Program-made: the position numbers and the translations under genes
Origin: Cognatiluteimonas telluris
Lineage (GTDB): Bacteria > Pseudomonadota > Gammaproteobacteria > Xanthomonadales > Xanthomonadaceae
DNA: 59,083 nt
NCBI RefSeq assembly: GCF_011320095.1
Contig: NZ_JAANOY010000015.1
Span: 1 to 59,083, forward strand
Reading direction: 5' to 3'
The notes under the pieces: model-generated
Told to the model about the DNA's origin: nothing
The model's database searches: none
Seen by the model: the letters and a program-made list of their open reading frames with translations, nothing else
Shown: one piece after another, positions 1 to 59,083 of the stretch
Layout of the letters: the number at the start of each line of letters is the position of its first letter
How positions within the stretch are numbered: the first letter of the stretch is position 1

Positions 1-80
1 CGGGCGGGCCGCGACCGGGCGGTCCACGCGGCGGGCGCCCCGGCGGTGGCGGACGCGGGCCGCAGGGTGGGAATCGCTGA
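1..80 (+). CDS. C-terminal end of an RGG/Gly-Pro-rich protein, possibly a DEAD-box RNA helicase (partial)
   Basis: The open frame entering from the left edge (first full codon at base 3) reads a Gly/Arg/Pro-rich tail ending in GGGGRGPQGGNR and a TGA at 78-80. The other two forward frames run on without a stop and look random. A strong intrinsic terminator begins five bases after the TGA, which supports a real gene end. RGG-type tails of this kind are common at the end of proteobacterial DEAD-box RNA helicases, where they bind RNA, but no catalytic part is in the window, so the identity is a guess. Confidence 0.5.
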   Translation, partial: GGPRPGGPRGGRPGGGGRGPQGGNR

Positions 81-84
81 AGCG

Positions 85-111
85 AAAAGGGCGCCGGGAG
101 GCGCCTTTTTT
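85..111 (+). terminator. Intrinsic terminator of the left-edge gene
   Basis: GGCGCC (90-95), a four-base loop GGGA, GGCGCC (100-105), then six T. An A-run precedes the stem, so it may also work in the other direction. Confidence 0.8.
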
Positions 112-235
112 GCGGGTGCGAAGGAGTTTCGAGGATCGGAAACACCATGTCGCCGGGTTCCCGGCGGCCCGGCGGTGCCTGGTGCGGGGGATGACGGCTG
201 TCCGGGATGGCGGCGCATTGCGGCGTCGAAGAATT

Positions 236-275
236 CGCGGCTGGAGCCGCTCCCACCAAAAGCCGCTCCTGCGTA
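236..275. repeat. Degenerate copy of the dispersed CGCGGCTGAAGCCGCTCC palindrome
   Basis: CGCGGCTGGAGCCGCTCCCAC is followed by a second partial unit, AGCCGCTCCTGCG. It is a decayed member of the REP-like family seen better preserved at 1175-1248, 16972-17048 and 23866-23953. Apart from this repeat and the terminator, I see no gene between 81 and 328. Confidence 0.6.
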
Positions 276-328
276 AAGTCGCCCCTGTCGAAGGCTGGGG
301 ACGCCGCGACGCGCCCGGCAGGTCCGAC

Positions 329-1126
329 TCAGGTCAGCGCGAAGGCGTCCGCATCGAGCATCGCGGGGAAGCGTTCGCGATGGGCCAGCACCATCGCGCC
401 ATCGAGCGTCGTGGTGGCCACGCCCTCCTCCGCCGCCATCGACAACAGCGACGTGCCCATGAAATCCAGCACCGCACTGTCGCCCGAATACGGCAGGTCG
501 TTGCCGTCGATGCCGACGCGGTTGAGCCCGGCGACGTAGCACAGGTTCTCGATCGCGCGCGCCGGCAGCAGCGTCTTCCACGCCTGCGCGCGCGCCGCCG
601 GCCAGTTGGCGACATAGAGCAGCAGGTCGTAATCCAGCCCACCCGCACGCTCGACATCAAAGCGGTTGCGCGAATACACCGGGAAGCGCAGGTCGTAGCA
701 GACCATCGGACAGATGCGCCAACCCTTCCATTCCACCGTCAGGCGATCGCGGCCGGATGCGTAGCGCTCGTGCTCCCTCGCGTAGCGGAACAGGTGGCGC
801 TTGTCGTAATGCCGCAACGTCCCGTCGGGGGTGGCGAAGAACAGGCGGTTGAACACGCCTTCGTCGGTGCGGACCTGCACGCTGCCGGTGATGGCGGCAT
901 CGAGCGTGCGCGCCTGCGCGCGCAGCCAACCCACCGTCGGTCCTTCCATGGTTTCGGCGTTGTGGATCGCCTCGTTGCTGAAGCCGCTGGTGAAGGTTTC
1001 CGGCAGCAGGACCAGGTCGGTCTGCCCGCGCAGCGGCGCAATGAGGCCACCGTAATAGTCGCGGTTGCCGGCCGGATCGTGCCAGCGCGTCGCGCCCTGC
1101 ACGAGTGAGACTCGAAGATCCTGCAT
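329..1126 (-). CDS. yafV: Omega-amidase (carbon-nitrogen hydrolase family, YafV/Nit2 type)
   Basis: A 265-residue protein of the nitrilase superfamily. The Glu-Lys-Cys catalytic triad is visible: Glu in LLPETF, Lys in YDKRHLF, and Cys in CYDLRFP. Omega-amidases hydrolyse the alpha-ketoglutaramate or ketosuccinamate produced by glutamine/asparagine transaminases; YafV-type enzymes act in the cytosol. I chose the ATG at 1126 because a GGAG lies upstream and the family signature starts within a few residues (MQDLRVSLVQ); a longer frame adds 30 unlikely residues. It lies just downstream of a YbdL-type aminotransferase on the same strand, separated by a repeat pair. The specificity is inferred from the pairing. 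Confidence 0.88.
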   Translation of the reverse strand: MQDLRVSLVQGATRWHDPAGNRDYYGGLIAPLRGQTDLVLLPETFTSGFSNEAIHNAETMEGPTVGWLRAQARTLDAAITGSVQVRTDEGVFNRLFFATPDGTLRHYDKRHLFRYAREHERYASGRDRLTVEWKGWRICPMVCYDLRFPVYSRNRFDVERAGGLDYDLLLYVANWPAARAQAWKTLLPARAIENLCYVAGLNRVGIDGNDLPYSGDSAVLDFMGTSLLSMAAEEGVATTTLDGAMVLAHRERFPAMLDADAFALT

Positions 1127-1174
1127 CGCCTGCCTCCAGATACCGTTCATGCCGCGGCCCGTCGCCCTTCGCAC

Positions 1175-1248
1175 GAACGGCTTCAGCCGCGAGCTTCCGA
1201 TCCATGGACGAAACAAATCAAGCGCTCGCGGCTGAAACCACTCCTACG
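1175..1248. repeat. REP-like inverted pair between yafV and ybdL
   Basis: One unit (GAACGGCTTCAGCCGCGAGC, 1175-1194) faces an inverted unit (GCTCGCGGCTGAAACCACTC, from 1224), spaced by about 30 bases. The family also occurs at 16972 and 23866. The pair sits in the 5' region of yafV, between two genes likely transcribed together, and can fold as one long hairpin. Confidence 0.85.
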
Positions 1249-1256
1249 AAAAACCG

Positions 1257-2414
1257 CTAGAGCTTCTGCAACCTTGCGATCGCCGCATCCAGCGTCGCTT
1301 CGTTCTTGGCAAAACACAGCCGCGCCAGGCGCTGTCCCGGCGGCGGGATGGCATAGAACGGCGACAGCGGGATCGTGGCCACACCGTGCTCGGTGGTCAG
1401 CCACTTGCAGAACGCCAGGTCGTCCAGGTCGCTCACCTGCGAATAATCCACCAGCTGGAAATACCCGCCGGCCACCGGCAGCGGCTTCAGCCGCGTGGTC
1501 AGCAGCTGCTCGCGGAAGCGGTCGCGCTTGGGCTGGTAAAACGCGCCCAGTTGCTCGTAATGCGACGGCTCGTCCTCGATCATCGCCGCGAACGCGTGCT
1601 GCGCCGGGGTAAAGCTGCAGAAGGTGTTGTACTGATGCACCTTGCGGAACTCGGTCGACAGCGCCGGCGGAGCGATGCAGTAACCGACCTTCCAACCGGT
1701 GCAATGGTAGGTCTTGCCGAAGCTGGACACGACGAACGCGCGCTCGCGCAGCTCCGGATACAGCAGCGCCGATGCGTGGCGGGCGCCGTCGTAGACGATG
1801 TGCTCGTAGACCTCATCGGACAGCAGCCAGATGTCCGTGCCGCGCAGCAGTCCGGCGACGGCCGCCATGTCATCGGGGCCGAGGATCGCGCCGGAGGGAT
1901 TGTGCGGCGTGTTGATCATCAGCATCCGCGTGCGCGGCGTGATCGCGGCGCGTACGGCATCCCAGTCGGGCGCGAACGTTTGCGGATCCAGCGCGACGTG
2001 CACGGCGACGCCGCCGGCCAGCTCGATCGCCGGCTCGTAGCAGTCGTAGCACGGGTCCAAGACGATCACTTCCTCGCCCGGCCGCACCACCGCCGCCACG
2101 GCGTCGAAGATCGCTTCGGAGGCGCCGGAAGCCACCGTGATCTCGCGATCGACATCGGGGCGCCAGCCGTAGCCACGCTCGGTCTTGTCGGCGATTGCCT
2201 TGCGCAGCGCCGGGATGCCGCTCATCGGCGCGTACTGGTTGTGGCCCGCGCGCATCGCCGCATCCAGCGCATCGACCAGCCGCTGGGGGACCGGGAAATC
2301 GGGAAAGCCCTGCCCCAGGTTGACCGCATTGCATTCGGCGGCCAGCTGCGACATCACGGTGAAGATCGTGGTGCCGACCTTGGGAAGCTTGGTGTCGATG
2401 TGGGGAGCGGTCAT
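1257..2414 (-). CDS. ybdL: PLP-dependent methionine/glutamine-type aminotransferase (YbdL/kynurenine aminotransferase group)
   Basis: A 385-residue fold-type I aminotransferase. Seen: the N-terminal [11 protein letters not shown] signature, the nucleotide-loop-like [10 protein letters not shown] segment, and the PLP-binding Lys in [16 protein letters not shown]. Relatives transaminate methionine, glutamine or kynurenine with 2-oxo acids. Together with the adjacent omega-amidase this rebuilds the glutamine transaminase-omega-amidase route, which drives keto-methionine reamination. The start at 2414 ([14 protein letters not shown]) matches the usual family length; the upstream extension is Arg-rich and unlikely. 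It is divergent from the DUF3293 gene, with about 94 bases between. Confidence 0.9.
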
Positions 2415-2508
2415 CGGTCGCACGGTCGTGGGCAGACCGGGAGTGTAGGACAGCCGCCGTCGCGGATGAGGACGCCGCCTGCACGCCACTCGCGGCGACA
2501 CTGGGGCC

Positions 2509-2976
2509 ATGGCCAATCCCGACGACCTGCCGCGGCTCGCAGCCGCCTTCGCCGCCTCGCGCTACCGCGTGCCGGCCCTCGGCGCCATCGGCAGGCTGCA
2601 CGTGGGCGTCGCCGCTCCCGTGCTGGAGGCCGTGCTTCCGGCGCGGCGTTATGCCTTCCTCACCGCCTGGGATTCGGACTCGCAACGCGACACCCGCATC
2701 GACAACGATCGCGCCGACGGCGAACTCGTGGCGGAACTGGAACGACTGCGCGTCACCCATCTGCGGGCCCAGGCGCAGGACGACGAGGGCAGGCACCAGG
2801 AGGATGGCTGGCTGGTTTGCGACCTGCCACTGGACGCGCTGGACGAGCTCGCGCGACGTTTCGCCCAGGACGGCGTGCTGGCGTGGGCCGCGGGGGAACC
2901 GGTGCGGCTGCGCCTGTACCACCCGGCCCCGGATGACGACGCTGCGCGGATGCCTTTCATCGATTGGGTGGGCTGA
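2509..2976 (+). CDS. DUF3293 domain protein
   Basis: 155 residues with the DUF3293-like core [12 protein letters not shown], followed by a basic/acidic helix ([11 protein letters not shown]) and a C-terminal RLRLYHPA strand. The function of the family is unknown and no catalytic residues are evident. It is transcribed away from ybdL and precedes the ccm operon on the same strand, but a -10-like TAGAAT lies between it and ccmA, so it is probably a separate unit. Confidence 0.7.
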
Positions 2977-2984
2977 ACGCGCTG

Positions 2985-2990
2985 GTAGAA
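2985..2990 (+). promoter_or_regulatory. Candidate -10 element for the ccm operon
   Basis: TAGAAT lies 41 bases before the ccmA ATG, inside GGTAGAATGCGCGC. The same TAGAAT-GCGCGC context precedes fpr (29092), and TAGAATCGCGCC precedes the cysteine dioxygenase gene (11135). I see no convincing -35 box. Confidence 0.45.
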
Positions 2991-3031
2991 TGCGCGCTTT
3001 GGTGCCGGCGTCGGCACGCCAACCGGCCCGC

Positions 3032-3676
3032 ATGGCTGACCTGCCCCCCGACCATCCGCCGCTGCTCGCCGCCCGCGGCCTTGCCTTCGCGCGCAACGAG
3101 GAACCGGTGTTCGGCCCGCTCGATTTTTCGGTCGACGCCGGCGAAGCGCTGCTGGTGCAGGGCGACAACGGCGCCGGCAAGACGACCCTGCTGCGGGTGC
3201 TGGCCGGGCTGCTGCGCGCCGACGCCGGTGAAATCAGCATCGACGGCCGCACGGCCAGCGTTGCGCTGCGTTCGCAGGCGATTTCCTACCTCGGACACCT
3301 GCCCGCGCTCAAGGCCGACCTGAGCGCGCTGGAAAACCTCGATTTCCTCTGTGGCCTTAACGGCCGCCGCCGCGGCCAGTTGCCCGTCAATGCCATGGGC
3401 ATCGTCGGCCTGTCGGGCTACGAGGACGCGCTGGTGCGGCAGTTGTCCGCCGGCCAGAAGAAACGCCTGTCGCTGGCGCGCCTGTGGCTGGCGCCCTCGC
3501 CGCTGTGGCTGCTGGACGAGCCCTACGCCAACCTCGACCTGGACGGCATCACCCTGGTCAACCGCATGGTGCAGGCGCACCTGCGCGACGGCGGCGCCGC
3601 GCTGCTCACCACCCACGGCGCTTACGCCGCTCCGCCGGTGCGGACACGGATGCTGGTACTGGAGCGGGCCGCGTGA
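3032..3676 (+). CDS. ccmA: Heme exporter ATP-binding protein CcmA
   Basis: A 214-residue ABC ATPase. It has Walker [10 protein letters not shown], signature LSAGQKKRL, Walker B LWLLDEP with the family-typical YANLD, and a C-terminal switch His (TTHG). With CcmB and CcmC it forms the inner-membrane complex that releases holo-CcmE during cytochrome c maturation. The ATG at 3032 is preferred over an in-frame ATG at 2990 because the latter overlaps the -10 element. It is the first gene of ccmABCDEFGHI; 118 bases holding a dispersed repeat separate it from ccmB. Confidence 0.95.
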
Positions 3677-3690
3677 GCGTTGAAGTGCTG

Positions 3691-3719
3691 CCGTCATCCC
3701 TGCGAAAGCGGGGATCTAG
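3691..3719. repeat. CGTCATCCCTGCGAAAGCGGGGATC-type palindromic repeat between ccmA and ccmB
   Basis: The unit CCGTCATCCCTGCGAAAGCG, ending GGGATCTAG, is the common proteobacterial 'CGTCATCCCCGCGAAAGCGGGGATC' element. Its arms pair as a short hairpin. It sits in the only sizeable gap at the head of the operon. A relative of it is inside ccmD (5428-5452). Confidence 0.75.
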
Positions 3720-3794
3720 TCCCTTTCGCCTGAGCCCTCGGCACAAGAGGCATTGGCGTTCAGCCGTCGCCATGAAAACGAGCGGCCATCCCGC

Positions 3795-4466
3795 ATGATC
3801 TGGTCCGCCGCCCGCGCCCTGGTCGCCCGCGACCTGCGCCTGCTGTGGCGCCGCCGTGGCGATGCCTTGCAGCCGGCGCTGTTCGCGCTGCTCGTCGTGG
3901 TGCTGTTCGCGCTCGCCCTCGGTGGACAAGCGCAGGCGCTGGCGAGCGTCGCGCCGGCCGTGCTCTGGCTGGCCTCGCTGCTCGCGGGCCTGCTGGCACT
4001 GGACAGCCTGTTCCGCGGCGATGCCGACGACGGATCGCTGGAGCAGTGGATGCTGGCGCCGGTGCCGCTGGCGTGGCTGGTGCTGGTGCGCACGCTCACC
4101 CATTGGGCGACGACCGCGTTGCCGCTGCTGGTCGCCACCCCGCTGCTGGCCGAACTGCTGCACCTGCCGCGCGCGCAGCTGCCGGTGCTGCTGGCCTCGC
4201 TGGCGCTGGGCACCCCGCTGCTCAGCCTGCTGGGCGCGGTGGTGGCGGCATTAACCGTCGGCATGCGCCGCTCCGGTATCCTTGTCGCCCTGCTCGCACT
4301 GCCCCTGTACGTGCCGGTCCTGGTGTTCGGTGCGGGCAGCGTGGCGGCCGCGGGCCAGGGACTGGATCCCACGGGCGCGCTGCTGCTCCTCGGTGCGGGC
4401 CTGGTGCTGGCGCTGGTGCTGGCGCCGCTGGCCGCCGCGGCCGCGATCCGTATCGCCTTGGACTAA
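3795..4466 (+). CDS. ccmB: Heme exporter permease CcmB
   Basis: A 223-residue integral membrane protein with about six hydrophobic segments and the CcmB-typical early FRGDADDGSLEQWMLAP loop. It is the membrane partner of CcmA. The ATG at 3795 gives the usual N-terminus (basic RDLRLLWRRRGD before helix 1) and the usual length of about 220. The gene ends inside the first of four 17-bp tandem repeats. Confidence 0.93.
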   Translation: MIWSAARALVARDLRLLWRRRGDALQPALFALLVVVLFALALGGQAQALASVAPAVLWLASLLAGLLALDSLFRGDADDGSLEQWMLAPVPLAWLVLVRTLTHWATTALPLLVATPLLAELLHLPRAQLPVLLASLALGTPLLSLLGAVVAALTVGMRRSGILVALLALPLYVPVLVFGAGSVAAAGQGLDPTGALLLLGAGLVLALVLAPLAAAAAIRIALD

Positions 4467-4518
4467 GCGCCGCCTTGGACTAAGCGCCGCCCTGGATTAA
4501 CCGCCGCACTGGACTGAG
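4451..4518 (+). repeat. Four 17-bp tandem repeats at the end of ccmB, each carrying a stop codon
   Basis: Units at 4451-4467, 4468-4484, 4485-4501 and 4502-4518 follow the pattern CGCCGCCTTGGACTAAG. The first carries the ccmB TAA. Because 17 is not a multiple of three, the later TAA, TAA and TGA fall in the other two frames and then again in the first. The array ends seven bases before the ccmC ATG. Confidence 0.9.
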
Positions 4519-4525
4519 TTTTCGA

Positions 4526-5275
4526 ATGCATCCCGTCGTCCGCTGGTTCCACCAACTCGGTTCGCCGCCGTACTTCGAGCGCTTCGCCGCGCGGTGGACG
4601 CCGATCGCGTACCTGCTCGGCCTGCTGGCAATGGCGTACGGCATCTACGGCGCGTTGTTCGTGGTACCCGCCGATTACCAGCAGGGCGACAGCTTCCGCA
4701 TCCTCTACATCCACGTGCCGAGCGCGTGGATGAGCATGGCGGTGTTCGCATTGATGGCGATCTACGCCGCGATCGCGCTGGTCTGGCGGATCAAACTGTG
4801 CGAGATCCTCGCCATGGCCTGCGCGCCAGCCGGCGCGGCATTCACCCTGATCACGCTGGCGACAGGCTCGATCTGGGGCAAGCCGATGTGGGGCACATGG
4901 TGGGACTGGGATCCGCGCCTGACCACCGAGCTGATCCTGCTGTTCCTCTACCTCGGCGTGATCGGACTGTACAACGCGATCGATGACCGCCGCGCCGCCG
5001 CACGCGCCGCCGGCCTGCTCGCGATCGTCGGCGTGGTGCTGCTGCCTGTGATCCACTACTCGGTCACCTGGTGGAATTCGCTGCACCAGGGCCAGACGAT
5101 CAGCCTGTTCGGCAAGTCGCACATGGATCCGAGCATGCTGCCGCCGCTGTGGGCGATGGTCGTGGGCACCCACCTGTGGTTCGTCGGCTCGCTGCTGGCG
5201 CGTGCGCGCGCGGACAACCTGCGGCGCGAATCGGGCAAGGACTGGGTCGTCAGGCTTGCGGAGTCGCGCGCATGA
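4526..5275 (+). CDS. ccmC: Heme exporter/transfer protein CcmC
   Basis: 249 residues, six predicted membrane helices. The tryptophan-rich heme-handling WWD motif is seen as WGTWWDWDPRLT, with conserved His in HVPSAWM and in IHYSVTWWNSLHQ. CcmC loads heme onto CcmE in the periplasm. The ATG at 4526 directly follows the tandem-stop array; the stop overlaps ccmD (ATGA). Confidence 0.96.
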   Translation: MHPVVRWFHQLGSPPYFERFAARWTPIAYLLGLLAMAYGIYGALFVVPADYQQGDSFRILYIHVPSAWMSMAVFALMAIYAAIALVWRIKLCEILAMACAPAGAAFTLITLATGSIWGKPMWGTWWDWDPRLTTELILLFLYLGVIGLYNAIDDRRAAARAAGLLAIVGVVLLPVIHYSVTWWNSLHQGQTISLFGKSHMDPSMLPPLWAMVVGTHLWFVGSLLARARADNLRRESGKDWVVRLAESRA

Positions 5276-5472
5276 GCTACCGCAACTACGTGCTCGCGGC
5301 GTACTGCGTCTTCGCGCTGGTGCTGCTATGGGATTACGTCGCCCCGCGCTGGCAGCTGCGCCAGCAATGGCGGGCGGCGCGCATGCGCGTGGCGCGTGCA
5401 CAGGCGGCGCGCACGGCGACGTCGATCGATGCCCACCTTCGCGGGGATGACGACCTGGAGACACGGGCTTGA
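5272..5472 (+). CDS. ccmD: Heme exporter accessory protein CcmD with a repeat-derived C-terminus
   Basis: 66 residues: one N-terminal membrane helix ([20 protein letters not shown]) followed by a basic cytosolic segment, as in CcmD, which helps release holo-CcmE. The start overlaps the ccmC stop. The last residues (about [16 protein letters not shown]) are encoded by a GATGCCCACCTTCGCGGGGATGACG repeat, so the normal tail has been replaced or extended. The stop overlaps the ccmE TTG start. Confidence 0.85.
5428..5452. repeat. Palindromic repeat inside the ccmD coding end
   Basis: GATGCCCACCTTCGCGGGGATGACG is the reverse-complement form of the common CGTCATCCCCGCGAAGGTGGGCATC element. It is read through in the ccmD frame. 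The sequence immediately after it, CTGGAG, supplies the ribosome-binding site of ccmE. Confidence 0.8.
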
Positions 5473-5930
5473 ATCCGGTACGCAAACGCCGCCTGCTGCT
5501 GGTGCTCGTGCTGCTGGCCGCCGCGGCCGCGGCGACGACGCTGGTGGCGATGGCCCTGCAGCGCAACGTGGCCTACCTCTACACACCGTCGGAAGTGCTC
5601 CATGGCGAAGCGGGCGGGCACGCGCGGTTCCGCCTCGGCGGCATGGTGCAGGCCGGATCCTTCCGGCGCGCACAGGGCTCGATGGAAGCGCACTTCGCCG
5701 TCGACGACGGCGACGCCACGCTGCCGGTGGTCTACACCGGCATCCTGCCCGACCTGTTCCGCGAGAAGCAGGCGGTGATCGCCACCGGCCACATGCAGGG
5801 CAACACCTTCGTCGCCGACGAAGTGCTCGCCAAGCACGACGAGACCTACATGCCCAAGGAAGTCGCCGACAAGATGGGCGCGGCGCACATGAAGCACGGC
5901 GTTCCGGCGGCGGACGTGTCCGGTGAGTGA
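5469..5930 (+). CDS. ccmE: Periplasmic heme chaperone CcmE
   Basis: 153 residues with one N-terminal membrane anchor and an OB-fold periplasmic domain. The covalent heme-binding His and following Tyr are in HDETYMP, near residue 121. The start codon is TTG at 5469, overlapping the ccmD stop (TTGA), with GGAG nine bases upstream. The length and [12 protein letters not shown]-terminus fit the family. Confidence 0.94.
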
Positions 5931-5979
5931 CGCCATCCGCAGGCGATCCCCGCGCTCGCTGCGTAAAGGGGCCTGACGC

Positions 5980-7899
5980 ATGCTCGCCGAACTCGGACAG
6001 GTCACACTGATCCTCGCCCTGCTGGTCGCCGCGCTGCAGGCGGTGCTGCCGCTGGTTGGCGCGCAACGCGGAATTGCGCCATGGATGGCGATCGCGCGGC
6101 CGGCGGCATTCGTGCAGCTGGCGCTGGTGGCATCGGCATTCGCCATCCTCACCCATGCCTTCGTCGTCCAGGATTTCTCGCTGCAGTACGTGCAGACGAA
6201 CTCCAACTCGCTGCTGCCGCTGGTCTACCGCTTCACCGCGGTCTGGGGCGCGCACGAAGGCTCGCTGCTGCTGTGGGCGCTGATCCTCGCGCTGTGGACG
6301 GCGGCGGTCGCCGCATTCTCGAAGGCGTTGCCGCCCGCGGTGGTCGCGCGCGTGCTCGGGGTCATGGGCGTGGTGGCGTTCGGCTTCCTCGCGTTTTTGA
6401 TCTTCACCAGCAATCCCTTCGGACGCCTGCTGCCGGCGGCGGCGGAAGGGCGCGACCTGAATCCGCTGCTGCAGGATCCGGGGATGATCATCCATCCGCC
6501 GATGCTGTACCTGGGCTACGTCGGCTTCAGCGTGCCGTTCGCGTTCGCGATCGCGGCGCTGCTCGACGGCCGCATCGACGCGCGCTGGCTGCGCTGGACG
6601 CGGCCGTGGACCAACGTCGCCTGGGGCTTCCTCACCATCGGCATCGCGTTGGGCTCGTGGTGGGCGTATTACGAGCTGGGCTGGGGCGGCTGGTGGTTCT
6701 GGGATCCGGTCGAGAATGCGAGCTTCATGCCGTGGCTGGCCGGCACCGCGCTGCTGCATTCGCAGGCGGTGACCGAAAAGCGCGGCAGCTTCCGCGGCTG
6801 GACGTTGCTGCTGGCGATCGCTGCGTTCTCGCTGTCGCTGCTGGGGACGTTCCTGGTGCGCTCGGGCGTGCTGACCAGCGTGCATGCCTTCGCCGCCGAT
6901 CCCACCCGCGGCCTGTTCGTGCTGGTGTTCCTGGGCATCGTCATCGGCGGCTCGCTGCTGATGTATGCGCTGCGCTCTCCCGATGCCGACGACAACAGCC
7001 GCTTCGCGACGTCGTCGCGCGAGACGCTGCTGCTGGCCAACAACCTGCTGCTGGCCTGCGCCTGCGCGATGGTGCTGCTGGGTACGCTGTATCCGTTGCT
7101 CGCCGATGCGCTTGGCCTGGGCAAGATCTCGGTGGGTCCGCCGTATTTCGCTTTGCTGTTCACCCTGCTGATCGCGCCGCTGGTGTTGCTGCTGCCGTTC
7201 GGGCCGCTGACGCGCTGGCAGCGCGAGCAGGCCTCGCGGCCGCTGGCAATGCTGCTGCCGTGGGCGGGGCTGGCGCTGGGGATCGGGATCGCGGCGTTCT
7301 TCCTGGCTCCGCAAGGCGCATGGAAGGTCGCCGCCGGTGTCGCCGGTTCGGCGTGGGTGCTGCTGGGCACGTTGCGTTTCCTGTGGTCAAGGTTGCGCAT
7401 GCAGGGCAGCCGCTTCACCCCGGAAATGCTCGGGATGACGCTCGCGCACACTGGCGTCGCTGTCTTCCTGGTTGGCGCATTGCTGACCGAAGGCCTCAGC
7501 CGCCAGCGCGAACTCGCCCTCGCGCCCGGCCAGAGCGTGACGCTGGGAACGATGGCGTTCCGCTTCGAGGGCGTCGAGCGGCATCCGGGTCCCAATTATG
7601 TTGCCGATACCGGCACCGTCAGTGTCACCGGCAACGGCAGGCCGCTGGGCGTGATGCATCCGGAAAAACGCAGCTACGCCAGCGGCGGCCAGGTGATGAC
7701 CGAAGCCGCGATCGCGCCCGGCATCGGTCGCGACCTGTACGTCGCGCTTGGCGAGCCGCTCGGCGGCGGCAGCTGGGCGGTGCGTGTACACGTCAAACCG
7801 TTCGTGCGCTGGATCTGGATGGGCGCGGTGCTGATGGCGCTCGGCGGTTTCGTGACCGCAACCGACCGCCGCTTCCGGCGCCGTGAGGCGGCAGCGTGA
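5980..7899 (+). CDS. ccmF: Cytochrome c heme lyase subunit CcmF
   Basis: A 639-residue polytopic membrane protein. The WWD motif is seen as GWGGWWFWDPVENASFMPW, with conserved flanking His-containing segments (GAHEGSLLLW, HPPMLYLGYVG). It transfers heme from CcmE to apocytochromes together with CcmH and CcmI. 49 bases separate it from ccmE; its stop overlaps the GTG of ccmG. Confidence 0.96.
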   Translation: MLAELGQVTLILALLVAALQAVLPLVGAQRGIAPWMAIARPAAFVQLALVASAFAILTHAFVVQDFSLQYVQTNSNSLLPLVYRFTAVWGAHEGSLLLWALILALWTAAVAAFSKALPPAVVARVLGVMGVVAFGFLAFLIFTSNPFGRLLPAAAEGRDLNPLLQDPGMIIHPPMLYLGYVGFSVPFAFAIAALLDGRIDARWLRWTRPWTNVAWGFLTIGIALGSWWAYYELGWGGWWFWDPVENASFMPWLAGTALLHSQAVTEKRGSFRGWTLLLAIAAFSLSLLGTFLVRSGVLTSVHAFAADPTRGLFVLVFLGIVIGGSLLMYALRSPDADDNSRFATSSRETLLLANNLLLACACAMVLLGTLYPLLADALGLGKISVGPPYFALLFTLLIAPLVLLLPFGPLTRWQREQASRPLAMLLPWAGLALGIGIAAFFLAPQGAWKVAAGVAGSAWVLLGTLRFLWSRLRMQGSRFTPEMLGMTLAHTGVAVFLVGALLTEGLSRQRELALAPGQSVTLGTMAFRFEGVERHPGPNYVADTGTVSVTGNGRPLGVMHPEKRSYASGGQVMTEAAIAPGIGRDLYVALGEPLGGGSWAVRVHVKPFVRWIWMGAVLMALGGFVTATDRRFRRREAAA

Positions 7900-8453
7900 G
7901 CGCACCGTCGAAAACCATGCGCTGGTTGCCACTGGCGTCGTTCGGCCTGCTCGCCGCGCTGCTCGCGGCCGGCGTGTGGCTCAGCCGCAATCCCGATCGC
8001 GAAGCCCTGCCCTCGCCGCTGATCGGCAAGCACGCGCCGGCGTTCTCGCTGCCCGTGCTGCACGAATCGGCGCGCCTGCTGTCGCTGTCCGACCTCGCCG
8101 GGCAACCGTTCGTGCTCAATGTCTGGGGCAGCTGGTGCCCGTCCTGCCGCGAGGAACATCCGGTGATCACCCGCTTCGCCGAAACCAAGCGCGTGCGCGT
8201 CATCGGCTACGACTGGAAGGACGAGCGCGCCGATGCCCTGCGCTGGCTCGACCAGTTCGGCAATCCGTACTGGGTCGTCGTCAGCGACGAGGACAGCCGC
8301 TACGCGCTGGACTGGGGCATCTACGGCGCGCCGGAAACCTTCCTCGTCGACGGCAAGGGGATCGTGCGCTGGAAGCACGTCGGCCCGTTGACCGACGCGA
8401 TCGTCGCGCAGGAGCTGTTGCCGGCGCTGGACGCCGCCGAGCGTGGCCGATGA
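7896..8453 (+). CDS. ccmG: Thiol:disulfide oxidoreductase CcmG/DsbE
   Basis: 185 residues: an N-terminal signal anchor, then a thioredoxin fold with the WGSWCPSCREEHP active site and a cis-Pro region (YGAPETFLVDGKG). It reduces apocytochrome cysteines for heme attachment. The start is GTG, overlapping the ccmF stop (GTGA). Confidence 0.94.
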   Translation: MSAPSKTMRWLPLASFGLLAALLAAGVWLSRNPDREALPSPLIGKHAPAFSLPVLHESARLLSLSDLAGQPFVLNVWGSWCPSCREEHPVITRFAETKRVRVIGYDWKDERADALRWLDQFGNPYWVVVSDEDSRYALDWGIYGAPETFLVDGKGIVRWKHVGPLTDAIVAQELLPALDAAERGR

Positions 8454-8950
8454 GCGCACAGGCTGCACCGTCATCTCCTCCCAACCCGGCCTTCAGGCCT
8501 GTCTCCCGACGGCGCTGGGTCGCGCTGGTCGCGGCACTGCTGCTTGTGCTGGCGTCACTGCCTGGCTTGGCCCAGATCGCCGACCCCGCGCCGCTGCGCT
8601 TCACCAACCCGGCCGAGGAGCAGCGCTTCCATGCCCTGGTCACGGAGCTGCGCTGCGTGATGTGCCAGAACCAGTCGCTGGCCGACTCCAACGCGCAGAT
8701 CGCCCACGACCTGCGCCGCGAAGTCCTCACGCTGATGCGCCAGGGCAAGAGCGACGAGCAGATCCGCGATTACCTGGTCGCCCGCTACGGTGAGTTCGTG
8801 CTCTACAAGCCGCGGGTCGAGGAACGCACGTGGTTGCTGTGGTTCGGTCCGGCCCTGCTGCTCCTGGTCGGCGGCGGCGTCGTCGCGCGGGTGGTGCGTC
8901 GGCACGCGGGTGAAGGTGGCCTGCCCACCGACGATCGGCAGGAGTGGTGA
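8450..8950 (+). CDS. ccmH: Cytochrome c maturation protein CcmH
   Basis: 166 residues: a signal peptide, the redox motif LRCVMCQNQSLADS, and a C-terminal membrane helix (LLWFGPALLLLVGGGVV). This short form corresponds to the CcmH thioredoxin-like part; the TPR part is the separate ccmI. The ATG overlaps the ccmG stop (ATGA). Confidence 0.95.
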   Translation: MSAQAAPSSPPNPAFRPVSRRRWVALVAALLLVLASLPGLAQIADPAPLRFTNPAEEQRFHALVTELRCVMCQNQSLADSNAQIAHDLRREVLTLMRQGKSDEQIRDYLVARYGEFVLYKPRVEERTWLLWFGPALLLLVGGGVVARVVRRHAGEGGLPTDDRQEW

Positions 8951-9948
8951 TGTCCCTCTTCGTCATCTTCGCCGCGCTTCTTGTCGCCGTCGTGCTCGCG
9001 CTGGTGCTGCGTCCGCTGTGGCGCAGCGCGCCTATGTCCACGATCGCACTCGGCGTATTCCTCGCCGCAGCCTGCGCCGGGCTCTACGTGCTGATCGGCA
9101 CCCCGGCGGCACTGGACCCCGCCCAGCAACACGCGCCGGCCACGCTCGACGAGGCCATCGTGCAGCTGCAGTCCGCGCTAGAACGCGATCCGAAGCAACT
9201 GGAAGGCTGGCGCCTGCTCGGCCACGCCTATGCCTCCGCGCAGCAGCCGGCAAAAGCACGCGATGCGTACGCACGCGCCGCCGCGCTGGCACCCGACCAG
9301 CCGGACGTGCTGGTCGAAGCCGCCGAAGCGCGTGCGCTGGCGGCGCCACAGCATCGCTTCGATGCGCAGGCCGTGGCGTGGCTCAAGCACGCACTCGATA
9401 TTCAGCCCACGCAGCAGCGCGCGCGCTGGTTCCTCGGCATCGCGCAGCGACAGGCCGGCAAGCCGGCCGATGCCGCCGCCACGTGGACGCCGTTGCTGGC
9501 GGCCGTCGACAGCCGCACCGCCGAGCCGCTGCGCGCGCAGATCAACGAGGCGCGCAAGGACGCGGGCCTGCCGCCGCTGGCCGCGGCTGCGGCGGCGCCG
9601 GGATTGAAGGTGTCGGTGCAGCTCGATCCCGAGCTCGCCGCACGCGTCCGCCTGCGCGGCGACGCGCGCGTGTTCGTCATCGCGCGCGTGCCCGACGGCC
9701 CGCCGATGCCGGTCGCGGTCGAAAAGCACGGCGTGCAGGAGTTGCCGTTCACCGCGACGCTCGACGACAGCGACGGCCCGATGCCGATGCAGAAGCTGTC
9801 CGCGCTGCAGGATGTGGAAGTCATCGCGCGACTGTCCATGAGCGGTAACGCGATCCCCCAGCCTGGCGACCTGCAGTCGGCGCCAGTGCGGGTGAAATTG
9901 CCGAGCCATCGGGTCGTCGAGCTCACGATCGGCGCCAACGCCCGTTAA
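8950..9948 (+). CDS. ccmI: Cytochrome c biogenesis protein CcmI (TPR)
   Basis: 332 residues: two N-terminal membrane helices, a TPR region (LDEAIVQLQSALERDPKQLEGWRLLGHAYAS and following, described by its start), then a C-terminal CcmI/CycH beta domain (GLKVSVQLDPELAAR...FVIARVPDGPPMPVAV). It presents apocytochromes to the CcmFH ligase. The ATG at 8950 shares a base with the ccmH stop (TGATG). Last gene of the operon proper. Confidence 0.92.
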   Translation: MSLFVIFAALLVAVVLALVLRPLWRSAPMSTIALGVFLAAACAGLYVLIGTPAALDPAQQHAPATLDEAIVQLQSALERDPKQLEGWRLLGHAYASAQQPAKARDAYARAAALAPDQPDVLVEAAEARALAAPQHRFDAQAVAWLKHALDIQPTQQRARWFLGIAQRQAGKPADAAATWTPLLAAVDSRTAEPLRAQINEARKDAGLPPLAAAAAAPGLKVSVQLDPELAARVRLRGDARVFVIARVPDGPPMPVAVEKHGVQELPFTATLDDSDGPMPMQKLSALQDVEVIARLSMSGNAIPQPGDLQSAPVRVKLPSHRVVELTIGANAR

Positions 9949-9958
9949 GCTTTCGCGC

Positions 9959-11080
9959 ATGACCGAATTCATCCCGCCCGCCACGCGTTTCCACACCCTG
10001 CCCTCGCCGTTCCCGATGAAGCGCGGGGGCGCGCTGCACGGCGCGCGCATCGCCTACGAGACCTGGGGCGCGCTCAACGCCGCGCGCGACAATGCGATCC
10101 TGATCCTCACCGGCCTGTCGCCCGACGCGCATGCCGCCGCCAGCGAAGCCAATCCCGACGCCGGCTGGTGGGATCCGATGCTGGGGCCGGGCAAACCGAT
10201 CGACAGCGATCGCTGGTTCGTGGTCTGCGTCAATTCGCTGGGCAGCTGCAAGGGATCGACCGGCCCGGCGTCGGTGGATCCCGCCACCGGCGAGCCCTAT
10301 CGCCTCGACTTCCCCGAACTCGCGCTCGAGGACGTCGCCGATGCCGCGATGTCGGTCGTGCGCGCGCTCGGCATCGAGCGCCTGGCCTGCGTGATCGGCA
10401 ATTCGATGGGCGGCATGTGCGCGCTGGCGTTCCTGCATCGGCACCGTGGCGTCGCCCGCAGCCACATCAACATCTCCGGCAGCGCGCGCGCACTGCCGTT
10501 CTCGATCGCGATCCGTTCGCTCCAGCGCGAGGCGATCCGGCTCGATCCGGCCTGGAACCAGGGACGTTACGACGAGGCGCACTACCCCGATGCCGGCATG
10601 CGCATGGCGCGCAAGCTCGGCGTGATCACCTATCGCTCGGCGCTGGAATGGGACGGCCGCTTCGGCCGCGTGCGGCTGGATTCGGATCGCCGCGACGACG
10701 AGGATCCGTTCGGGCTGGAGTTCGAAGTCGAGAGCTACCTCGAGGGCCACGCGCGCCGCTTCGTGCGCCGCTTCGATCCCAATTGCTATCTCTACCTCAG
10801 CCGCTCCATGGACTGGTTCGACCTGGCCGAAACCGCCTCGGACGGCCGCGACGTGATGGCCGCACTGGCCGCACTGCGGGTGGAGAAGGCGCTGGCGATC
10901 GGCGTCGCCACCGACATCCTGTTCCCCTTGCAGCAACAGCAGCAGATCGCCGACGGCCTGCGCGCCGGTGGCGCCGACGCGCATTTCCTGCCGCTGCCTT
11001 CGCCGCAGGGGCATGACGCGTTCCTGGTCGATTACGAGCGTTTCGGCCCCGCAGTCGGGGGCTTCCTGGCCGGGCTCTAG
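9959..11080 (+). CDS. metX: MetX-family O-acyltransferase, probably serine O-succinyltransferase
   Basis: 373 residues, alpha/beta-hydrolase fold. Nucleophile elbow GNSMGGMCAL, oxyanion-region VNSLGSCKGSTGPAS, catalytic Asp in GVATDILFP and His in SPQGHDAFL. MetX proteins acylate homoserine, but Xanthomonas members of this subgroup have been characterised as serine O-succinyltransferases that serve cysteine synthesis; the NSLGSCKGS variant of the usual NVLGGCQG fits that group. It starts ten bases after ccmI and may be co-transcribed. The cysteine dioxygenase that follows is consistent with a role in cysteine metabolism. Confidence 0.85.
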   Translation: MTEFIPPATRFHTLPSPFPMKRGGALHGARIAYETWGALNAARDNAILILTGLSPDAHAAASEANPDAGWWDPMLGPGKPIDSDRWFVVCVNSLGSCKGSTGPASVDPATGEPYRLDFPELALEDVADAAMSVVRALGIERLACVIGNSMGGMCALAFLHRHRGVARSHINISGSARALPFSIAIRSLQREAIRLDPAWNQGRYDEAHYPDAGMRMARKLGVITYRSALEWDGRFGRVRLDSDRRDDEDPFGLEFEVESYLEGHARRFVRRFDPNCYLYLSRSMDWFDLAETASDGRDVMAALAALRVEKALAIGVATDILFPLQQQQQIADGLRAGGADAHFLPLPSPQGHDAFLVDYERFGPAVGGFLAGL

Positions 11081-11134
11081 GCCAGCCGCGGCGGGCTTTG
11101 GACCAGCAGAAAGCCCCGGTTCGCCCTGCAGGGG

Positions 11135-11140
11135 TAGAAT
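11135..11140 (+). promoter_or_regulatory. -10 element giving a leaderless or nearly leaderless mRNA
   Basis: TAGAAT ends nine bases before the ATG at 11149, so the expected transcript start is within one or two bases of the start codon. No Shine-Dalgarno sequence is visible between them. No clear -35. Confidence 0.5.
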
Positions 11141-11148
11141 CGCGCCCC

Positions 11149-11742
11149 ATGAACGACGCGCACTGCCCCGGTTTCGACTTCCCCGGCCACGACAAGCTCG
11201 TGCAGGCGCTTGATGCCGCTGTCGAAAGCGGCGACCAGCATGCGATCACCTCGGCGCTGCGCAAGACGCTGTGCGGGCTGATCTGCGACCACGACGTGCG
11301 CCTGCCCGACTGCGTGCATGAGCCCATCGTCGACCATTACGCCCGCCGCGAGCTCTATCGCAGCCCGCGCCACGGCTACAGCGTGGTCGCGATGACCTGG
11401 GGCCCGGGCCAGGGCACGCCGGTGCACGACCATTCGGGCCTGTGGTGTGTCGAAGGCGTCTGGGACGGGCAGCTCGAAATCACCCAGTACGAACTGCTCG
11501 AGCGCGATGGCGAACGCTTCCGCTTCCGCGCCGCCGGCGGCATGCAGGCCGGCCCCGGCAGCGCCGGCAGCCTGATCCCGCCGCACGAATACCACAGCAT
11601 CCGCAACGCCAGCCCCGATACCGTCGCCATCTCGCTGCACATCTACAAGGCACCGATGGAGTGCTGCTCGATGTTCCTGCCGCAGGATGGCGAGTGGTAT
11701 GCGCGGGCGCCGAAGGCCCTGGCGATCGACGAAGCCGCGTGA
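11149..11742 (+). CDS. Cysteine dioxygenase family protein
   Basis: 197 residues of the thiol dioxygenase cupin family. The Fe ligands are His-x-His in PVHDHSGLWCVEGVW and His in YHSIRNAS. Such enzymes oxidise cysteine (or 3-mercaptopropionate) to the sulfinate. A Cys follows the metal motif (LWCVEG), whereas 3-mercaptopropionate enzymes usually have Gly there, so cysteine is the more likely substrate, though this is inference. The start at 11149 is chosen over an upstream TTG because the -10 lies between them. Confidence 0.85.
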   Translation: MNDAHCPGFDFPGHDKLVQALDAAVESGDQHAITSALRKTLCGLICDHDVRLPDCVHEPIVDHYARRELYRSPRHGYSVVAMTWGPGQGTPVHDHSGLWCVEGVWDGQLEITQYELLERDGERFRFRAAGGMQAGPGSAGSLIPPHEYHSIRNASPDTVAISLHIYKAPMECCSMFLPQDGEWYARAPKALAIDEAA

Positions 11743-11794
11743 TCGCCGCCGCGCATGGTGGCCAAGCCTCCGCACGGCTATACTCGCCGCCCGC

Positions 11795-11881
11795 GCCGAA
11801 GTGGCGGAATCGGTAGACGCAGCGGACTCAAAATCCGCCGCCCTTAAAAGCGTGTGGGTTCGAGTCCCACCTTCGGCACCA
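11795..11881 (+). tRNA. tRNA-Leu (anticodon CAA)
   Basis: An 87-base class II tRNA with encoded CCA. Acceptor arms GCCGAAG/CTTCGGC pair, the D-loop reads AATCGGTAGAC, the anticodon stem GCGGA/TCCGC encloses CTCAAAA (anticodon CAA), a long variable arm follows, and the T arm is GTGGGTTCGAGTCCCAC. It reads the UUG codon. Confidence 0.97.
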
Positions 11882-11964
11882 ACAGATTCAATCCCCTGGC
11901 CCGCACAAGCGGGCTTCGTCGTTTTGGGCAGCGCAGTCCTTGTGCTGCCAATCCAGCGCGCGAT

Positions 11965-13749
11965 CTATATCCCGGTTGCTGGCTTACTGGCCGGAGCCAT
12001 CCGATCCGCCAACGACGCGGCGGCCGTGCGCGTGATGTGGTGCGAGTCCCAATAGAGCGGCTTGCCGTTCAGCAGCGGCGGGCATCCGGTTGCCGTGCAG
12101 AAGTCGTCGGAGGGATCGACCACGCTTACGTTCGGGTGCCTGCCAGCGAGGGCCTGCAGGGCAGCCAGGATCGGCCTGGCATGCGCGTCGAACGCGGCGC
12201 GGGTGAGCGTGCAGGCGGCCTCCGCGTGCTGGCGGATGCATTGCGGGACCGGGGCCGGGAGCGTTGGGGTCGGGCCAATCACAATCACGTGCGGCACGGC
12301 ATCGAGCGCATCGAGCGTCGGCGCCAGGCGGGCGACTTCACCGGCTGAATTCCAGAGGCCGCCGAGGACGACGACCCTCGCCTTCCGTGCCAGCGGCAGA
12401 ACCAGGTTGTTGTGGTCGCGGCACTGGATTTGTCCGGGGTGCGGGTGGTCGCGTAGCCAGCCGATGAAGGGTTCGCACGAATCCATGGAGACGTCCGAGG
12501 CGCCAGGGAACGCCGGCAGCCACGACCACGCCATGGAGTCGCCCCACACCAGCGTGTCGGAGCGCGGTTGGCACTTCATCAGCATCCTGTCGACGCCGGA
12601 GATATGGCACACCTTCGTCGCCATGTCCCTGCCCGCGGCAACGGCGGCCTGGTTATCGGCATGAACGGCCATCGCACTGCGGGCATGTAGCCCGACCGCG
12701 CAGGCACAGAGCACCAGGGCCGATGACAGCGCCGCCCCGACGACGACCGTGCGCCCGCTGCGCAAGCGCAGGCGACGGAAGGGCCGTTCGATGTAACGGT
12801 AGCTGCCGAGGGCCAGCACGAGGGCGATCGCGCAGAGGGTCAGGCGCACCGACAGGCTGCCGGCGCCGATGATGTTGGCCCGGTAAAAGGCCAGCAGCGG
12901 CCAATGCCAGAGGTACAGGGAATAGGAGATCAGGCCGATGCCGACCATCAGGTTGGAGCGCAGCAGCGGGTTGGTCGCGCCGCCGTGGACCGCCGCGATG
13001 ATCGCGCAGGCGCCGAGGACAGCCGGCAGGGCGCCGACGCCGGGGAAGTGGCCGAGCGGCCAGGCGCAGGCGGCAAGCGTCAGCACGATCCCGGCCGGGG
13101 CCAGCCAGCGTGGCAGGACGCGCGGCGCGGAAGCGGCGATCAGCCCGCCCGCCGCCAGCTCCCAGAAGCGCGCAGGCATTTCGTAGAACGCCGCCTGCGA
13201 GCCTTGGGCGATCCAATATTCAGCCGCCGCGAACGAGGCCACCGCCAAACCGCACAACGCAGGAACGAGCCAGCGGCGCGGAATGAGCATCAGCAGCGCC
13301 GGCCATAGGAAATAGAATTGTTCCTCGACCGAGAGCGACCACAGGTGCAGCAGGGGGAGTTGATCGGACGGTCCGTCGAAGTAGCCGCCGGTGGTGACCT
13401 GGAAGAAGACATTGGCGCCAAACAACAGCGCCGCTCCCGCCGACTGCGCGGTGTGTGCCTGTTGCTCCGGGGACAGGAGGAGCGAGGACGCGCCAATGAC
13501 AGCCAGCACGACGGCAGCGGCTGCCGGGAAGATCCGGCGCACGCGGCGGGCGTAGAAGCCCAGCAGGTCGGTACGGCCGGTCGTCCGGCGCTCGCGCAGC
13601 AGCAGCAAGGTGATCAGGTAGCCGGAGATGACGAAGAACACGTCGACGCCGACGAACCCCGCCCCGCCGATGCCGGCGTGGTACAGCACCACGGCCAGCA
13701 CCGCGATCGCGCGCAGGCCGTCGATTTCCGGGCGGTAGGCGATTCCCAT
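11965..13749 (-). CDS. OafA/YrhL-type membrane acyltransferase with C-terminal SGNH domain
   Basis: 594 residues. Residues 1 to about 360 form a ten-helix acyltransferase-3 domain (YRPEIDGLRAIAVLAVVLYH, GVDVFFVISGYLIT). The C-terminal part is an SGNH hydrolase-like domain with LVWGDSMAWSW (Ser block) and DSHHITRTAA (Asp-His block). Family members O-acetylate O-antigen, capsule or other surface glycans across the inner membrane. The target here is unknown, as no polysaccharide genes are near. The ATG at 13749 gives the standard N-terminus. It lies convergent to the tRNA, 83 bases away. Confidence 0.88.
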   Translation of the reverse strand: MGIAYRPEIDGLRAIAVLAVVLYHAGIGGAGFVGVDVFFVISGYLITLLLLRERRTTGRTDLLGFYARRVRRIFPAAAAVVLAVIGASSLLLSPEQQAHTAQSAGAALLFGANVFFQVTTGGYFDGPSDQLPLLHLWSLSVEEQFYFLWPALLMLIPRRWLVPALCGLAVASFAAAEYWIAQGSQAAFYEMPARFWELAAGGLIAASAPRVLPRWLAPAGIVLTLAACAWPLGHFPGVGALPAVLGACAIIAAVHGGATNPLLRSNLMVGIGLISYSLYLWHWPLLAFYRANIIGAGSLSVRLTLCAIALVLALGSYRYIERPFRRLRLRSGRTVVVGAALSSALVLCACAVGLHARSAMAVHADNQAAVAAGRDMATKVCHISGVDRMLMKCQPRSDTLVWGDSMAWSWLPAFPGASDVSMDSCEPFIGWLRDHPHPGQIQCRDHNNLVLPLARKARVVVLGGLWNSAGEVARLAPTLDALDAVPHVIVIGPTPTLPAPVPQCIRQHAEAACTLTRAAFDAHARPILAALQALAGRHPNVSVVDPSDDFCTATGCPPLLNGKPLYWDSHHITRTAAASLADRMAPASKPATGI

Positions 13750-14252
13750 GGCCGGACTATACGGCCACGCCCATTTCCTGAAGATTGCAAAAAGCCGCGC
13801 GTTGGTCCAGGAAACCGCGCGCGCAAACCTGCGCGCCATTCTGGATGGGCGGCGACGCGCTTTTACTCAACATGCCAAGCGTGCTGTCGTCCGTGGGGCA
13901 GCGTGATCCTGCGCCAAGTGTGCTCGATCGCCTGCGGTTGGCCTCCCTGGAGGACCGATGTACCGCCCGCGGTGGCGTTCGAAGCTGACGTCACGTCCGG
14001 CATCGTGGCCCGCTGCCCATCCTCGCCGAAGTGGTGCAGCAAGCCGATCGGCGGGATCCGCTGCCCACGAAGTCGAAGGCCCGGTCTTGCGAGGGGTGAG
14101 CCTCGGTGGGGACTGAGCCTTCCATGCCGGATCTGCAGATACTTGCGGGCTGGACTGGTTCGCACCAGGCCGACCCACCTGCCTGTGTTCGTCCGACGCC
14201 CGCAGACTAGCGCCGCGCGCGTGACGCAAACATCAGGGATTCGTTTCGCGCT
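13750..14252. other. 503-base gap without a convincing gene; possible decayed sequence
   Basis: Open frames here are short and mutually contradictory. The best is a minus-strand frame at 13863-14165 ending in HTWRRITLPHGRQHAWHVE, with no recognisable family and no ribosome-binding site. The segment looks less GC-rich and less codon-biased than its neighbours, as expected of a gene remnant or imported sequence. The promoter of the acyltransferase should lie at its left end. Confidence 0.4.
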
Positions 14253-14684
14253 TCAATCCGGCCACGGCCACCAGCCACGGCCGCTGCGGGCATAGCGATC
14301 GGCAGCGCGCTCGAAGCGGTTGCGCACCCCGACGCCGCCACAGGCGAAGTACAGCGGCAGGAACAATGGCCCAAGCGCCATGTACTGCAGCACGTGCGCG
14401 CGCTCGTGGTCGGCCAGGCCGATGGCCTCCTCACGCGCCAGGCCGGCGCGGTGAGCATAGGTCATGCATGGCACATCCAGCGACGCACCGGTGTGCAGGA
14501 TGACGTTGCCCAGCGTCAGCGCGCCGCCTGGCCCCCACGGCATGTCGTTGAAGACGACGGCGCAGTCGCGCCGGCTGAACTGCGCTTGCGCACCATAGGC
14601 GAGCGCGACCAGCCCGGCGACGAGGCCCAACAGCGTATTGGGCATCGTCCACAGGATGCCGACCGCCAGCAGCACCCGTCGCAC
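14253..14684 (-). CDS. Unrecognised membrane protein with an HExxH motif, downstream of phaC
   Basis: 143 residues. An N-terminal hydrophobic helix (residues about 4-30) precedes a soluble loop, then LADHERAHVLQYMALGPLFL: the HERAH fits the HExxH zinc-peptidase signature and lies at the start of a second hydrophobic stretch (LGPLFLPLYFACGG). A third element, NRFERAADRYA, supplies a possible acidic ligand. It begins ten bases after the phaC stop on the same strand, so it is probably co-transcribed with phaEC. I do not recognise the family; the protease idea rests on the motif only. Confidence 0.65.
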   Translation of the reverse strand: MRRVLLAVGILWTMPNTLLGLVAGLVALAYGAQAQFSRRDCAVVFNDMPWGPGGALTLGNVILHTGASLDVPCMTYAHRAGLAREEAIGLADHERAHVLQYMALGPLFLPLYFACGGVGVRNRFERAADRYARSGRGWWPWPD

Positions 14685-14694
14685 GCCGGCCCAC

Positions 14695-15765
14695 TCAGCG
14701 CGAACGCTGCGCCAACCAGTCGTGGATCGTCTGCGGCACCTGCGTCTGCGCGCGACCCGAGACGTAGATGCCGATATGCCCGCCGCGGAACGACAGCTCG
14801 GTGTAGTCCTCGCTGCCGACCAGCGCCTTCAATGCCTTCGACGATGCCGGGGGCACCAGGTGGTCCTGCTCGGCGAAGATGTTCAACACCGGCATCTCGA
14901 CCATGCCCAGGTGCACCTCGCGATCACCGATGCGGATGCCCCCGTTCACGAAACCGTTGGCCTGGTAGAACTGCTTGATGAACTGTCGGAAGGCTTCGCC
15001 GGCCTGGTCGGGCGAGTCGAAGATCCATTTTTCCATCCGCAGGAAATCCTCGACCGCCTGCTTGTTGTCCAGGATGTCGACCAGGCCCACGTATTTCTGC
15101 AGGTTGAGCCGGAACGGCTTGAGGTCCAGGTAGCACGCGTTCATCAGGTCGGCTGGCACGTTGCCGAGGGTGTCGACGAACAGGTCGACGTCGATATCGC
15201 GCACCCAGTTGGACAGCATGTTGTCGTCGGTGTGGAAGTCCACCGGCGTCACCATCGTGATCAGGTTACGCACCTTGTCCGGATGCAGCGCCGCGTAGCA
15301 CAGCGCGAACGCGCCGCCCTGGCAGATGCCGAGCAGGTTGACCGCATCCAGCGCGTGCTCCCGGCGCAGATGGTCCACCGCGCCGCCGAGGAAGCGTTCG
15401 ATGTAATCCTCGAGGGTGAGGTATTTGTCGGAGCGGTCCGGATAGCCCCAGTCGATGATGTAGACATCCTCGCCGCGGGCGAGCAGGCCCTTGACGATCG
15501 AGCGGTCTGCCTGCAGGTCGACCATGTAGGGGCGGTTGACCAGTGCATAGCTGATCAGCAGCGGCACCCGCGCAGCGGGCGTGCTTTCGCCGCGGTAGCG
15601 ATAAAGGACGACCTTGCCGTCGCGCCAGACTTCCTCGCGCGCGGTCGCGCCATAGTCGACATCCTCGACTTCGCGCAGCGTGCCAAGGCCCGCGCCGAGC
15701 TTGGACTGAAGCTGCAGCGCTTCGCGCGCAAGCGCGTCCGGGGAGAAATCGAAGGGGCCGATCAT
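14695..15765 (-). CDS. phaC: Class III poly(3-hydroxyalkanoate) synthase subunit PhaC
   Basis: 356 residues, the usual class III length. The catalytic Cys is in the lipase-like box LLGICQGGAF; Asp is in FAEQDHLVP and His in GGHIGIYVS. It polymerises 3-hydroxybutyryl-CoA at the granule surface as a complex with PhaE. The ATG overlaps the phaE stop (ATGA). With the 3-hydroxybutyrate dehydrogenase at 18454 it points to PHB storage and reuse. Confidence 0.96.
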   Translation of the reverse strand: MIGPFDFSPDALAREALQLQSKLGAGLGTLREVEDVDYGATAREEVWRDGKVVLYRYRGESTPAARVPLLISYALVNRPYMVDLQADRSIVKGLLARGEDVYIIDWGYPDRSDKYLTLEDYIERFLGGAVDHLRREHALDAVNLLGICQGGAFALCYAALHPDKVRNLITMVTPVDFHTDDNMLSNWVRDIDVDLFVDTLGNVPADLMNACYLDLKPFRLNLQKYVGLVDILDNKQAVEDFLRMEKWIFDSPDQAGEAFRQFIKQFYQANGFVNGGIRIGDREVHLGMVEMPVLNIFAEQDHLVPPASSKALKALVGSEDYTELSFRGGHIGIYVSGRAQTQVPQTIHDWLAQRSR

Positions 15766-16886
15766 CGCTTGCCACCCTTGGCTTGTGCGCCTTTGCGGGC
15801 AGCGGCCTTCGCCGACGTGGAGCCTGCCGGCGATGCGGTTCCTGCCGGTGTCGATTTCGAAGCCGCGCCCATCGCAGGAGTGCCCCTTGCAGGAGCGCGC
15901 TTCGCAGCCGCAGCGGTTGGCGCTGCTTTCACCGAGGTGGATTTGCCGGCCGCCTTCGGCCCAGCCGCCTGGCTTTTCGCGCCACGCGGGGAAGCTGGCT
16001 GCACCTGGTCGCGCACGGCGCGCAGCGCACGCTCCAGGTCGGCGATCTTGCGGAACGCGGAATCCAGGTCGCTGCGCGTGGGCATGCCGAACAGCGCGCT
16101 GGTGCGTTCGATCTCGCCCTGCACCGCCTGCCGCAGCCGCATCTGCGCATTGACGCGCGCGCCGTACGCGGCCCGGAATTCCGGCGACAGCGCGACCTCG
16201 GCATACGCCTCTTCGGCGGCATCGATCCACAAGTCGAACAGTCCGCGCGCGGAGGTCAGCTGTTGACCCGGCTGGGCGCGCTCGCGCAGCTTGTCTTCGA
16301 ACACGCCATACGCCCGCTGCGACGCCTTGAGCAGCAATGCGTTGAACGCCGTCTCGTGCTGCTGGTAATCCAGTTGCGCCTGCGCCAGCTGCTGCCAGCG
16401 CTGTTGTTGCTCGCGACCGATGCCGAAGGTCGGAAGGCCCAGCGAGCCGCTGCTTTCCTTGCGCCACGCGTCCAGGTACGGACGTGCGGACTCCATCCAT
16501 TGCTCGATCCCCTGCGCACCCTGCCCGCGCATGGCACGGAACATGTCGCCGAAGGGATTCTCGCCAAGCCCATCGAGCGCGCGTTTCCAGCTCGCGGCGA
16601 TGTCCGGGGCCGATGCCTGCTGGCCGGCGAACTGCGCCGCCACCTGCTGCATCTGCCCGTACCAGTCGCGCGCCTGCGCGTTGAATCGATCGAGCATGGC
16701 GTCGGCGGCAGGATGGCCGCTGCGTGCCGAGTGGCTCCACCAATCGATCGCCTCCTGCCAGCCGGGCATCGCATTGCCCGTTGCGGGCGACGACGGCGCG
16801 CCCGTGCGCATCGCGTCGCCCCAGGCCGACCAGTACTGGCGCGCCAATGCCTCGAAGTCGCCGCTACCGGGCCATTGCGTGTTCAT
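15762..16886 (-). CDS. phaE: Class III PHA synthase subunit PhaE with Ala/Lys/Pro-rich tail
   Basis: 374 residues. The first ~310 form the helical PhaE domain (NPFGDMFRAM, QQQRWQQLAQAQLDYQ, LFDLWIDAAEEAYAEVALS, RSDLDSAFRKIADLERALRA). The last ~65 are a low-complexity Ala/Lys/Pro/Ser tail ending AQAKGGKR, of the kind that binds DNA or granule surfaces non-specifically. PhaE is required for PhaC activity. First gene of phaE-phaC-14253. Confidence 0.9.
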   Translation of the reverse strand: MNTQWPGSGDFEALARQYWSAWGDAMRTGAPSSPATGNAMPGWQEAIDWWSHSARSGHPAADAMLDRFNAQARDWYGQMQQVAAQFAGQQASAPDIAASWKRALDGLGENPFGDMFRAMRGQGAQGIEQWMESARPYLDAWRKESSGSLGLPTFGIGREQQQRWQQLAQAQLDYQQHETAFNALLLKASQRAYGVFEDKLRERAQPGQQLTSARGLFDLWIDAAEEAYAEVALSPEFRAAYGARVNAQMRLRQAVQGEIERTSALFGMPTRSDLDSAFRKIADLERALRAVRDQVQPASPRGAKSQAAGPKAAGKSTSVKAAPTAAAAKRAPARGTPAMGAASKSTPAGTASPAGSTSAKAAARKGAQAKGGKR

Positions 16887-16971
16887 GCGTCTCTCCTTGG
16901 ACTGCGCATGCTAACGCCAGCGCCGTTGCAATTGCGTTTTCCACTTCCACGCTCCCGGCGAAACCGCCCCG

Positions 16972-17048
16972 GCAGGAGCGGCTTCAGCCGCGAGCCCGTT
17001 TTCGAGGTCCGCAAAGTTCAGGAGCTCGCGGCTTTAGCCGCTCCTACG
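16972..17048. repeat. REP-like inverted pair upstream of phaE
   Basis: GCAGGAGCGGCTTCAGCCGC (16972-16991) faces GCTCGCGGCTTTAGCCGCTC (17024-17043), spaced by about 30 bases. The arms are near-perfect complements, so the element can form one long hairpin. It lies between the start of phaE and the end of the membrane-protein gene at 17083. Confidence 0.9.
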
Positions 17049-17082
17049 ACGAACTGCAAGGCGGCTCGCAAGGAACGGACGA

Positions 17083-17460
17083 CTACAACACCCCCGTGCG
17101 CGCCGGTGCCCGGAACACGCGCCAGGTGAAGATCAGCAGGGCCAGCAGCGTCAGCAACGCGCCCGCGCCCACCACCGGGCCCGCCCATGCGGTGCGGGCG
17201 ATCGAGCCGACGATACCGATCGGCAACAGGATGGCGCCGGCCAGCTGCACCACGTAATGAACGCCCATCGCGCGCGCCGAGACCTGCGACTGCCCGTTGT
17301 AGAACAGGCCGGCCAGGAACATCAGCACGCCGCCCACGAGGTTGAGGTGCGCATGCGCGGGCGCGTAGGTGAAGTCCTGGGTGAGGCCCATGCGGATGCC
17401 GAAGCACACGCCAACCAGCAACAAAAGCACCGCGGTGCGGAGAAAGAGATTCCCGTTCAT
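17083..17460 (-). CDS. Small four-helix membrane protein with a heme-copper-oxidase-like AHAHLNLVG motif
   Basis: 125 residues, four predicted membrane helices. The second begins with APAHAHLNLVGGVLMFLAGL, resembling the His-bearing helix of heme-copper oxidase subunit I and related small membrane proteins. Too short to be an oxidase; function unknown. The ATG at 17460 gives a clean first helix. Confidence 0.7.
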   Translation of the reverse strand: MNGNLFLRTAVLLLLVGVCFGIRMGLTQDFTYAPAHAHLNLVGGVLMFLAGLFYNGQSQVSARAMGVHYVVQLAGAILLPIGIVGSIARTAWAGPVVGAGALLTLLALLIFTWRVFRAPARTGVL

Positions 17461-17586
17461 TGACTTGGCTCCCCGAAGTGACGATTCCGGCGCCGCCCCC
17501 GGCGCCCGGCACGAATCATGCGCGGCGCCGGGCCACTGCGGCAAACGTCCGCAGGCGCCGCGGCAAGCAGGAACCGCGGGACCCGT

Positions 17587-17695
17587 AGCCCGGGTATGCG
17601 CAGCGCACCCGGGGCTGTCCCATGTCGATCGACGGTTCGGCCGCGACGAAACCCGGGTGCGGCTTCGCCTTGCCCGGGCTACGGATCCAACAATT
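17587..17695. repeat. Inverted pair of the GTAGCCCGGGT...GCACCCGGG repeat family
   Basis: GTAGCCCGGGTATGCGCAGC (17587-17606), continuing into GCACCCGGGG, faces AACCCGGGTGCGGCTTCGCC, continuing into TTGCCCGGGCTACGG (to about 17695). A degraded relative is at 53158-53245. It lies between the membrane-protein gene at 17083 and the end of pssA. Confidence 0.85.
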
Positions 17696-17737
17696 CCCGA
17701 CTCAGGGCGTCGACCGGACGGCGGCTTGAAACTCCCC

Positions 17738-18358
17738 CTACGGCTTGGGGATGTGCAGCGTCTTGCTGATCATCAGCGAGCCCGACAGGGCGTACACCAG
17801 CGCCAGCGGGTGCAGCAACCAGGGGCCGATGCGCACGGCGCCCCACCACAGATCGGTGACGCCCAGCCGGCCCTGCAAGGCCGCCAGCGCCAGCACACCG
17901 ACGATCAGCACGCTGGTCGGAATCGGCGTGCCTTCGAAATACTTCACCTTGCCTTCGTCCCCCGACAGCGACTCCGCGGTCACGTTATAGCGCGCCAGGC
18001 GGCTGACACCGCAACCGACGAAATACGACAGCAGCACCCAGTCCCAGCCGCCCTGCAGGCCGCAGGCGTAGCCCAGCGCCGCGGGAGCGACGCCGAAGGA
18101 GATCACGTCGGCCAGCGAATCCAGCTCGCGCCCCAGCGTGGAGGCAACCTTGCGCCAGCGCGCCACCCGCCCGTCCAGTGCGTCGAACACGAACGCCGCC
18201 GGAATCAGCGCCATTCCCCACAGCAGGTCCGCCACCTTGCCTTCCAGCAGGAACCGCATCGCCGCGAACACCGCGCCGGTGCCGCAGAAGGCGTTGGCCA
18301 GCGTGAACCAGTCCGCCAGCTGGAAGTCCCGCAACATCGAAAAGTGCCGCTGTTTCAT
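17738..18358 (-). CDS. pssA: CDP-diacylglycerol-serine O-phosphatidyltransferase PssA
   Basis: 206 residues, membrane-embedded. The CDP-alcohol phosphotransferase signature DG-x2-AR-x8-G-x3-D-x3-D is complete: DGRVAR, then G, D and D in STLGRELDSLAD. It makes phosphatidylserine, the precursor of phosphatidylethanolamine. The start at 18358 (MKQRHFSMLRDF) is preferred to a longer frame; the start about seven codons later is also possible. It is divergent from the SDR gene at 18454. Confidence 0.9.
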   Translation of the reverse strand: MKQRHFSMLRDFQLADWFTLANAFCGTGAVFAAMRFLLEGKVADLLWGMALIPAAFVFDALDGRVARWRKVASTLGRELDSLADVISFGVAPAALGYACGLQGGWDWVLLSYFVGCGVSRLARYNVTAESLSGDEGKVKYFEGTPIPTSVLIVGVLALAALQGRLGVTDLWWGAVRIGPWLLHPLALVYALSGSLMISKTLHIPKP

Positions 18359-18453
18359 CGCGAAGGCTCCCGCCGCAACCCGGCCCTGGCCCACAGCGTG
18401 CCAAAACCGGCGTGAAGTCGGCAAACTGCGAGTCCCGCCACCTGGAGCCGGCC

Positions 18454-19218
18454 ATGGCCACCCGCTGCATCCTCATCACCGGCGCCGGCAGTGGCATCGG
18501 CGCCGGCATCGCAGCCGAACTGGCCCGGACCGGGCACCACATCATCGTGTCCGACGTGGATCTTGCGGCCGCCGAAGCGGTCGCCGCCGCGATCCGCGAC
18601 AGTCGCGGCTCGGCCGAGGCGCTGGCGCTGGACGTGACCCGCGATGACAGCGTCGATTCCGCCCTCGCAGCGATCGGGCGGCCGGTCGACGTACTGGTCA
18701 ACAACGCCGGCCTGCAGCATGTCGCACCGCTGGAAGACTTCCCGATGCCCAAGTGGAATTTCCTGGTGCAGGTGATGCTGGTCGGCGTCGCCCGGCTCAC
18801 GCGCGCGGTGCTGCCGGGCATGCGCGAACGCGGCTTCGGCCGCATCGTCAACCTCGGCTCGATCCATTCGCTGGTCGCCAGCCCTTACAAGAGCGCCTAT
18901 GTCGCCGCCAAGCACGGCCTGCTGGGATTTTCGAAGGTGATCGCGCTGGAGACCGCCGATACCGACATCACCATCAACACCATCTGCCCGACCTACGTCA
19001 AAACCCCACTGGTCGACAAGCAGATCGCCGACCAGGCCCGAGCGCGCGGGATCCCCGAATCGCAGGTGGTCAGTGAGGTCATGCTCAAACCGATGCCCAA
19101 GGGCGTGTTCATCACCTTCGAGGAGCTCGCCGGGATCACCGCCTTCCTGCTCACCCCGGCGGCGCGCAACATCACCGGCCACACCATCGACGTCGACGGG
19201 GGATGGACGGTGCAGTAG
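18454..19218 (+). CDS. bdhA: 3-hydroxybutyrate dehydrogenase (SDR family)
   Basis: 254 residues. Cofactor motif TGAGSGIG, NNAG, catalytic Ser in GSIHSLVAS and YxxxK in SAYVAAKHG, C-terminal GHTIDVDGGW. The Q-rich substrate loop (NNAGLQHVAPLEDFP) is typical of D-3-hydroxybutyrate dehydrogenases, which interconvert 3-hydroxybutyrate and acetoacetate when PHB is mobilised. It lies about 1.6 kb from phaE. The start at 18454 has GGAG upstream. Confidence 0.92.
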   Translation: MATRCILITGAGSGIGAGIAAELARTGHHIIVSDVDLAAAEAVAAAIRDSRGSAEALALDVTRDDSVDSALAAIGRPVDVLVNNAGLQHVAPLEDFPMPKWNFLVQVMLVGVARLTRAVLPGMRERGFGRIVNLGSIHSLVASPYKSAYVAAKHGLLGFSKVIALETADTDITINTICPTYVKTPLVDKQIADQARARGIPESQVVSEVMLKPMPKGVFITFEELAGITAFLLTPAARNITGHTIDVDGGWTVQ

Positions 19219-19256
19219 GCCCTGATTTCGCCGCAGGAACCGACGCGCGTACCGAC

Positions 19257-19394
19257 CGCCCGGCTATCGTCGCGATGATCGACGTGAGCGCACTCGCCAC
19301 CGGCAGGCATGAGCTACGGATTGGCCAGCCGCCAATCCCTGGACATCCCGCCACGGAGGCATCCGACGCCGAGAGTATCCGGTTCTGGCGGTGA
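19257..19394 (+). pseudogene. Probable C-terminal relic of a deleted gene
   Basis: The frame ending at a TGA at 19392-19394 reads MIDVSALATGRHELRI, then a Pro-rich link and ESIRFWR at the stop. This resembles the end of an exported or membrane protein ('DVS-LA-GRHEL-I ... PFWR') rather than random sequence, but there is no upstream part, ribosome-binding site or room: it starts just after bdhA. Nothing else is seen in the 351-base gap before the ABC transporter. The identity is unknown and the reading uncertain. Confidence 0.35.
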
Positions 19395-19569
19395 CCAGCG
19401 TGGCGCCGACAGGCTTGCGACGACACCGCGTTGCCGGCAACCAATGTCATGGCCTGCCCGCGCGGGGACCATGGCATCGAGGGATCGAACGCCAGCCCAT
19501 CGTCCCCTCCGCGACCCGCATGTCGCCACCTTCATGCATCGGGTGGGCCTGGCAGGCGACACTGCAGCG

Positions 19570-21432
19570 ATGTCCCGGACGCCGCGACCTGCCGGACAAC
19601 GACCCAGCCTGCGCGAGCGGGTCGGCGCGCTGCGCAACATCCCGCCGTTCCTGCGCCAGATCTGGGCGACCAGCAAGGCCCTGACGCTGGTCAGCCTCGG
19701 CCTGCGCCTGGTGCGCGCGCTGCTGCCGATCGCCACGCTCTACGTCGGAAAACTCATCATCGACGAGGCCGTGCGCCTGGTCGGGCTCGCGCCGCACTTC
19801 GATGGCATCGCGGATGCATCGCGCAGCGGGATGCTCTCGCACCTGGTCGCATTGCTGCTGGCCGAGTTCGCGCTGGCGATCGCCGCCGACCTGCTGGGGC
19901 GGGTGGTGAGCTACGCCGACGGCCTGCTGTCGGAGCTGTTCACCAATGCCACCAGCATCCGGCTGATGGAACACGCGGCGACGCTCGACCTCGAGGACTT
20001 CGAGAACCCGGACCTGCAGGACAAGCTCGATCGCGCCCGCCGGCAGACGATGGGGCGGATGAACCTGATGTCGCAGCTGTTCGGCCAGGTGCAGGACACG
20101 ATCACCGTCATCAGCTTCGCGATCGGGCTGCTGGTCTATGCGCCGTGGTTGATCCTGCTGCTGGGCGTGGCGCTGGTGCCGGCCTTCGTCGGCGAGGCGC
20201 ACTTCAACTCGCTGGACTACACGCTCAACTTCCAGTGGACGCCCGAGCGGCGGCAACTCGAATACCTGCGGCAGATGGGCGCCAGCGTGGAGACCGCGAA
20301 AGAGGTCAAGATCTTCAACCTCAACCGCTTCTTCATCGCGCGCTTCCGCGAGCTGTCCGACCGCTTCTTCGCCGCCAACCGCCTGCTGGCACGCAAGCGC
20401 GCATTCTGGGGGACGCTGCTGGCGGCACTGGGCACGCTGGGCTACTACATCGCCTACGCCTACATCGCCTGGCGCACGGTGCGCGGCGATTTCAGCATTG
20501 GCGACCTGACCTTCCTCGCGGGGAGTTTCCGTCGCCTGCGACAACTGCTCGAGGGCCTGCTGATCGGTTTCTCGCAGGTCGCGGGGCAGGCGCTGTACCT
20601 GGACGATCTGTTCTCGTTTTTCGAGATCACGCCGGAGATCGCGCCGCCGGCGGATGCGCTTCCGATGCCACGTCCGATCGCGCGCGGCTTCGTGTTCGAG
20701 AACGTCGGCTTCCGTTATCCCGATGCCGAGCGCTGGGCGCTGCGCGGCCTGGATTTCGAACTGCGCGCGGGCGAAGTGCTGGCACTGGTCGGCGAGAACG
20801 GCGCCGGCAAGACCACCCTGGTCAAGCTGCTCGCGCGGCTCTACGACCCGGACGAGGGCCGCATCCTGCTCGACGGCCGCGACCTGCGCGACTACGACCT
20901 CGATGACCTGCGCGCCAACATCGGCGTGATCTTCCAGGACTTCGTGCGCTACCACCTGACCGCGCGCGAGAACATCGGCGTCGGCCGGATCGAGGCGATG
21001 GACGACCTGCCGCGCATCCGCGAGGCGGCCCATCATGCTTTTGCCGATGAGGTCATCGACGGCCTGCCGATGGGCTACGAGCAGCTGATCGGGCGCCGCT
21101 TCAAGACCGGCATCGACCTGTCGGGCGGGCAATGGCAGAAGATCGCCATCGCGCGGGCCTACATGCGCGACGCGCAGGTGATGATCCTCGACGAGCCGAC
21201 CGCGGCACTGGATGCGCGCAGCGAGTTCGAGGTCTTCCAGCGCTTCAAGGAGCTGTCCAGCGGACGCACCGCGGTGCTGATCTCGCATCGCTTCTCCAGT
21301 GTGCGCATGGCCGATCGCATCCTGGTGCTGGCCGAAGGCCGGCTGGAAGCGTCGGGCACCCACGAGCAGTTGCTGGCGCAGGGCGGCCGCTATGCGGAGC
21401 TGTTCGAGCTGCAGGCAGCGGGGTATCGCTGA
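19570..21432 (+). CDS. ABC transporter, fused permease and ATPase (exporter type)
   Basis: 620 residues: six membrane helices in residues ~30-330, then an ATPase with Walker A GENGAGKTT, Q-loop FQDFVRY, signature LSGGQWQKIAIAR, Walker B QVMILDEPTAALD and the switch His (ISHRFSSV). The half-transporter should act as a dimer. The signature variant SGGQWQK is common in exporters for lipids or peptides; the substrate cannot be inferred from the neighbours. The start at 19570 (MSRTPRPAGQRPSLRERV) is chosen because the upstream frame is Arg/Pro noise. Confidence 0.88.
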   Translation: MSRTPRPAGQRPSLRERVGALRNIPPFLRQIWATSKALTLVSLGLRLVRALLPIATLYVGKLIIDEAVRLVGLAPHFDGIADASRSGMLSHLVALLLAEFALAIAADLLGRVVSYADGLLSELFTNATSIRLMEHAATLDLEDFENPDLQDKLDRARRQTMGRMNLMSQLFGQVQDTITVISFAIGLLVYAPWLILLLGVALVPAFVGEAHFNSLDYTLNFQWTPERRQLEYLRQMGASVETAKEVKIFNLNRFFIARFRELSDRFFAANRLLARKRAFWGTLLAALGTLGYYIAYAYIAWRTVRGDFSIGDLTFLAGSFRRLRQLLEGLLIGFSQVAGQALYLDDLFSFFEITPEIAPPADALPMPRPIARGFVFENVGFRYPDAERWALRGLDFELRAGEVLALVGENGAGKTTLVKLLARLYDPDEGRILLDGRDLRDYDLDDLRANIGVIFQDFVRYHLTARENIGVGRIEAMDDLPRIREAAHHAFADEVIDGLPMGYEQLIGRRFKTGIDLSGGQWQKIAIARAYMRDAQVMILDEPTAALDARSEFEVFQRFKELSSGRTAVLISHRFSSVRMADRILVLAEGRLEASGTHEQLLAQGGRYAELFELQAAGYR

Positions 21433-21553
21433 CGGCGCCAAGCGGGCCTGACCCACCACGCGCGGGTTGCTGAATGCATCGACGGGCGCGTTGTCGTAAC
21501 GGTAACGCCGCTTCCCCTAGCCTGCAGCCGACCACTCCACGATGGAGGCTGCA

Positions 21554-22306
21554 ATGCGACATCGACACGACGACCGCCACGGCGACAGCCGCCACACCGG
21601 ACCGCGCGCAGGCCGGCCCCCGCACTACGCTGCCGCACCCGACAACGCGGCGCTCTACGACGGGCTGCCCTCGGTGACCAACCGCGCGTGGGGCGCCGAC
21701 CGCCACGAAGACACCGAAACCTACGGCTACCGCGGCCAGGGTGGCTATGGAGATTTCACCACCGACCACCAGGGCGGCTACGGCGAAAGCCAGGGACGCC
21801 ACGCGCAGAGCGGCCACGGGCGCGGCGGCGCCGATTTCGACGGCCACCGCCACGGCAGCACGCCATCGCTGGGCGTGCGCGACGACGCCCGCGGCGACGC
21901 CCGCGCCACAAACCACCGCGGACGCGGCCCGCGCAATTACGTGCGTGCCGACGACCGCATCGTCGACGACATCGTCGACCGGCTGACCGACGATCCGCAG
22001 ATCGATGCCAGCGAGATCCTGGTGATGATCGAAAACGGCGAGGTCACGCTCAGCGGCGACGTCCCCGAGCGCGCGATGAAGCACCGCGCGGAGGACCTCG
22101 CCGCCGATGCGCGCGGCGTGCGCGAGGTGCACAACCGCATCCGCGTCGACAATGGCGCGCGGTCGGCAGGCAAGCCGGGCCAGGCCGTCCGCAGCGGCAA
22201 CGACCAGCTCGGCAGCGGCTTTTCCAGCTCGGCGCGGCCGGATCCGGTGTGGAGCAACATGCAGGAGGACTCCGACTGGCCGGGGCGCAACTGGCCCGGG
22301 CAATGA
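21554..22306 (+). CDS. BON-domain protein with Gly/His/Asp-rich N-terminus
   Basis: 250 residues. Residues 1 to ~120 are a disordered His/Gly/Asp/Arg-rich stretch with Tyr-Gly repeats (GYRGQGGYGDF). Residues ~130-200 form one BON domain (DDRIVDDIVDRLTDDP, NGEVTLSGDVPERA, VREVHNRIRV). There is no signal peptide, unlike OsmY-type BON proteins. TGGAGG five bases before the ATG at 21554 decides the start. The stop overlaps the dehydrogenase ATG, so translation is probably coupled. Function unknown; BON domains bind membranes or polymers. Confidence 0.8.
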   Translation: MRHRHDDRHGDSRHTGPRAGRPPHYAAAPDNAALYDGLPSVTNRAWGADRHEDTETYGYRGQGGYGDFTTDHQGGYGESQGRHAQSGHGRGGADFDGHRHGSTPSLGVRDDARGDARATNHRGRGPRNYVRADDRIVDDIVDRLTDDPQIDASEILVMIENGEVTLSGDVPERAMKHRAEDLAADARGVREVHNRIRVDNGARSAGKPGQAVRSGNDQLGSGFSSSARPDPVWSNMQEDSDWPGRNWPGQ

Positions 22307-23460
22307 TCCCGCGTCGCGTCCCCTGGCGAGTCGTCCCGCTGCTGTGCGCACTGGCCCTGTCCGCCTGCGACGCCGCGCGGCAGGCGTCCGCATCGGCGGC
22401 GCCACGGACGGAAGCGCAGCTGCAGACGATCGCGCGCGGACTCGAGCATCCGTGGGCCGTCGCGCTGCTCGATGACGGCAGTTTCCTCGTCACCGAGCGG
22501 CCAGGACGCCTGCGGCGGATCAGCGCGGACGGCGTGGTCTCGCCGCCGATCGCCGGGGTGCCGAAGGTCTGGGCGCACGGCCAGGCAGGGCTGCTGGACC
22601 TCGTATTGGCGCCGGATTTCGCCAGCAGCCATCGCCTCTACTTCACTTACGTCGAACCGGCTGGAGATGGCAGTTCACGCACCACCGCGGCGACGGCGAC
22701 GTTGCGAGGCGACGCGTTGTCAGGCCTCCAGGTGCTCTATCGCGAAGCACCCGCGATGAGTGGCGAGGCGAACTTCGGCTCGCGCCTGGCGCTGGACGAT
22801 GGCCATGTCTTCATCACCCAGGGCGACCGTTTCGCGCCACGCATGCGCGCGCAACAGCTTTCGGCCAGCGAAGGCAAGTTGATGCGGCTGGATGTCGATG
22901 GCAGCGTGCCGGACGACAATCCCTTCGTGGGCCGCAAGGATGCGCTGCCGCAGACCTGGAGCTACGGCCATCGCAACAGTCAAGGGCTGGTGTTCGATCC
23001 CCGCACGGGGACCTTGTGGGAAAGCGAACACGGCCCGCGCGGCGGCGATGAGATCAACCTGCCGCGCCCCGGCAGCAACTACGGCTGGCCGATCGCCAGT
23101 TTCGGCATGGATTACGCGACCGACCGCCCCTATCCGGACACCGTCGGCACCTCCGCGCCGGGCACGCAGCCGCCGCACCACGTCTGGCGCAAGTCGCCGG
23201 GCCTGAGCGGGATGGCGTTCCTGGCCGGTCATCCGGAGTTGGCGTGGAACAACAGCCTGTTCCTCGGTGCGCTGGCCGATCGCAACCTCATCCGCCTGTC
23301 GCTGGACGGCGACCGCATCGTGGCCGAGGAGCGCCTGCTCGGCGAGCTGGGCGCGCGCATCCGCGACGTGCGCGTGGGCCGCGAGGGTGACGTCTACGTG
23401 CTGACCGACGAGGACGACGGGCGCCTGCTGCGGTTGCGGCCGCCGGCTGCCGCGAATTGA
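22303..23460 (+). CDS. PQQ-dependent soluble aldose dehydrogenase, lipoprotein form
   Basis: 385 residues. Signal peptide with lipobox LALSAC, so it is predicted to be lipid-anchored in the periplasm. The beta-propeller of the sugar dehydrogenase (YliI/Asd) family follows: LEHPWAVALLDDGSFLVTER, WAHGQAGLLDLVLAPDF, YGHRNSQGLVFDP, WESEHGPRGGDEIN, SNYGWP. These enzymes oxidise aldoses with PQQ. No pqq genes are in the window. The ATG overlaps the BON gene stop (ATGA). Confidence 0.9.
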   Translation: MIPRRVPWRVVPLLCALALSACDAARQASASAAPRTEAQLQTIARGLEHPWAVALLDDGSFLVTERPGRLRRISADGVVSPPIAGVPKVWAHGQAGLLDLVLAPDFASSHRLYFTYVEPAGDGSSRTTAATATLRGDALSGLQVLYREAPAMSGEANFGSRLALDDGHVFITQGDRFAPRMRAQQLSASEGKLMRLDVDGSVPDDNPFVGRKDALPQTWSYGHRNSQGLVFDPRTGTLWESEHGPRGGDEINLPRPGSNYGWPIASFGMDYATDRPYPDTVGTSAPGTQPPHHVWRKSPGLSGMAFLAGHPELAWNNSLFLGALADRNLIRLSLDGDRIVAEERLLGELGARIRDVRVGREGDVYVLTDEDDGRLLRLRPPAAAN

Positions 23461-23581
23461 TCCGGTCGCGCGCACGCGTGCGGCGATGCTGATCGCTTGA
23501 TCCGCTGTCTGGTCGATGACCCGAGCGCTTGATATCCCGTGTTGCTGGAAGCCTGCGAGGACGACTCCCGTGCAAGATCCC

Positions 23582-23812
23582 ATGAGCCTCCTGCAATGGC
23601 CCGCGATGGCAGTCACCTTGCTGGCGGCATGGCTGGTCGCCTCGCTGCACAAGAAGAAGCGCAGCTGGGGCTTCTGGTGCTTCATCGCCAGCAACGTGCT
23701 GTGGGTGGCCTGGGGCTGGCATGACCAGGCCTGGGCGCTGATCGCGTTGCAGGTGGGACTGTTCGCGATGAACCTGCGCGGCGCACGCAAGAACGAGCCC
23801 GATGCCGGTTGA
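23582..23812 (+). CDS. Small membrane protein, unknown
   Basis: 76 residues with about three short hydrophobic segments and a Trp-rich centre (RSWGFWCFIASNVLWVAWGW). The ATG at 23582 is the natural start; an in-frame extension upstream adds a Cys/Pro-rich segment of no obvious value. I cannot name the family. Confidence 0.6.
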   Translation: MSLLQWPAMAVTLLAAWLVASLHKKKRSWGFWCFIASNVLWVAWGWHDQAWALIALQVGLFAMNLRGARKNEPDAG

Positions 23813-23865
23813 GACCGCCGAGCGGCGCCTGTCGCAGGCGGTGCGCCCTTCGAAGATCCCCTTTC

Positions 23866-23953
23866 GCAGGAGCGGCTTCAGCCGCGAGCTGTTCCGCATT
23901 CCATGAAAACGTCGGGGATCGGAGGAAGTCCTCGCGGCTGAAGCCGCTCCTGC
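23866..23953. repeat. REP-like inverted pair between convergent genes
   Basis: GCAGGAGCGGCTTCAGCCGC (from 23866) faces CTCGCGGCTGAAGCCGCTCC (from 23931), spaced by about 40 bases. The arms are perfectly complementary over at least 18 bases. It lies between the convergent ends of the genes at 23582 and 23980, where it could stop transcription from both sides. Confidence 0.92.
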
Positions 23954-23979
23954 CAGGGCAGGCACGACGGCGACAGCGA

Positions 23980-24549
23980 TCAGAACAATGCCGCCTGCGC
24001 CTCCGGGGCCGCCGGATAGACCAGCACGTCGTCCACCATCCGCGCAGCCGGATTGAGCACGTGCTCCTGCGCCTTGCCCGGCGCCATCAGGTGCAGCACC
24101 TGCCAGCCACGTGCGACGAAGTCGTCGGCGATCAATCGGCGATGGCAGCGCCACCACACCGCCTCGGCGCACATCACGCTGGTGCGTCGCGCGCTCGCCA
24201 GCGGCATCAGGCGGGCGCGGGCAAGTTCGAATTCGGGGGTCGCCATGTAATCGGCATAGCCGCGGAACGCCGCCACCCGCCACGCGCCGTTACGCGACTC
24301 CGCCAGCGGTGCGCGCCGCCCGCCGTACTCGGGCATCGGCAGGTACTCGATGCCGGCCTCCTGCAGCGCAGGCCCCATCGCCAGCGGCGAATACTGCGGA
24401 TTGCGCCTGGAACCGGCGAAGCGCCGCACATCGACCAGGCAGGCGATCCCCGCCTCGCGCAGCATCGCCAGGAACGCATCCCATTCGCGCGTGGAATGGC
24501 CGATGGTCCACAGCGTGCCCGGCGGCGACGCGTTCGATGGCTCCTGCAT
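23980..24549 (-). CDS. DUF488 domain protein
   Basis: 189 residues with the DUF488 landmarks TIGHSTREWDAF, LVDVRRFAGSRRNPQ and the MCAEAVWWRCHRRLIAD block, whose Cys/His/Arg residues are conserved in the family. Function not established. The ATG at 24549 directly precedes the family N-terminus. It is divergent from the UbiB-like gene, 88 bases apart. Confidence 0.88.
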   Translation of the reverse strand: MQEPSNASPPGTLWTIGHSTREWDAFLAMLREAGIACLVDVRRFAGSRRNPQYSPLAMGPALQEAGIEYLPMPEYGGRRAPLAESRNGAWRVAAFRGYADYMATPEFELARARLMPLASARRTSVMCAEAVWWRCHRRLIADDFVARGWQVLHLMAPGKAQEHVLNPAARMVDDVLVYPAAPEAQAALF

Positions 24550-24637
24550 GCCTTCATCCTGCCGTAACGAGCATGAAGCCGCCTTGACGGCGCCCGGACT
24601 AGGCTGGATTTCCTTCCTTGTCGCGCCCACCGATCCC

Positions 24638-26311
24638 ATGACCGACTCCAGCGGCCTAGCCCGCACCGCGCAGATCCTGCACTTCCTGGTCAAGTACCGC
24701 AGTGCCGGCGTGTTCACCGGGCTCGACCTGGATGCGTCGTTGCTGGACGCGGACAGCGAGCCTGCCGCCGAAGGCAAGCCGGTCGAATTCGCCAGGGACC
24801 TTGAAGCACTCGGCCCGACCTTCATCAAGATCGGACAGGCGCTGTCGACACGACCGGACATGGTGCCGGCGCCCTACCTCGCGGTGCTGGAACACATGCA
24901 GGATGAAGTCGATCCGGTACCGTTCGACCAAGTCCGCGAGGTGGTTGAATCGCAGCTCGGCGTGCGCCTCAATCGCGCCTTCGCCAGCTTCGATGAAGTG
25001 CCGCTGGGCAGCGCATCGCTGGCACAGGTGCATCGGGCGACCTTGCGTGATGGCATGGACGTCGCCGTCAAGGTGCAGCGTCCCGGCATCGCCGAGCAGG
25101 TGCGCCAGGACCTGGACGCGCTGGCGCGCCTGGCAGGCCATGCCGACCGCATGACCGAAATGGGCAAACGCCTGCGCTTTTCCGACTGGGTACATGAGTT
25201 CGGCAAGGCGCTCATCGCCGAGCTGGATTACCGCGCCGAAGCCGAAAACCTCGAGCGCTTCGCAGACCACCTGCAGAAATACCCGGAATTGTTCGTACCC
25301 CAGCCGGTGTGGGACTTCACCGCGACGCGCGTGCTGACCATGCAGCTGGTGGCCGGCACCAAGGTCACCGAACTGTCGGGACTGCAGCGGACCGAACAGG
25401 ATTTCTCCAAGTTGGCCTCGGCGTTGATGCGCGGCTACCTGGACCAGATGTTCATCCACGGCGAGATCCACGCCGATCCGCACCCCGGCAACCTGCTGGT
25501 CACGCAGGATTGCCGGCTCGCGCTGTTCGACCTGGGCATGGTCGCGCACGTGCCGCCCAAGCAGCGCGAACGCATGCTCAAGTTGCTGTTCGCGGCGGTC
25601 GACGGCCGTGGCGAGGAAGTCGCCAACGAAGCGATCGCGATGGGCACGCGGCTGGAAGATTTCGACGAGGAGCGCTTCACCCGCGATGTCGGCCAGATGG
25701 TCGCCCGCTACGCCGCGCATGGCTCGCAGTCGCAGTCCGAAGGCCGGCTGATGCTGGAAATCGTGCGACAGGCGACCGCCTGCGACCTGCGCACGCCCGC
25801 CGAACTGAGCCTGCTGGGCAAGACCCTGCTGAACCTGGAGCAGGTCGCGCAGGCGCTGGATCCGGCGCTGGACGTCAAGCGCATCGTCGAGCGGCATTTG
25901 GAATACGTGATGAGCCAGCGGCTGAAGAAGGCGCTGTCGCCGTCCAACCTCGCCAGCGAGCTGATCGAGGTGCAGGCGTTGCTGCGCGAATCACCGCGCA
26001 AGCTCTCCGACATCCTGTCGCTGCTGGCCGAGAACAAGCTGCAGGTGCGCATGACCGGGCTGGAGGATTCGCACCTGACCGAGAACCTGCAGAAGATCGC
26101 CAACCGCATCGCCGCCGGGCTGGTGACGGCGGCGTTGATCGTCGCCTCCTCGATGATGATGCGGATCGAGTCGAAGCATCAGCTGCTGGGCTATCCCGCG
26201 GTCGCGCTGGTGCTGTTCCTGGTCGGCGCAGGGCTCGGCATCGCCATCGTCCTCAGCGCGCTGTTGGGCGACCACAAGGCCAAGCCGCACGAAGAGCGCG
26301 GCCCGCGTTGA
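24638..26311 (+). CDS. ABC1/AarF (UbiB-like) atypical kinase with two C-terminal membrane helices
   Basis: 557 residues. The family-defining KxGQ motif is FIKIGQALSTRPDMVP; the Ala-rich loop region follows with GSASLAQVHRA, the Lys strand VAVKVQRPG, catalytic-loop HADPHPGNLL and metal-binding LFDLGMVAH. Two membrane helices close the protein. UbiB proteins support ubiquinone synthesis, perhaps by lipid extraction. Members that lie away from ubiE/ubiJ, as here, may be paralogues with other lipid roles. I leave the symbol blank for that reason. Confidence 0.9.
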   Translation: MTDSSGLARTAQILHFLVKYRSAGVFTGLDLDASLLDADSEPAAEGKPVEFARDLEALGPTFIKIGQALSTRPDMVPAPYLAVLEHMQDEVDPVPFDQVREVVESQLGVRLNRAFASFDEVPLGSASLAQVHRATLRDGMDVAVKVQRPGIAEQVRQDLDALARLAGHADRMTEMGKRLRFSDWVHEFGKALIAELDYRAEAENLERFADHLQKYPELFVPQPVWDFTATRVLTMQLVAGTKVTELSGLQRTEQDFSKLASALMRGYLDQMFIHGEIHADPHPGNLLVTQDCRLALFDLGMVAHVPPKQRERMLKLLFAAVDGRGEEVANEAIAMGTRLEDFDEERFTRDVGQMVARYAAHGSQSQSEGRLMLEIVRQATACDLRTPAELSLLGKTLLNLEQVAQALDPALDVKRIVERHLEYVMSQRLKKALSPSNLASELIEVQALLRESPRKLSDILSLLAENKLQVRMTGLEDSHLTENLQKIANRIAAGLVTAALIVASSMMMRIESKHQLLGYPAVALVLFLVGAGLGIAIVLSALLGDHKAKPHEERGPR

Positions 26312-26564
26312 GCAGCGACAGATGCTAATGCGGGCCGATGTCGAGCGTGGAGGACTGCATGCAGTGAAGCGCGGGGGCGATGCGCGCTTCCCGAGAACAC
26401 TTCCCGCACCGCGCCCAGGCGGCTTCGGCCGACCTGGCCGCCGACCTGCGCGCCGCCCTTGGGCAGCGTACGCGCGAGTGCGCCGGGACGTGGCCGGCGA
26501 GCGGCCGGCCGCAGGTCGCACGCACTCCGCGCACGGACGGACTGCGGGTCGCCCGCCGCGTGGC

Positions 26565-26909
26565 CTAGAACTCGCGCCCGTTGACCGGGACCCGCTTGAT
26601 GCCGTCCAGGTCGATGCCGTCCAGGCAGCGGAGGTTGATCGCCGCCATTTCCGACCCGTCGGGCATGCGACCCAGTGCGAACGGCTGGCACCCGCAGGTC
26701 GGGCAGAACCGATGCTCGATCACATGCTTGTTGAAGGTGTAGGTGGCCAGCTCATCACCGCCCGACGTCACCTCGAACGCCTGGCGCGGCACGAACCACA
26801 ACAGCAGGCCCTTGCGGCTGCAATGCGAGCAGTTGCATTCGATCGCCTGCTCGATGTCGCCCCGCGCGGTGAAGCGGACCGCACCGCAATGACAGCTTCC
26901 CGATGGCAT
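26565..26909 (-). CDS. GFA/CENP-V family zinc protein
   Basis: 114 residues. Zn ligands are visible as CHCG, CNCSHCSRKG and CPTCGCQPF, the glutathione-dependent formaldehyde-activating (GFA) domain pattern. Most family members have no proven activity. The start at 26909 (MPSGSCHCGAV) matches the family. The 253 bases between its end and the UbiB-like gene hold no supportable gene. Confidence 0.88.
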   Translation of the reverse strand: MPSGSCHCGAVRFTARGDIEQAIECNCSHCSRKGLLLWFVPRQAFEVTSGGDELATYTFNKHVIEHRFCPTCGCQPFALGRMPDGSEMAAINLRCLDGIDLDGIKRVPVNGREF

Positions 26910-27097
26910 CTGAATTCCCGGCAGCGTGGAGGGTCCGCCATGATGCCGCCGGGATCGGGACCTGCCCAGTCCTGGTCGCCGCCGATCTGCCGACGGCGCT
27001 TCCGGGCCTGCGGCAACGTGACCGGATGCCTTTCCGTGCCGCGATGGCGGGGATACTCTCATCCGTCCCCCATGCAGCGCCGGCCGCCGGCGAATCG

Positions 27098-27997
27098 ATG
27101 ACCGCGACGCTACCGCCCTTCGCCGATGTGCTGAACCTGCTGCCGGACGCGGTCTGCGTGGTCGATGTCGATGGGCATTACCTGTTCGTCAGCGCGAGCT
27201 TCGAGCGCATCCTCGGTTACGGACCTGGCGAAGTGCTCGGCAGGCGCGCGTTCGAGTTCGTCCACCCGGACGATGTCGCCGCGACGATGCAGCAGGCGGG
27301 CGATGTCGTCGCGGGCACGATGCAACGCCACTTCCGCAACCGCTATATCCACAAGGATGGGCACAGCGTGGACATCCAGTGGTCGGCGCACTGGTTGCCG
27401 GACTACGGCGTGCGGATCGGCGTCGGCCGCGAGATCACCGAACTGCGACGCGCCGAACGCGAACTCGAATACCTGGCCAGCCACGACGCGCTGACCGGCC
27501 TCCCCAACCGGCACCGCCTGCAACTGGAGCTCCGGCAACAGATCGACAACGCCATCCGGACCGGCGGCACACTGGCGCTGCTCTATCTGGACCTCGACGG
27601 CTTCAAGGCGGCCAACGACCGCAGCGGCCATCTTGCCGGCGATGGCATCCTGCGCGATGTCGCGCAACGGCTGCAGCAGGGCCTGCGCCAGAGCGACCTG
27701 GTGGCGCGGGTGGGTGGTGACGAATTCGTCGTGCTCCTGCCCGGGTGCCGCGGCCAGGCGGCGGCGCGCATCGTCGCCGAGGGCCTGCGCGCACGCCTGC
27801 TGCCTCCCTACCTGCTGCCGGACGGGCCGATGCAACTGGACGCCAGTGTCGGCATCGCCTGTTTTCCCGTCGACGGGACCGATCCGGAAGCCCTGCTCGC
27901 GCATGCCGACCGCAAGATGTACGCGGCCAAGCGGAACACCGTGTCGGGCCCCGACGCGCGGGTTGCCCAGCAGTCCTGCGGTGACGCCGCCGGTTGA
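27098..27997 (+). CDS. PAS-GGDEF diguanylate cyclase
   Basis: 299 residues: a PAS domain (about 8-118; PDAVCVVDVDGHYLFVSASF, then the PAC part) and a GGDEF domain (128-290). The active-site GGDEF is intact at 206-210 and the inhibitory I-site RQSD is at 197-200, exactly five residues before it. It should therefore make c-di-GMP and be product-inhibited. No membrane helix; the PAS ligand is unknown. An in-frame ATG further upstream exists, but the PAS fold starts at this one. Confidence 0.93.
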   Translation: MTATLPPFADVLNLLPDAVCVVDVDGHYLFVSASFERILGYGPGEVLGRRAFEFVHPDDVAATMQQAGDVVAGTMQRHFRNRYIHKDGHSVDIQWSAHWLPDYGVRIGVGREITELRRAERELEYLASHDALTGLPNRHRLQLELRQQIDNAIRTGGTLALLYLDLDGFKAANDRSGHLAGDGILRDVAQRLQQGLRQSDLVARVGGDEFVVLLPGCRGQAAARIVAEGLRARLLPPYLLPDGPMQLDASVGIACFPVDGTDPEALLAHADRKMYAAKRNTVSGPDARVAQQSCGDAAG

Positions 27998-28177
27998 CCG
28001 CGTCCGTGCGCCTTCCATGGCGGCACCGGGGTTGTTGTGATCGAACAGGCTATTGCCGCCATCCCTCACCGCCCGCCCCGTCCGCGATGCGTCCCCTCAC
28101 TCTTCGAACGTCAGCCATGGCCAGGCACTTGCCACCGCGTGCCAGCCACCCGGTAGACATGCGGGCACGCACTGCGA

Positions 28178-28867
28178 TCACGGCGACTTCGATGGCGCGG
28201 CGGGCGCGCCGTCAGGCACCGTGACCGGGGACGCCGCGGCGGCATTGCCCGTGTCCACTGGTGCCGCGGGTTCCTCGAGTTGCGGTGGTGGATCGAAATC
28301 GGCGACGCGACAGCCGCGGTCCCGGAACAGCCCGGTCACGCGCGCCCGTCGCGCATGCAGGACCGCGTGTGACATCGAGGCCTGCTGCGCCTGCTGGAAG
28401 CGCGCCATCCGATCCGCGTTCCTGGCGGCCGTCCAGGGAGGCCGCTCCGACACCGCCGCCAGCAGCCCGCCGACCAGCGGCACGCGCGACAGCGCCGCCG
28501 ACGCCACCATGTGGCCCGCACCGGCGACATTGGAATTGACCTTCGGACGCATCTCATCCGACAACGCCGCCCAATCCGGTTGCGGCGGCAGATGCGCGAT
28601 CTCGGTGCCCAGCGACTGCAGTTCGGCATTGAGCTGCGGGCAATCCAGATCGGCGTCGTTGTCGCGCACGATGCCGTAGTAGCGGCCGAACGCCGCCGGA
28701 TCCATCGTCTGCGCATCCGCGGGAAGCGGCGGAATGACCGCCGTCGTGACGCGATCCGTTGCCGCCGGCGCGACACCCGCAGGCGGTCCTGCGCGTCCCC
28801 ACGCCGACGTGATCGATAACAGCATCAGGCCGCCCAGGGCGACGGCCGCGTTCCTCGATGCCGGCAT
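28178..28867 (-). CDS. Secreted hypothetical protein
   Basis: 229 residues. Signal peptide (MPASRNAAVALGGLMLLSITSAWG) followed by a Pro-rich start, a short domain with two Cys (DLDCPQLNAEL and RDRGCRVADF) that could pair in the periplasm, a central Gly-rich helix (SAALSRVPLVGGLLAAV), and an Ala/Pro-rich tail. I do not recognise it. The central GxxxG-like segment hints at membrane association. Confidence 0.7.
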   Translation of the reverse strand: MPASRNAAVALGGLMLLSITSAWGRAGPPAGVAPAATDRVTTAVIPPLPADAQTMDPAAFGRYYGIVRDNDADLDCPQLNAELQSLGTEIAHLPPQPDWAALSDEMRPKVNSNVAGAGHMVASAALSRVPLVGGLLAAVSERPPWTAARNADRMARFQQAQQASMSHAVLHARRARVTGLFRDRGCRVADFDPPPQLEEPAAPVDTGNAAAASPVTVPDGAPAAPSKSP

Positions 28868-29091
28868 GGCATGGCTCCGCAATGGCCGGAGCCGACTTTA
28901 ACGCTGCTGCGCCGGCCCCGCACTGCTGGCGTCCGGTCGGTCACGCCGCGCATCCGTGGCGCGAGGCCGATGCGCGTGCCTGCGCGCGTGCGATGCGGCC
29001 GCACCGCATGCCGGGCGGTACGCGCTAGGCGGCGATGCCGCCGCCGCGCGCCGCCAGCCTGCGCTCGCACTACGGCCGCCCGGTGCGCGGC

Positions 29092-29097
29092 TAGAAT
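29092..29097 (+). promoter_or_regulatory. Candidate -10 element of fpr
   Basis: TAGAAT in GGCTAGAATGCGCGC, 30 bases before the ATG, in the same context as at 2985. No clear -35. Confidence 0.45.
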
Positions 29098-29127
29098 GCG
29101 CGCTTCCCGACGCACTCTCCCTCGCCC

Positions 29128-29937
29128 ATGTCCTCCGCCTTCGGCACTGAAACCGTGCTGGACGTCCGTCACTGGACGGATGCCTATTTCAGCTTCACCA
29201 CCACCCGCGACGACGGCTTCCGGTTCGAGAACGGGCAGTTCGTGATGATCGGGCTGCAGGTGCCGCAGGCAGACGGCAGCGGGAAACCGTTGCTGCGCGC
29301 ATATTCGATCGCCAGCGCAAACTGGGAGGAGCAACTGGAGTTCTTCAGCATCAAGGTGGACGATGGGCCGTTGACTTCGCGGCTGCAGCATGTCCAGCCT
29401 GGCGACACGGTGCTGGTCGGCCGCAAGCCGACCGGAACGCTGCTGCTGCATGACCTGCTGCCGGGCCGCAACCTCTACCTGCTGGGCACCGGGACCGGTT
29501 TCGCGCCGTGGCTGGCGGTGATCAAGGATCCGGAGACCTACGAGCGCTTCGACAACGTCGTGCTGACCCATGGCGTGCGCAACGCGGCCGACCTGGCGTA
29601 CCGCGACTACATCGTCAACGAGTTGCCGCGGCATGAATTCCTCGGCGAGCAGATCGCGGCCAAGTTGAAGTACTACCCGGCGGTGACGCGCGAGACGTTT
29701 ACGTTCGACGGCCGCGACCAGCGCGGGCGGTTGACCGAACTGCTCGGCAGCGGGCGTATCGCCGACGACCTCGGCCTGCCGCCGCTGGATCCGGAACACG
29801 ACCGCGCGATGCTCTGCGGCGGGCCGCAGGTGCTGGCCGATTTCCGCGCGCTGCTCGATGCCCGCGGCTTCGTCGCCGCGCCACGGATCGGCACGCCCGG
29901 GCATTACGTGTACGAGCGCGCCTTCGTCGAGAAATAG
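29128..29937 (+). CDS. fpr: Ferredoxin/flavodoxin-NADP+ reductase
   Basis: 269 residues. FAD-binding RAYSIAS, NADP-binding GTGTGFAPWLAVIKDPETYE and MLCGGP, and the class-typical end GHYVYERAFVEK, where the last residues stack on FAD. It passes electrons between NADPH and ferredoxin/flavodoxin in the cytosol, often as part of oxidative-stress defence. Single gene with its own -10. Confidence 0.94.
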   Translation: MSSAFGTETVLDVRHWTDAYFSFTTTRDDGFRFENGQFVMIGLQVPQADGSGKPLLRAYSIASANWEEQLEFFSIKVDDGPLTSRLQHVQPGDTVLVGRKPTGTLLLHDLLPGRNLYLLGTGTGFAPWLAVIKDPETYERFDNVVLTHGVRNAADLAYRDYIVNELPRHEFLGEQIAAKLKYYPAVTRETFTFDGRDQRGRLTELLGSGRIADDLGLPPLDPEHDRAMLCGGPQVLADFRALLDARGFVAAPRIGTPGHYVYERAFVEK

Positions 29938-30091
29938 GCCGGTCGCCCAAGCGTGCGCGAGGGAGCGGCGCGTTGGCGGAGCAGCTTCAGGCGCGAGCCG
30001 ATCTTCGTTGGCGTGTCGCGTCGCCTGTGCCCAAGGGCGCCCATGAAGCATGCACTTAACCTGTTCCATTAAAACTGAAACGTACGCCTTT

Positions 30092-30143
30092 GACTCATAA
30101 GAGTCTGAGTTCCTGCGACTGGCGAGGTACTAAAATAGCTACC
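30092..30143 (+). promoter_or_regulatory. lexA2 promoter region with two candidate operator palindromes
   Basis: GACTC-ATAA-GAGTC (30092-30105) is a perfect inverted repeat. GGTACTAAAATAGCTACC (30126-30143) has GGTA/TACC ends and contains a -10-like TAAAAT (30131-30136). The second palindrome abuts the ATG, so a repressor bound there would block both the promoter and the start, as expected for LexA autoregulation. Neither matches a LexA box that I can name with certainty. Confidence 0.5.
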
Positions 30144-30773
30144 ATGCCTTCCCCGCCCGACCTCACCGACCGCCAGCAGGCCATCCTCGACTTCGTCCGC
30201 GAGCGCATCGCCGCCGACGGCCTGCCGCCGACCTGGGCGGAAATCGCGCGCGCCTTCGGCTTCCGCCAGACCCGCGCGGCGCAGAAACACCTGCAGGCGC
30301 TGGAAGCCAAGGGTTACCTGGCGCTGCTGCCGGGCAAGGCGCGCGGGATCCGGTTGTCGCCGCGCTTGCAGCGCACGCCGCCGCGCGAGGATGAAGTCGA
30401 ACTGCCCATCCTCGGCCGCGTCGCCGCCGGCCTGCCGATCGGCGCCGATGCCGGCGTGCAACGCCACCTGCTGCTCGACCGCCGGCTGTTCTCGTCGCCG
30501 CCGGATTACCTGCTGCGCGTGCAGGGCGATTCGATGCGCGGGGACGGCATCCTCGATGGCGACCTGGTGGCGGTGCACCGCACGCAGGAGGCGCGCGACG
30601 GCCAGACGGTGATCGCGCGACTGGATGACGAGATCACGATCAAGCGCCTGCAGGTCACGCCCGATGGCATCCGCCTGCTGCCGCGCAATCCCGGGTACGC
30701 ACCGATCGAGGTCGCGCCCGGACAGGATTTCGCCATCGAAGGCATCTACTGCGGCCTGATCCGGGAAGGCTGA
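30144..30773 (+). CDS. lexA: LexA-type SOS repressor of the imuA-imuB-dnaE2 cassette (LexA2)
   Basis: 209 residues. N-terminal winged helix (residues ~8-70, FGFRQTRAAQKHLQALE as recognition region), cleavage site Ala95-Gly96 in GRVAAGLPI, catalytic Ser130 in GDSM and Lys167 in EITIKRLQ, so self-cleavage is intact. Its place directly before imuA (one base between) is the classic arrangement in which the repressor controls its own mutagenesis operon. The -10 is only seven bases upstream of the ATG, so the mRNA is probably leaderless. Confidence 0.93.
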   Translation: MPSPPDLTDRQQAILDFVRERIAADGLPPTWAEIARAFGFRQTRAAQKHLQALEAKGYLALLPGKARGIRLSPRLQRTPPREDEVELPILGRVAAGLPIGADAGVQRHLLLDRRLFSSPPDYLLRVQGDSMRGDGILDGDLVAVHRTQEARDGQTVIARLDDEITIKRLQVTPDGIRLLPRNPGYAPIEVAPGQDFAIEGIYCGLIREG

Positions 30774-30774
30774 C

Positions 30775-31674
30775 ATGGCGGCCGTGCTCAAACCTGCCGC
30801 GCTACAGCCGGTCGTCGACCTCGACACGCTGCTGTCCGACCGTCGCGTCTGGCGCGGCCAGCCGGCGACCGCGCCGGCGACGCCCCGACAACCCACCGGC
30901 CACGCCGCGCTGGACGCGGTGCTGCCCTGGGGCGGCTGGCCGGAAGCGGCGCTGACCGAACTGCTGTTGCCCGCCGACGGCATCGGCGAGTTGCGCCTGT
31001 TGTTGCCGACGCTGGCGCGACTGACCGGGGCCGGCCACGATATCGCCCTCGTCGCCCCGCCCTACCTGCCGTATCCCGACGGCTGGCGCCAGGCCGGCGT
31101 CGACTTCGCGCACGTGCACCTGATCGATGCCAACGCGCGCGAAGCGCTGTGGGCCAGCGAGCAATGCCTGCGCGCGGGTTGCCTGTCGGCGGTGCTGTCC
31201 TGGCCGATGCAGGCCGACGACCGCGCGTTGCGAAGGCTGCAGGTCGCGGCCGATACCGGCGGCGTGATGGGTTTCGTGTTCCGCGAGGCGCGCGCCGAGT
31301 GCAACCCGTCGCCGGCGGTGTTGCGGATCGCGATCCTGCGACAGGATCGGGAGGACAGCGGGATCCTGGCTGAGGCACGGCAACGTGCTGCGCACCCTCA
31401 TCCGCCCTTCGGGCACCTTCTCCCGCAGGGAGAAGGAAGCGCGGGAGAGTCGGGGGCGTGGAGCCCCTCTCCCCTCGGGAGAGGGGTTGGGGTGAGGGCC
31501 GGAGCGCGTGGAGACCGCGGTGCTGCATACCCTCATCCACCCTTCGGGCACCTTCTCCCGAAGGGAGACGGGATGGGCTTTGGTGCGACCACGCAGGTGC
31601 GCGTGCTCAAGTGCCGCGGCGCTACCGCGCCGGCACGGCCGGTGCTGATCACGGATCCGGCCTGCGCGGCCTGA
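30775..31674 (+). CDS. imuA: ImuA, RecA-like SOS mutagenesis protein carrying a repeat-encoded insert
   Basis: 299 residues, longer than usual. Residues 1 to ~200 give the RecA-like fold (ALDAVLPWGGWPEAALTELL, LLPTLARLTGAGHDIALV, VMGFVFREARAECNPSPAVLRIAIL). The C-terminus LKCRGATAPARPVLI is conserved in the family. Between them, about 65 residues (roughly 203-267; PHPPFGHLLPQGEGSAGE and a second PHPPFGHLLPKGDG) are translated palindromic repeats. The frame is preserved. ImuA helps recruit ImuB and DnaE2 to lesions. Confidence 0.88.
   Translation: MAAVLKPAALQPVVDLDTLLSDRRVWRGQPATAPATPRQPTGHAALDAVLPWGGWPEAALTELLLPADGIGELRLLLPTLARLTGAGHDIALVAPPYLPYPDGWRQAGVDFAHVHLIDANAREALWASEQCLRAGCLSAVLSWPMQADDRALRRLQVAADTGGVMGFVFREARAECNPSPAVLRIAILRQDREDSGILAEARQRAAHPHPPFGHLLPQGEGSAGESGAWSPSPLGRGVGVRAGARGDRGAAYPHPPFGHLLPKGDGMGFGATTQVRVLKCRGATAPARPVLITDPACAA
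31391..31572. repeat. Cluster of three palindromic repeats inside imuA, in frame
   Basis: Hairpin 1: CCTTCTCCC (31416-31424), GCA, GGGAGAAGG (31428-31436). Hairpin 2: CCCCTCTCCC (31464-31473), CTC, GGGAGAGGGG (31477-31486). Hairpin 3: ACCTTCTCCCGAAGGGAGACG around 31550-31570. Each carries the flank CCTCATCC(G/A)CCCTTCGGGCAC or its complement GGTTGGGGTGAGGG. These are intergenic-type repeats of this lineage, here translated without a stop. Confidence 0.9.
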
Positions 31675-31686
31675 TGGCGGACGGCG

Positions 31687-33108
31687 ATGTCCTGGGCCTG
31701 CATCCTCCTGCCACGCCTGGCGCTCGACGGCGTCCTGCGTCGGCATCCCGAGCCCGAGCGCCCGCTCGCGCTGGTCACGGGGCCGGCGCAGAAACGTGTG
31801 CTCGCGGCGGTGAATCCGGTCGCGGCGCGCATCGGATTGCAGGCAGGCCAGGCGTTGGCGGCGGCGCACGCGCTGGTGTCGGACTTCGCCACCGTGGAGT
31901 ACGACGCCGGCGAGGTCGCGCGCTGGCGTGATTTCCTCGCCGCCTGGGCGTATCGCTACAGCTCGCAGGTCACCACCGCCTTCGACGACGCGATCGTGCT
32001 GGAAGTCGGCGCCAGCCTGCGCCTGTTCGGGCCGTGGCCGCGGTTCGAGCGGCAGCTGCGCGAAGACCTCGTCGCACTCGGGTTTTCGCATTCCATCACG
32101 CTCGCGCCCCACCCGCGTGCGGCCTGGGTGCTGGCCGGCGCGCAGGATGGGCTCGCGCTCACGCAGCCGTCGACATTGTCCACCGCCCTCGCCCGCCTGC
32201 CGGTCGCGCAGGCGCGGCTGGAGGCGAAAACCGCGCGGGCGTTGCATGCGATGGGATTGCGCCGACTGGGACAGTTGTTCGCCGCGCCGCGCGCGTCACT
32301 GGCGCAACGATTCGGCACCGGCCTGCTGCAGCACCTGGATCGCCTGCGCGGCGATGCGCCGGACCCCTTCGACCTGTACCAGCCACCGGATCGCTTCGAC
32401 CTGCGACTGGAGCTGCCCTACGACATCGAGCATTCGCAGGCGCTGCTGTTTCCGATGCGGCGCGCGATCGCCGACCTGGGTGCCTTCCTTGCCGGCCGCG
32501 ACGGCGGGGTGCAGCGCTTCGTGCTGCACCTGGAGCATGAGGACCATCCGGCGACCGAAGTCGTGGTCGGCATGCTCGCGGCCGAGCGGGAACCGTCGTT
32601 GCTGTTCGACCTCGCACGCGGACGCCTGGAGCAGGCGCGCATTCCCGCGCCGGTACGCGGCCTACGACTGGTGGCCGAGGAACTGCCGCCGTTCGTACCG
32701 GCCGGGCGCGAGCTGTTCGACGAGCGTCCTTCGCAATCGATGCCATGGGGCACGCTGCGCGAACGCCTGCGCGCGCGGCTGGGCGACGATGCCGTTTACG
32801 CCCTCGCACCTGCCGACGACCATCGGCCGGAACAGGCATGGCGCCGCGCGCCGCTGCCGGCCGCGACGGCATCGGCCATCGAACCTGCGCCGCGTCCGAC
32901 CTGGCTGTTGCCGCGCGCGATCCCGCTGCGCGATGCCGATCCACGCCTCCTCGCCGGTCCCGAGCGCGTCGAAAGCGGCTGGTGGGATGGCGGGGACACG
33001 CGCCGGGATTATTACGTGGTCGAAACCAGCAATGGCCAGCGCGCCTGGGCCTATCGCGGCGTGGGCGAGACCGATACGCCGCTGATGCTGCACGGATGGT
33101 TTGCGTGA
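31687..33108 (+). CDS. imuB: ImuB, catalytically inactive Y-family polymerase-like mutasome hub
   Basis: 473 residues. It starts with the Y-family-like [17 protein letters not shown] but lacks the acidic triad of active DinB/UmuC polymerases, as is typical for ImuB. The little-finger-like region follows ([27 protein letters not shown]), then a candidate beta-clamp motif QSMPWG and the C-terminal ImuB domain that binds ImuA and DnaE2 ([22 protein letters not shown]). The stop overlaps the GTG start of dnaE2. No repeat insert here, unlike its two partners. Confidence 0.93.
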
Positions 33109-36100
33109 GCGACGTTCGTTCGAAGCTGGTTTCGCTCCCCTCTCCCCCCGGGAGAGGGGTTGGGGGTGAGGGGCAGCCAGGCGACGAAGTTGCAAACGCC
33201 GCTGTAAAGCTGGAGGCGGCGTCACTGTCCTGGCTCGTCCACCCCTCACCCCGACCCCTCTCCCGGGGGGAGAGGGGCTTTTACGCCGAACTCCACTGCC
33301 TGTCCGATTTCAGCTTCGGCCGCGGTGCGTCGAATGCGGCGGAGCTGTTCGAGCGTGCGCGGCAGCAGGGTTACCGCGCGCTGGCAATCACCGACGAATG
33401 CTCGCTCGCCGGCATCGTGCGCGGGCTCGAAGCCTCGCGCGCGACCGGGCTGCGGATGATCGTCGGCAGCGAGGTCACGCTCGACGGCGACAGCGACGCG
33501 CCGCTGAAACTGGTGCTGCTGGTCGAAACGCGCGCGGGCTATTCGACACTCTGTCGATTGATCACGCAGGGACGCAGGCGCTCGGAGAAAGGCGAATACC
33601 GGCTGACGCGCAACGACCTGGATGACGGCCTGCCCGGCCTGCTGGTGTTGTGGGTGCCCGATGCACGCCTGTCGCGTGCTGAAGGCGCGTGGTTGAAACA
33701 ACGGTTCGACGGCCGCCTGTGGCTGGCGGTCGAGCTGCATCGCGGACCCGACGACGCGCGGCGCCTGCAGGCGCTGGAAGCATTGGCGGCGGAGCTCGGC
33801 ATTCCCGCCGTCGCCAGCGGCGACGTGCACATGCACGTGCGGGGCCGGCGCAGGCTGCAGGACACGATGACCGCGATCCGCCATCGCACCCCGATCGCGC
33901 AAGCCGGCAAGCGCCTGTTCCCGAATGGCGAGCGCCACCTGCGCACGCAGCGCGCGTTGTCGGCGATCCATCCACGGCACCTGCTGGATGAAACCCTGCG
34001 CATCGCCGAGCGCTGCGTGTTTTCGCTGGAAACGCCGCTGGGCTACGAATATCCGCATGAGCTCGTACCCAACGGACACACGCCCCAGACCTGGCTGCGC
34101 GAACTGGTCGAGCGCGGCATGTGCGAGCGCTGGCCGGAAGGCGCCAGCCCGCAGGCGCGCGCGCTGATCGAAAAGGAACTCGCACTCATCCACAGGAAGC
34201 ACTACGAGCCGTACTTCCTGACCGTCCACGACATCGTCCGCCATGCACGGTCGCTCGACATCCTCTGCCAGGGCCGGGGCTCGGCGGCGAATTCCGTGGT
34301 CTGCTACGTGCTGGGCGTCACCTCGATCGACCCGGCGCGCATGGGCCTGCTGTTCGAGCGCTTCCTGTCCGACGAGCGCAACGAGCCGCCCGACATCGAC
34401 ATCGACTTCGAGCACGAGCGGCGCGAGGAGATCATCCAGTACATCTACGCGCGCTATGGACGCGACCGCGCGGCGATCGCAGCGACCGTCATCCGCTATC
34501 GCACCCGCAGCGCGGTGCGCGACGTCGGTCGCGCGCTGGGATTGCCGGAAGACCAGCTGGCGCAACTCAGCCGCAGCACCAGCGCGTGGAGCAGCGATAC
34601 GCCCTCGACGCAGCGCCTGCGCGAATACGGATTCGACCCCGACAGCGCGGTGATCCGGCGGCTGGTCGAGCTGGTCGGGCAACTGCTTGGCAAGCCGCGG
34701 CACCTGTCGCAGCACGTCGGCGGCTTCGTGATCTCCGAGCACCCGCTGCACACGCTGGTGCCGGTGGAGAACGCGGCGATGGACGAGCGCACGATCATCC
34801 AGTGGGACAAGGACGACCTGGACACGATGCAACTGCTCAAGGTCGACGTGCTGGCGCTGGGCATGCTGACCTGCGTGCGCAAGGCACTGGAGCTGGTGCG
34901 CAAGCATCGCGGCCGCGATTACACGATGGCGACGATCCCGCCGGAAGATGCCGCCACCTACGCGATGATCCAGCGCGGCGAGGTCATCGGCGTGTTCCAG
35001 ATCGAATCGCGCGCGCAGATGGCGATGCTGCCGCGGTTGAAACCGGAGACCTTCTACGACCTGGTGATCGAAGTCGCCATCGTGCGCCCGGGCCCGATCC
35101 AGGGCGGCATGATCCATCCCTACCTGCGCCGCCGGCAGGGACTGGAACCGGTCGACTATCCGTCCGAGGCGCTGCGCAACGTGCTGGCGCGCACGCTCGG
35201 CGTGCCGCTGTTCCAGGAACAGGTGATGCGCATCGCAATGGAAGCCGCCGGCTATACGCCCGGCCAGGCCGACCAGTTGCGGCGCGACATGGCGGCGTGG
35301 AAGCGCCATGGCGGGCTGGAGAAGCATCGCGATGCGCTGCTCGAAGGCATGGCCGGCAACGGTTACGCGCCCGACTTCGCCGAACGCATCTTCGAACAGA
35401 TCAAGGGCTTCGGCGATTACGGCTTCCCGGAATCGCATGCGGCGAGCTTCGCGCTGATCACCTACGTGAGCTCGTGGATCAAATGCCATGAGCAGGCCGC
35501 GTTTTCCTGCGCCTTGCTGAATTCGTTGCCGATGGGGTTCTACCAGCCACCGCAACTGGTGGCCGATGCGCGCAAGCAGGGCATCGAGGTGCGCCCGGTC
35601 GACGTGCGCTACAGCCACTGGGATTGCACGCTGGAGGAAGGACTTCCGGCCGCCTCGGCTGTTGCCCCTCTTCCGCTTGCGGGAGGGGGCCGGGATGAGG
35701 GCGCCTCACCGCTCGCCCTGCGCCTGGGCATGCGCCTGGTCGGCGGGCTGCGCGAAGCCGTCGCCCAGCGCATCAGCGCCGCGCGGGCATCAGGTGACTT
35801 CCGCGACCTGGATGACCTGGTCGCGCGCGCCGACCTGGATCGCGGCAGCCTCGACCGCCTCGCCGAGGCCGGCGCCCTGCGCGGGCTGGCCGGGCATCGC
35901 CACCGCGCGCGCTGGCAAAGCGCGGCCACCGAAAAACAACTGCCGTTGTTCGCCGCCGCGCAGGCCGTCGATGCGCGCTCCAGGTCCGAGCCGCGGATCG
36001 CGATCCCGCCACCGAGCGCCTTCGAGGACACGCGCGCCGATTACGCCAGCATCGGGCTGACACTCGGCACGCATCCCGTCGGGCTGATCCGGCGCGCATT

Positions 36101-36434
36101 GCAGCAGCGCCGTTACCGCAGCGCGCGCGAACTGGCGCAGTGGCCCGACAAGCGCCGCGCGCGCTACGCCGGCCTGGTGATCCTGCGCCAGCGCCCGCAG
36201 ACGGCCAGCGGCGTCACCTTCATGACGTTGGAAGACGAGACCGGCATGGTCAATGTCGTGGTCTGGGCGCAGGTGGCCGAACGCCAGCGCCGGGTTTTCC
36301 TCGAATCGCAGCTGCTCGCGGTCGAAGGCCGGATGGAATCGGCCGAGGGCAGCCAGCACCTGATCGCGACCCGGCTGCAAGACCTGTCGTCGCTGCTGGG
36401 CGGAGTGGCGACGGTGTCGCGGGATTTCCGCTAA
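33105..36434 (+). CDS. dnaE2: Error-prone DNA polymerase DnaE2 (ImuC) with repeat-encoded inserts
   Basis: 1109 residues from a GTG that overlaps the imuB stop. Conserved sequence begins only at [17 protein letters not shown] (about residue 60): the preceding ~50 residues are translated palindromic repeats. PHP-like domain to ~300, palm with [18 protein letters not shown] and the metal-binding [14 protein letters not shown], thumb/fingers through [17 protein letters not shown], then OB domain ([17 protein letters not shown]). A second insert, [16 protein letters not shown] (residues ~853-868), sits in a linker that varies between species. It performs error-prone translesion synthesis with ImuA/B under LexA control. 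Polymerase motifs look intact. Confidence 0.94.
33137..33277. repeat. Inverted pair of palindromic repeats encoding the DnaE2 N-terminus
   Basis: Unit 1 has CCCCTCTCCC (33137-33146) with GGGAGAGGGG (33150-33159) and the flank TTGGGGGTGAGGGG. Unit 2 is its mirror image: CACCCCTCACCCCGA, CCCCTCTCCC (33255-33264), GGGAGAGGGG (33268-33277). The two face each other across ~70 bases, so the 5' end of dnaE2 mRNA can fold into nested hairpins. Same family as inside imuA. Confidence 0.92.
35664..35711. repeat. Third in-frame repeat, in a DnaE2 linker
   Basis: GCCCCTCTTCCGCTTGCGGG, then AGGGGGCCGGGATGAGGGCGCCTCACC. A more diverged relative of the same family, read in frame as [15 protein letters not shown]. 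Confidence 0.75.
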
Positions 36435-36625
36435 ACGGCGGTGGGACGCAGGGCAGGAAAAGCGCGACGCTGGCGCCCCTCCCGCGCAGGGCCGGGACTC
36501 TCGCGGGCAGGCGACCGGACGTGGGGAGCGCGCCGGTGAAGCCGCCCCTCGCCGGGCTGGCGATTCTCGCGGGCGCCTGGTGCCGCATGGCAGACTCAAA
36601 TCGCGTCCCGCCACCGGAGCCGACG

Positions 36626-37387
36626 ATGCGCCCGTCCCTGCCTGGCCTGCTGCTCATGCTCGGCATGCTCTTCGGGTGCTATCCGAAGGGCGATCCCACC
36701 AGGCCCATTCCCACCGTGACCGTGCCCGCGCCACGGACCGCCACCCGGCTGGTGGTCGTGCTGCCCGGCCGTGGCGACGACATCGCGGCGTTGCAGCGCG
36801 CCGGCATCGCGCAGGCCATCAAGGCGCAATGGCCCGACGCCGATGTGGTCCTCACGGGACTGGCGATGGGCTACTACCTCAAGGGCAACGCGGTGCAGCG
36901 CCTGCACGACGAGATCCTGGTGCCGGCCAGGCAACGCGGCTATCGCGAGGTCTGGCTGCTCGGCGCATCGCTCGGCGGCCTGGGCGCGCTGATGTACGAC
37001 GGGCAATGGCCCGGCAGCGTCGACGGCATCCTCCTGATGGCGCCGTACCTGGGCGAGAAACCGCTGCTGCAGCAGATCGATGCGGCCGGCGGCCTGGCGC
37101 ACTGGAACCCGGGACCGGTGCCGCCGCAGGTCAATGGCGACAATTTCCAGCGCGAGCTGTGGCGGCACCTCCAACAGTGGACGCGCGATCCGTCGCGCGC
37201 GCGCAACGTCTGGCTGGCCTACGGCGACCACGACTACCTGCGCGACACGATGCCGGCGCTGGCGCCGCTGCTGCCGCCCTCGCACGTGCTGGTGCGCAGC
37301 GGCAAGCATGCATGGGCGGTATGGACGCCGGCCGCGCGGGAAATACTGGCAAGGATCGATGCCGGGCGCGCTCAGCGCGCGCCGTGA
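36626..37387 (+). CDS. Alpha/beta-hydrolase-like lipoprotein
   Basis: 253 residues. Signal peptide with lipobox MLFGC, then an alpha/beta fold: LVVVLPGRGDD (first strand and oxyanion loop), nucleophile elbow LGASLGGLGAL, Asp in YGDHDYLRD and His in SGKHAWAVW. An envelope esterase or hydrolase of unknown substrate. The ATG at 36626 starts the signal peptide. Its last 16 bases overlap the end of the convergent gene at 37372. Confidence 0.78.
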   Translation: MRPSLPGLLLMLGMLFGCYPKGDPTRPIPTVTVPAPRTATRLVVVLPGRGDDIAALQRAGIAQAIKAQWPDADVVLTGLAMGYYLKGNAVQRLHDEILVPARQRGYREVWLLGASLGGLGALMYDGQWPGSVDGILLMAPYLGEKPLLQQIDAAGGLAHWNPGPVPPQVNGDNFQRELWRHLQQWTRDPSRARNVWLAYGDHDYLRDTMPALAPLLPPSHVLVRSGKHAWAVWTPAAREILARIDAGRAQRAP

Positions 37388-37800
37388 CGCAACCACAGCA
37401 ACGCCGTCGCCTCGTCGGAAAAGACGCCCGCCGAGATCCCCGATTCGATCGCGATCATCGTCGACAGTTCGTCCTGGCGAAGGCGCTCGTGCCGCGTCTG
37501 CACGACGGCCACCCGGAAATCCGCCAGGTCCAGGTCGGCGACGCCAGCGATGACATGGCGAAAGCCCGCCTCGGTCATCATCGCGCCGGAAAACTGCAGC
37601 ACGACCAGCATCTGTCGCAGGCCCGCCTCGCGCGCCAGCCCCAGGTTGTACCGCCAGCGACGCAGCGCGGCGTCGGCATGCCCGCCCTCGCCGGTGATCT
37701 GCACGCGCAGGACGCCACGCAGGCTGCGATCCACGGTCATGATCACCGGGCCGAAATCGCCTTCGACGACGATCGGGAGTTTTCCGATATGCGCGATCAT
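37372..37800 (-). CDS. Small STAS/SpoIIAA-like protein, paralogue B
   Basis: 142 residues with alternating strands and helices of the SpoIIAA-like type: a strand-rich first half (VIMTVDRSLRGVLRVQITGE), a middle with a conserved small loop (LVVLQFSGAMMTEAGFRHVI), and the end VFSDEATALLWLRHG. It shares the end pattern ARVFDN.../AGVFSDEA...WLRHG and the overall order with the gene just upstream, so the two look like a tandem duplication. The ATG at 37800 overlaps the upstream stop (ATGA). Function unknown; relatives set cell-envelope or motility responses. Confidence 0.65.
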   Translation of the reverse strand: MIAHIGKLPIVVEGDFGPVIMTVDRSLRGVLRVQITGEGGHADAALRRWRYNLGLAREAGLRQMLVVLQFSGAMMTEAGFRHVIAGVADLDLADFRVAVVQTRHERLRQDELSTMIAIESGISAGVFSDEATALLWLRHGAR

Positions 37801-38192
37801 CCCCATGGCCGATCGTGCCCGTGTCGCAGCCACAGTTCCGCGGCGATCGGGTTGTCGAACACTCGCGCCGAAAACCCGTGCTCGCTGGCGAGGATCTCCG
37901 CCGTTTCCATCAGCGGCGTCTTGAAACCCGCCATGTCGACATAGGCCACGCGCACGCCTTCCAGTCCCAGCCCGGTCATGCCGGCGAAAAAGCCGTGCAT
38001 GTGCTCGAGCTGCATCGGCTCGCCCTCGACGTGGCTGATCGCCAGCAGCCTTTTCGATCCACGCAGCTTGACCTCCGCCGCGATCCGCAGCCAGCAGTCC
38101 AGCACGTTCTCGGGCACCCGCTCCCCACCGGTGATCTTCACCTGCAGGTCGTCACCGAAGCTGCGGAAGGCCAACTGGTAGGGCGTCGGCAT
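37797..38192 (-). CDS. Small STAS/SpoIIAA-like protein, paralogue A
   Basis: 131 residues: DDLQVKITGGERVPENVLDCW, LLAISHVEGEPMQLEHMHGF, a small loop (VRVAYVDMAGFKTPLMETAEI) and the end ARVFDNPIAAELWLRHGHD. Same layout as paralogue B. It starts five bases after the glutathione peroxidase gene ends, so the four genes from 40782 down to 37372 look like one operon. Substrate or partner unknown. Confidence 0.65.
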   Translation of the reverse strand: MPTPYQLAFRSFGDDLQVKITGGERVPENVLDCWLRIAAEVKLRGSKRLLAISHVEGEPMQLEHMHGFFAGMTGLGLEGVRVAYVDMAGFKTPLMETAEILASEHGFSARVFDNPIAAELWLRHGHDRPWG

Positions 38193-38197
38193 TGGCG

Positions 38198-38680
38198 TCA
38201 GCCCAGCGCGGCCTCGATGTCGGTGGCGATCGCTTCGGGCTTGTCGGTCGACGCATAGCGGCGGATGACGCGGCCGTCGCGGCCGACCAGGAACTTGGTG
38301 AAGTTCCACTTGATGGCCTCGGTCCCCAGCAAGCCGGGTCTCTCGCCCTTCAACCAGCGCCACAGCGGGTGCGCGCCAGCGCCATTGACCTCGACCTTGG
38401 CGAACAGCGGGAAGTCGACCTCGTAATTCAGGCTGCAGAAATTGCGGATTTCCGCTTCGTCGCCCGGCTCCTGGTGGCCGAACTGGTCGCAGGGGAAACC
38501 GAGCACCACCAGCCCGCGATCGCGGTACTGCCGCCACAGCGCCTCGAGCCCTTCGTACTGCGGCGTGAACCCGCACTTGGACGCGACATTGACTACCAGC
38601 AGCACCTTGCCCGCGTATTGCGACAGCGGCTGCGGCGTGCCGTCGATGCCGACCGCGTCGAATTCAAATGCCGTGGTCAT
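38198..38680 (-). CDS. Glutathione peroxidase (Cys type)
   Basis: 160 residues. Catalytic tetrad visible: Cys in NVASKCGFTPQY, Gln in GFPCDQFGHQEP, Trp-Asn in KWNFTKFLVG. Non-selenium enzymes of this type are usually thioredoxin-dependent; the Cys in GFPCDQFG may be the resolving or a structural Cys. Reduces hydroperoxides in the cytosol. Its ATG overlaps the stop of the amidohydrolase gene. Confidence 0.93.
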   Translation of the reverse strand: MTTAFEFDAVGIDGTPQPLSQYAGKVLLVVNVASKCGFTPQYEGLEALWRQYRDRGLVVLGFPCDQFGHQEPGDEAEIRNFCSLNYEVDFPLFAKVEVNGAGAHPLWRWLKGERPGLLGTEAIKWNFTKFLVGRDGRVIRRYASTDKPEAIATDIEAALG

Positions 38681-40782
38681 TTGCCTGCCCCCGTTTGCAC
38701 CCGTTCCGGCTCGGCGAAGGGCTTGATCCCCAGTGCCGTGTCGATCTCGCTCGGGTAATACGCATTGCCGTCCTTGAGCACCAGCGCGACCTTGCGGATG
38801 TCCGAGATGTCCTTCGTCGGATCGCCATCGACCAGCACCAGGTCGGCGCGCTTGCCGATCGCGATCGATCCGCGGTCGTCGAGCACGCGCGAGAACTTCG
38901 CGCCATTCCAGGTCGCCACCTGCAGCACCTGCGCCGGCGTCAGGCCAGCCCGTACGTACAGCTCCAGCTCGCGCTGCAGGGTGAAGCCAGGCAATTCGTC
39001 GGTGCCGGCCTCCAGCGGCACGCCCGCCTTGTAGGCGCGGCCGACGAACTCGACCATCTTGTCGAAGGACTTCGCATAGCGCGCGGCGGTGGCGTCGTCG
39101 GGGATGTCCATCTCCGCGGCGCGGCGCGAACGCTGCACGTCCGGTGGCAGGTGGTCGGCGATGTCGGCCACGATCGACGACATCTCGCCGTCACGCTGGT
39201 GGATGAATTCGAAGGTCGCCAAGGTCGGATCGATCACCGTCGTGTGCGACACCAGCAGCGCGATGAAGTCCTGCACGGGCTTGCTGTCGAAGTCGAGATC
39301 GGCGGTCTTCTCGGCCGGCAGGTAGAAGCGCTGCAACGTGCGGGTATCGGTCTTGTCGTCGACGAAGAAGTTCAGCAGCAGCTGGTTGATGTGCTGGATC
39401 TCGTCGTAGCCCTGCTCGACGGCATCCTGCGCGCGCATGAACGCCGGCACGTGGCCACTGACGCGCATCCCGTAGTGGTGGGCATAGGCCGCGGTGTCGT
39501 GGACGAGATCCTTGGGGAACGAGTTGTATATCTTGATCTGCGGATAGCCGTGCGCGTGGTACCAGTCGACGGCCTTCTTCGCGCCATCGAGGTCCTTGAT
39601 CACGAAGCCGATCCGCGCCGACATCTGGCTTTCGCCTTCGATGAAGCCGGCCGGCACGATGTGCGGCGCCATCAGCTTGCCGGTCTTGCCGTCGGCGATC
39701 AGCTGCTGCAGCGTGGCGTTGTCGTTGCCCATGTCGCGGATGCTGGTGATGCCGGCCGCCAGGTGCAGGCCGCCGTCCCAGGCGCTGAAGTGCGCGTGCA
39801 TGTCGAACAAGCCCGGCAGCAGGACCCGGTTCTTGCCATCGACGACATGGTCGGCCGCGATCGGCGTCGCGCTCGCGGGATCGATCGAGGCGATGAAACC
39901 GTCACGCACCAGCACGTCGCTGGGCTGCAGGAGCCTGGCGTGCTCGCTGTCGAACACGCGCACGTTGCAGATCAGGGTCGAACCCGGCATCGGATGCAGC
40001 AGCCGCTGCTGCAGGTCGACCAGCGCCTGGCTCTCCGCCTCTTTCTGGCGCGCTTCCAGCGCATCGCCGTCGGCCTCGTAGCCTTCGGGCATCAGCTGCA
40101 GGAAGCCCGGCGCGATGAAGGCGAACATCCGCGGGGTGGCATCGGTCGTCGCCCAGGCGAACGTCGGCGTGAAGCCCAGCCCGGTCAGCGCGAGCAGTTG
40201 CAGGTGGCGTTGCCGGTCCGCCTTGCCGATGGTGGCTTCGGCGACCTTGCGCATCGTCAGCGTGCCGTTGGGCAGCAGCGGCAGCTTGCCGTCCGCACGC
40301 TTGGACAGCGCACTGATCGCGACCGAGATCGCTTCGGGCGATCCGCCCAGCGGCGTGTACTGCGCGGTGCCTTCGACCGCCTGCGCGCCATGGTCGGAGG
40401 TGGACTTCCATTGCGCCTGGTGGCCTTCACGCTGGAAGGACTCGTCCACCGGCGCCCCGAAAGTCGACGTGCCCTTGGCCTGGTAGCGGGCGAAGGTGCC
40501 GTCCGGCGCGAGCGTGTACTGCTCCTTCAACTCCGGCCCGCGCCCGTTGTCCTTGAACACGAACTCGACGTGGGTCACACCATCGTCGCCGTGGGTGACG
40601 ATCTCATGGCCCGCCTGCTTGCCGCCATGGACCAGGGCCACGTAGCGCACGGTCTCGGCCGCCATCGCGCCGGATGCCAGCAGCAGTGCGAACAGGCCCA
40701 GCGACAGGCGGACGGCGAGGACCACGCGGCCTCGGCGTGCCGGGGCACCGGGCCCGGCAAAGGAATGACGCGTTGCGTGCAT
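38677..40782 (-). CDS. Exported amidohydrolase with a large N-terminal domain
   Basis: 701 residues. Signal peptide (LSLGLFALLLASGAMAAE) after a basic start. Residues ~30-290 form a beta-rich domain of unknown role. The amidohydrolase part follows: VLLPGLFDMHAHFS (HxH near residue 326), IKIYNSF, RVSGHVPAFM and HINQLLL (His ligands), EAGTDELPG (Asp). The end, IAIGKRADLVLVDGDPTKDI, is typical of prolidase/imidazolonepropionase-like members. Probably a periplasmic peptidase or amidase. First gene of the operon and divergent from the M3 peptidase gene, 119 bases away. Confidence 0.88.
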   Translation of the reverse strand: MHATRHSFAGPGAPARRGRVVLAVRLSLGLFALLLASGAMAAETVRYVALVHGGKQAGHEIVTHGDDGVTHVEFVFKDNGRGPELKEQYTLAPDGTFARYQAKGTSTFGAPVDESFQREGHQAQWKSTSDHGAQAVEGTAQYTPLGGSPEAISVAISALSKRADGKLPLLPNGTLTMRKVAEATIGKADRQRHLQLLALTGLGFTPTFAWATTDATPRMFAFIAPGFLQLMPEGYEADGDALEARQKEAESQALVDLQQRLLHPMPGSTLICNVRVFDSEHARLLQPSDVLVRDGFIASIDPASATPIAADHVVDGKNRVLLPGLFDMHAHFSAWDGGLHLAAGITSIRDMGNDNATLQQLIADGKTGKLMAPHIVPAGFIEGESQMSARIGFVIKDLDGAKKAVDWYHAHGYPQIKIYNSFPKDLVHDTAAYAHHYGMRVSGHVPAFMRAQDAVEQGYDEIQHINQLLLNFFVDDKTDTRTLQRFYLPAEKTADLDFDSKPVQDFIALLVSHTTVIDPTLATFEFIHQRDGEMSSIVADIADHLPPDVQRSRRAAEMDIPDDATAARYAKSFDKMVEFVGRAYKAGVPLEAGTDELPGFTLQRELELYVRAGLTPAQVLQVATWNGAKFSRVLDDRGSIAIGKRADLVLVDGDPTKDISDIRKVALVLKDGNAYYPSEIDTALGIKPFAEPERVQTGAGK

Positions 40783-40901
40783 GGTGTTCCCCGGGGTGGT
40801 CTGGCCGCCGAGTCTAACCCTGCCGCCAAGCCGTGAACGCGAGCCCTGCAACGTCGATCGGGTAAAGTCGGGGGCTCATCGGTCAACCGAAGGAAGCCGT
40901 C

Positions 40902-43052
40902 ATGAAGCACCCGCTGCCCCTGGCGCTCGCCGCCGTCCTCGCCCTGTCCAGCCCCGCGTTCGCGGCGGGCGGAACGGACGCCGCGCCAGCGACCGCGAAC
41001 CCCTTCGCGAGCGCGAGCACACTGCCGTTCCAGGCTCCCGACTTCGCCCGGATCCACGATGCGGATTTCGCGCCCGCGTTCGCCGAGGGCATGCGCCAGC
41101 AGCTGGCCGAGGTGCAGGCGATCGCCGACAACCCGCAACCGCCGACTTTCGACAATACCTTCGTGCCGCTGGAGAAGAGCGGCCGCATGCTGTCGCGCGT
41201 CAACATGACCTTCAACGCGCTGACCTCGGCCAACACCGACGACGTGCTGCAGAAGACGCAGGAGGACGTCGCGCCGAAGCTGGCCGCGCACGCCGATGCG
41301 ATCTACCTCAATCCAAAGCTGTTCCAGCGCATCTCCGCCGTCTACGACAAGCGCGATTCGCTGGACCTCGATCCGGAATCCAGGCGCCTGGTCGAGTGGT
41401 ATTACCTGGACTTCGTCCACCACGGGGCGCGCCTGTCCGATGCCGACAAGGCCAAGCTCAAGGCCCTGAACAAGGAAGAGTCGACCCTCAGCGCCGGCTT
41501 CATCAACAAGCTGCTGGCCGGGACCAAGGCCGGCGGACTGGTGGTCGACGACAAGGCCAAGCTAGCCGGCCTGTCCGATGCCGAAATCGACGCCGCTGCC
41601 CAGGCCGCCAAGGACCGCAAGCTCGACGGCAAGTGGGTGATCCCGCTGCAGAACACCACCCAGCAGCCGGCGCTGCAGTCGCTGACCGATCGCGGCGTGC
41701 GCGAGCAGCTGTTCAATGCATCGTGGACCCGCACCGAGAAGGGCGACGGCAACGACACCCGCGACACCATCTCGCGGCTGGCGCAGGTGCGCGCGCAGCA
41801 GGCCAGGCTGCTGGGCTACGACAACTATGCCGCCTGGAAGCTCGAGGACCAGATGGCGAAGAAGCCGGAGACGGCGTTGAAATTCCTCGACGACCTGGTG
41901 CCGGCCGCGACCGCGCGCGCGCGCAGCGAGGCCGCCGACATCCAGGCCCAGATCGACAAGGACGGCGGTGGCTTCAAGCTGCAGCCGTGGGACTGGCAGC
42001 TCTACGCCGAACAGGTGCGCAAGGCCAAGTACGACCTCGACGAATCGCAGATCAAGCCCTACTTCGAGCTCGATAACGTGCTGCAGAACGGCGTCTTCTA
42101 CGCCGCCCACCAGCTGTACGGCATCAGTTTCAAGGAGCGCAAGGACCTGCCGGTGTACCAGCCGGACGTGCGCGTGTTCGAGGTGACCGATGCCGACGGC
42201 AAGCCGCTGGCCCTGTTCTACGCGGATTACTTCAAGCGCGACAACAAGAGCGGCGGCGCCTGGATGGACAACCTCGTCGGCCAGTCGAAGCTGCTGGGCA
42301 CCAAGCCGGTCATCTACAACGTCGCCAACTTCACCAAGCCGGCGCCCGGCCAACCGGCGCTATTGAGTTTCGACGACGTGACGACGATGTTCCATGAATT
42401 CGGCCATGCGCTGCACGGCATGTTCGCCGACGAGCGGTATCCGAGCCTGTCGGGCACCAATACCGCGCGCGACTTCGTCGAGTTCCCCTCGCAGTTCAAC
42501 GAGCACTGGGCGCTGGAGCCGAGTGTGTTCGCGCACTACGCCAAGCACTACAAGACCGGCGAGCCCATGCCGCAGGCGCTGGTGGACAAGATCAAGAAGA
42601 GCGACACCTTCAACAAGGGCTACGACATGACCGAGGCGATCTCGGCCGCGCTGCTCGACATGTCCTGGCACACGCTGCCGGCCGATGCGCCCAAGCAGGA
42701 CGTCGATGCCTTCGAACTGGCCGCGCTGAAGAAGAACGGCACCGACCTGAGCTACGTGCCGCCGCGCTACCGCTCCAGCTATTTCCTGCACATCTGGGGC
42801 AATGGCTACGCGGCCGGCTACTACGCGTACTCGTGGACACAGATGCTGGCCGACGACGGCTACGAATGGTTCAAGGAACACGGCGGCCTGACGCGGGCCA
42901 ATGGCGACACCTTCCGCAAGATGGTGCTGTCGCGCGGCAACACCGAGGACCTGGCGACGATGTACCGCAACTGGCGCGGACATGATCCCGACATCAAGGC
43001 GATGCTGCGCGACCGCGGCCTGGCCGGCGGGGATGAAGGCAAGACGCCCTGA
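40902..43052 (+). CDS. dcp: Exported M3 family oligopeptidase (Dcp type), copy 1
   Basis: 716 residues. Signal peptide MKHPLPLALAAVLALSSPAFA, N-terminal helical domain, zinc site TTMFHEFGHALHG (His498-Glu-x-x-His) and the third ligand Glu in DFVEFPSQFNEHW. Substrate-binding YVPPRYRSSYFLHIWGNGYAAGYYAY. It cleaves short peptides, most likely as a dipeptidyl carboxypeptidase in the periplasm. A full-length paralogue is at 45685. The two N-termini, MKHPL(P/A)LALA, are nearly identical. Confidence 0.93.
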   Translation: MKHPLPLALAAVLALSSPAFAAGGTDAAPATANPFASASTLPFQAPDFARIHDADFAPAFAEGMRQQLAEVQAIADNPQPPTFDNTFVPLEKSGRMLSRVNMTFNALTSANTDDVLQKTQEDVAPKLAAHADAIYLNPKLFQRISAVYDKRDSLDLDPESRRLVEWYYLDFVHHGARLSDADKAKLKALNKEESTLSAGFINKLLAGTKAGGLVVDDKAKLAGLSDAEIDAAAQAAKDRKLDGKWVIPLQNTTQQPALQSLTDRGVREQLFNASWTRTEKGDGNDTRDTISRLAQVRAQQARLLGYDNYAAWKLEDQMAKKPETALKFLDDLVPAATARARSEAADIQAQIDKDGGGFKLQPWDWQLYAEQVRKAKYDLDESQIKPYFELDNVLQNGVFYAAHQLYGISFKERKDLPVYQPDVRVFEVTDADGKPLALFYADYFKRDNKSGGAWMDNLVGQSKLLGTKPVIYNVANFTKPAPGQPALLSFDDVTTMFHEFGHALHGMFADERYPSLSGTNTARDFVEFPSQFNEHWALEPSVFAHYAKHYKTGEPMPQALVDKIKKSDTFNKGYDMTEAISAALLDMSWHTLPADAPKQDVDAFELAALKKNGTDLSYVPPRYRSSYFLHIWGNGYAAGYYAYSWTQMLADDGYEWFKEHGGLTRANGDTFRKMVLSRGNTEDLATMYRNWRGHDPDIKAMLRDRGLAGGDEGKTP

Positions 43053-43073
43053 CCGTCGCCGCGAATGCATGAA

Positions 43074-43099
43074 AAAACGCCGCCCGAGGGCGGCGTTTT
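43074..43099. terminator. Bidirectional terminator between dcp copy 1 and DUF378
   Basis: AAAACGCCGCCC, GA, GGGCGGCGTTTT: a 12-bp stem with A and T runs at its ends. The flanking genes are convergent. Confidence 0.92.
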
Positions 43100-43149
43100 C
43101 GTTTGGCCGATGCCTGCGCCGCCAACAACGCGCCGCACCGCCCGACCGA

Positions 43150-43368
43150 TCACGCCCGACCGACAGCCGGATAGCGTTCCGGCCGCGCCAGCGTGAACAG
43201 CTGCCACAGCGCGGACAGCCCGACCACCACATACACCACGCGTGAAAGCAGGGCGTCCTGGCCGCCGAACAGCGCGGCAACAAGGTCGAACTGGAACGCG
43301 CCGACGAGCGCCCAGTTCAAGCCGCCGACGATCAGGAGCAACAACGTCACAAGATTCAGGTGCCTCAT
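43150..43368 (-). CDS. DUF378 small membrane protein
   Basis: 72 residues, two membrane helices. The DUF378 pattern is plain: LLLLIVGGLNWALVGAF and SRVVYVVVGLSALWQL. Function unknown. It follows the fasciclin gene by 39 bases on the same strand, so the pair is probably one operon. Confidence 0.92.
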   Translation of the reverse strand: MRHLNLVTLLLLIVGGLNWALVGAFQFDLVAALFGGQDALLSRVVYVVVGLSALWQLFTLARPERYPAVGRA

Positions 43369-43407
43369 TGGATGTCTCCGGTTTGCTCGGGGGGTGGGAG
43401 GGGGCGA

Positions 43408-43959
43408 TCAGCCCCCGGGGATCAGGACCTTGTCGATCACGTGGATGACGCCGTTGCTGGCCATGACGTCGGCACCGACCACGTGGGCATCGTTGACCAT
43501 CAATGCATCTCCGGACCGGGCGATCGCGAGCCGGCCGCCCTGGACCGTGGTGGCCGCGTCCATCGTGGAGACGTCGGCCGAGCCCAGCCGGGCGGGGACG
43601 ACGTGGTAGGTGAGGATCGCCACCAGCTTGTCGCGGTTTTCCGGGTTCAGCAGGCTCTCCAACGTGCCGGCCGGCAGCGCGGCAAACGCCGCATCGGTAG
43701 GAGCGAACACCGTGAACGGGCCCTTGCCCTTCAGGGTGTCGACCAGGCCGGCGGCCTGCAGTGCGGCGGCGAGCGTCTTGAATTGCCCGGCCTGCACCGC
43801 CGTGTCGACGATGTCGGCCTGTACGGGTGCCGGGGCGGCGGCCTTGGCTTGGCTGTTCTTCGCCCCACCAGGCGCCGCCAGGGCGAGCGGCGCGGAGATC
43901 GCAAGAACCAAGGCGAAAGCCAACAGCGAAAGGCGGGATGGATGGATACGGGACGGCAT
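43408..43959 (-). CDS. Exported fasciclin (FAS1) domain protein
   Basis: 183 residues. Signal peptide ([17 protein letters not shown]), an Ala-rich link and one FAS1 domain: [33 protein letters not shown] (H1 box), LTYHVV, and [13 protein letters not shown] (H2 box). Such proteins act in adhesion or the envelope; in several bacteria they are light- or stress-induced. The start is 63 bases from the first TGTACA site shared with the divergent merR gene. Confidence 0.93.
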
Positions 43960-44022
43960 CGCAGGACTCCGAGAGGAATGTGAGGGGCGAGGCGAAGTAT
44001 TCGGCGCCTGCTGTTAAATAAA

Positions 44023-44069
44023 TGTACAATCTATAGTTGTACATCTCATGTACAATTCGTCCATGTACC
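44023..44069. promoter_or_regulatory. Array of TGTACA sites: probable operator of the CarH-like regulator
   Basis: TGTACA at 44023-44028, 44038-44043 and 44049-44054, and TGTACC at 44064-44069; start-to-start spacings are 15, 11 and 15 bases. Each of the first three reads (A/T)TGTACA(A/T), the half-site recognised by CarA/CarH-type MerR repressors. A -10-like TATAGT (44032-44037) lies between sites 1 and 2, so binding would block it. The sites lie between merR and the divergent fasciclin gene. Confidence 0.8.
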
Positions 44070-44959
44070 CCATCAAGGCGGCCGCCGCCCTCGCCGGACT
44101 GAGCACGGAGACCCTGCGCGCCTGGGAGCGCCGGCACGGCGCGATCCACCCGATCCGCGACGCGCAGGGACGCCGGCTGTACGACGCTCCGACCGTCGAA
44201 CGCCTTTCGAGGCTCCATCGCCTGACCGACCGCGGCCACCCGATACGCGACCTGGCCGCGCTCGACGACGCCGCCCTCGACCGCCTGCTGGACGACAGCC
44301 GGCAAACGGCTTACGGCGGGGTGGAGTCGCTGCCTTCGCAGATGCTCGACGCGATCGCCGACTACCGCGTCGATGTCTTCGACCGGGATCTCTCGGTGGC
44401 GATCGCCACCCTGCCCATGCCGGTGCTCATGGCGCGCGTCATCCGGCCACTGCTGCAGGAAGTGGGGTTGCGTTGGGCCGATGGCCGGCTCGCCGTCGCG
44501 CAGGAACGGCTGGTCAGCAGCCTGATGCGCATGCGCCTGCTGACGGTGCTCAGCCCGCCGCCTCGCGAGCAACGACCACGCGTGCTGTTCGCGACGCTGC
44601 CCGGCGAGCGCCACGAGTTGGGATTGATCGGCGCCGCGCTGCAGGTGCATGAAGCAGGCCTGCCCGTCCTCTACCTGGGCACCGAGCTGCCGGCAATGGA
44701 GATCGCACGCGTCGCCGCCCGACTGGATGTCCTGGGCGTCGCATTGAGTTCGGTCGACCCATCGCAGGCTGCGCCGGCGTTGGCCGATCTGCGTGAACTG
44801 CAGGCGGCATTGGCGCCGGGCGTGCCGGTCTGGCTTGGCGGCGCGAACGCACGGTACCTGGACGAGGAACTGGCGTCAGCCCGGATCCGGTCGGTGGAAG
44901 ACCCGCAGGCCATGCTCAGGAGCCTGCGCGCGCTCGCCAGGCAGCGTGCGGGTGGCTGA
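44063..44959 (+). CDS. CarH/LitR-like MerR regulator with B12-binding domain, altered cobalamin pocket
   Basis: 298 residues. MerR DNA-binding domain at 1-70 (MYPIKAAAALAGLSTETLRAWERRHG), helical cobalamin-binding domain ~85-165 with the capping Trp138 in LRWADGRLAVAQERLVSS, and a Rossmann B12 domain with ERHELGLIGAALQ (lower-axial His184) and LYLGTELP. CarH proteins bind adenosylcobalamin in the dark and repress; light breaks the Co-C bond. In the canonical motif W-x9-EH, the His caps the photoproduct; here it is ER (Arg149). The ATG at 44063 is the family start; one at 44048 overlaps an operator site. Confidence 0.9.
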   Translation: MYPIKAAAALAGLSTETLRAWERRHGAIHPIRDAQGRRLYDAPTVERLSRLHRLTDRGHPIRDLAALDDAALDRLLDDSRQTAYGGVESLPSQMLDAIADYRVDVFDRDLSVAIATLPMPVLMARVIRPLLQEVGLRWADGRLAVAQERLVSSLMRMRLLTVLSPPPREQRPRVLFATLPGERHELGLIGAALQVHEAGLPVLYLGTELPAMEIARVAARLDVLGVALSSVDPSQAAPALADLRELQAALAPGVPVWLGGANARYLDEELASARIRSVEDPQAMLRSLRALARQRAGG

Positions 44960-45065
44960 CACGCGGCTACGGTGAATGCCGGCGCCAGCGAACTGCAGAC
45001 GCGTGCGGATTTGCTGACGCCTGCGACGGGCGCCGCGACCGCGCGCGGAACGCCCTGGCCCAGGC

Positions 45066-45494
45066 CTAGTGCGAGCGCCCCGGCTCGGAGACCTGCTTGA
45101 CGACCTCCGCCGTCTTGCCGTCGCGACCGGCGAGCGCGATGTCGGCCTGGGCGACGATGCCCGCGACCTTGCCCTGGTCGTCGACCACCACCACGCGTCG
45201 GATCTGTTCGCGTTCCATGACCTTGGCCACGTCGTCGAGGCTGCACTGGTCGGACACGGTCGTCGCCGGCGCCGTCATGTAATCGCCGGCGGTCGCGCTT
45301 GCCGGATCGCCGCCTTCGGCCACCATGCGCATCGCGATGTCGCGATCGGTGATCACGCCCAGCGGCTGGCGGTCCTGGCCCACCACGGGAATCTGTCCAC
45401 AGTCGTTCTGTTTCATCATCTGCGCCACCTGGCGCAAGGTCGCGTCGGGCGTGCAGGTGGCGGGGTTGGCGGTCATCACCGAGCGGATATCCAT
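45066..45494 (-). CDS. CBS-domain protein (tandem CBS pair)
   Basis: 142 residues, two CBS repeats. MDIRSVMTANPATCTPDATL to GVITDRDIAMRM is the first; DYMTAPATTVSDQCSLDDVA to GIVAQADIAL is the second. Such pairs bind adenine nucleotides and sense energy or redox state. No effector domain, so it would act on a partner. It is convergent with the merR gene and divergent from dcp copy 2. Confidence 0.93.
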   Translation of the reverse strand: MDIRSVMTANPATCTPDATLRQVAQMMKQNDCGQIPVVGQDRQPLGVITDRDIAMRMVAEGGDPASATAGDYMTAPATTVSDQCSLDDVAKVMEREQIRRVVVVDDQGKVAGIVAQADIALAGRDGKTAEVVKQVSEPGRSH

Positions 45495-45684
45495 GGCGGC
45501 TCCTGGTTGCGGGCGAACGCTCACCCTGCCGCAACCGCGGTGGGTACAGAGTGAATCGCACGCCGCGGCCCTCCCTGGGCATGGACGCTGCCGGACCTGG
45601 AACACAGCGACCGTGCCTTTCGCCATAGGCCAGCCGCGCATGCCATCGGCTAGGCTGCCTGTTCAACCCTGAAGGGATGTCCCG

Positions 45685-47895
45685 ATGAAGCACCCGCTTG
45701 CCCTGGCGCTTGCGCTGGCCCTGGCCGCCGCCCCCGCCTTCGCCTCAGCCGCAGATGCCCCCGTGAACCAATCGCAGACCCAAGCCAACCCGTTCTTCGC
45801 CGACAGCCCGCTGCCGCTGCATTACCCGCAGTTCGACAAGATCCACGACAGCGACTTCGCGCCCGCGTTCGACCGCGGCATGGCCGAGCAGCTCAAGGAA
45901 GTCGAAGCGATCGCCAACGACCCGGCGGCGCCGACCTTCGACAACACCATCATCCCGCTGGAGAAATCCGGCCGCACGCTGACCCGCGCGGCGACGGTGT
46001 TCTTCAACCTCGTCGGTGCCGATACCAATCCGACCCGCGACAAGATCGAGGCCGCGTATTCGGCGAAGTTCGCCGCGCACCGCGATGCGATCAACCTCAA
46101 CCCGAAGCTGTTCGCGCGGATCAAGGCGCTGTACGACGGGCGCGCGACGTCGGGCATGGATCCGCAGTCAACGCGCCTGGTCGAGAAGTACTACCAGGAC
46201 TTCGTGCGCGCGGGCGCGCAGCTGTCGGACGCCGACAAGGTCAAGCTCAAGGCGATGAATGCCCAGCTCGCCGACCTCGGCACGAAGTTCAGCCAGAACG
46301 TGCTGGCCGAGGTCAACGATTCGGCGATCGTGCTGGACACCCGCGAGCAGCTCGCGGGCCTGACCGACGCGCAGATCGATGCCGCCGCGGCCGAAGCCAA
46401 GAAACGCGGCCTGGAAGGCAAGTACGTCATCACCCTGCAGAACACCACCGGCCAGCCGCCGGAAACCTTCCTGCAGGATCGCGCGGTGCGCGAAAAGCTC
46501 TACCGCGCTTCGATCGCGCGCGGCAGCCGCGGCAACCAGTACGACAACACCGGCATCGTCTCGCAGGTGATGTCGCTGCGCGCCGAGAAGGCGAAGCTGC
46601 TGGGCTACCCGAACTACGCCGCCTACAGCCTCGAAGACCAGACGGCGCAGACCCCGGAAGCCGTCAATGCCATGCTCGGCAAGCTCGCGCCACCCGCGGT
46701 CGCCAATGCCAAGCGCGAAGCGGCCGACATGCAGGCGCTGATCGACAAGGAGCAGGCCGCCAAGGGCCAGCCGACGTTCAAGCTCGAGCCGTGGGACTGG
46801 GCGTACTACGCCGAGAAGGTGCGCCAGCAGCGCTACGACTTCGACGAGACCCAGCTCAAGCCCTACCTTGAACTCGACAACGTGCAGCAGAACGGCGTCT
46901 TCTACGCCGCCAACCAGCTGTACGGGCTGACGTTCAAGGAGCGCCACGACCTGCCGGTGTACGAGCCGGACGTGCGCGTGTTCGACGTCTTCGACAAGGA
47001 CGGCAAGCAGCTGGCGATCTTCATCTCCGACATGTACGCGCGCCCGTCCAAGCAGGGCGGCGCGTGGATGAATTCCTATGTCGACCAGTCGGCGCTGACC
47101 GGCTTCCTGCCGGTGGTCGCCAACCATCTCAACATCCCCAAGCCCGCCGCCGGGCAGCCGACGCTGCTGACCTGGGACGAGGCGACGACGATGTTCCATG
47201 AATTCGGGCATGCGCTGCACGGCATGTTCTCGAACGTGGAGTACCCCTACTTCAGCGGTACCAGCGTGCCGCGCGACTTCGTCGAGTATCCCTCGCAGGT
47301 CAACGAGATGTGGGCCGACTGGCCGCAGGTGCTCGAGCACTACGCCAAGCATTACAAGACCGGCGCGCCGATCCCCAAGGACCTGCTGGACAAGGTCATC
47401 GCCTCGCAGAAATTCAACCAGGGCTTCACCACCACCGAGTACCTCGGCGCGGCGATGCTCGACCAGAGCTGGCACCAGCTGACCCCCGGCCAGGTGCCTG
47501 ATGCGGCGGGCGTGATGCCGTTCGAAGCCGCCGCGCTGAAAAAGGACGGCGTGGACTTCTACGCCGTCCCCCCGCGTTACCGCACGCCCTACTTCAGCCA
47601 CATCATGGGCGGCTACGCGGCCGGCTACTACGCCTACATCTGGTCGGAAGTGCTGGTGGCCGACAGCGTGGAATGGTTCAAGCAGAACGGCGGCCTGACG
47701 CGCGCCAATGGCGACCACTTCCGCGACACGCTGCTGTCGCAGGGCGGCAGCCAGGATGCGATGAAGATCTTCAAGGACTACACCGGCCGCGAACCGTACA
47801 TCGAACCGCTGCTGGTGCGTCGCGGACTGACTACCGGCACCGACGATTCGACGAAGCCGGATTCGCAGCCAAACGAGACGCCGCCGAAGCAGTAA
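45685..47895 (+). CDS. dcp: Exported M3 family oligopeptidase (Dcp type), copy 2
   Basis: 736 residues. Signal peptide MKHPLALALALALAAAPAFA, zinc site TTMFHEFGHALHGMF (His505), third ligand in DFVEYPSQVNEMW, and the substrate-binding YAVPPRYRTPYFSHIMGGYAAGYYAY. It is collinear with copy 1 from end to end, though diverged throughout. GAAGGGATG supplies a ribosome-binding site just before the ATG. Differences in the substrate region (for example FSHIMGG versus FLHIWGNG) suggest different preferences. Confidence 0.93.
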   Translation: MKHPLALALALALAAAPAFASAADAPVNQSQTQANPFFADSPLPLHYPQFDKIHDSDFAPAFDRGMAEQLKEVEAIANDPAAPTFDNTIIPLEKSGRTLTRAATVFFNLVGADTNPTRDKIEAAYSAKFAAHRDAINLNPKLFARIKALYDGRATSGMDPQSTRLVEKYYQDFVRAGAQLSDADKVKLKAMNAQLADLGTKFSQNVLAEVNDSAIVLDTREQLAGLTDAQIDAAAAEAKKRGLEGKYVITLQNTTGQPPETFLQDRAVREKLYRASIARGSRGNQYDNTGIVSQVMSLRAEKAKLLGYPNYAAYSLEDQTAQTPEAVNAMLGKLAPPAVANAKREAADMQALIDKEQAAKGQPTFKLEPWDWAYYAEKVRQQRYDFDETQLKPYLELDNVQQNGVFYAANQLYGLTFKERHDLPVYEPDVRVFDVFDKDGKQLAIFISDMYARPSKQGGAWMNSYVDQSALTGFLPVVANHLNIPKPAAGQPTLLTWDEATTMFHEFGHALHGMFSNVEYPYFSGTSVPRDFVEYPSQVNEMWADWPQVLEHYAKHYKTGAPIPKDLLDKVIASQKFNQGFTTTEYLGAAMLDQSWHQLTPGQVPDAAGVMPFEAAALKKDGVDFYAVPPRYRTPYFSHIMGGYAAGYYAYIWSEVLVADSVEWFKQNGGLTRANGDHFRDTLLSQGGSQDAMKIFKDYTGREPYIEPLLVRRGLTTGTDDSTKPDSQPNETPPKQ

Positions 47896-47910
47896 TCGGC
47901 AATGCACGAG

Positions 47911-47940
47911 AAAAGCCACCGGAATCCGGTGGCTTTTTTT
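47911..47940. terminator. Bidirectional terminator between dcp copy 2 and the LigD polymerase gene
   Basis: AAAAGCCACCGG, AAT, CCGGTGGCTTTT and further T: a 12-bp perfect stem with a long T run. Confidence 0.95.
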
Positions 47941-47950
47941 TGCGCGCCCG

Positions 47951-48871
47951 TCAGGCGGGGAGCGCCACGAGCTTCTGTCGCACCGCTTTCGTCCAACCCA
48001 TCCATGGGTCGCCACGCTGGCTCGCGGCACGGCGCAATGCGCGTGGCAGCGGATAGTCGTGGCCGGACAGCGTGCGGCCCAGTTCGCTCCACGCCAGCGG
48101 CATCGCCACGCCCGCTTCGGGACGCGCGCGCAACGACCAGCTGGCGACGCTGGTGGCGCCGCGGCTGTTGCGCAGCCAGTCGATGAAGATCACGCCCTCG
48201 CGCTTGGCTTTGGACGCCGTGGCGACGTAGCGCTCGGGCGCCTGCTCCACCATGCGATCGGCGAAACGCTCGCAGAAGGCCTTGGCCTCCGCCCAATCGG
48301 GACCCGGCCGGATCGGCAGCACGACGTGCAGGCCCTTGCCACCGGACAGTCGCGCGAAGCTTTCCATCCCCAGCGAGGCGAGTCGCGCACGGATCTCGCG
48401 GCCCGCGGCGATGATCGTCTTCCAGTCGACGCCTTCGCCTGGATCCAGGTCGAAGACCAGCCGGTCCGGCCGCTCGACGTCGTCGATGCGCGCGCCCCAG
48501 GGATGCAACTCAAGCACGTTCATCTGCACCAGGTTGAGCACGCCTTCGTCGACATAGAGGTAATCCTCCTCGCCGCCGTCCTTCTCCCGGATCGGGATCG
48601 CACGTACGCTTGCGCCCAGCTTCGCGGCGTGGTGCTTCTGGAAGAAGCACTTGCCGATGCCATCCGGGCAGCGCACGACCGACAGCGGTCGGTCCACCAG
48701 TTCAGGCAGCAGCTTCGAAGCGACCGCGCGATAGTAGGCGGCGACCTGCTGCTTGGTGATGCCAAGTTCGGGGTACACCACCCGATCCGGGCTGCTGATC
48801 CGGGTGGCCGGCTCCCGCCGGCGCCCGCGGACCCGGCCTGCCGAGGTCTGGGTCGTTGTCGTCGTGCGCAT
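47951..48871 (-). CDS. Standalone LigD-type polymerase/primase domain (NHEJ)
   Basis: 306 residues, the size of the polymerase domain alone. Family landmarks: RISSPDRVVYPELGITKQQVAAYY, catalytic LVFDLDPGEGVDW (DxD), LSGGKGLHVVLP, and the basic end IFIDWLRNSRGATSVASWSLRARPEAGV (broken here only by length). Such enzymes fill gaps and add ribonucleotides at double-strand breaks. The usual LigD also has ligase and phosphoesterase domains; neither is here, so a separate ligase gene is expected elsewhere. It starts six bases after ku on the same strand. Confidence 0.92.
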   Translation of the reverse strand: MRTTTTTQTSAGRVRGRRREPATRISSPDRVVYPELGITKQQVAAYYRAVASKLLPELVDRPLSVVRCPDGIGKCFFQKHHAAKLGASVRAIPIREKDGGEEDYLYVDEGVLNLVQMNVLELHPWGARIDDVERPDRLVFDLDPGEGVDWKTIIAAGREIRARLASLGMESFARLSGGKGLHVVLPIRPGPDWAEAKAFCERFADRMVEQAPERYVATASKAKREGVIFIDWLRNSRGATSVASWSLRARPEAGVAMPLAWSELGRTLSGHDYPLPRALRRAASQRGDPWMGWTKAVRQKLVALPA

Positions 48872-48877
48872 CTCCGG

Positions 48878-49801
48878 TCAGGCCGACTTGCGGCGCGCGG
48901 TCTTCGCCGCCGATTTCTTGGCCGGCGCCTTCGCAGCCTTGCGCGCCGGCTTTTTGGCAGCCTTGGAAGAGGCTTCCGTCGCCTTCTTCTTCGCCGGCGT
49001 GCGCTTGTTGCGCTCGATGCTCTGCTGCAGCAGCGACATGAAGTCGACGACGTTGGTCGCCGCGCCCTCGCCCGCCTCGTGCTCTTCTTCGTGGCGCTTG
49101 ACGACGCCGTGCGCTTCCATCCGCTCCTTGATCACCTTCTGCAGGCGCTCGCGGAATTCGTCCTGGTAGTCACCGGGCTTCCACTTCGTCGACATGGTTT
49201 CGATCAGCTGCTCGGAAAACTCCAGTTCCTTTGGCGTGATCCGGTAATCGGCACGGTCGCCTTCGGGAATGTTGTATTCGTTGACGTCGACCAGTTCCTG
49301 CGGGTAGCGCATCATCATCAGCAGCAGCGCATGCCCCTGCGGCATCACCGCGCACAGGCTCTCGCGGGTGCGGATGACGACGCGCGCGACGCCGATCTTG
49401 CCGGTTTTCTGCAGCGCCTCGCGCAGCAGCACGTACCCCTTCTCGGCCTTCTTGGCTGGCACCAGCACGTAGGGTTTCTCGAAATACTGTGGGCCGATGG
49501 CATCGGCATCGATGAAGCCTTCGACCTCGATCGCATCATGGCTTTCCGGGGCGGCGGACTTGATGTCCTCCGGCTCGAGCACGACATAACTGCCCTTGTC
49601 GTATTCGAAGGCCTTGACGATCTCCTTCCAGGGAACCTCTTCACCGGTCTCGGCGTTGATCCGCTCGTACTTGATCGGTGCGTTGTTGCGCGCATCGAGC
49701 ATGCGGAAGGAAATGTCGGTGCGGCGCTCGCCGGACATCAGCGAGACCGGGATGTTGAGCAGCCCGAACGACAGCGTTCCTGACCAGACTGGACGTGCCA
49801 T
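48878..49801 (-). CDS. ku: Ku DNA end-binding protein with lysine-rich tail
   Basis: 307 residues. Ku core MARPVWSGTLSFGLLNIPV, EVPWKEIVKAFEYDKGSYVVL, GKIGVARVVIRTRESL, ELVDVNEYNIPEGD, then the clamp region. From ~255 a tail of Lys/Ala repeats (KKATEASSKAAKKPARKAAK and on) follows; such tails help Ku move along DNA. It binds DNA ends and recruits the LigD polymerase encoded next to it. The ATG at 49801 is the family start. Confidence 0.95.
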   Translation of the reverse strand: MARPVWSGTLSFGLLNIPVSLMSGERRTDISFRMLDARNNAPIKYERINAETGEEVPWKEIVKAFEYDKGSYVVLEPEDIKSAAPESHDAIEVEGFIDADAIGPQYFEKPYVLVPAKKAEKGYVLLREALQKTGKIGVARVVIRTRESLCAVMPQGHALLLMMMRYPQELVDVNEYNIPEGDRADYRITPKELEFSEQLIETMSTKWKPGDYQDEFRERLQKVIKERMEAHGVVKRHEEEHEAGEGAATNVVDFMSLLQQSIERNKRTPAKKKATEASSKAAKKPARKAAKAPAKKSAAKTARRKSA

Positions 49802-49971
49802 GGCGATCCTCCGTGGGCCGTGCCGAGCGCATCGGCAGGTCGCGGCCGCGCCGCGACTCGCGTTCATGCGAGCCCATGAGTATCGCGGTCAGGCGTGACG
49901 CGGCCGTGGAGTCCACCAAACGGCAACGCCGCCTTTCGGCGGCGCTGCAGGGATGACGCGGACAGGGACCG

Positions 49972-50247
49972 TCAGGCGGCCTTGAACACCGGTGCGTCGT
50001 CGCACAGATGGCCTTCGCGCTCGAGCTTGGCGACCTGCCAGGCCGCGTGCGCCTCGCGGCGGACGTCGGACCACTTCAGCGGCGAGGTGCCGCGGACGGC
50101 ATGCCATTCGCCGGCGACCTGGGTTTCGATGGCCGCCCACGGCGCACCGGGGTACATGCCGGTCGCCACTTCGCCAAGGATGCGCGCGCGGGTCCGGCCC
50201 TCGTCGAAACAGTGGGGTTCTTGGCTGGAGTGCAGGTGGATCACCAT
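49972..50247 (-). CDS. Small conserved-looking hypothetical protein
   Basis: 91 residues, soluble: MVIHLHSSQEPHCFDEGRTR at the start and WSDVRREAHAAWQVAKLERE near the end, so a DNA- or protein-binding helix is possible. GGAGCTCCACGATGG gives a ribosome-binding site before the ATG at 50247. I do not recognise a family. A hairpin at 49927-49944 (CGCCGCC/GGCGGCG) lies just beyond its stop and may terminate it. Confidence 0.6.
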   Translation of the reverse strand: MVIHLHSSQEPHCFDEGRTRARILGEVATGMYPGAPWAAIETQVAGEWHAVRGTSPLKWSDVRREAHAAWQVAKLEREGHLCDDAPVFKAA

Positions 50248-50352
50248 CGTGGAGCTCCGGGTTCGCGAAGCGCCATTTACACAGCCGGGGTGTTGCCCCG
50301 ATGTGAAAGCGGCGGCAAGACGCCGGCCCCGCGCATTCATCCCACGCCCCGC

Positions 50353-51495
50353 TCAGCGGACCGACGCGTAGCCGCCCGGCACCCCGCGCGGGGACAGCAC
50401 CAGCTGCCAGAGCTGGGCACGGCGGGTGCGGAACACCGCCATCGAGGCGCACAGGTAGAAGCGCCACATGCGCCGGAATCGCTCGTCGTAATCGGGCAAC
50501 TCGCCCCACGCGGCTTCGATGTTGTCGCGCCAGGCCTGCAGGGTGCGGTCGTAGTCCACGCCGAACCCGTGCCAGTCCTCGATCACGAACCGGCCTTCGA
50601 CCGCGCGCGCGATCTGCGCCGCCGATGGCAGCATCGAGTTGGGGAAAATGTAACGGCCGATCCACGGATCGGTGTGCGTCACCGATCGGTTGCTGCCGAT
50701 GCAGTGCAGCAGGAACAGGCCACCGCCGGTCGCAGGATCGTCGACCAGGCAGCGCCGGGCGACATCGAAGAACGTGTCGTAGTTGCGCACGCCGACGTGC
50801 TCGAACATGCCGATCGAGAACACGCGGTCGAAGCGGCTGTCGGCCGACAAACCATCCAGCTCGCGGTAATCCTGCAGGCGGATGTCGATCGGCAATCCGT
50901 CGCACAGCCTGCGTGCGTACCTGGCCTGCGCGCGCGAGATGGTGACGCCCACGCCGGTGATGCCGTAGCGCTGCGCCGCGTACTGCAGCGCCTCGCCCCA
51001 GCCGCAGCCGATGTCGAGCACGCGCATGCCCGGGCGCAGGCCGAGCTTGCGGCAGACCAGGTCAAGCTTGGCTTCCTGCGCGGCGTCCAGGTCATCGGCC
51101 TGTCGCCAATAGGCGCAGCTGTACACCAGGCGACGGCCGAGCATGCGCTGGAACAGGTCGTTGCCGATGTCGTAGTGGCGCTTGCCGACGACGCGTGCGC
51201 GGCGCGCCGTCTGCAGATTGAGCAGCCAGGCGCGCAGGTCGTCCAGCAACGACAGCCACCCGGGCACGCGCTTGTCCAGCCGCGCGCCGATCAGCCGCGT
51301 GAGCAGGCCATCGAGGGAGTCCACGTCCCACCAGCCTTCCATGTACGACTCGCCCAGGCCGAGCGAACCCTGCGACAGCACGCGTGCATGGAAGCGCTCG
51401 TCGTGGATGCGCGGGTCCCAGGGATCCGCCCCTCCGGGATGCACGCCTGCCAGTTCAAACAGCCCCAGCACGCGTTTTCGGATCAACGCCGGCAT
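50353..51495 (-). CDS. cfa: Cyclopropane-fatty-acyl-phospholipid synthase
   Basis: 380 residues. HYDIGNDLFQRML, YSCAYWR, SAM-binding VLDIGCGWGE, GVTISRAQARYAR, FSIGMFEHVG, and the C-terminal HGFGVDYDRTLQAW...RMWRFYLCASMAVF. It methylenates cis double bonds in membrane lipids with SAM, usually in stationary phase or acid. Its start lies 16 bases after the end of the lipoprotein gene upstream. Confidence 0.95.
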   Translation of the reverse strand: MPALIRKRVLGLFELAGVHPGGADPWDPRIHDERFHARVLSQGSLGLGESYMEGWWDVDSLDGLLTRLIGARLDKRVPGWLSLLDDLRAWLLNLQTARRARVVGKRHYDIGNDLFQRMLGRRLVYSCAYWRQADDLDAAQEAKLDLVCRKLGLRPGMRVLDIGCGWGEALQYAAQRYGITGVGVTISRAQARYARRLCDGLPIDIRLQDYRELDGLSADSRFDRVFSIGMFEHVGVRNYDTFFDVARRCLVDDPATGGGLFLLHCIGSNRSVTHTDPWIGRYIFPNSMLPSAAQIARAVEGRFVIEDWHGFGVDYDRTLQAWRDNIEAAWGELPDYDERFRRMWRFYLCASMAVFRTRRAQLWQLVLSPRGVPGGYASVR

Positions 51496-51511
51496 CCCCG
51501 CGCTCCGGTGC

Positions 51512-52360
51512 TCAGCCGCCGGCGAACAGGCCGCGCCAGGCAGGCGCGATGTGCGGCAGCAACACGTCTGCGGGCAGGTCCACCGTCTGGGTGCCGTCGG
51601 CATACGGCCCGACCTGGTAGGGCGCGAAGACGAAACGCAGGGCGACGATGCGGCCGTCGGCGCCCAGCACCGGTTCGAACTGCGAGAAGTTGGCCGGATC
51701 GGGTCCGGTGCCCTCGTCTATCATGTGCCCGGCGTCGCGCATCACGTCCGCGCGCTCGGCGGGCGGTAGTGCGTCGGCGTCCACGCGTTGCGCCAGCGCC
51801 GCATGCAGCTGCACGCGCACCTGGCGCGCGATATCGGCCCAAGCCGCGCGATCGGGCACCAGGTCGGTGATCGTGAGGGCGCGATCGGCCTTCGGCAGCC
51901 AGACGAACCGCGCCACCAGCGGATTGCCGTGGGCACCGCCGGTGTAGCTGCTGCCGTCGGCGGCGATCGCGATCAGGTCTGGCGTAGCCGCCAGCTGGGT
52001 GAAGGCCAGCGACAGGTCGTAGGGCGCCGCGGGTTTCTCGTTGCCGATGCCCGCCACCGCCTGCATCAGTTCGGCACGCGCGGCATCGGCATAGCGCTGC
52101 AAGGCGCGCGCCAATCCCGGATGGCGGTTGGCGATCGGCGGATAGCTGATGCCGATCATGTAGCGCGGGTCGCGCTCGATGACGTCGTGCAGCAGTGGCG
52201 TCGCGGCGGGGCCGGCGGCGTTGGGGGAAGACGGCGTCGTTGCCGCGCGTGGCGGGGCCGCATCGCGCTTGCAGGCGGCCAGGGTCGTCGCCAGCGCGAA
52301 CGAGGCCAGCAGGCAGGACACCAGCACGCGGGCCGGCAGGTGAAGACATGGGCGAAGCAC
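51512..52360 (-). CDS. DUF3298/RsiV-like lipoprotein
   Basis: About 282 residues. Signal peptide with lipobox TLAAC; the DUF4163/DUF3298 order follows: an initial ISYPPIANRHPGL, a middle GSSYTGGAHGNPLVARFVW (the HxN block conserved in RsiV-like proteins), and the C-terminal FAPYQVGPYADGTQTVDLP. RsiV is a lysozyme-binding anti-sigma factor, but these free lipoproteins have no known role. Two GTG starts are possible (52393 and 52360). I prefer 52360 because AAAGGAA precedes it and it gives a standard signal peptide. Confidence 0.8.
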   Translation of the reverse strand: MLRPCLHLPARVLVSCLLASFALATTLAACKRDAAPPRAATTPSSPNAAGPAATPLLHDVIERDPRYMIGISYPPIANRHPGLARALQRYADAARAELMQAVAGIGNEKPAAPYDLSLAFTQLAATPDLIAIAADGSSYTGGAHGNPLVARFVWLPKADRALTITDLVPDRAAWADIARQVRVQLHAALAQRVDADALPPAERADVMRDAGHMIDEGTGPDPANFSQFEPVLGADGRIVALRFVFAPYQVGPYADGTQTVDLPADVLLPHIAPAWRGLFAGG

Positions 52361-52485
52361 GGCGGGTTCCTTTCCCGACTCGACCGCAGTCACGATAGCG
52401 AGGGCGGCGTGATGCCCGGATCACGCGGCGGCGCATGGCGCTGGAACCTGCCGTGCGCTGCGGGGCGGATCAGTTGGCGCGGCCA

Positions 52486-52512
52486 AAGAAAAACCCGGCC
52501 GAAGCCGGGTTT
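52486..52512 (-). terminator. Terminator of the cold-shock gene
   Basis: On the minus strand: AAACCCGGC, TTCG, GCCGGGTTT and further T (TTTCTTT). The loop is the stable UUCG type. Confidence 0.9.
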
Positions 52513-52570
52513 CCCGTGTTGCTGATGTACCGGCTGTATCGATGCAGCGACCCGAAGGCCGCCGCGTCAA

Positions 52571-52780
52571 TTACATGGCCTGGACTTCATCGGCCTGCAG
52601 GCCCTTCTGGCCCTGCACGACCTTGAACGACACCTTCTGGCCTTCCTGGAGCGACTTGAAGCCGCTGCCCTGGATCGAACGGAAGTGGACGAACAGGTCC
52701 GCGCCGCTTTCCGGGGTGATGAAGCCGAAGCCCTTGGCGTCGTTGAACCACTTGACGGTACCGGTCTGACGATCCGACAT
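52571..52780 (-). CDS. cspA: Cold-shock protein (CspA family)
   Basis: 69 residues: one CSD with RNP1 [11 protein letters not shown] and RNP2 DLFVHF, and the start [18 protein letters not shown] chaperone that melts structured mRNA. AAGGAG lies ten bases before the ATG. The upstream leader is not occupied by any gene and could hold the structured 5' UTR common to csp genes; TTGACC (52855-52860) with TACGCA (52831-52836), 18 bases apart, is a weak promoter candidate on the minus strand. Confidence 0.95.
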
Positions 52781-53157
52781 TTTGAAACTCCTTGAAACGA
52801 GGTTTTGGTGTACACGGCCGCATCGTTCGATGCGTACCGGACTGTCGGCCAAGGGGTCAAACACACGAGAGCGATGTAGCGGATCGTCCGCCAGTGGTGC
52901 TTTTTTGATCAAGCCCCACCAGCGTAAAACTGGTGATCTACCGCATCGGAGCCACGATGTACCGTGATCCCGGCTTTGAACAGTGCGCGCACCATACCTT
53001 ACTTTGCCGGGCAAGTGTGAACAGGTCTGCACGGCCGCTTTCGCCGCATTGCAGCATGGCCTTGGGGCGCGTTCGGGGCCCGTCCCGGCGCCGGACGGGC
53101 GCAGGTTGCGATGGGCGCTGTATCGCGCTTTCGGGTCCGAACCCTGCTGGGCCGCGA

Positions 53158-53245
53158 TCCCGGGTGCGCTGCGCTTGCCCGAACTACGTTCATCCAGTCG
53201 CTGGAGCGTGGCCCGGGTCAGGCCGGAGGCCGCACCCGGGGTGAA
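53158..53245. repeat. Degraded GTAGCCCGGGT-family pair in a 488-base gene-free gap
   Basis: ATCCCGGGTGCGCTGCGCTT, then GCCCGAACTACG, later GGCCCGGGT and GCCGCACCCGGGG. It matches the better-kept pair at 17587-17695. The rest of 52781-53268 holds the csp leader and nothing else that I can support. Confidence 0.7.
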
Positions 53246-53268
53246 CGCCGCTTCCGGCGCGCGGGCTG

Positions 53269-53982
53269 CTACCAGTCTTCCTGCCGCGGCAGCAGGCCGC
53301 GCAGTTCGACGTCGGTGAGGTTGCGCCAGCCGCCGGGCTTGAGATGGCCGAGTTTGACGTTGCCGATCCTGACCCGCACCAGTTGCTTCACCCGGTAGCG
53401 GAAATGGGCGGCCATCAGCCGGATCTGCCGGTTCAGGCCCTGCACCAGCACGATGCGAAACCCGAACGGGCCCAGCTTGCCGACCTTGCACGGCAGCGTG
53501 GTTTCCCCGTGCACCGGCACGCCGCGGCCCATGCCGCGCAGGAACTCGTCGGTCACCCGGTGGTTGACGGCCACCAGGTACTCCTTCTCCAGCTTGTTTT
53601 CGGCGCGCAGGATCGCATTGACGATGTCGCCGTTGCTGGTCAGCAGGATCAGGCCTTCGGAATCCTTGTCCAGCCGCCCGATCGGGAAGATCCGCTGCTG
53701 GTGGCCGACGAAGTCGACGATGTTGTCCTTGATCGCGGTGTCCGTCGTGCAGGTGATGCCGACCGGCTTGTTGAGCGCGATATAGACATGGCGGCGCTGG
53801 CCCTTGGCGGCCGTGCGCGGTTTCAACGCCTGGCCGTCGATGCGGACCTCATCGCCCTCGCCCACCTCCGAACCGATCCGGGCGCGCAGACCGTTGACGG
53901 TGACCCGGCCTTCGGCGATCAGGCGGTCGGCTTCGCGCCGCGAGCAGGTGCCGGCGTCGCTGATGTGCTTGTTCAGGCGCAT
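53269..53982 (-). CDS. rluF: 23S rRNA pseudouridine synthase RluF
   Basis: About 237 residues. S4 RNA-binding domain at the start ([20 protein letters not shown]), then the RsuA-group synthase domain with catalytic Asp in [19 protein letters not shown] and the RluF-type blocks [13 protein letters not shown] and [15 protein letters not shown]. RluF modifies U2604 of 23S rRNA (and tRNA-Tyr U35). The start is uncertain: 54036 is also in frame and adds an 18-residue Ala/Pro-rich segment; neither has a clear ribosome-binding site. Confidence 0.9.
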
Positions 53983-54102
53983 GGGAAGTTTCGATGCGGT
54001 GCGCGCCGCCGATGGCGCCAGCGCGGGGAGACGCATGCTGCCATAGGCGGGCGATCCACGCCGGCTGCGGGTGCAGCCAGCGCCCCGGGGCCCGAAGTCG
54101 GC

Positions 54103-54387
54103 TTACGAGGTCAACAGGTCCTGGTACTGCGGATGGCGTTCGATATAGCGGGCGGCATAGGCACACGACGGCACCACCTTCAGCCCCTTGGAGCGCGCGT
54201 ACTCCAGCGCGCTGCGCACCAGCGCGCCCGCCACGCCCCTGCCACCGATCGCCGCGGGCACGCCGGTGTGGGTCAGGCTGAGGACGTCACCGCGCTGTTC
54301 GTAGTCGAGCTCGGCGCGCACGCCGTCCACGGTCGTCTCGAAGCGCTGCTGCGCCGCATCGTGACGGATGTCGAGTCCCTCCCGCAT
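54103..54387 (-). CDS. YjdJ-type GNAT N-acetyltransferase
   Basis: 94 residues. Acetyl-CoA loop IGGRGVAGALVRSALEYAR and the family-typical SCAYAARYIERHPQY. These mini-GNATs have unknown substrates; human NATD1 belongs to the same group. The gene ends about 120 bases before rluF starts. Confidence 0.92.
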   Translation of the reverse strand: MREGLDIRHDAAQQRFETTVDGVRAELDYEQRGDVLSLTHTGVPAAIGGRGVAGALVRSALEYARSKGLKVVPSCAYAARYIERHPQYQDLLTS

Positions 54388-54415
54388 CCCAGGTCATCCT
54401 TCCGGCCCTGCCGGT

Positions 54416-55306
54416 CTAACGGTTGTCGCGCTTGCCCTGCTCGTGGCGGTCGCGGGTGCTGATGCTGCCCTGATTCGCGCTCAGGCGCATCTCCTCCTGG
54501 TGCAGCTCCTGCACCTGCTCGCGGGCGGACTCCGATTCGAAGCCCGGCTTCGGCGCGGCGCCGGCATGCGAGCCGTCGTGTTCCTGCCAGGGCGGCGCGC
54601 GGCGTGCCTTGGCCTGCTTGGCCGCCAGCAGCTGCCGTGTGTTGTCCAACGCTTCCTGGGGAGTGATCGCAGCGCGCCCCGCCGCGCTGGCGGCAGCCGG
54701 GCGCCGCTTGCCGTCGCCGCCGGTGGCGCTGCCCGTCGCGGCCTGATCAGTGGCGGATTCACGGCCCGGCGCGGCCTTCTTCGCGGTCGCGACGCCAGCG
54801 CTGGCGTCGTTGCGGGACGTCGCTGCAGCGGAGGTGTTGGCTATGCGGCCCCCGGCTGCCGGTTTCCCGGTCGCCCTGCTAGCCGTGGACGCCGTCCGCG
54901 TGCCGGCTGCCGGGCGCCTGCTCGCGGTTCCGGATGGCGGGGTCACGGGGGTCGGCTTCTTCATGACAGCCGGTTTTGTCGCAACGGCTGTATCCGTCTT
55001 CGCCGCGTTGACCCGCTGTGCCAGGGTGTTCTTCGAGACACCCTTCCTGGCGACGGCCTTCTTCGCGACCGCCTTCTTCGCGACCGCCTTCTTGGCGACC
55101 GCCTTCTTGGCGACCGCCTTCTTGGCGACCGCCTTCTTGGCGACCGCCTTCTTGGCGACCGCCTTCTTCGCGACCGCCTTCTTCGCGACCGCCTTCTTCG
55201 CGACGGTCTTCTTCGCGACGGTCTTCTTCGCAGCGTCCGCCCGGCCCGGGGTCTTGCGCGCGGTCTTGCGGCGCGCCGCGGTGGAGCGTGGACTGGTGGT
55301 GGCCAT
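54416..55306 (-). CDS. Histone-H1-like Lys/Ala repeat protein
   Basis: 296 residues. Residues ~27-86 are twelve five-residue repeats, KKTVA twice then KKAVA ten times; a low-complexity Ala/Thr/Ser/Lys region follows. The last ~85 residues are different: an acidic helical segment with [30 protein letters not shown] and [20 protein letters not shown]. The repeat half resembles bacterial H1-like DNA-binding proteins (AlgP/HC2); the C-terminal half, acidic and structured, could be a protein-protein module. Its role is unknown. Confidence 0.82.
55051..55230 (-). repeat. Twelve 15-bp tandem repeats inside the H1-like gene
   Basis: Units on the plus strand read CGACCGCCTTCTT(G/C)G, twelve in a row, in frame. 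The outer units differ (GGC or GTC in place of CGC), the central ten are almost identical. An array this regular is prone to gain or loss of units, changing the length by five residues each time. Confidence 0.95.
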
Positions 55307-55404
55307 GCGTGTCTCCCGTCGGAAATGATCGCGCCGCCGATGGCGGCCCGCCCTCGATAGCACCGGAGGCATGCAGGCCAGGTGAGCGCCGGCGCTCGCT
55401 ACGA

Positions 55405-56010
55405 TCAACCGAACGAGGGCGAGAACAGGCCTTGCAGGAACGCCGGTCCCACGCGTGGCTCGAGCAGCAGGGTGAACAGCACGCCGTAGGCCGCGCCCCA
55501 GAGGTGTGCGCTGTGGTTGACGTTGTCGTGCCCCTGCCGGTCCATCCAGATCGAATAGCCCGCGTACATGACGCCGTAGACGATCGCCGGCAGCGGCAGG
55601 AAGAACACGTAGATCAGCGACCACGGCCGCAGCAGGATGAAGGCGAACAACACCGCCGACACCGCGCCGGAAGCGCCCAGGCTGCGATAGCCGGCGTCAT
55701 TGCGGTGGTTCAGGTAGGTCGGCAGGATCGCGACCACCAGCGCCGACAGGTAGAACAACGCAAAGCCGACGTGGCCGATGTACTGGGCGAAGAAGCCTTC
55801 GATCAGGCGCCCGAAGAAGTACAGCGTGATCATGTTGAACAGCAGGTGCTGCAGGTCGGCATGGATGAAACCGTGCGTCACCAGCCGGTCGTACTGGTGG
55901 TGGCGCTGGATTGCCGGCGGCCACAGGATCAGGCGGTCGAGCAGGCGCGGATTGCCGAAGGCCATCCACGAGACCAGCACCGTGATCGCGATCAGGGCGA
56001 GCGTCACCAT
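55405..56010 (-). CDS. Rhomboid intramembrane serine protease
   Basis: 201 residues, six predicted membrane helices. Catalytic Ser in [12 protein letters not shown], His in [12 protein letters not shown], and the conserved [13 protein letters not shown] before helix 2. It cleaves membrane proteins within the bilayer. The ATG at 56010 gives a first helix directly. Substrate unknown. Confidence 0.93.
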
Positions 56011-56050
56011 GCAGCCGCCCTTCGCGGGGCGCGCATCCGCATCAGGTTGC

Positions 56051-56713
56051 TCATGCCCATTCTTCCAGGCCCTCGCGCTGGTAAAGCGTGCGGAACGACG
56101 GCCGTGCGCGCATGGCCTGCGCAAGCTGCGCCAGTGCTGGCCAGTCCGTCGCCGGCCTGGGCATCGCGCGCGACCAGCGCATCAACATGGTGAGGTAGAA
56201 GTCCGGCGTGGATACCTCCTCGCCAAGCAGGTACGGGCCACGTGCCGCCAGCTGCGCATCGATCCGCGACCATGCCGCCTCGATCCGCGGCGCGGTATGC
56301 GCGAGCACGGCGTCGGCCTGCGCCGCACCGGCGGCTTCCTGCGGATACCACCACAGCCGGAACAGCGGTTGCACGGCGTTGGCCAGGTGGAACATCCATT
56401 GCGTGTACTGCGGTCGCAGCGCGCTCCCCGGAGCCGGGGCCAGGCCCGCCTGCGGATGGCGGTCGGCCAGCGTCATCGCCAGCGCCGCGGCCTCGTACAT
56501 CGGCGTGCCGCCGGTCACCAGCGTGGGCACGACACCATTGGGGTTGAGGGCAAGGTATTCGGGCGTCTTCTGCGCGCCGGCCGCGGTATCGACCCGCTGC
56601 AACTGGTGGGGAACGTCGAGTTCGATCAACAGCCAGTGCACCAGCATGCTGGCCGCGCCGGGCGCGTAGTACAGGCAATCGACGCCATTGGCGTCCGAAA
56701 GCGGCGTGTCCAA
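56051..56713 (-). CDS. Glutathione S-transferase family protein
   Basis: 220 residues. Thioredoxin-like N-domain (LYYAPGAASMLVHWLLIEL, cis-Pro in NGVVPTLV, then YEAAALAMTLADR) and a helical C-domain (YLLGEEVSTPDFYLTMLMRW). The PGAAS loop carries the catalytic Ser of Nu/beta-like GSTs. Substrate unknown. It starts 40 bases from the rhomboid gene. Confidence 0.9.
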   Translation of the reverse strand: MDTPLSDANGVDCLYYAPGAASMLVHWLLIELDVPHQLQRVDTAAGAQKTPEYLALNPNGVVPTLVTGGTPMYEAAALAMTLADRHPQAGLAPAPGSALRPQYTQWMFHLANAVQPLFRLWWYPQEAAGAAQADAVLAHTAPRIEAAWSRIDAQLAARGPYLLGEEVSTPDFYLTMLMRWSRAMPRPATDWPALAQLAQAMRARPSFRTLYQREGLEEWA

Positions 56714-56876
56714 GGGAGGGCTCCATCGGCAGGCAGGACCGCGAGTCTAGAAGCAAACGCGGCTGCCTTCAGCGCGGGACGCTCCGGGCGCGGTCGACCT
56801 TGCATGGCCTCGTGCGCCTTGCGATGACTCCGAGGCCCACGGCGGCGGCATTCACGGCGCATTGCCGACAGCGACC

Positions 56877-57713
56877 TCAGGTCCTGCGGCGTCGCTTCCC
56901 GATTTCGGCGCATGGAACGCCCGCTTGCCGGGCAGCGAGCATGCCCTGCAGGCGTGCGGCGTCGCCCATCGCGTGACCGGCGGCGGTGTTGTCGAAGATG
57001 CACCAGGGCTCGCGTCCTGTTGCGGCGTCGGCCAGCAGCCCCTGCGCGAGGGCCTGCAGGCGTGCATCGCCGTAGCTGTCGTAATACATCCGCGGCGATC
57101 CGTGCCAACGCCAGTAACGCCAATGGCCGGCACCCGCGGGCACCGTCGCCGCCTCCAGCCGCGCCGGATCAGCCGCCACCCGAGTCACCTGGTAGCGGGC
57201 CCAGAGCGCCGCCACGCGCGGCTCGAACCAGCTCGCATGCCGCGGCTCGCACGCCAATCCGCAGGCAAACCGCCTGCGCAGCATCGCAAAGAAGGTGTCC
57301 GCACGGCGGGCATCGAAGGCCAGGCTCGGCGGCAGCTGCACCAGCACGCCGCCCAGGCGCGTTTGAAGTCCGTCGACCTCGTCGGAAAAACGCGACAGCA
57401 GCGGACCGACGCCCTGCAGGCGCGCGTCGTGGGTCACCGCGCGCGGCAGCTTCACCGAGAAGCGGAAATCCCCGGGCACCGACGCTGCCCAGCGCGCATA
57501 CGTCGCCGCCGCATGGGCGCGATAGAACGAGGAATTGATTTCCGCGACGTTGAAACGCGTCGCATAGCGCGCAAGGTGGCTGCCTTCGGAACCGAACAGC
57601 GCCCGGTGCCGGGACGGTATCGACCAGCTGGCGCAGCCGATGCGGATCGACGATACGGTTGCGGATGTGCGCGTGCGAACGGGAATGGCGGAGGTCCTCG
57701 GCCGAAGCACCAT
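56877..57713 (-). CDS. DUF72 family protein
   Basis: 278 residues with the DUF72 TIM-barrel-like pattern: IRIGCASWSIPS, VAEINSSFYRAHAAATYARW, FRFSVKLPRAVTHD, GVLVQLPPSLAF, ACEPRHASWF, WRYWRWHGSPRMYY, CIFDNTAAGHAM. Function unknown; proposed relatives of sugar isomerases or UV endonucleases are unproven. The first in-frame ATG that gives the conserved start is at 57713, about 15 codons before it, without a good ribosome-binding site. Confidence 0.88.
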   Translation of the reverse strand: MVLRPRTSAIPVRTRTSATVSSIRIGCASWSIPSRHRALFGSEGSHLARYATRFNVAEINSSFYRAHAAATYARWAASVPGDFRFSVKLPRAVTHDARLQGVGPLLSRFSDEVDGLQTRLGGVLVQLPPSLAFDARRADTFFAMLRRRFACGLACEPRHASWFEPRVAALWARYQVTRVAADPARLEAATVPAGAGHWRYWRWHGSPRMYYDSYGDARLQALAQGLLADAATGREPWCIFDNTAAGHAMGDAARLQGMLAARQAGVPCAEIGKRRRRT

Positions 57714-57813
57714 CCTTGGCGCCGGAGGGTGAACACGCCGTCGCGGGTGGACGGATGCGGCTGCCGCCCCTATGCTCGCGGCGGGGATTTGGGCTGACGG
57801 CAGGGGGGCCGCC

Positions 57814-58059
57814 ATGACCGAACAGGACCGACGCAGCGCGGATATGGAAAACGCCGCGCGCTTGCGGGCGTTGCTCAACGAGGACCAGCGCATGACGCTG
57901 ACCGAACTGGAACAGTTCGGCTGGTCGCTGAAATTCGTGCGGCGACCGTTGTTCCAGCCATCGGTACCCGTGGTGATCGACGGTGACCGCAAGCGCTACG
58001 CGGTGCTCGAAGCCGACGGATCGCTCAATGAAAACCCGGAATTCACGATTCGCGATTGA
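57814..58059 (+). CDS. Small hypothetical protein, probably lineage-conserved
   Basis: 81 residues: a helical start (MTEQDRRSADMENAARLRAL), then LEQFGWSLKFVRRPLFQPSV and RYAVLEADGSLNENPEFTIR, a beta-hairpin-like end. CAGGGGGG lies before the ATG at 57814. No family recognised. Neighbouring genes on both sides are on the other strand, so it is transcribed alone. Confidence 0.7.
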   Translation: MTEQDRRSADMENAARLRALLNEDQRMTLTELEQFGWSLKFVRRPLFQPSVPVVIDGDRKRYAVLEADGSLNENPEFTIRD

Positions 58060-58183
58060 TCGCGGTCGTTGGCCTGTCGTCATTGGCGTCGCCAGTTCCG
58101 GGGCCATCGGCGTTGCGCATTCGCACCGGCCGTGAAGGCTGTTGCCAGGCAAGTTCCGGCGAACTAATTCATGGCGGGAACCG

Positions 58184-58753
58184 CTACCGTGGAGGACGCC
58201 GATGAAGCGACCGCAGGCTCCACTGCGCGAGGCTCCGGTAGCCCACGTCCGCTCCGCCGCTGGCGAACAATGAAAAGGCACCAACGGTCCACGGCACCGG
58301 CTCGATCGCGGCCGCCTTCGGCACCGCCAGCTGGCGCCCGAGCGTGACATGGGGGACGAACGACCCCGGGGTAGCGCTTGCGATCGTGTTGCAGGCCAAC
58401 AGCGATCTCCCCAGGCCTTCGACGAGTGCCGCCAGGGCACCAGGAACCCGCGAGGGACCCGCCCATGCGACCCGGTCGTGTCCGAAGCTGCCAAATCGAT
58501 CCAGCACCAGTTCGAATGCGCCGGCGTCCTGCGCGTCGCCAGCCGCGATCGCCTTTTCAACCAGGGCGGACGGCAAAGGCGCGTACGTGCCGATGAACTG
58601 CAGCGTCAGGTGGTAACGCGCCGCCGCGACCATGCGGGCAGCGGGATTGCTGCCTCCCTGGAGTCGGGCGGCGTTGCCGGCGATCCGCGCCCGAACCGCA
58701 TCATCCGGCCACAGGGCAAAGAACAGGCGCTCGGTCGAAGGCTTGGCGGCCAT
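58184..58753 (-). CDS. thpR: RNA 2',3'-cyclic phosphodiesterase / 2'-5' RNA ligase family
   Basis: 189 residues. Both HxTx catalytic motifs are present: HLTLQFIG and HVTLGRQL. The LFFALWPDD start is typical for ThpR. It hydrolyses 2',3'-cyclic phosphates or, in reverse, joins 2'-5'. The ATG at 58753 is 14 bases beyond the stop of the uup gene, on the same strand. Confidence 0.93.
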   Translation of the reverse strand: MAAKPSTERLFFALWPDDAVRARIAGNAARLQGGSNPAARMVAAARYHLTLQFIGTYAPLPSALVEKAIAAGDAQDAGAFELVLDRFGSFGHDRVAWAGPSRVPGALAALVEGLGRSLLACNTIASATPGSFVPHVTLGRQLAVPKAAAIEPVPWTVGAFSLFASGGADVGYRSLAQWSLRSLHRRPPR

Positions 58754-58766
58754 GGCGCCGCCGACC

Positions 58767-59083
58767 CTAGTCGGATTCGAGTTCGGACCAGCGCGCGTAC
58801 GCCGCATCCAGTTCGGCCTGCGCGGTGGCGATCGCCTGGTGGTGCGCGGTGATCGCCGCGCCATCGCGTTGGTAAAACGCCGGGTCCGCCATCTGGCCGG
58901 TCAGCGTCGCGACCTGCTGCTCGAGTGCTTCGATCCGCAGCGGCAACTGCTCCAGTTCGCGGGTTTCCTTGTAGCCGCGCTTGCGGCGCGCCGCCGCCGG
59001 CGATGGCTCGCCCGACGCCGGTGCCGGCCGCGCGGTCGCACCGCCCCTGGCCGCCAGCGGAGCCGCCCTGCCCTGCGGACGCT
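58767..59083 (-). CDS. uup: C-terminal end of the ABC-F protein Uup (partial)
   Basis: The minus-strand frame entering from the right edge reads a disordered Ala/Gly/Pro-rich link and then KRGYKETRELEQLPLRIEAL and DPAFYQRDGAAITAHHQAIA, ending AYARWSELESD and TAG (58767-58769). This is the C-terminal coiled coil of Uup-type ABC-F ATPases, which binds DNA or the ribosome. The two ATPase domains lie outside the window. Confidence 0.85.
   Translation of the reverse strand, partial: RPQGRAAPLAARGGATARPAPASGEPSPAAARRKRGYKETRELEQLPLRIEALEQQVATLTGQMADPAFYQRDGAAITAHHQAIATAQAELDAAYARWSELESD

Follow-up and report, generated by a model that had tools for sequence, protein, structure and literature searches.

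REPIN-like palindromic repeats in the imuA frame of Cognatiluteimonas telluris, a probable tolerated insertion into a variable loop

The lexA-imuA-imuB-dnaE2 locus of Cognatiluteimonas telluris raises the question of how palindromic repeats came to lie within the reading frame of imuA and whether the gene has tolerated them. The locus is on the forward strand of the 59,083-nt stretch of DNA analysed here in full (the window). It shows lexA (30090-30773; TIGR00498 match of 188.8 bits, cut-off 110.95) as the upstream neighbour of imuA (30775-31674), whose frame is open over 299 codons. The imuA product matches the NF033429 profile with 198.3 bits (cut-off 150, E 9.7e-59), and this match, together with the gene order, identifies it as ImuA; the matched region spans residues 24-191 of the product and positions 1-169 of the 181 in the profile, and stops where the insert starts. 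Downstream are imuB (31687-33108), which encodes an IMS domain (PF00817) and is free of repeats, and dnaE2 (33105-36434), whose 1109-aa product matches PRK05672 with 1479.5 bits from residue 60. Three perfect TCTCCCnnnGGGAGA palindromes are located inside the open imuA frame (31419-31433, 31468-31482 and 31554-31568), as claimed by an earlier reading made without database searches (the sequence-only reading), and two more (33141-33155 and 33259-33273) directly precede the conserved dnaE2 region. With at most one mismatch allowed, the window has no matches to TCTCCCnnnGGGAGA besides these five; the shuffle mean is 0.07 and none of 100 shuffles reaches five. The palindrome loop has 3 nt, and pattern searches with a 4-nt loop gave nothing useful.

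Alignments and the spacing to the CRG motif place the stretch that is extra relative to orthologues at 31336-31578 (+ strand, about 243 nt, right edge approximate); it is in frame and absent from the ImuA of the aligned relatives. Between the core and CRG, the window ImuA has 93 residues and most relatives have 12. The surplus is thus about 81 residues, and repeat sequence accounts for about 62 codons of it (31385-31571). The insert is therefore longer than the repeats, for which the earlier estimate was about 65 residues. For the left part (31336-31384, + strand, about 49 nt), a query against the genome found no second strong match (best other E 0.05), and a decayed repeat was rejected because local alignments to four reference stretches were no better than shuffles. 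The residues conserved on either side of the insert are in the same frame and align with orthologues, and the gene shows no sign of breakage, in agreement with the earlier view of a tolerated insertion. The predicted RNA fold of 31370-31585 has -122.9 kcal/mol vs -103.3 (sd 5.07) for shuffles, none of 200 being as low.

The state of this site in relatives was surveyed over 103 operons: the window, 20 stretches, 22 of 30 further loci (the remaining eight belong to genomes already in the set) and 60 more stretches. ImuB is present in 170 of the 217 family genomes. The ImuA core and CRG are 11-17 residues apart in 100 of 102 proteins and 93 apart in the window, and CRG is absent in one; hence the internal insert is unique in this sample of 102 ImuA. 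In G005, the closest of the relatives sampled, and in the other ImuA of the alignments, only a few residues separate PSPAxLR from VLKCRG or VRKCRG, so that the residues flanking the insert are nearly adjacent, as the sequence-only reading had predicted. In the other ImuA, length variation falls in the tail beyond CRG. On these alignments, the insert appears to sit in a variable-length loop flanked by two conserved ImuA stretches.

The element inserted in imuA belongs to a family with 41 TCTCCCnnnGGGAGA-family sites in the whole genome (reversed control, 0), a short palindrome in many copies as in REPs. Oriented copies show two forms. Type A contains CCCCTCTCCCnnnGGGAGAGGGG, then TTGG or similar, then GGTGAGGG, with one hairpin and a TGAGGG end. 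Type B contains CCTTCTCCCnnnGGGAGAAGG, then a small second hairpin, then CGGATGAGGG, with two hairpins and the same end. In imuA, repeat 1 (31395-31436, - strand) is of type B, repeat 2 (31464-31498, + strand) is of type A, and repeat 3 (31530-31571, - strand), the partner of repeat 2, was assigned to type B by comparison of oriented copies; 31520-31571 and 31385-31436 are 90% identical. By hand count, 10 of the 30 genome clusters contain at least two sites with the tag ends facing, and eight of these 10 have one A and one B (one tag is CGAGGG). Inverted pairs of the two forms are therefore frequent, about 115 bp long, and their spacer is conserved: when repeats 2 and 3 are aligned, together with their spacer, to another pair of the same genome (L056), 103 of 118 positions are identical. 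By sequence and arrangement, the imuA pair is REPIN-like. The family was described earlier as normally intergenic, and this description is supported: by one codon-usage criterion 23 of the 30 clusters are not in frame in a gene, a count that includes the dnaE2 N-terminal cluster and in which intergenic position is not proved one by one. The conserved end in the aligned copies is TGAGGG and not the GTAG or CGTC tag that marks the two REP super-families of PMC3733652. A known RNA family was also considered for the element and discarded, since only miRNA models matched, far under gathering scores. The window contains other repetitive sequences: a second family of repeats, comprising AGGAGCGGCTTCAGCCGCGAG and its inverted form, at 229-276, 1162-1245, 16955-17045 and 23857-23970; a tandem repeat with a period of 15 nt at 54979-55261; and two regions about 4.8 kb apart (40902-43022 and 45685-47829), 70-79% alike over long blocks, which are probably tandem paralogues.

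The two palindromes upstream of the conserved part of dnaE2 belong to repeat 4 (33137-33173, + strand) and repeat 5 (33242-33277, - strand), both of type A. In 82 of the 101 operons with DnaE2 read, the imuB stop shares bases with a start codon of dnaE2; in the window the overlapping codon is GTG 33105, with an in-frame ATG 9 nt earlier. No in-frame ATG, GTG or TTG is found between 33105 and YAELHC, and the frame is open through both palindromes. Because the overlapping GTG has no later start before YAELHC, these palindromes are probably translated, as parts of a 59-residue DnaE2 N-terminal extension, and most likely lie inside dnaE2 rather than in an intergenic position. The DnaE2 of G005 shows a 55-residue extension with no clean palindromes and with an in-frame TTG inside. 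A further, decayed repeat may lie in frame inside dnaE2 at 35667-35701 (+ strand, three mismatches); the pattern by itself does no better than chance (33 of 100 shuffles match as well), and the DnaE2 alignment shows extra residues here, in a stretch that is variable in other genomes too.

In-frame position in other genes was assessed with the same codon-usage criterion over 24 stretches and the window, a test that scores N-terminal cases poorly. Seven of the 30 C. telluris clusters fall in frame within genes, namely those for ImuA, MurL, a molybdopterin oxidoreductase-like protein, FGAM synthase, an ABC-F-type ATPase and ValS, and the ORF of L055; the start-codon argument makes DnaE2 a further case. 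The genome search that the sequence-only reading had proposed thus recovered five family-matched genes besides imuA with the repeat in frame. MurL, FGAM synthase and ValS are over the NCBIfam cut-offs, and the oxidoreductase and the ABC-F protein are under theirs. The first three are longer than their profiles: 476 vs 445, 1360 vs 1289 and 949 vs 856, respectively. No NCBIfam match at 1e-10 was found for L055, a doubtful ORF, and L240, and none for L264 and L265. In three other genomes, clusters of their own repeat families are in frame in two of 32 (G007), five of 42 (G010) and six of 34 (G035) cases; these sets are partial samples to which the mutasome locus was added deliberately, a further G010 cluster, located at the edge of a stretch, is not counted, and two of the six G035 cases are in one gene. 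Products of the in-frame genes in these samples include HrpA, MurG, RecD and IcmF over cut-off, and proteins resembling an E2 acyltransferase and NrdJ under it. IcmF contains in-frame REPs of unrelated families in both G010 (L267:14356-18096) and G035 (L288:1779-5723); repeated insertion is thus no peculiarity of the mutasome. An enrichment of repeats in repair genes is not established by these counts.

Repeats unrelated to the TGAGGG element are also found in mutasome genes. In two relatives (L215 and L217), such repeats lie at the DnaE2 N-terminus: that of G007 shows a GTAG-type repeat in frame, with a downstream TTG as alternative start, and that of G010 shows a CGTC-type repeat in frame. 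The GTAG type has 44 forward and 44 reverse matches in G007 and none in C. telluris or G005; the CGTC type has 46 and 39 matches in G010, and is also present in C. telluris (10 and 16). A CCCCCG-type repeat is located in the ImuA tail of four genomes of a single other genus (G035, G577, G541 and G620). Over the 103 operons, the four repeat motifs are present in imuA of five, in the imuB-dnaE2 junction of six and in imuB of none, in a survey where dnaE2 is covered in part for most genomes. Three of the six junction repeats are in frame with dnaE2 (C. telluris, G007 and G010); a stop intervenes in G035 and G577, and the G541 junction is open with a conserved start after the repeats. ImuB length is 419-488 over the surveyed operons. 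As judged from these sequences, the repeat positions in the mutasome fit permissive loops and ends.

The distribution of the element outside C. telluris was followed with the B motif GGGAGAAGGTGN{5,12}CGGATGAGGG, which is found in 37 genomes out of 398 sampled from the phylum, the reversed control giving 0 among the matches listed, and in at least 119 stretches of genome contigs. The titles among the 80 matches listed include Rhizobiales, Xanthomonadales, Legionella and Crenobacter, type B being frequent in Rhizobiales, and MAG titles among them include Geobacteraceae, Deltaproteobacteria, Acidobacteria, Planctomycetaceae and Gastranaerophilales, labels that are insecure. The second hairpin of the type B element (window 31395-31436) closes to a loop of at most 4 nt in 122 of 134 matches (L085-L203) vs 7.7 expected with shuffled spacers, and shows 17 distinct stems, with the left arm TTCTCCC in 101 of the 134; this closure and the number of stems indicate a paired, covarying structure. 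Y1_Tnp matches are present in five of nine genus genomes, with two in the genome of the window, one over cut-off, and in four of 12 element-rich genomes, the other eight being without. A RAYT was considered as the mover and rejected: the element does not flank any of the 17 Y1_Tnp loci inspected, so the RAYT transposase flanked by the repeat that is typical of REPs was not seen among them. An isolated partial motif is present at four of the 17 (L078, L080, L206 and L208). A tentative joint reading, to which we give little weight, is that the repeat represents a third palindrome super-family, marked by its TGAGGG tag and its covarying second hairpin and spread over Pseudomonadota and MAGs assigned to other phyla. 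A non-RAYT enzyme would move it, and with other REP families it would repeatedly remodel the two flexible ends of the SOS mutasome (the C-terminal part of ImuA and the N-terminus of DnaE2) and alter mutagenesis in some lineages.

The insert is very probably the result of a tolerated insertion of REPIN-like mobile repeat copies into a permissive ImuA loop. These copies would have landed in imuA after the species split from G005, and the repeat would have moved as a unit. The GC-rich element is stop-free in five of six frames, from the two forms read by hand; since the insert length is also a multiple of three, ImuA would have been extended by a Pro/Gly/Arg-rich segment, presumably disordered and near-neutral in effect, and not broken. 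Copies that break genes were presumably lost, with selection acting as a filter, and in-frame copies would remain in loops, linkers and ends. Against this reading, some 49 nt of the insert are unlike the repeat, the mover was not found at the inspected loci, and skewed ImuA rate counts would fit weaker constraint. Outside the insert, ImuA vs G005 has dN 0.133 and dS 0.674 over 207 codons (dN/dS about 0.2). The paired relative-rate counts against G005 with seven outgroups are 25:6, 14:8, 19:8, 11:10, 15:6, 19:5 and 9:4. These hint at relaxed selection on imuA, a candidate that was dismissed because in the 99-genome tree the ImuA/ImuB terminal branch ratio of the window ranks 25 of 94 scored and is no outlier; G005 ranks 89, which suggests that the skew reflects a slow G005 rather than a fast window. 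The dN/dS value and the tree ranks are thus read as continued constraint on ImuA.

An insert that weakens or inactivates ImuA, leaving a recent pseudogene with the frame still open, is accordingly unlikely: the skewed counts and the size of an insert that separates two invariant blocks speak for it, but the frame is maintained to the CRG motif and the stop, constraint is seen both in dN/dS and in the branch rank, and imuB and dnaE2 are intact. GC-rich hairpins are prone to sequencing error and the genome is a draft of 121 contigs; an assembly or sequencing artefact is nevertheless highly improbable, given that the insert lies within a 59-kb contig with unique flanks, that the frame is preserved across three repeats, that in-frame cases occur in other genes and genomes, and that G035 and G577 concur on their ImuA tail repeats. 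The repeats might instead be retained for a function, either as an added protein segment or as mRNA hairpins tuning the mutasome; the sequence-only reading had suggested that such hairpins may lower ImuA output. The unrelated in-frame repeats in ImuA or DnaE2 of other genomes, the strong predicted RNA folding and a speculation on mutators in section 17 of Di Nocera et al. (2013; PMC3733652) are compatible with this. It is rather improbable, as the same repeats enter unrelated genes, with IcmF reached in two genomes, the other 100 CRG-bearing ImuA have no internal insert, and no terminator-like site was found at 29900-33600.

Under the preferred reading of a tolerated insertion, imuA of C. telluris clearly illustrates, in nature, how a mobile non-coding repeat can become protein sequence, with an empty-site relative and about 100 orthologues for comparison. 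ImuA thereby joins the repair genes already published as decorated by repeats. The locus also suggests a correction of the dnaE2 start in the lineage and draws attention to a palindrome family of wide distribution.

Palindromes translated in frame within proteins are known from the Rickettsia palindromic elements, which PMC3733652 also cites; the C. telluris element works like them, in another host and presumably with another sequence. The RIME and Bru-RS palindromes of Rhizobiales may belong to the same family as the TGAGGG element, whose type B motif is frequent in Rhizobiales titles. Among the literature matches listed, no publication on the TGAGGG family was found, and the RIME or Bru-RS literature may describe it; none was found on REPs in ImuA either, subscription journals being mostly outside the scope of these searches. 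The sequence-only reading was right in its observation and largely right in its interpretation of a phenomenon already known. It had limited this phenomenon to Rickettsia and a few others, which does not agree with the intragenic GTAG/CGTC REPs reported in ORFs of many bacteria in the relevant parts of PMC3733652. There, REP-bearing genes include DnaE2, UvrA, RecB and tRNA synthetases, and REP clusters encode 43-82 residues; the literature consulted also includes PMC12306157 and PMC1590033. The C. telluris element differs from REPIN/RAYT systems (PMC2817692; see also PMC3116915) in that no RAYT was found beside it at the inspected loci and that eight of 12 element-rich genomes are without a Y1_Tnp match, and is like REPINs and BIMEs in its inverted pair with spacer, its many copies and its REP-like size. 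As in the corresponding parts of PMC3733652, its palindromes are short, mostly intergenic, single or dimeric, and also present in ORFs including those of repair genes; unlike them, they end in TGAGGG and not in GTAG or CGTC. The present analysis goes beyond the parts of that paper on intragenic REPs, in which ImuA is not named, by adding this gene and the survey of empty sites.
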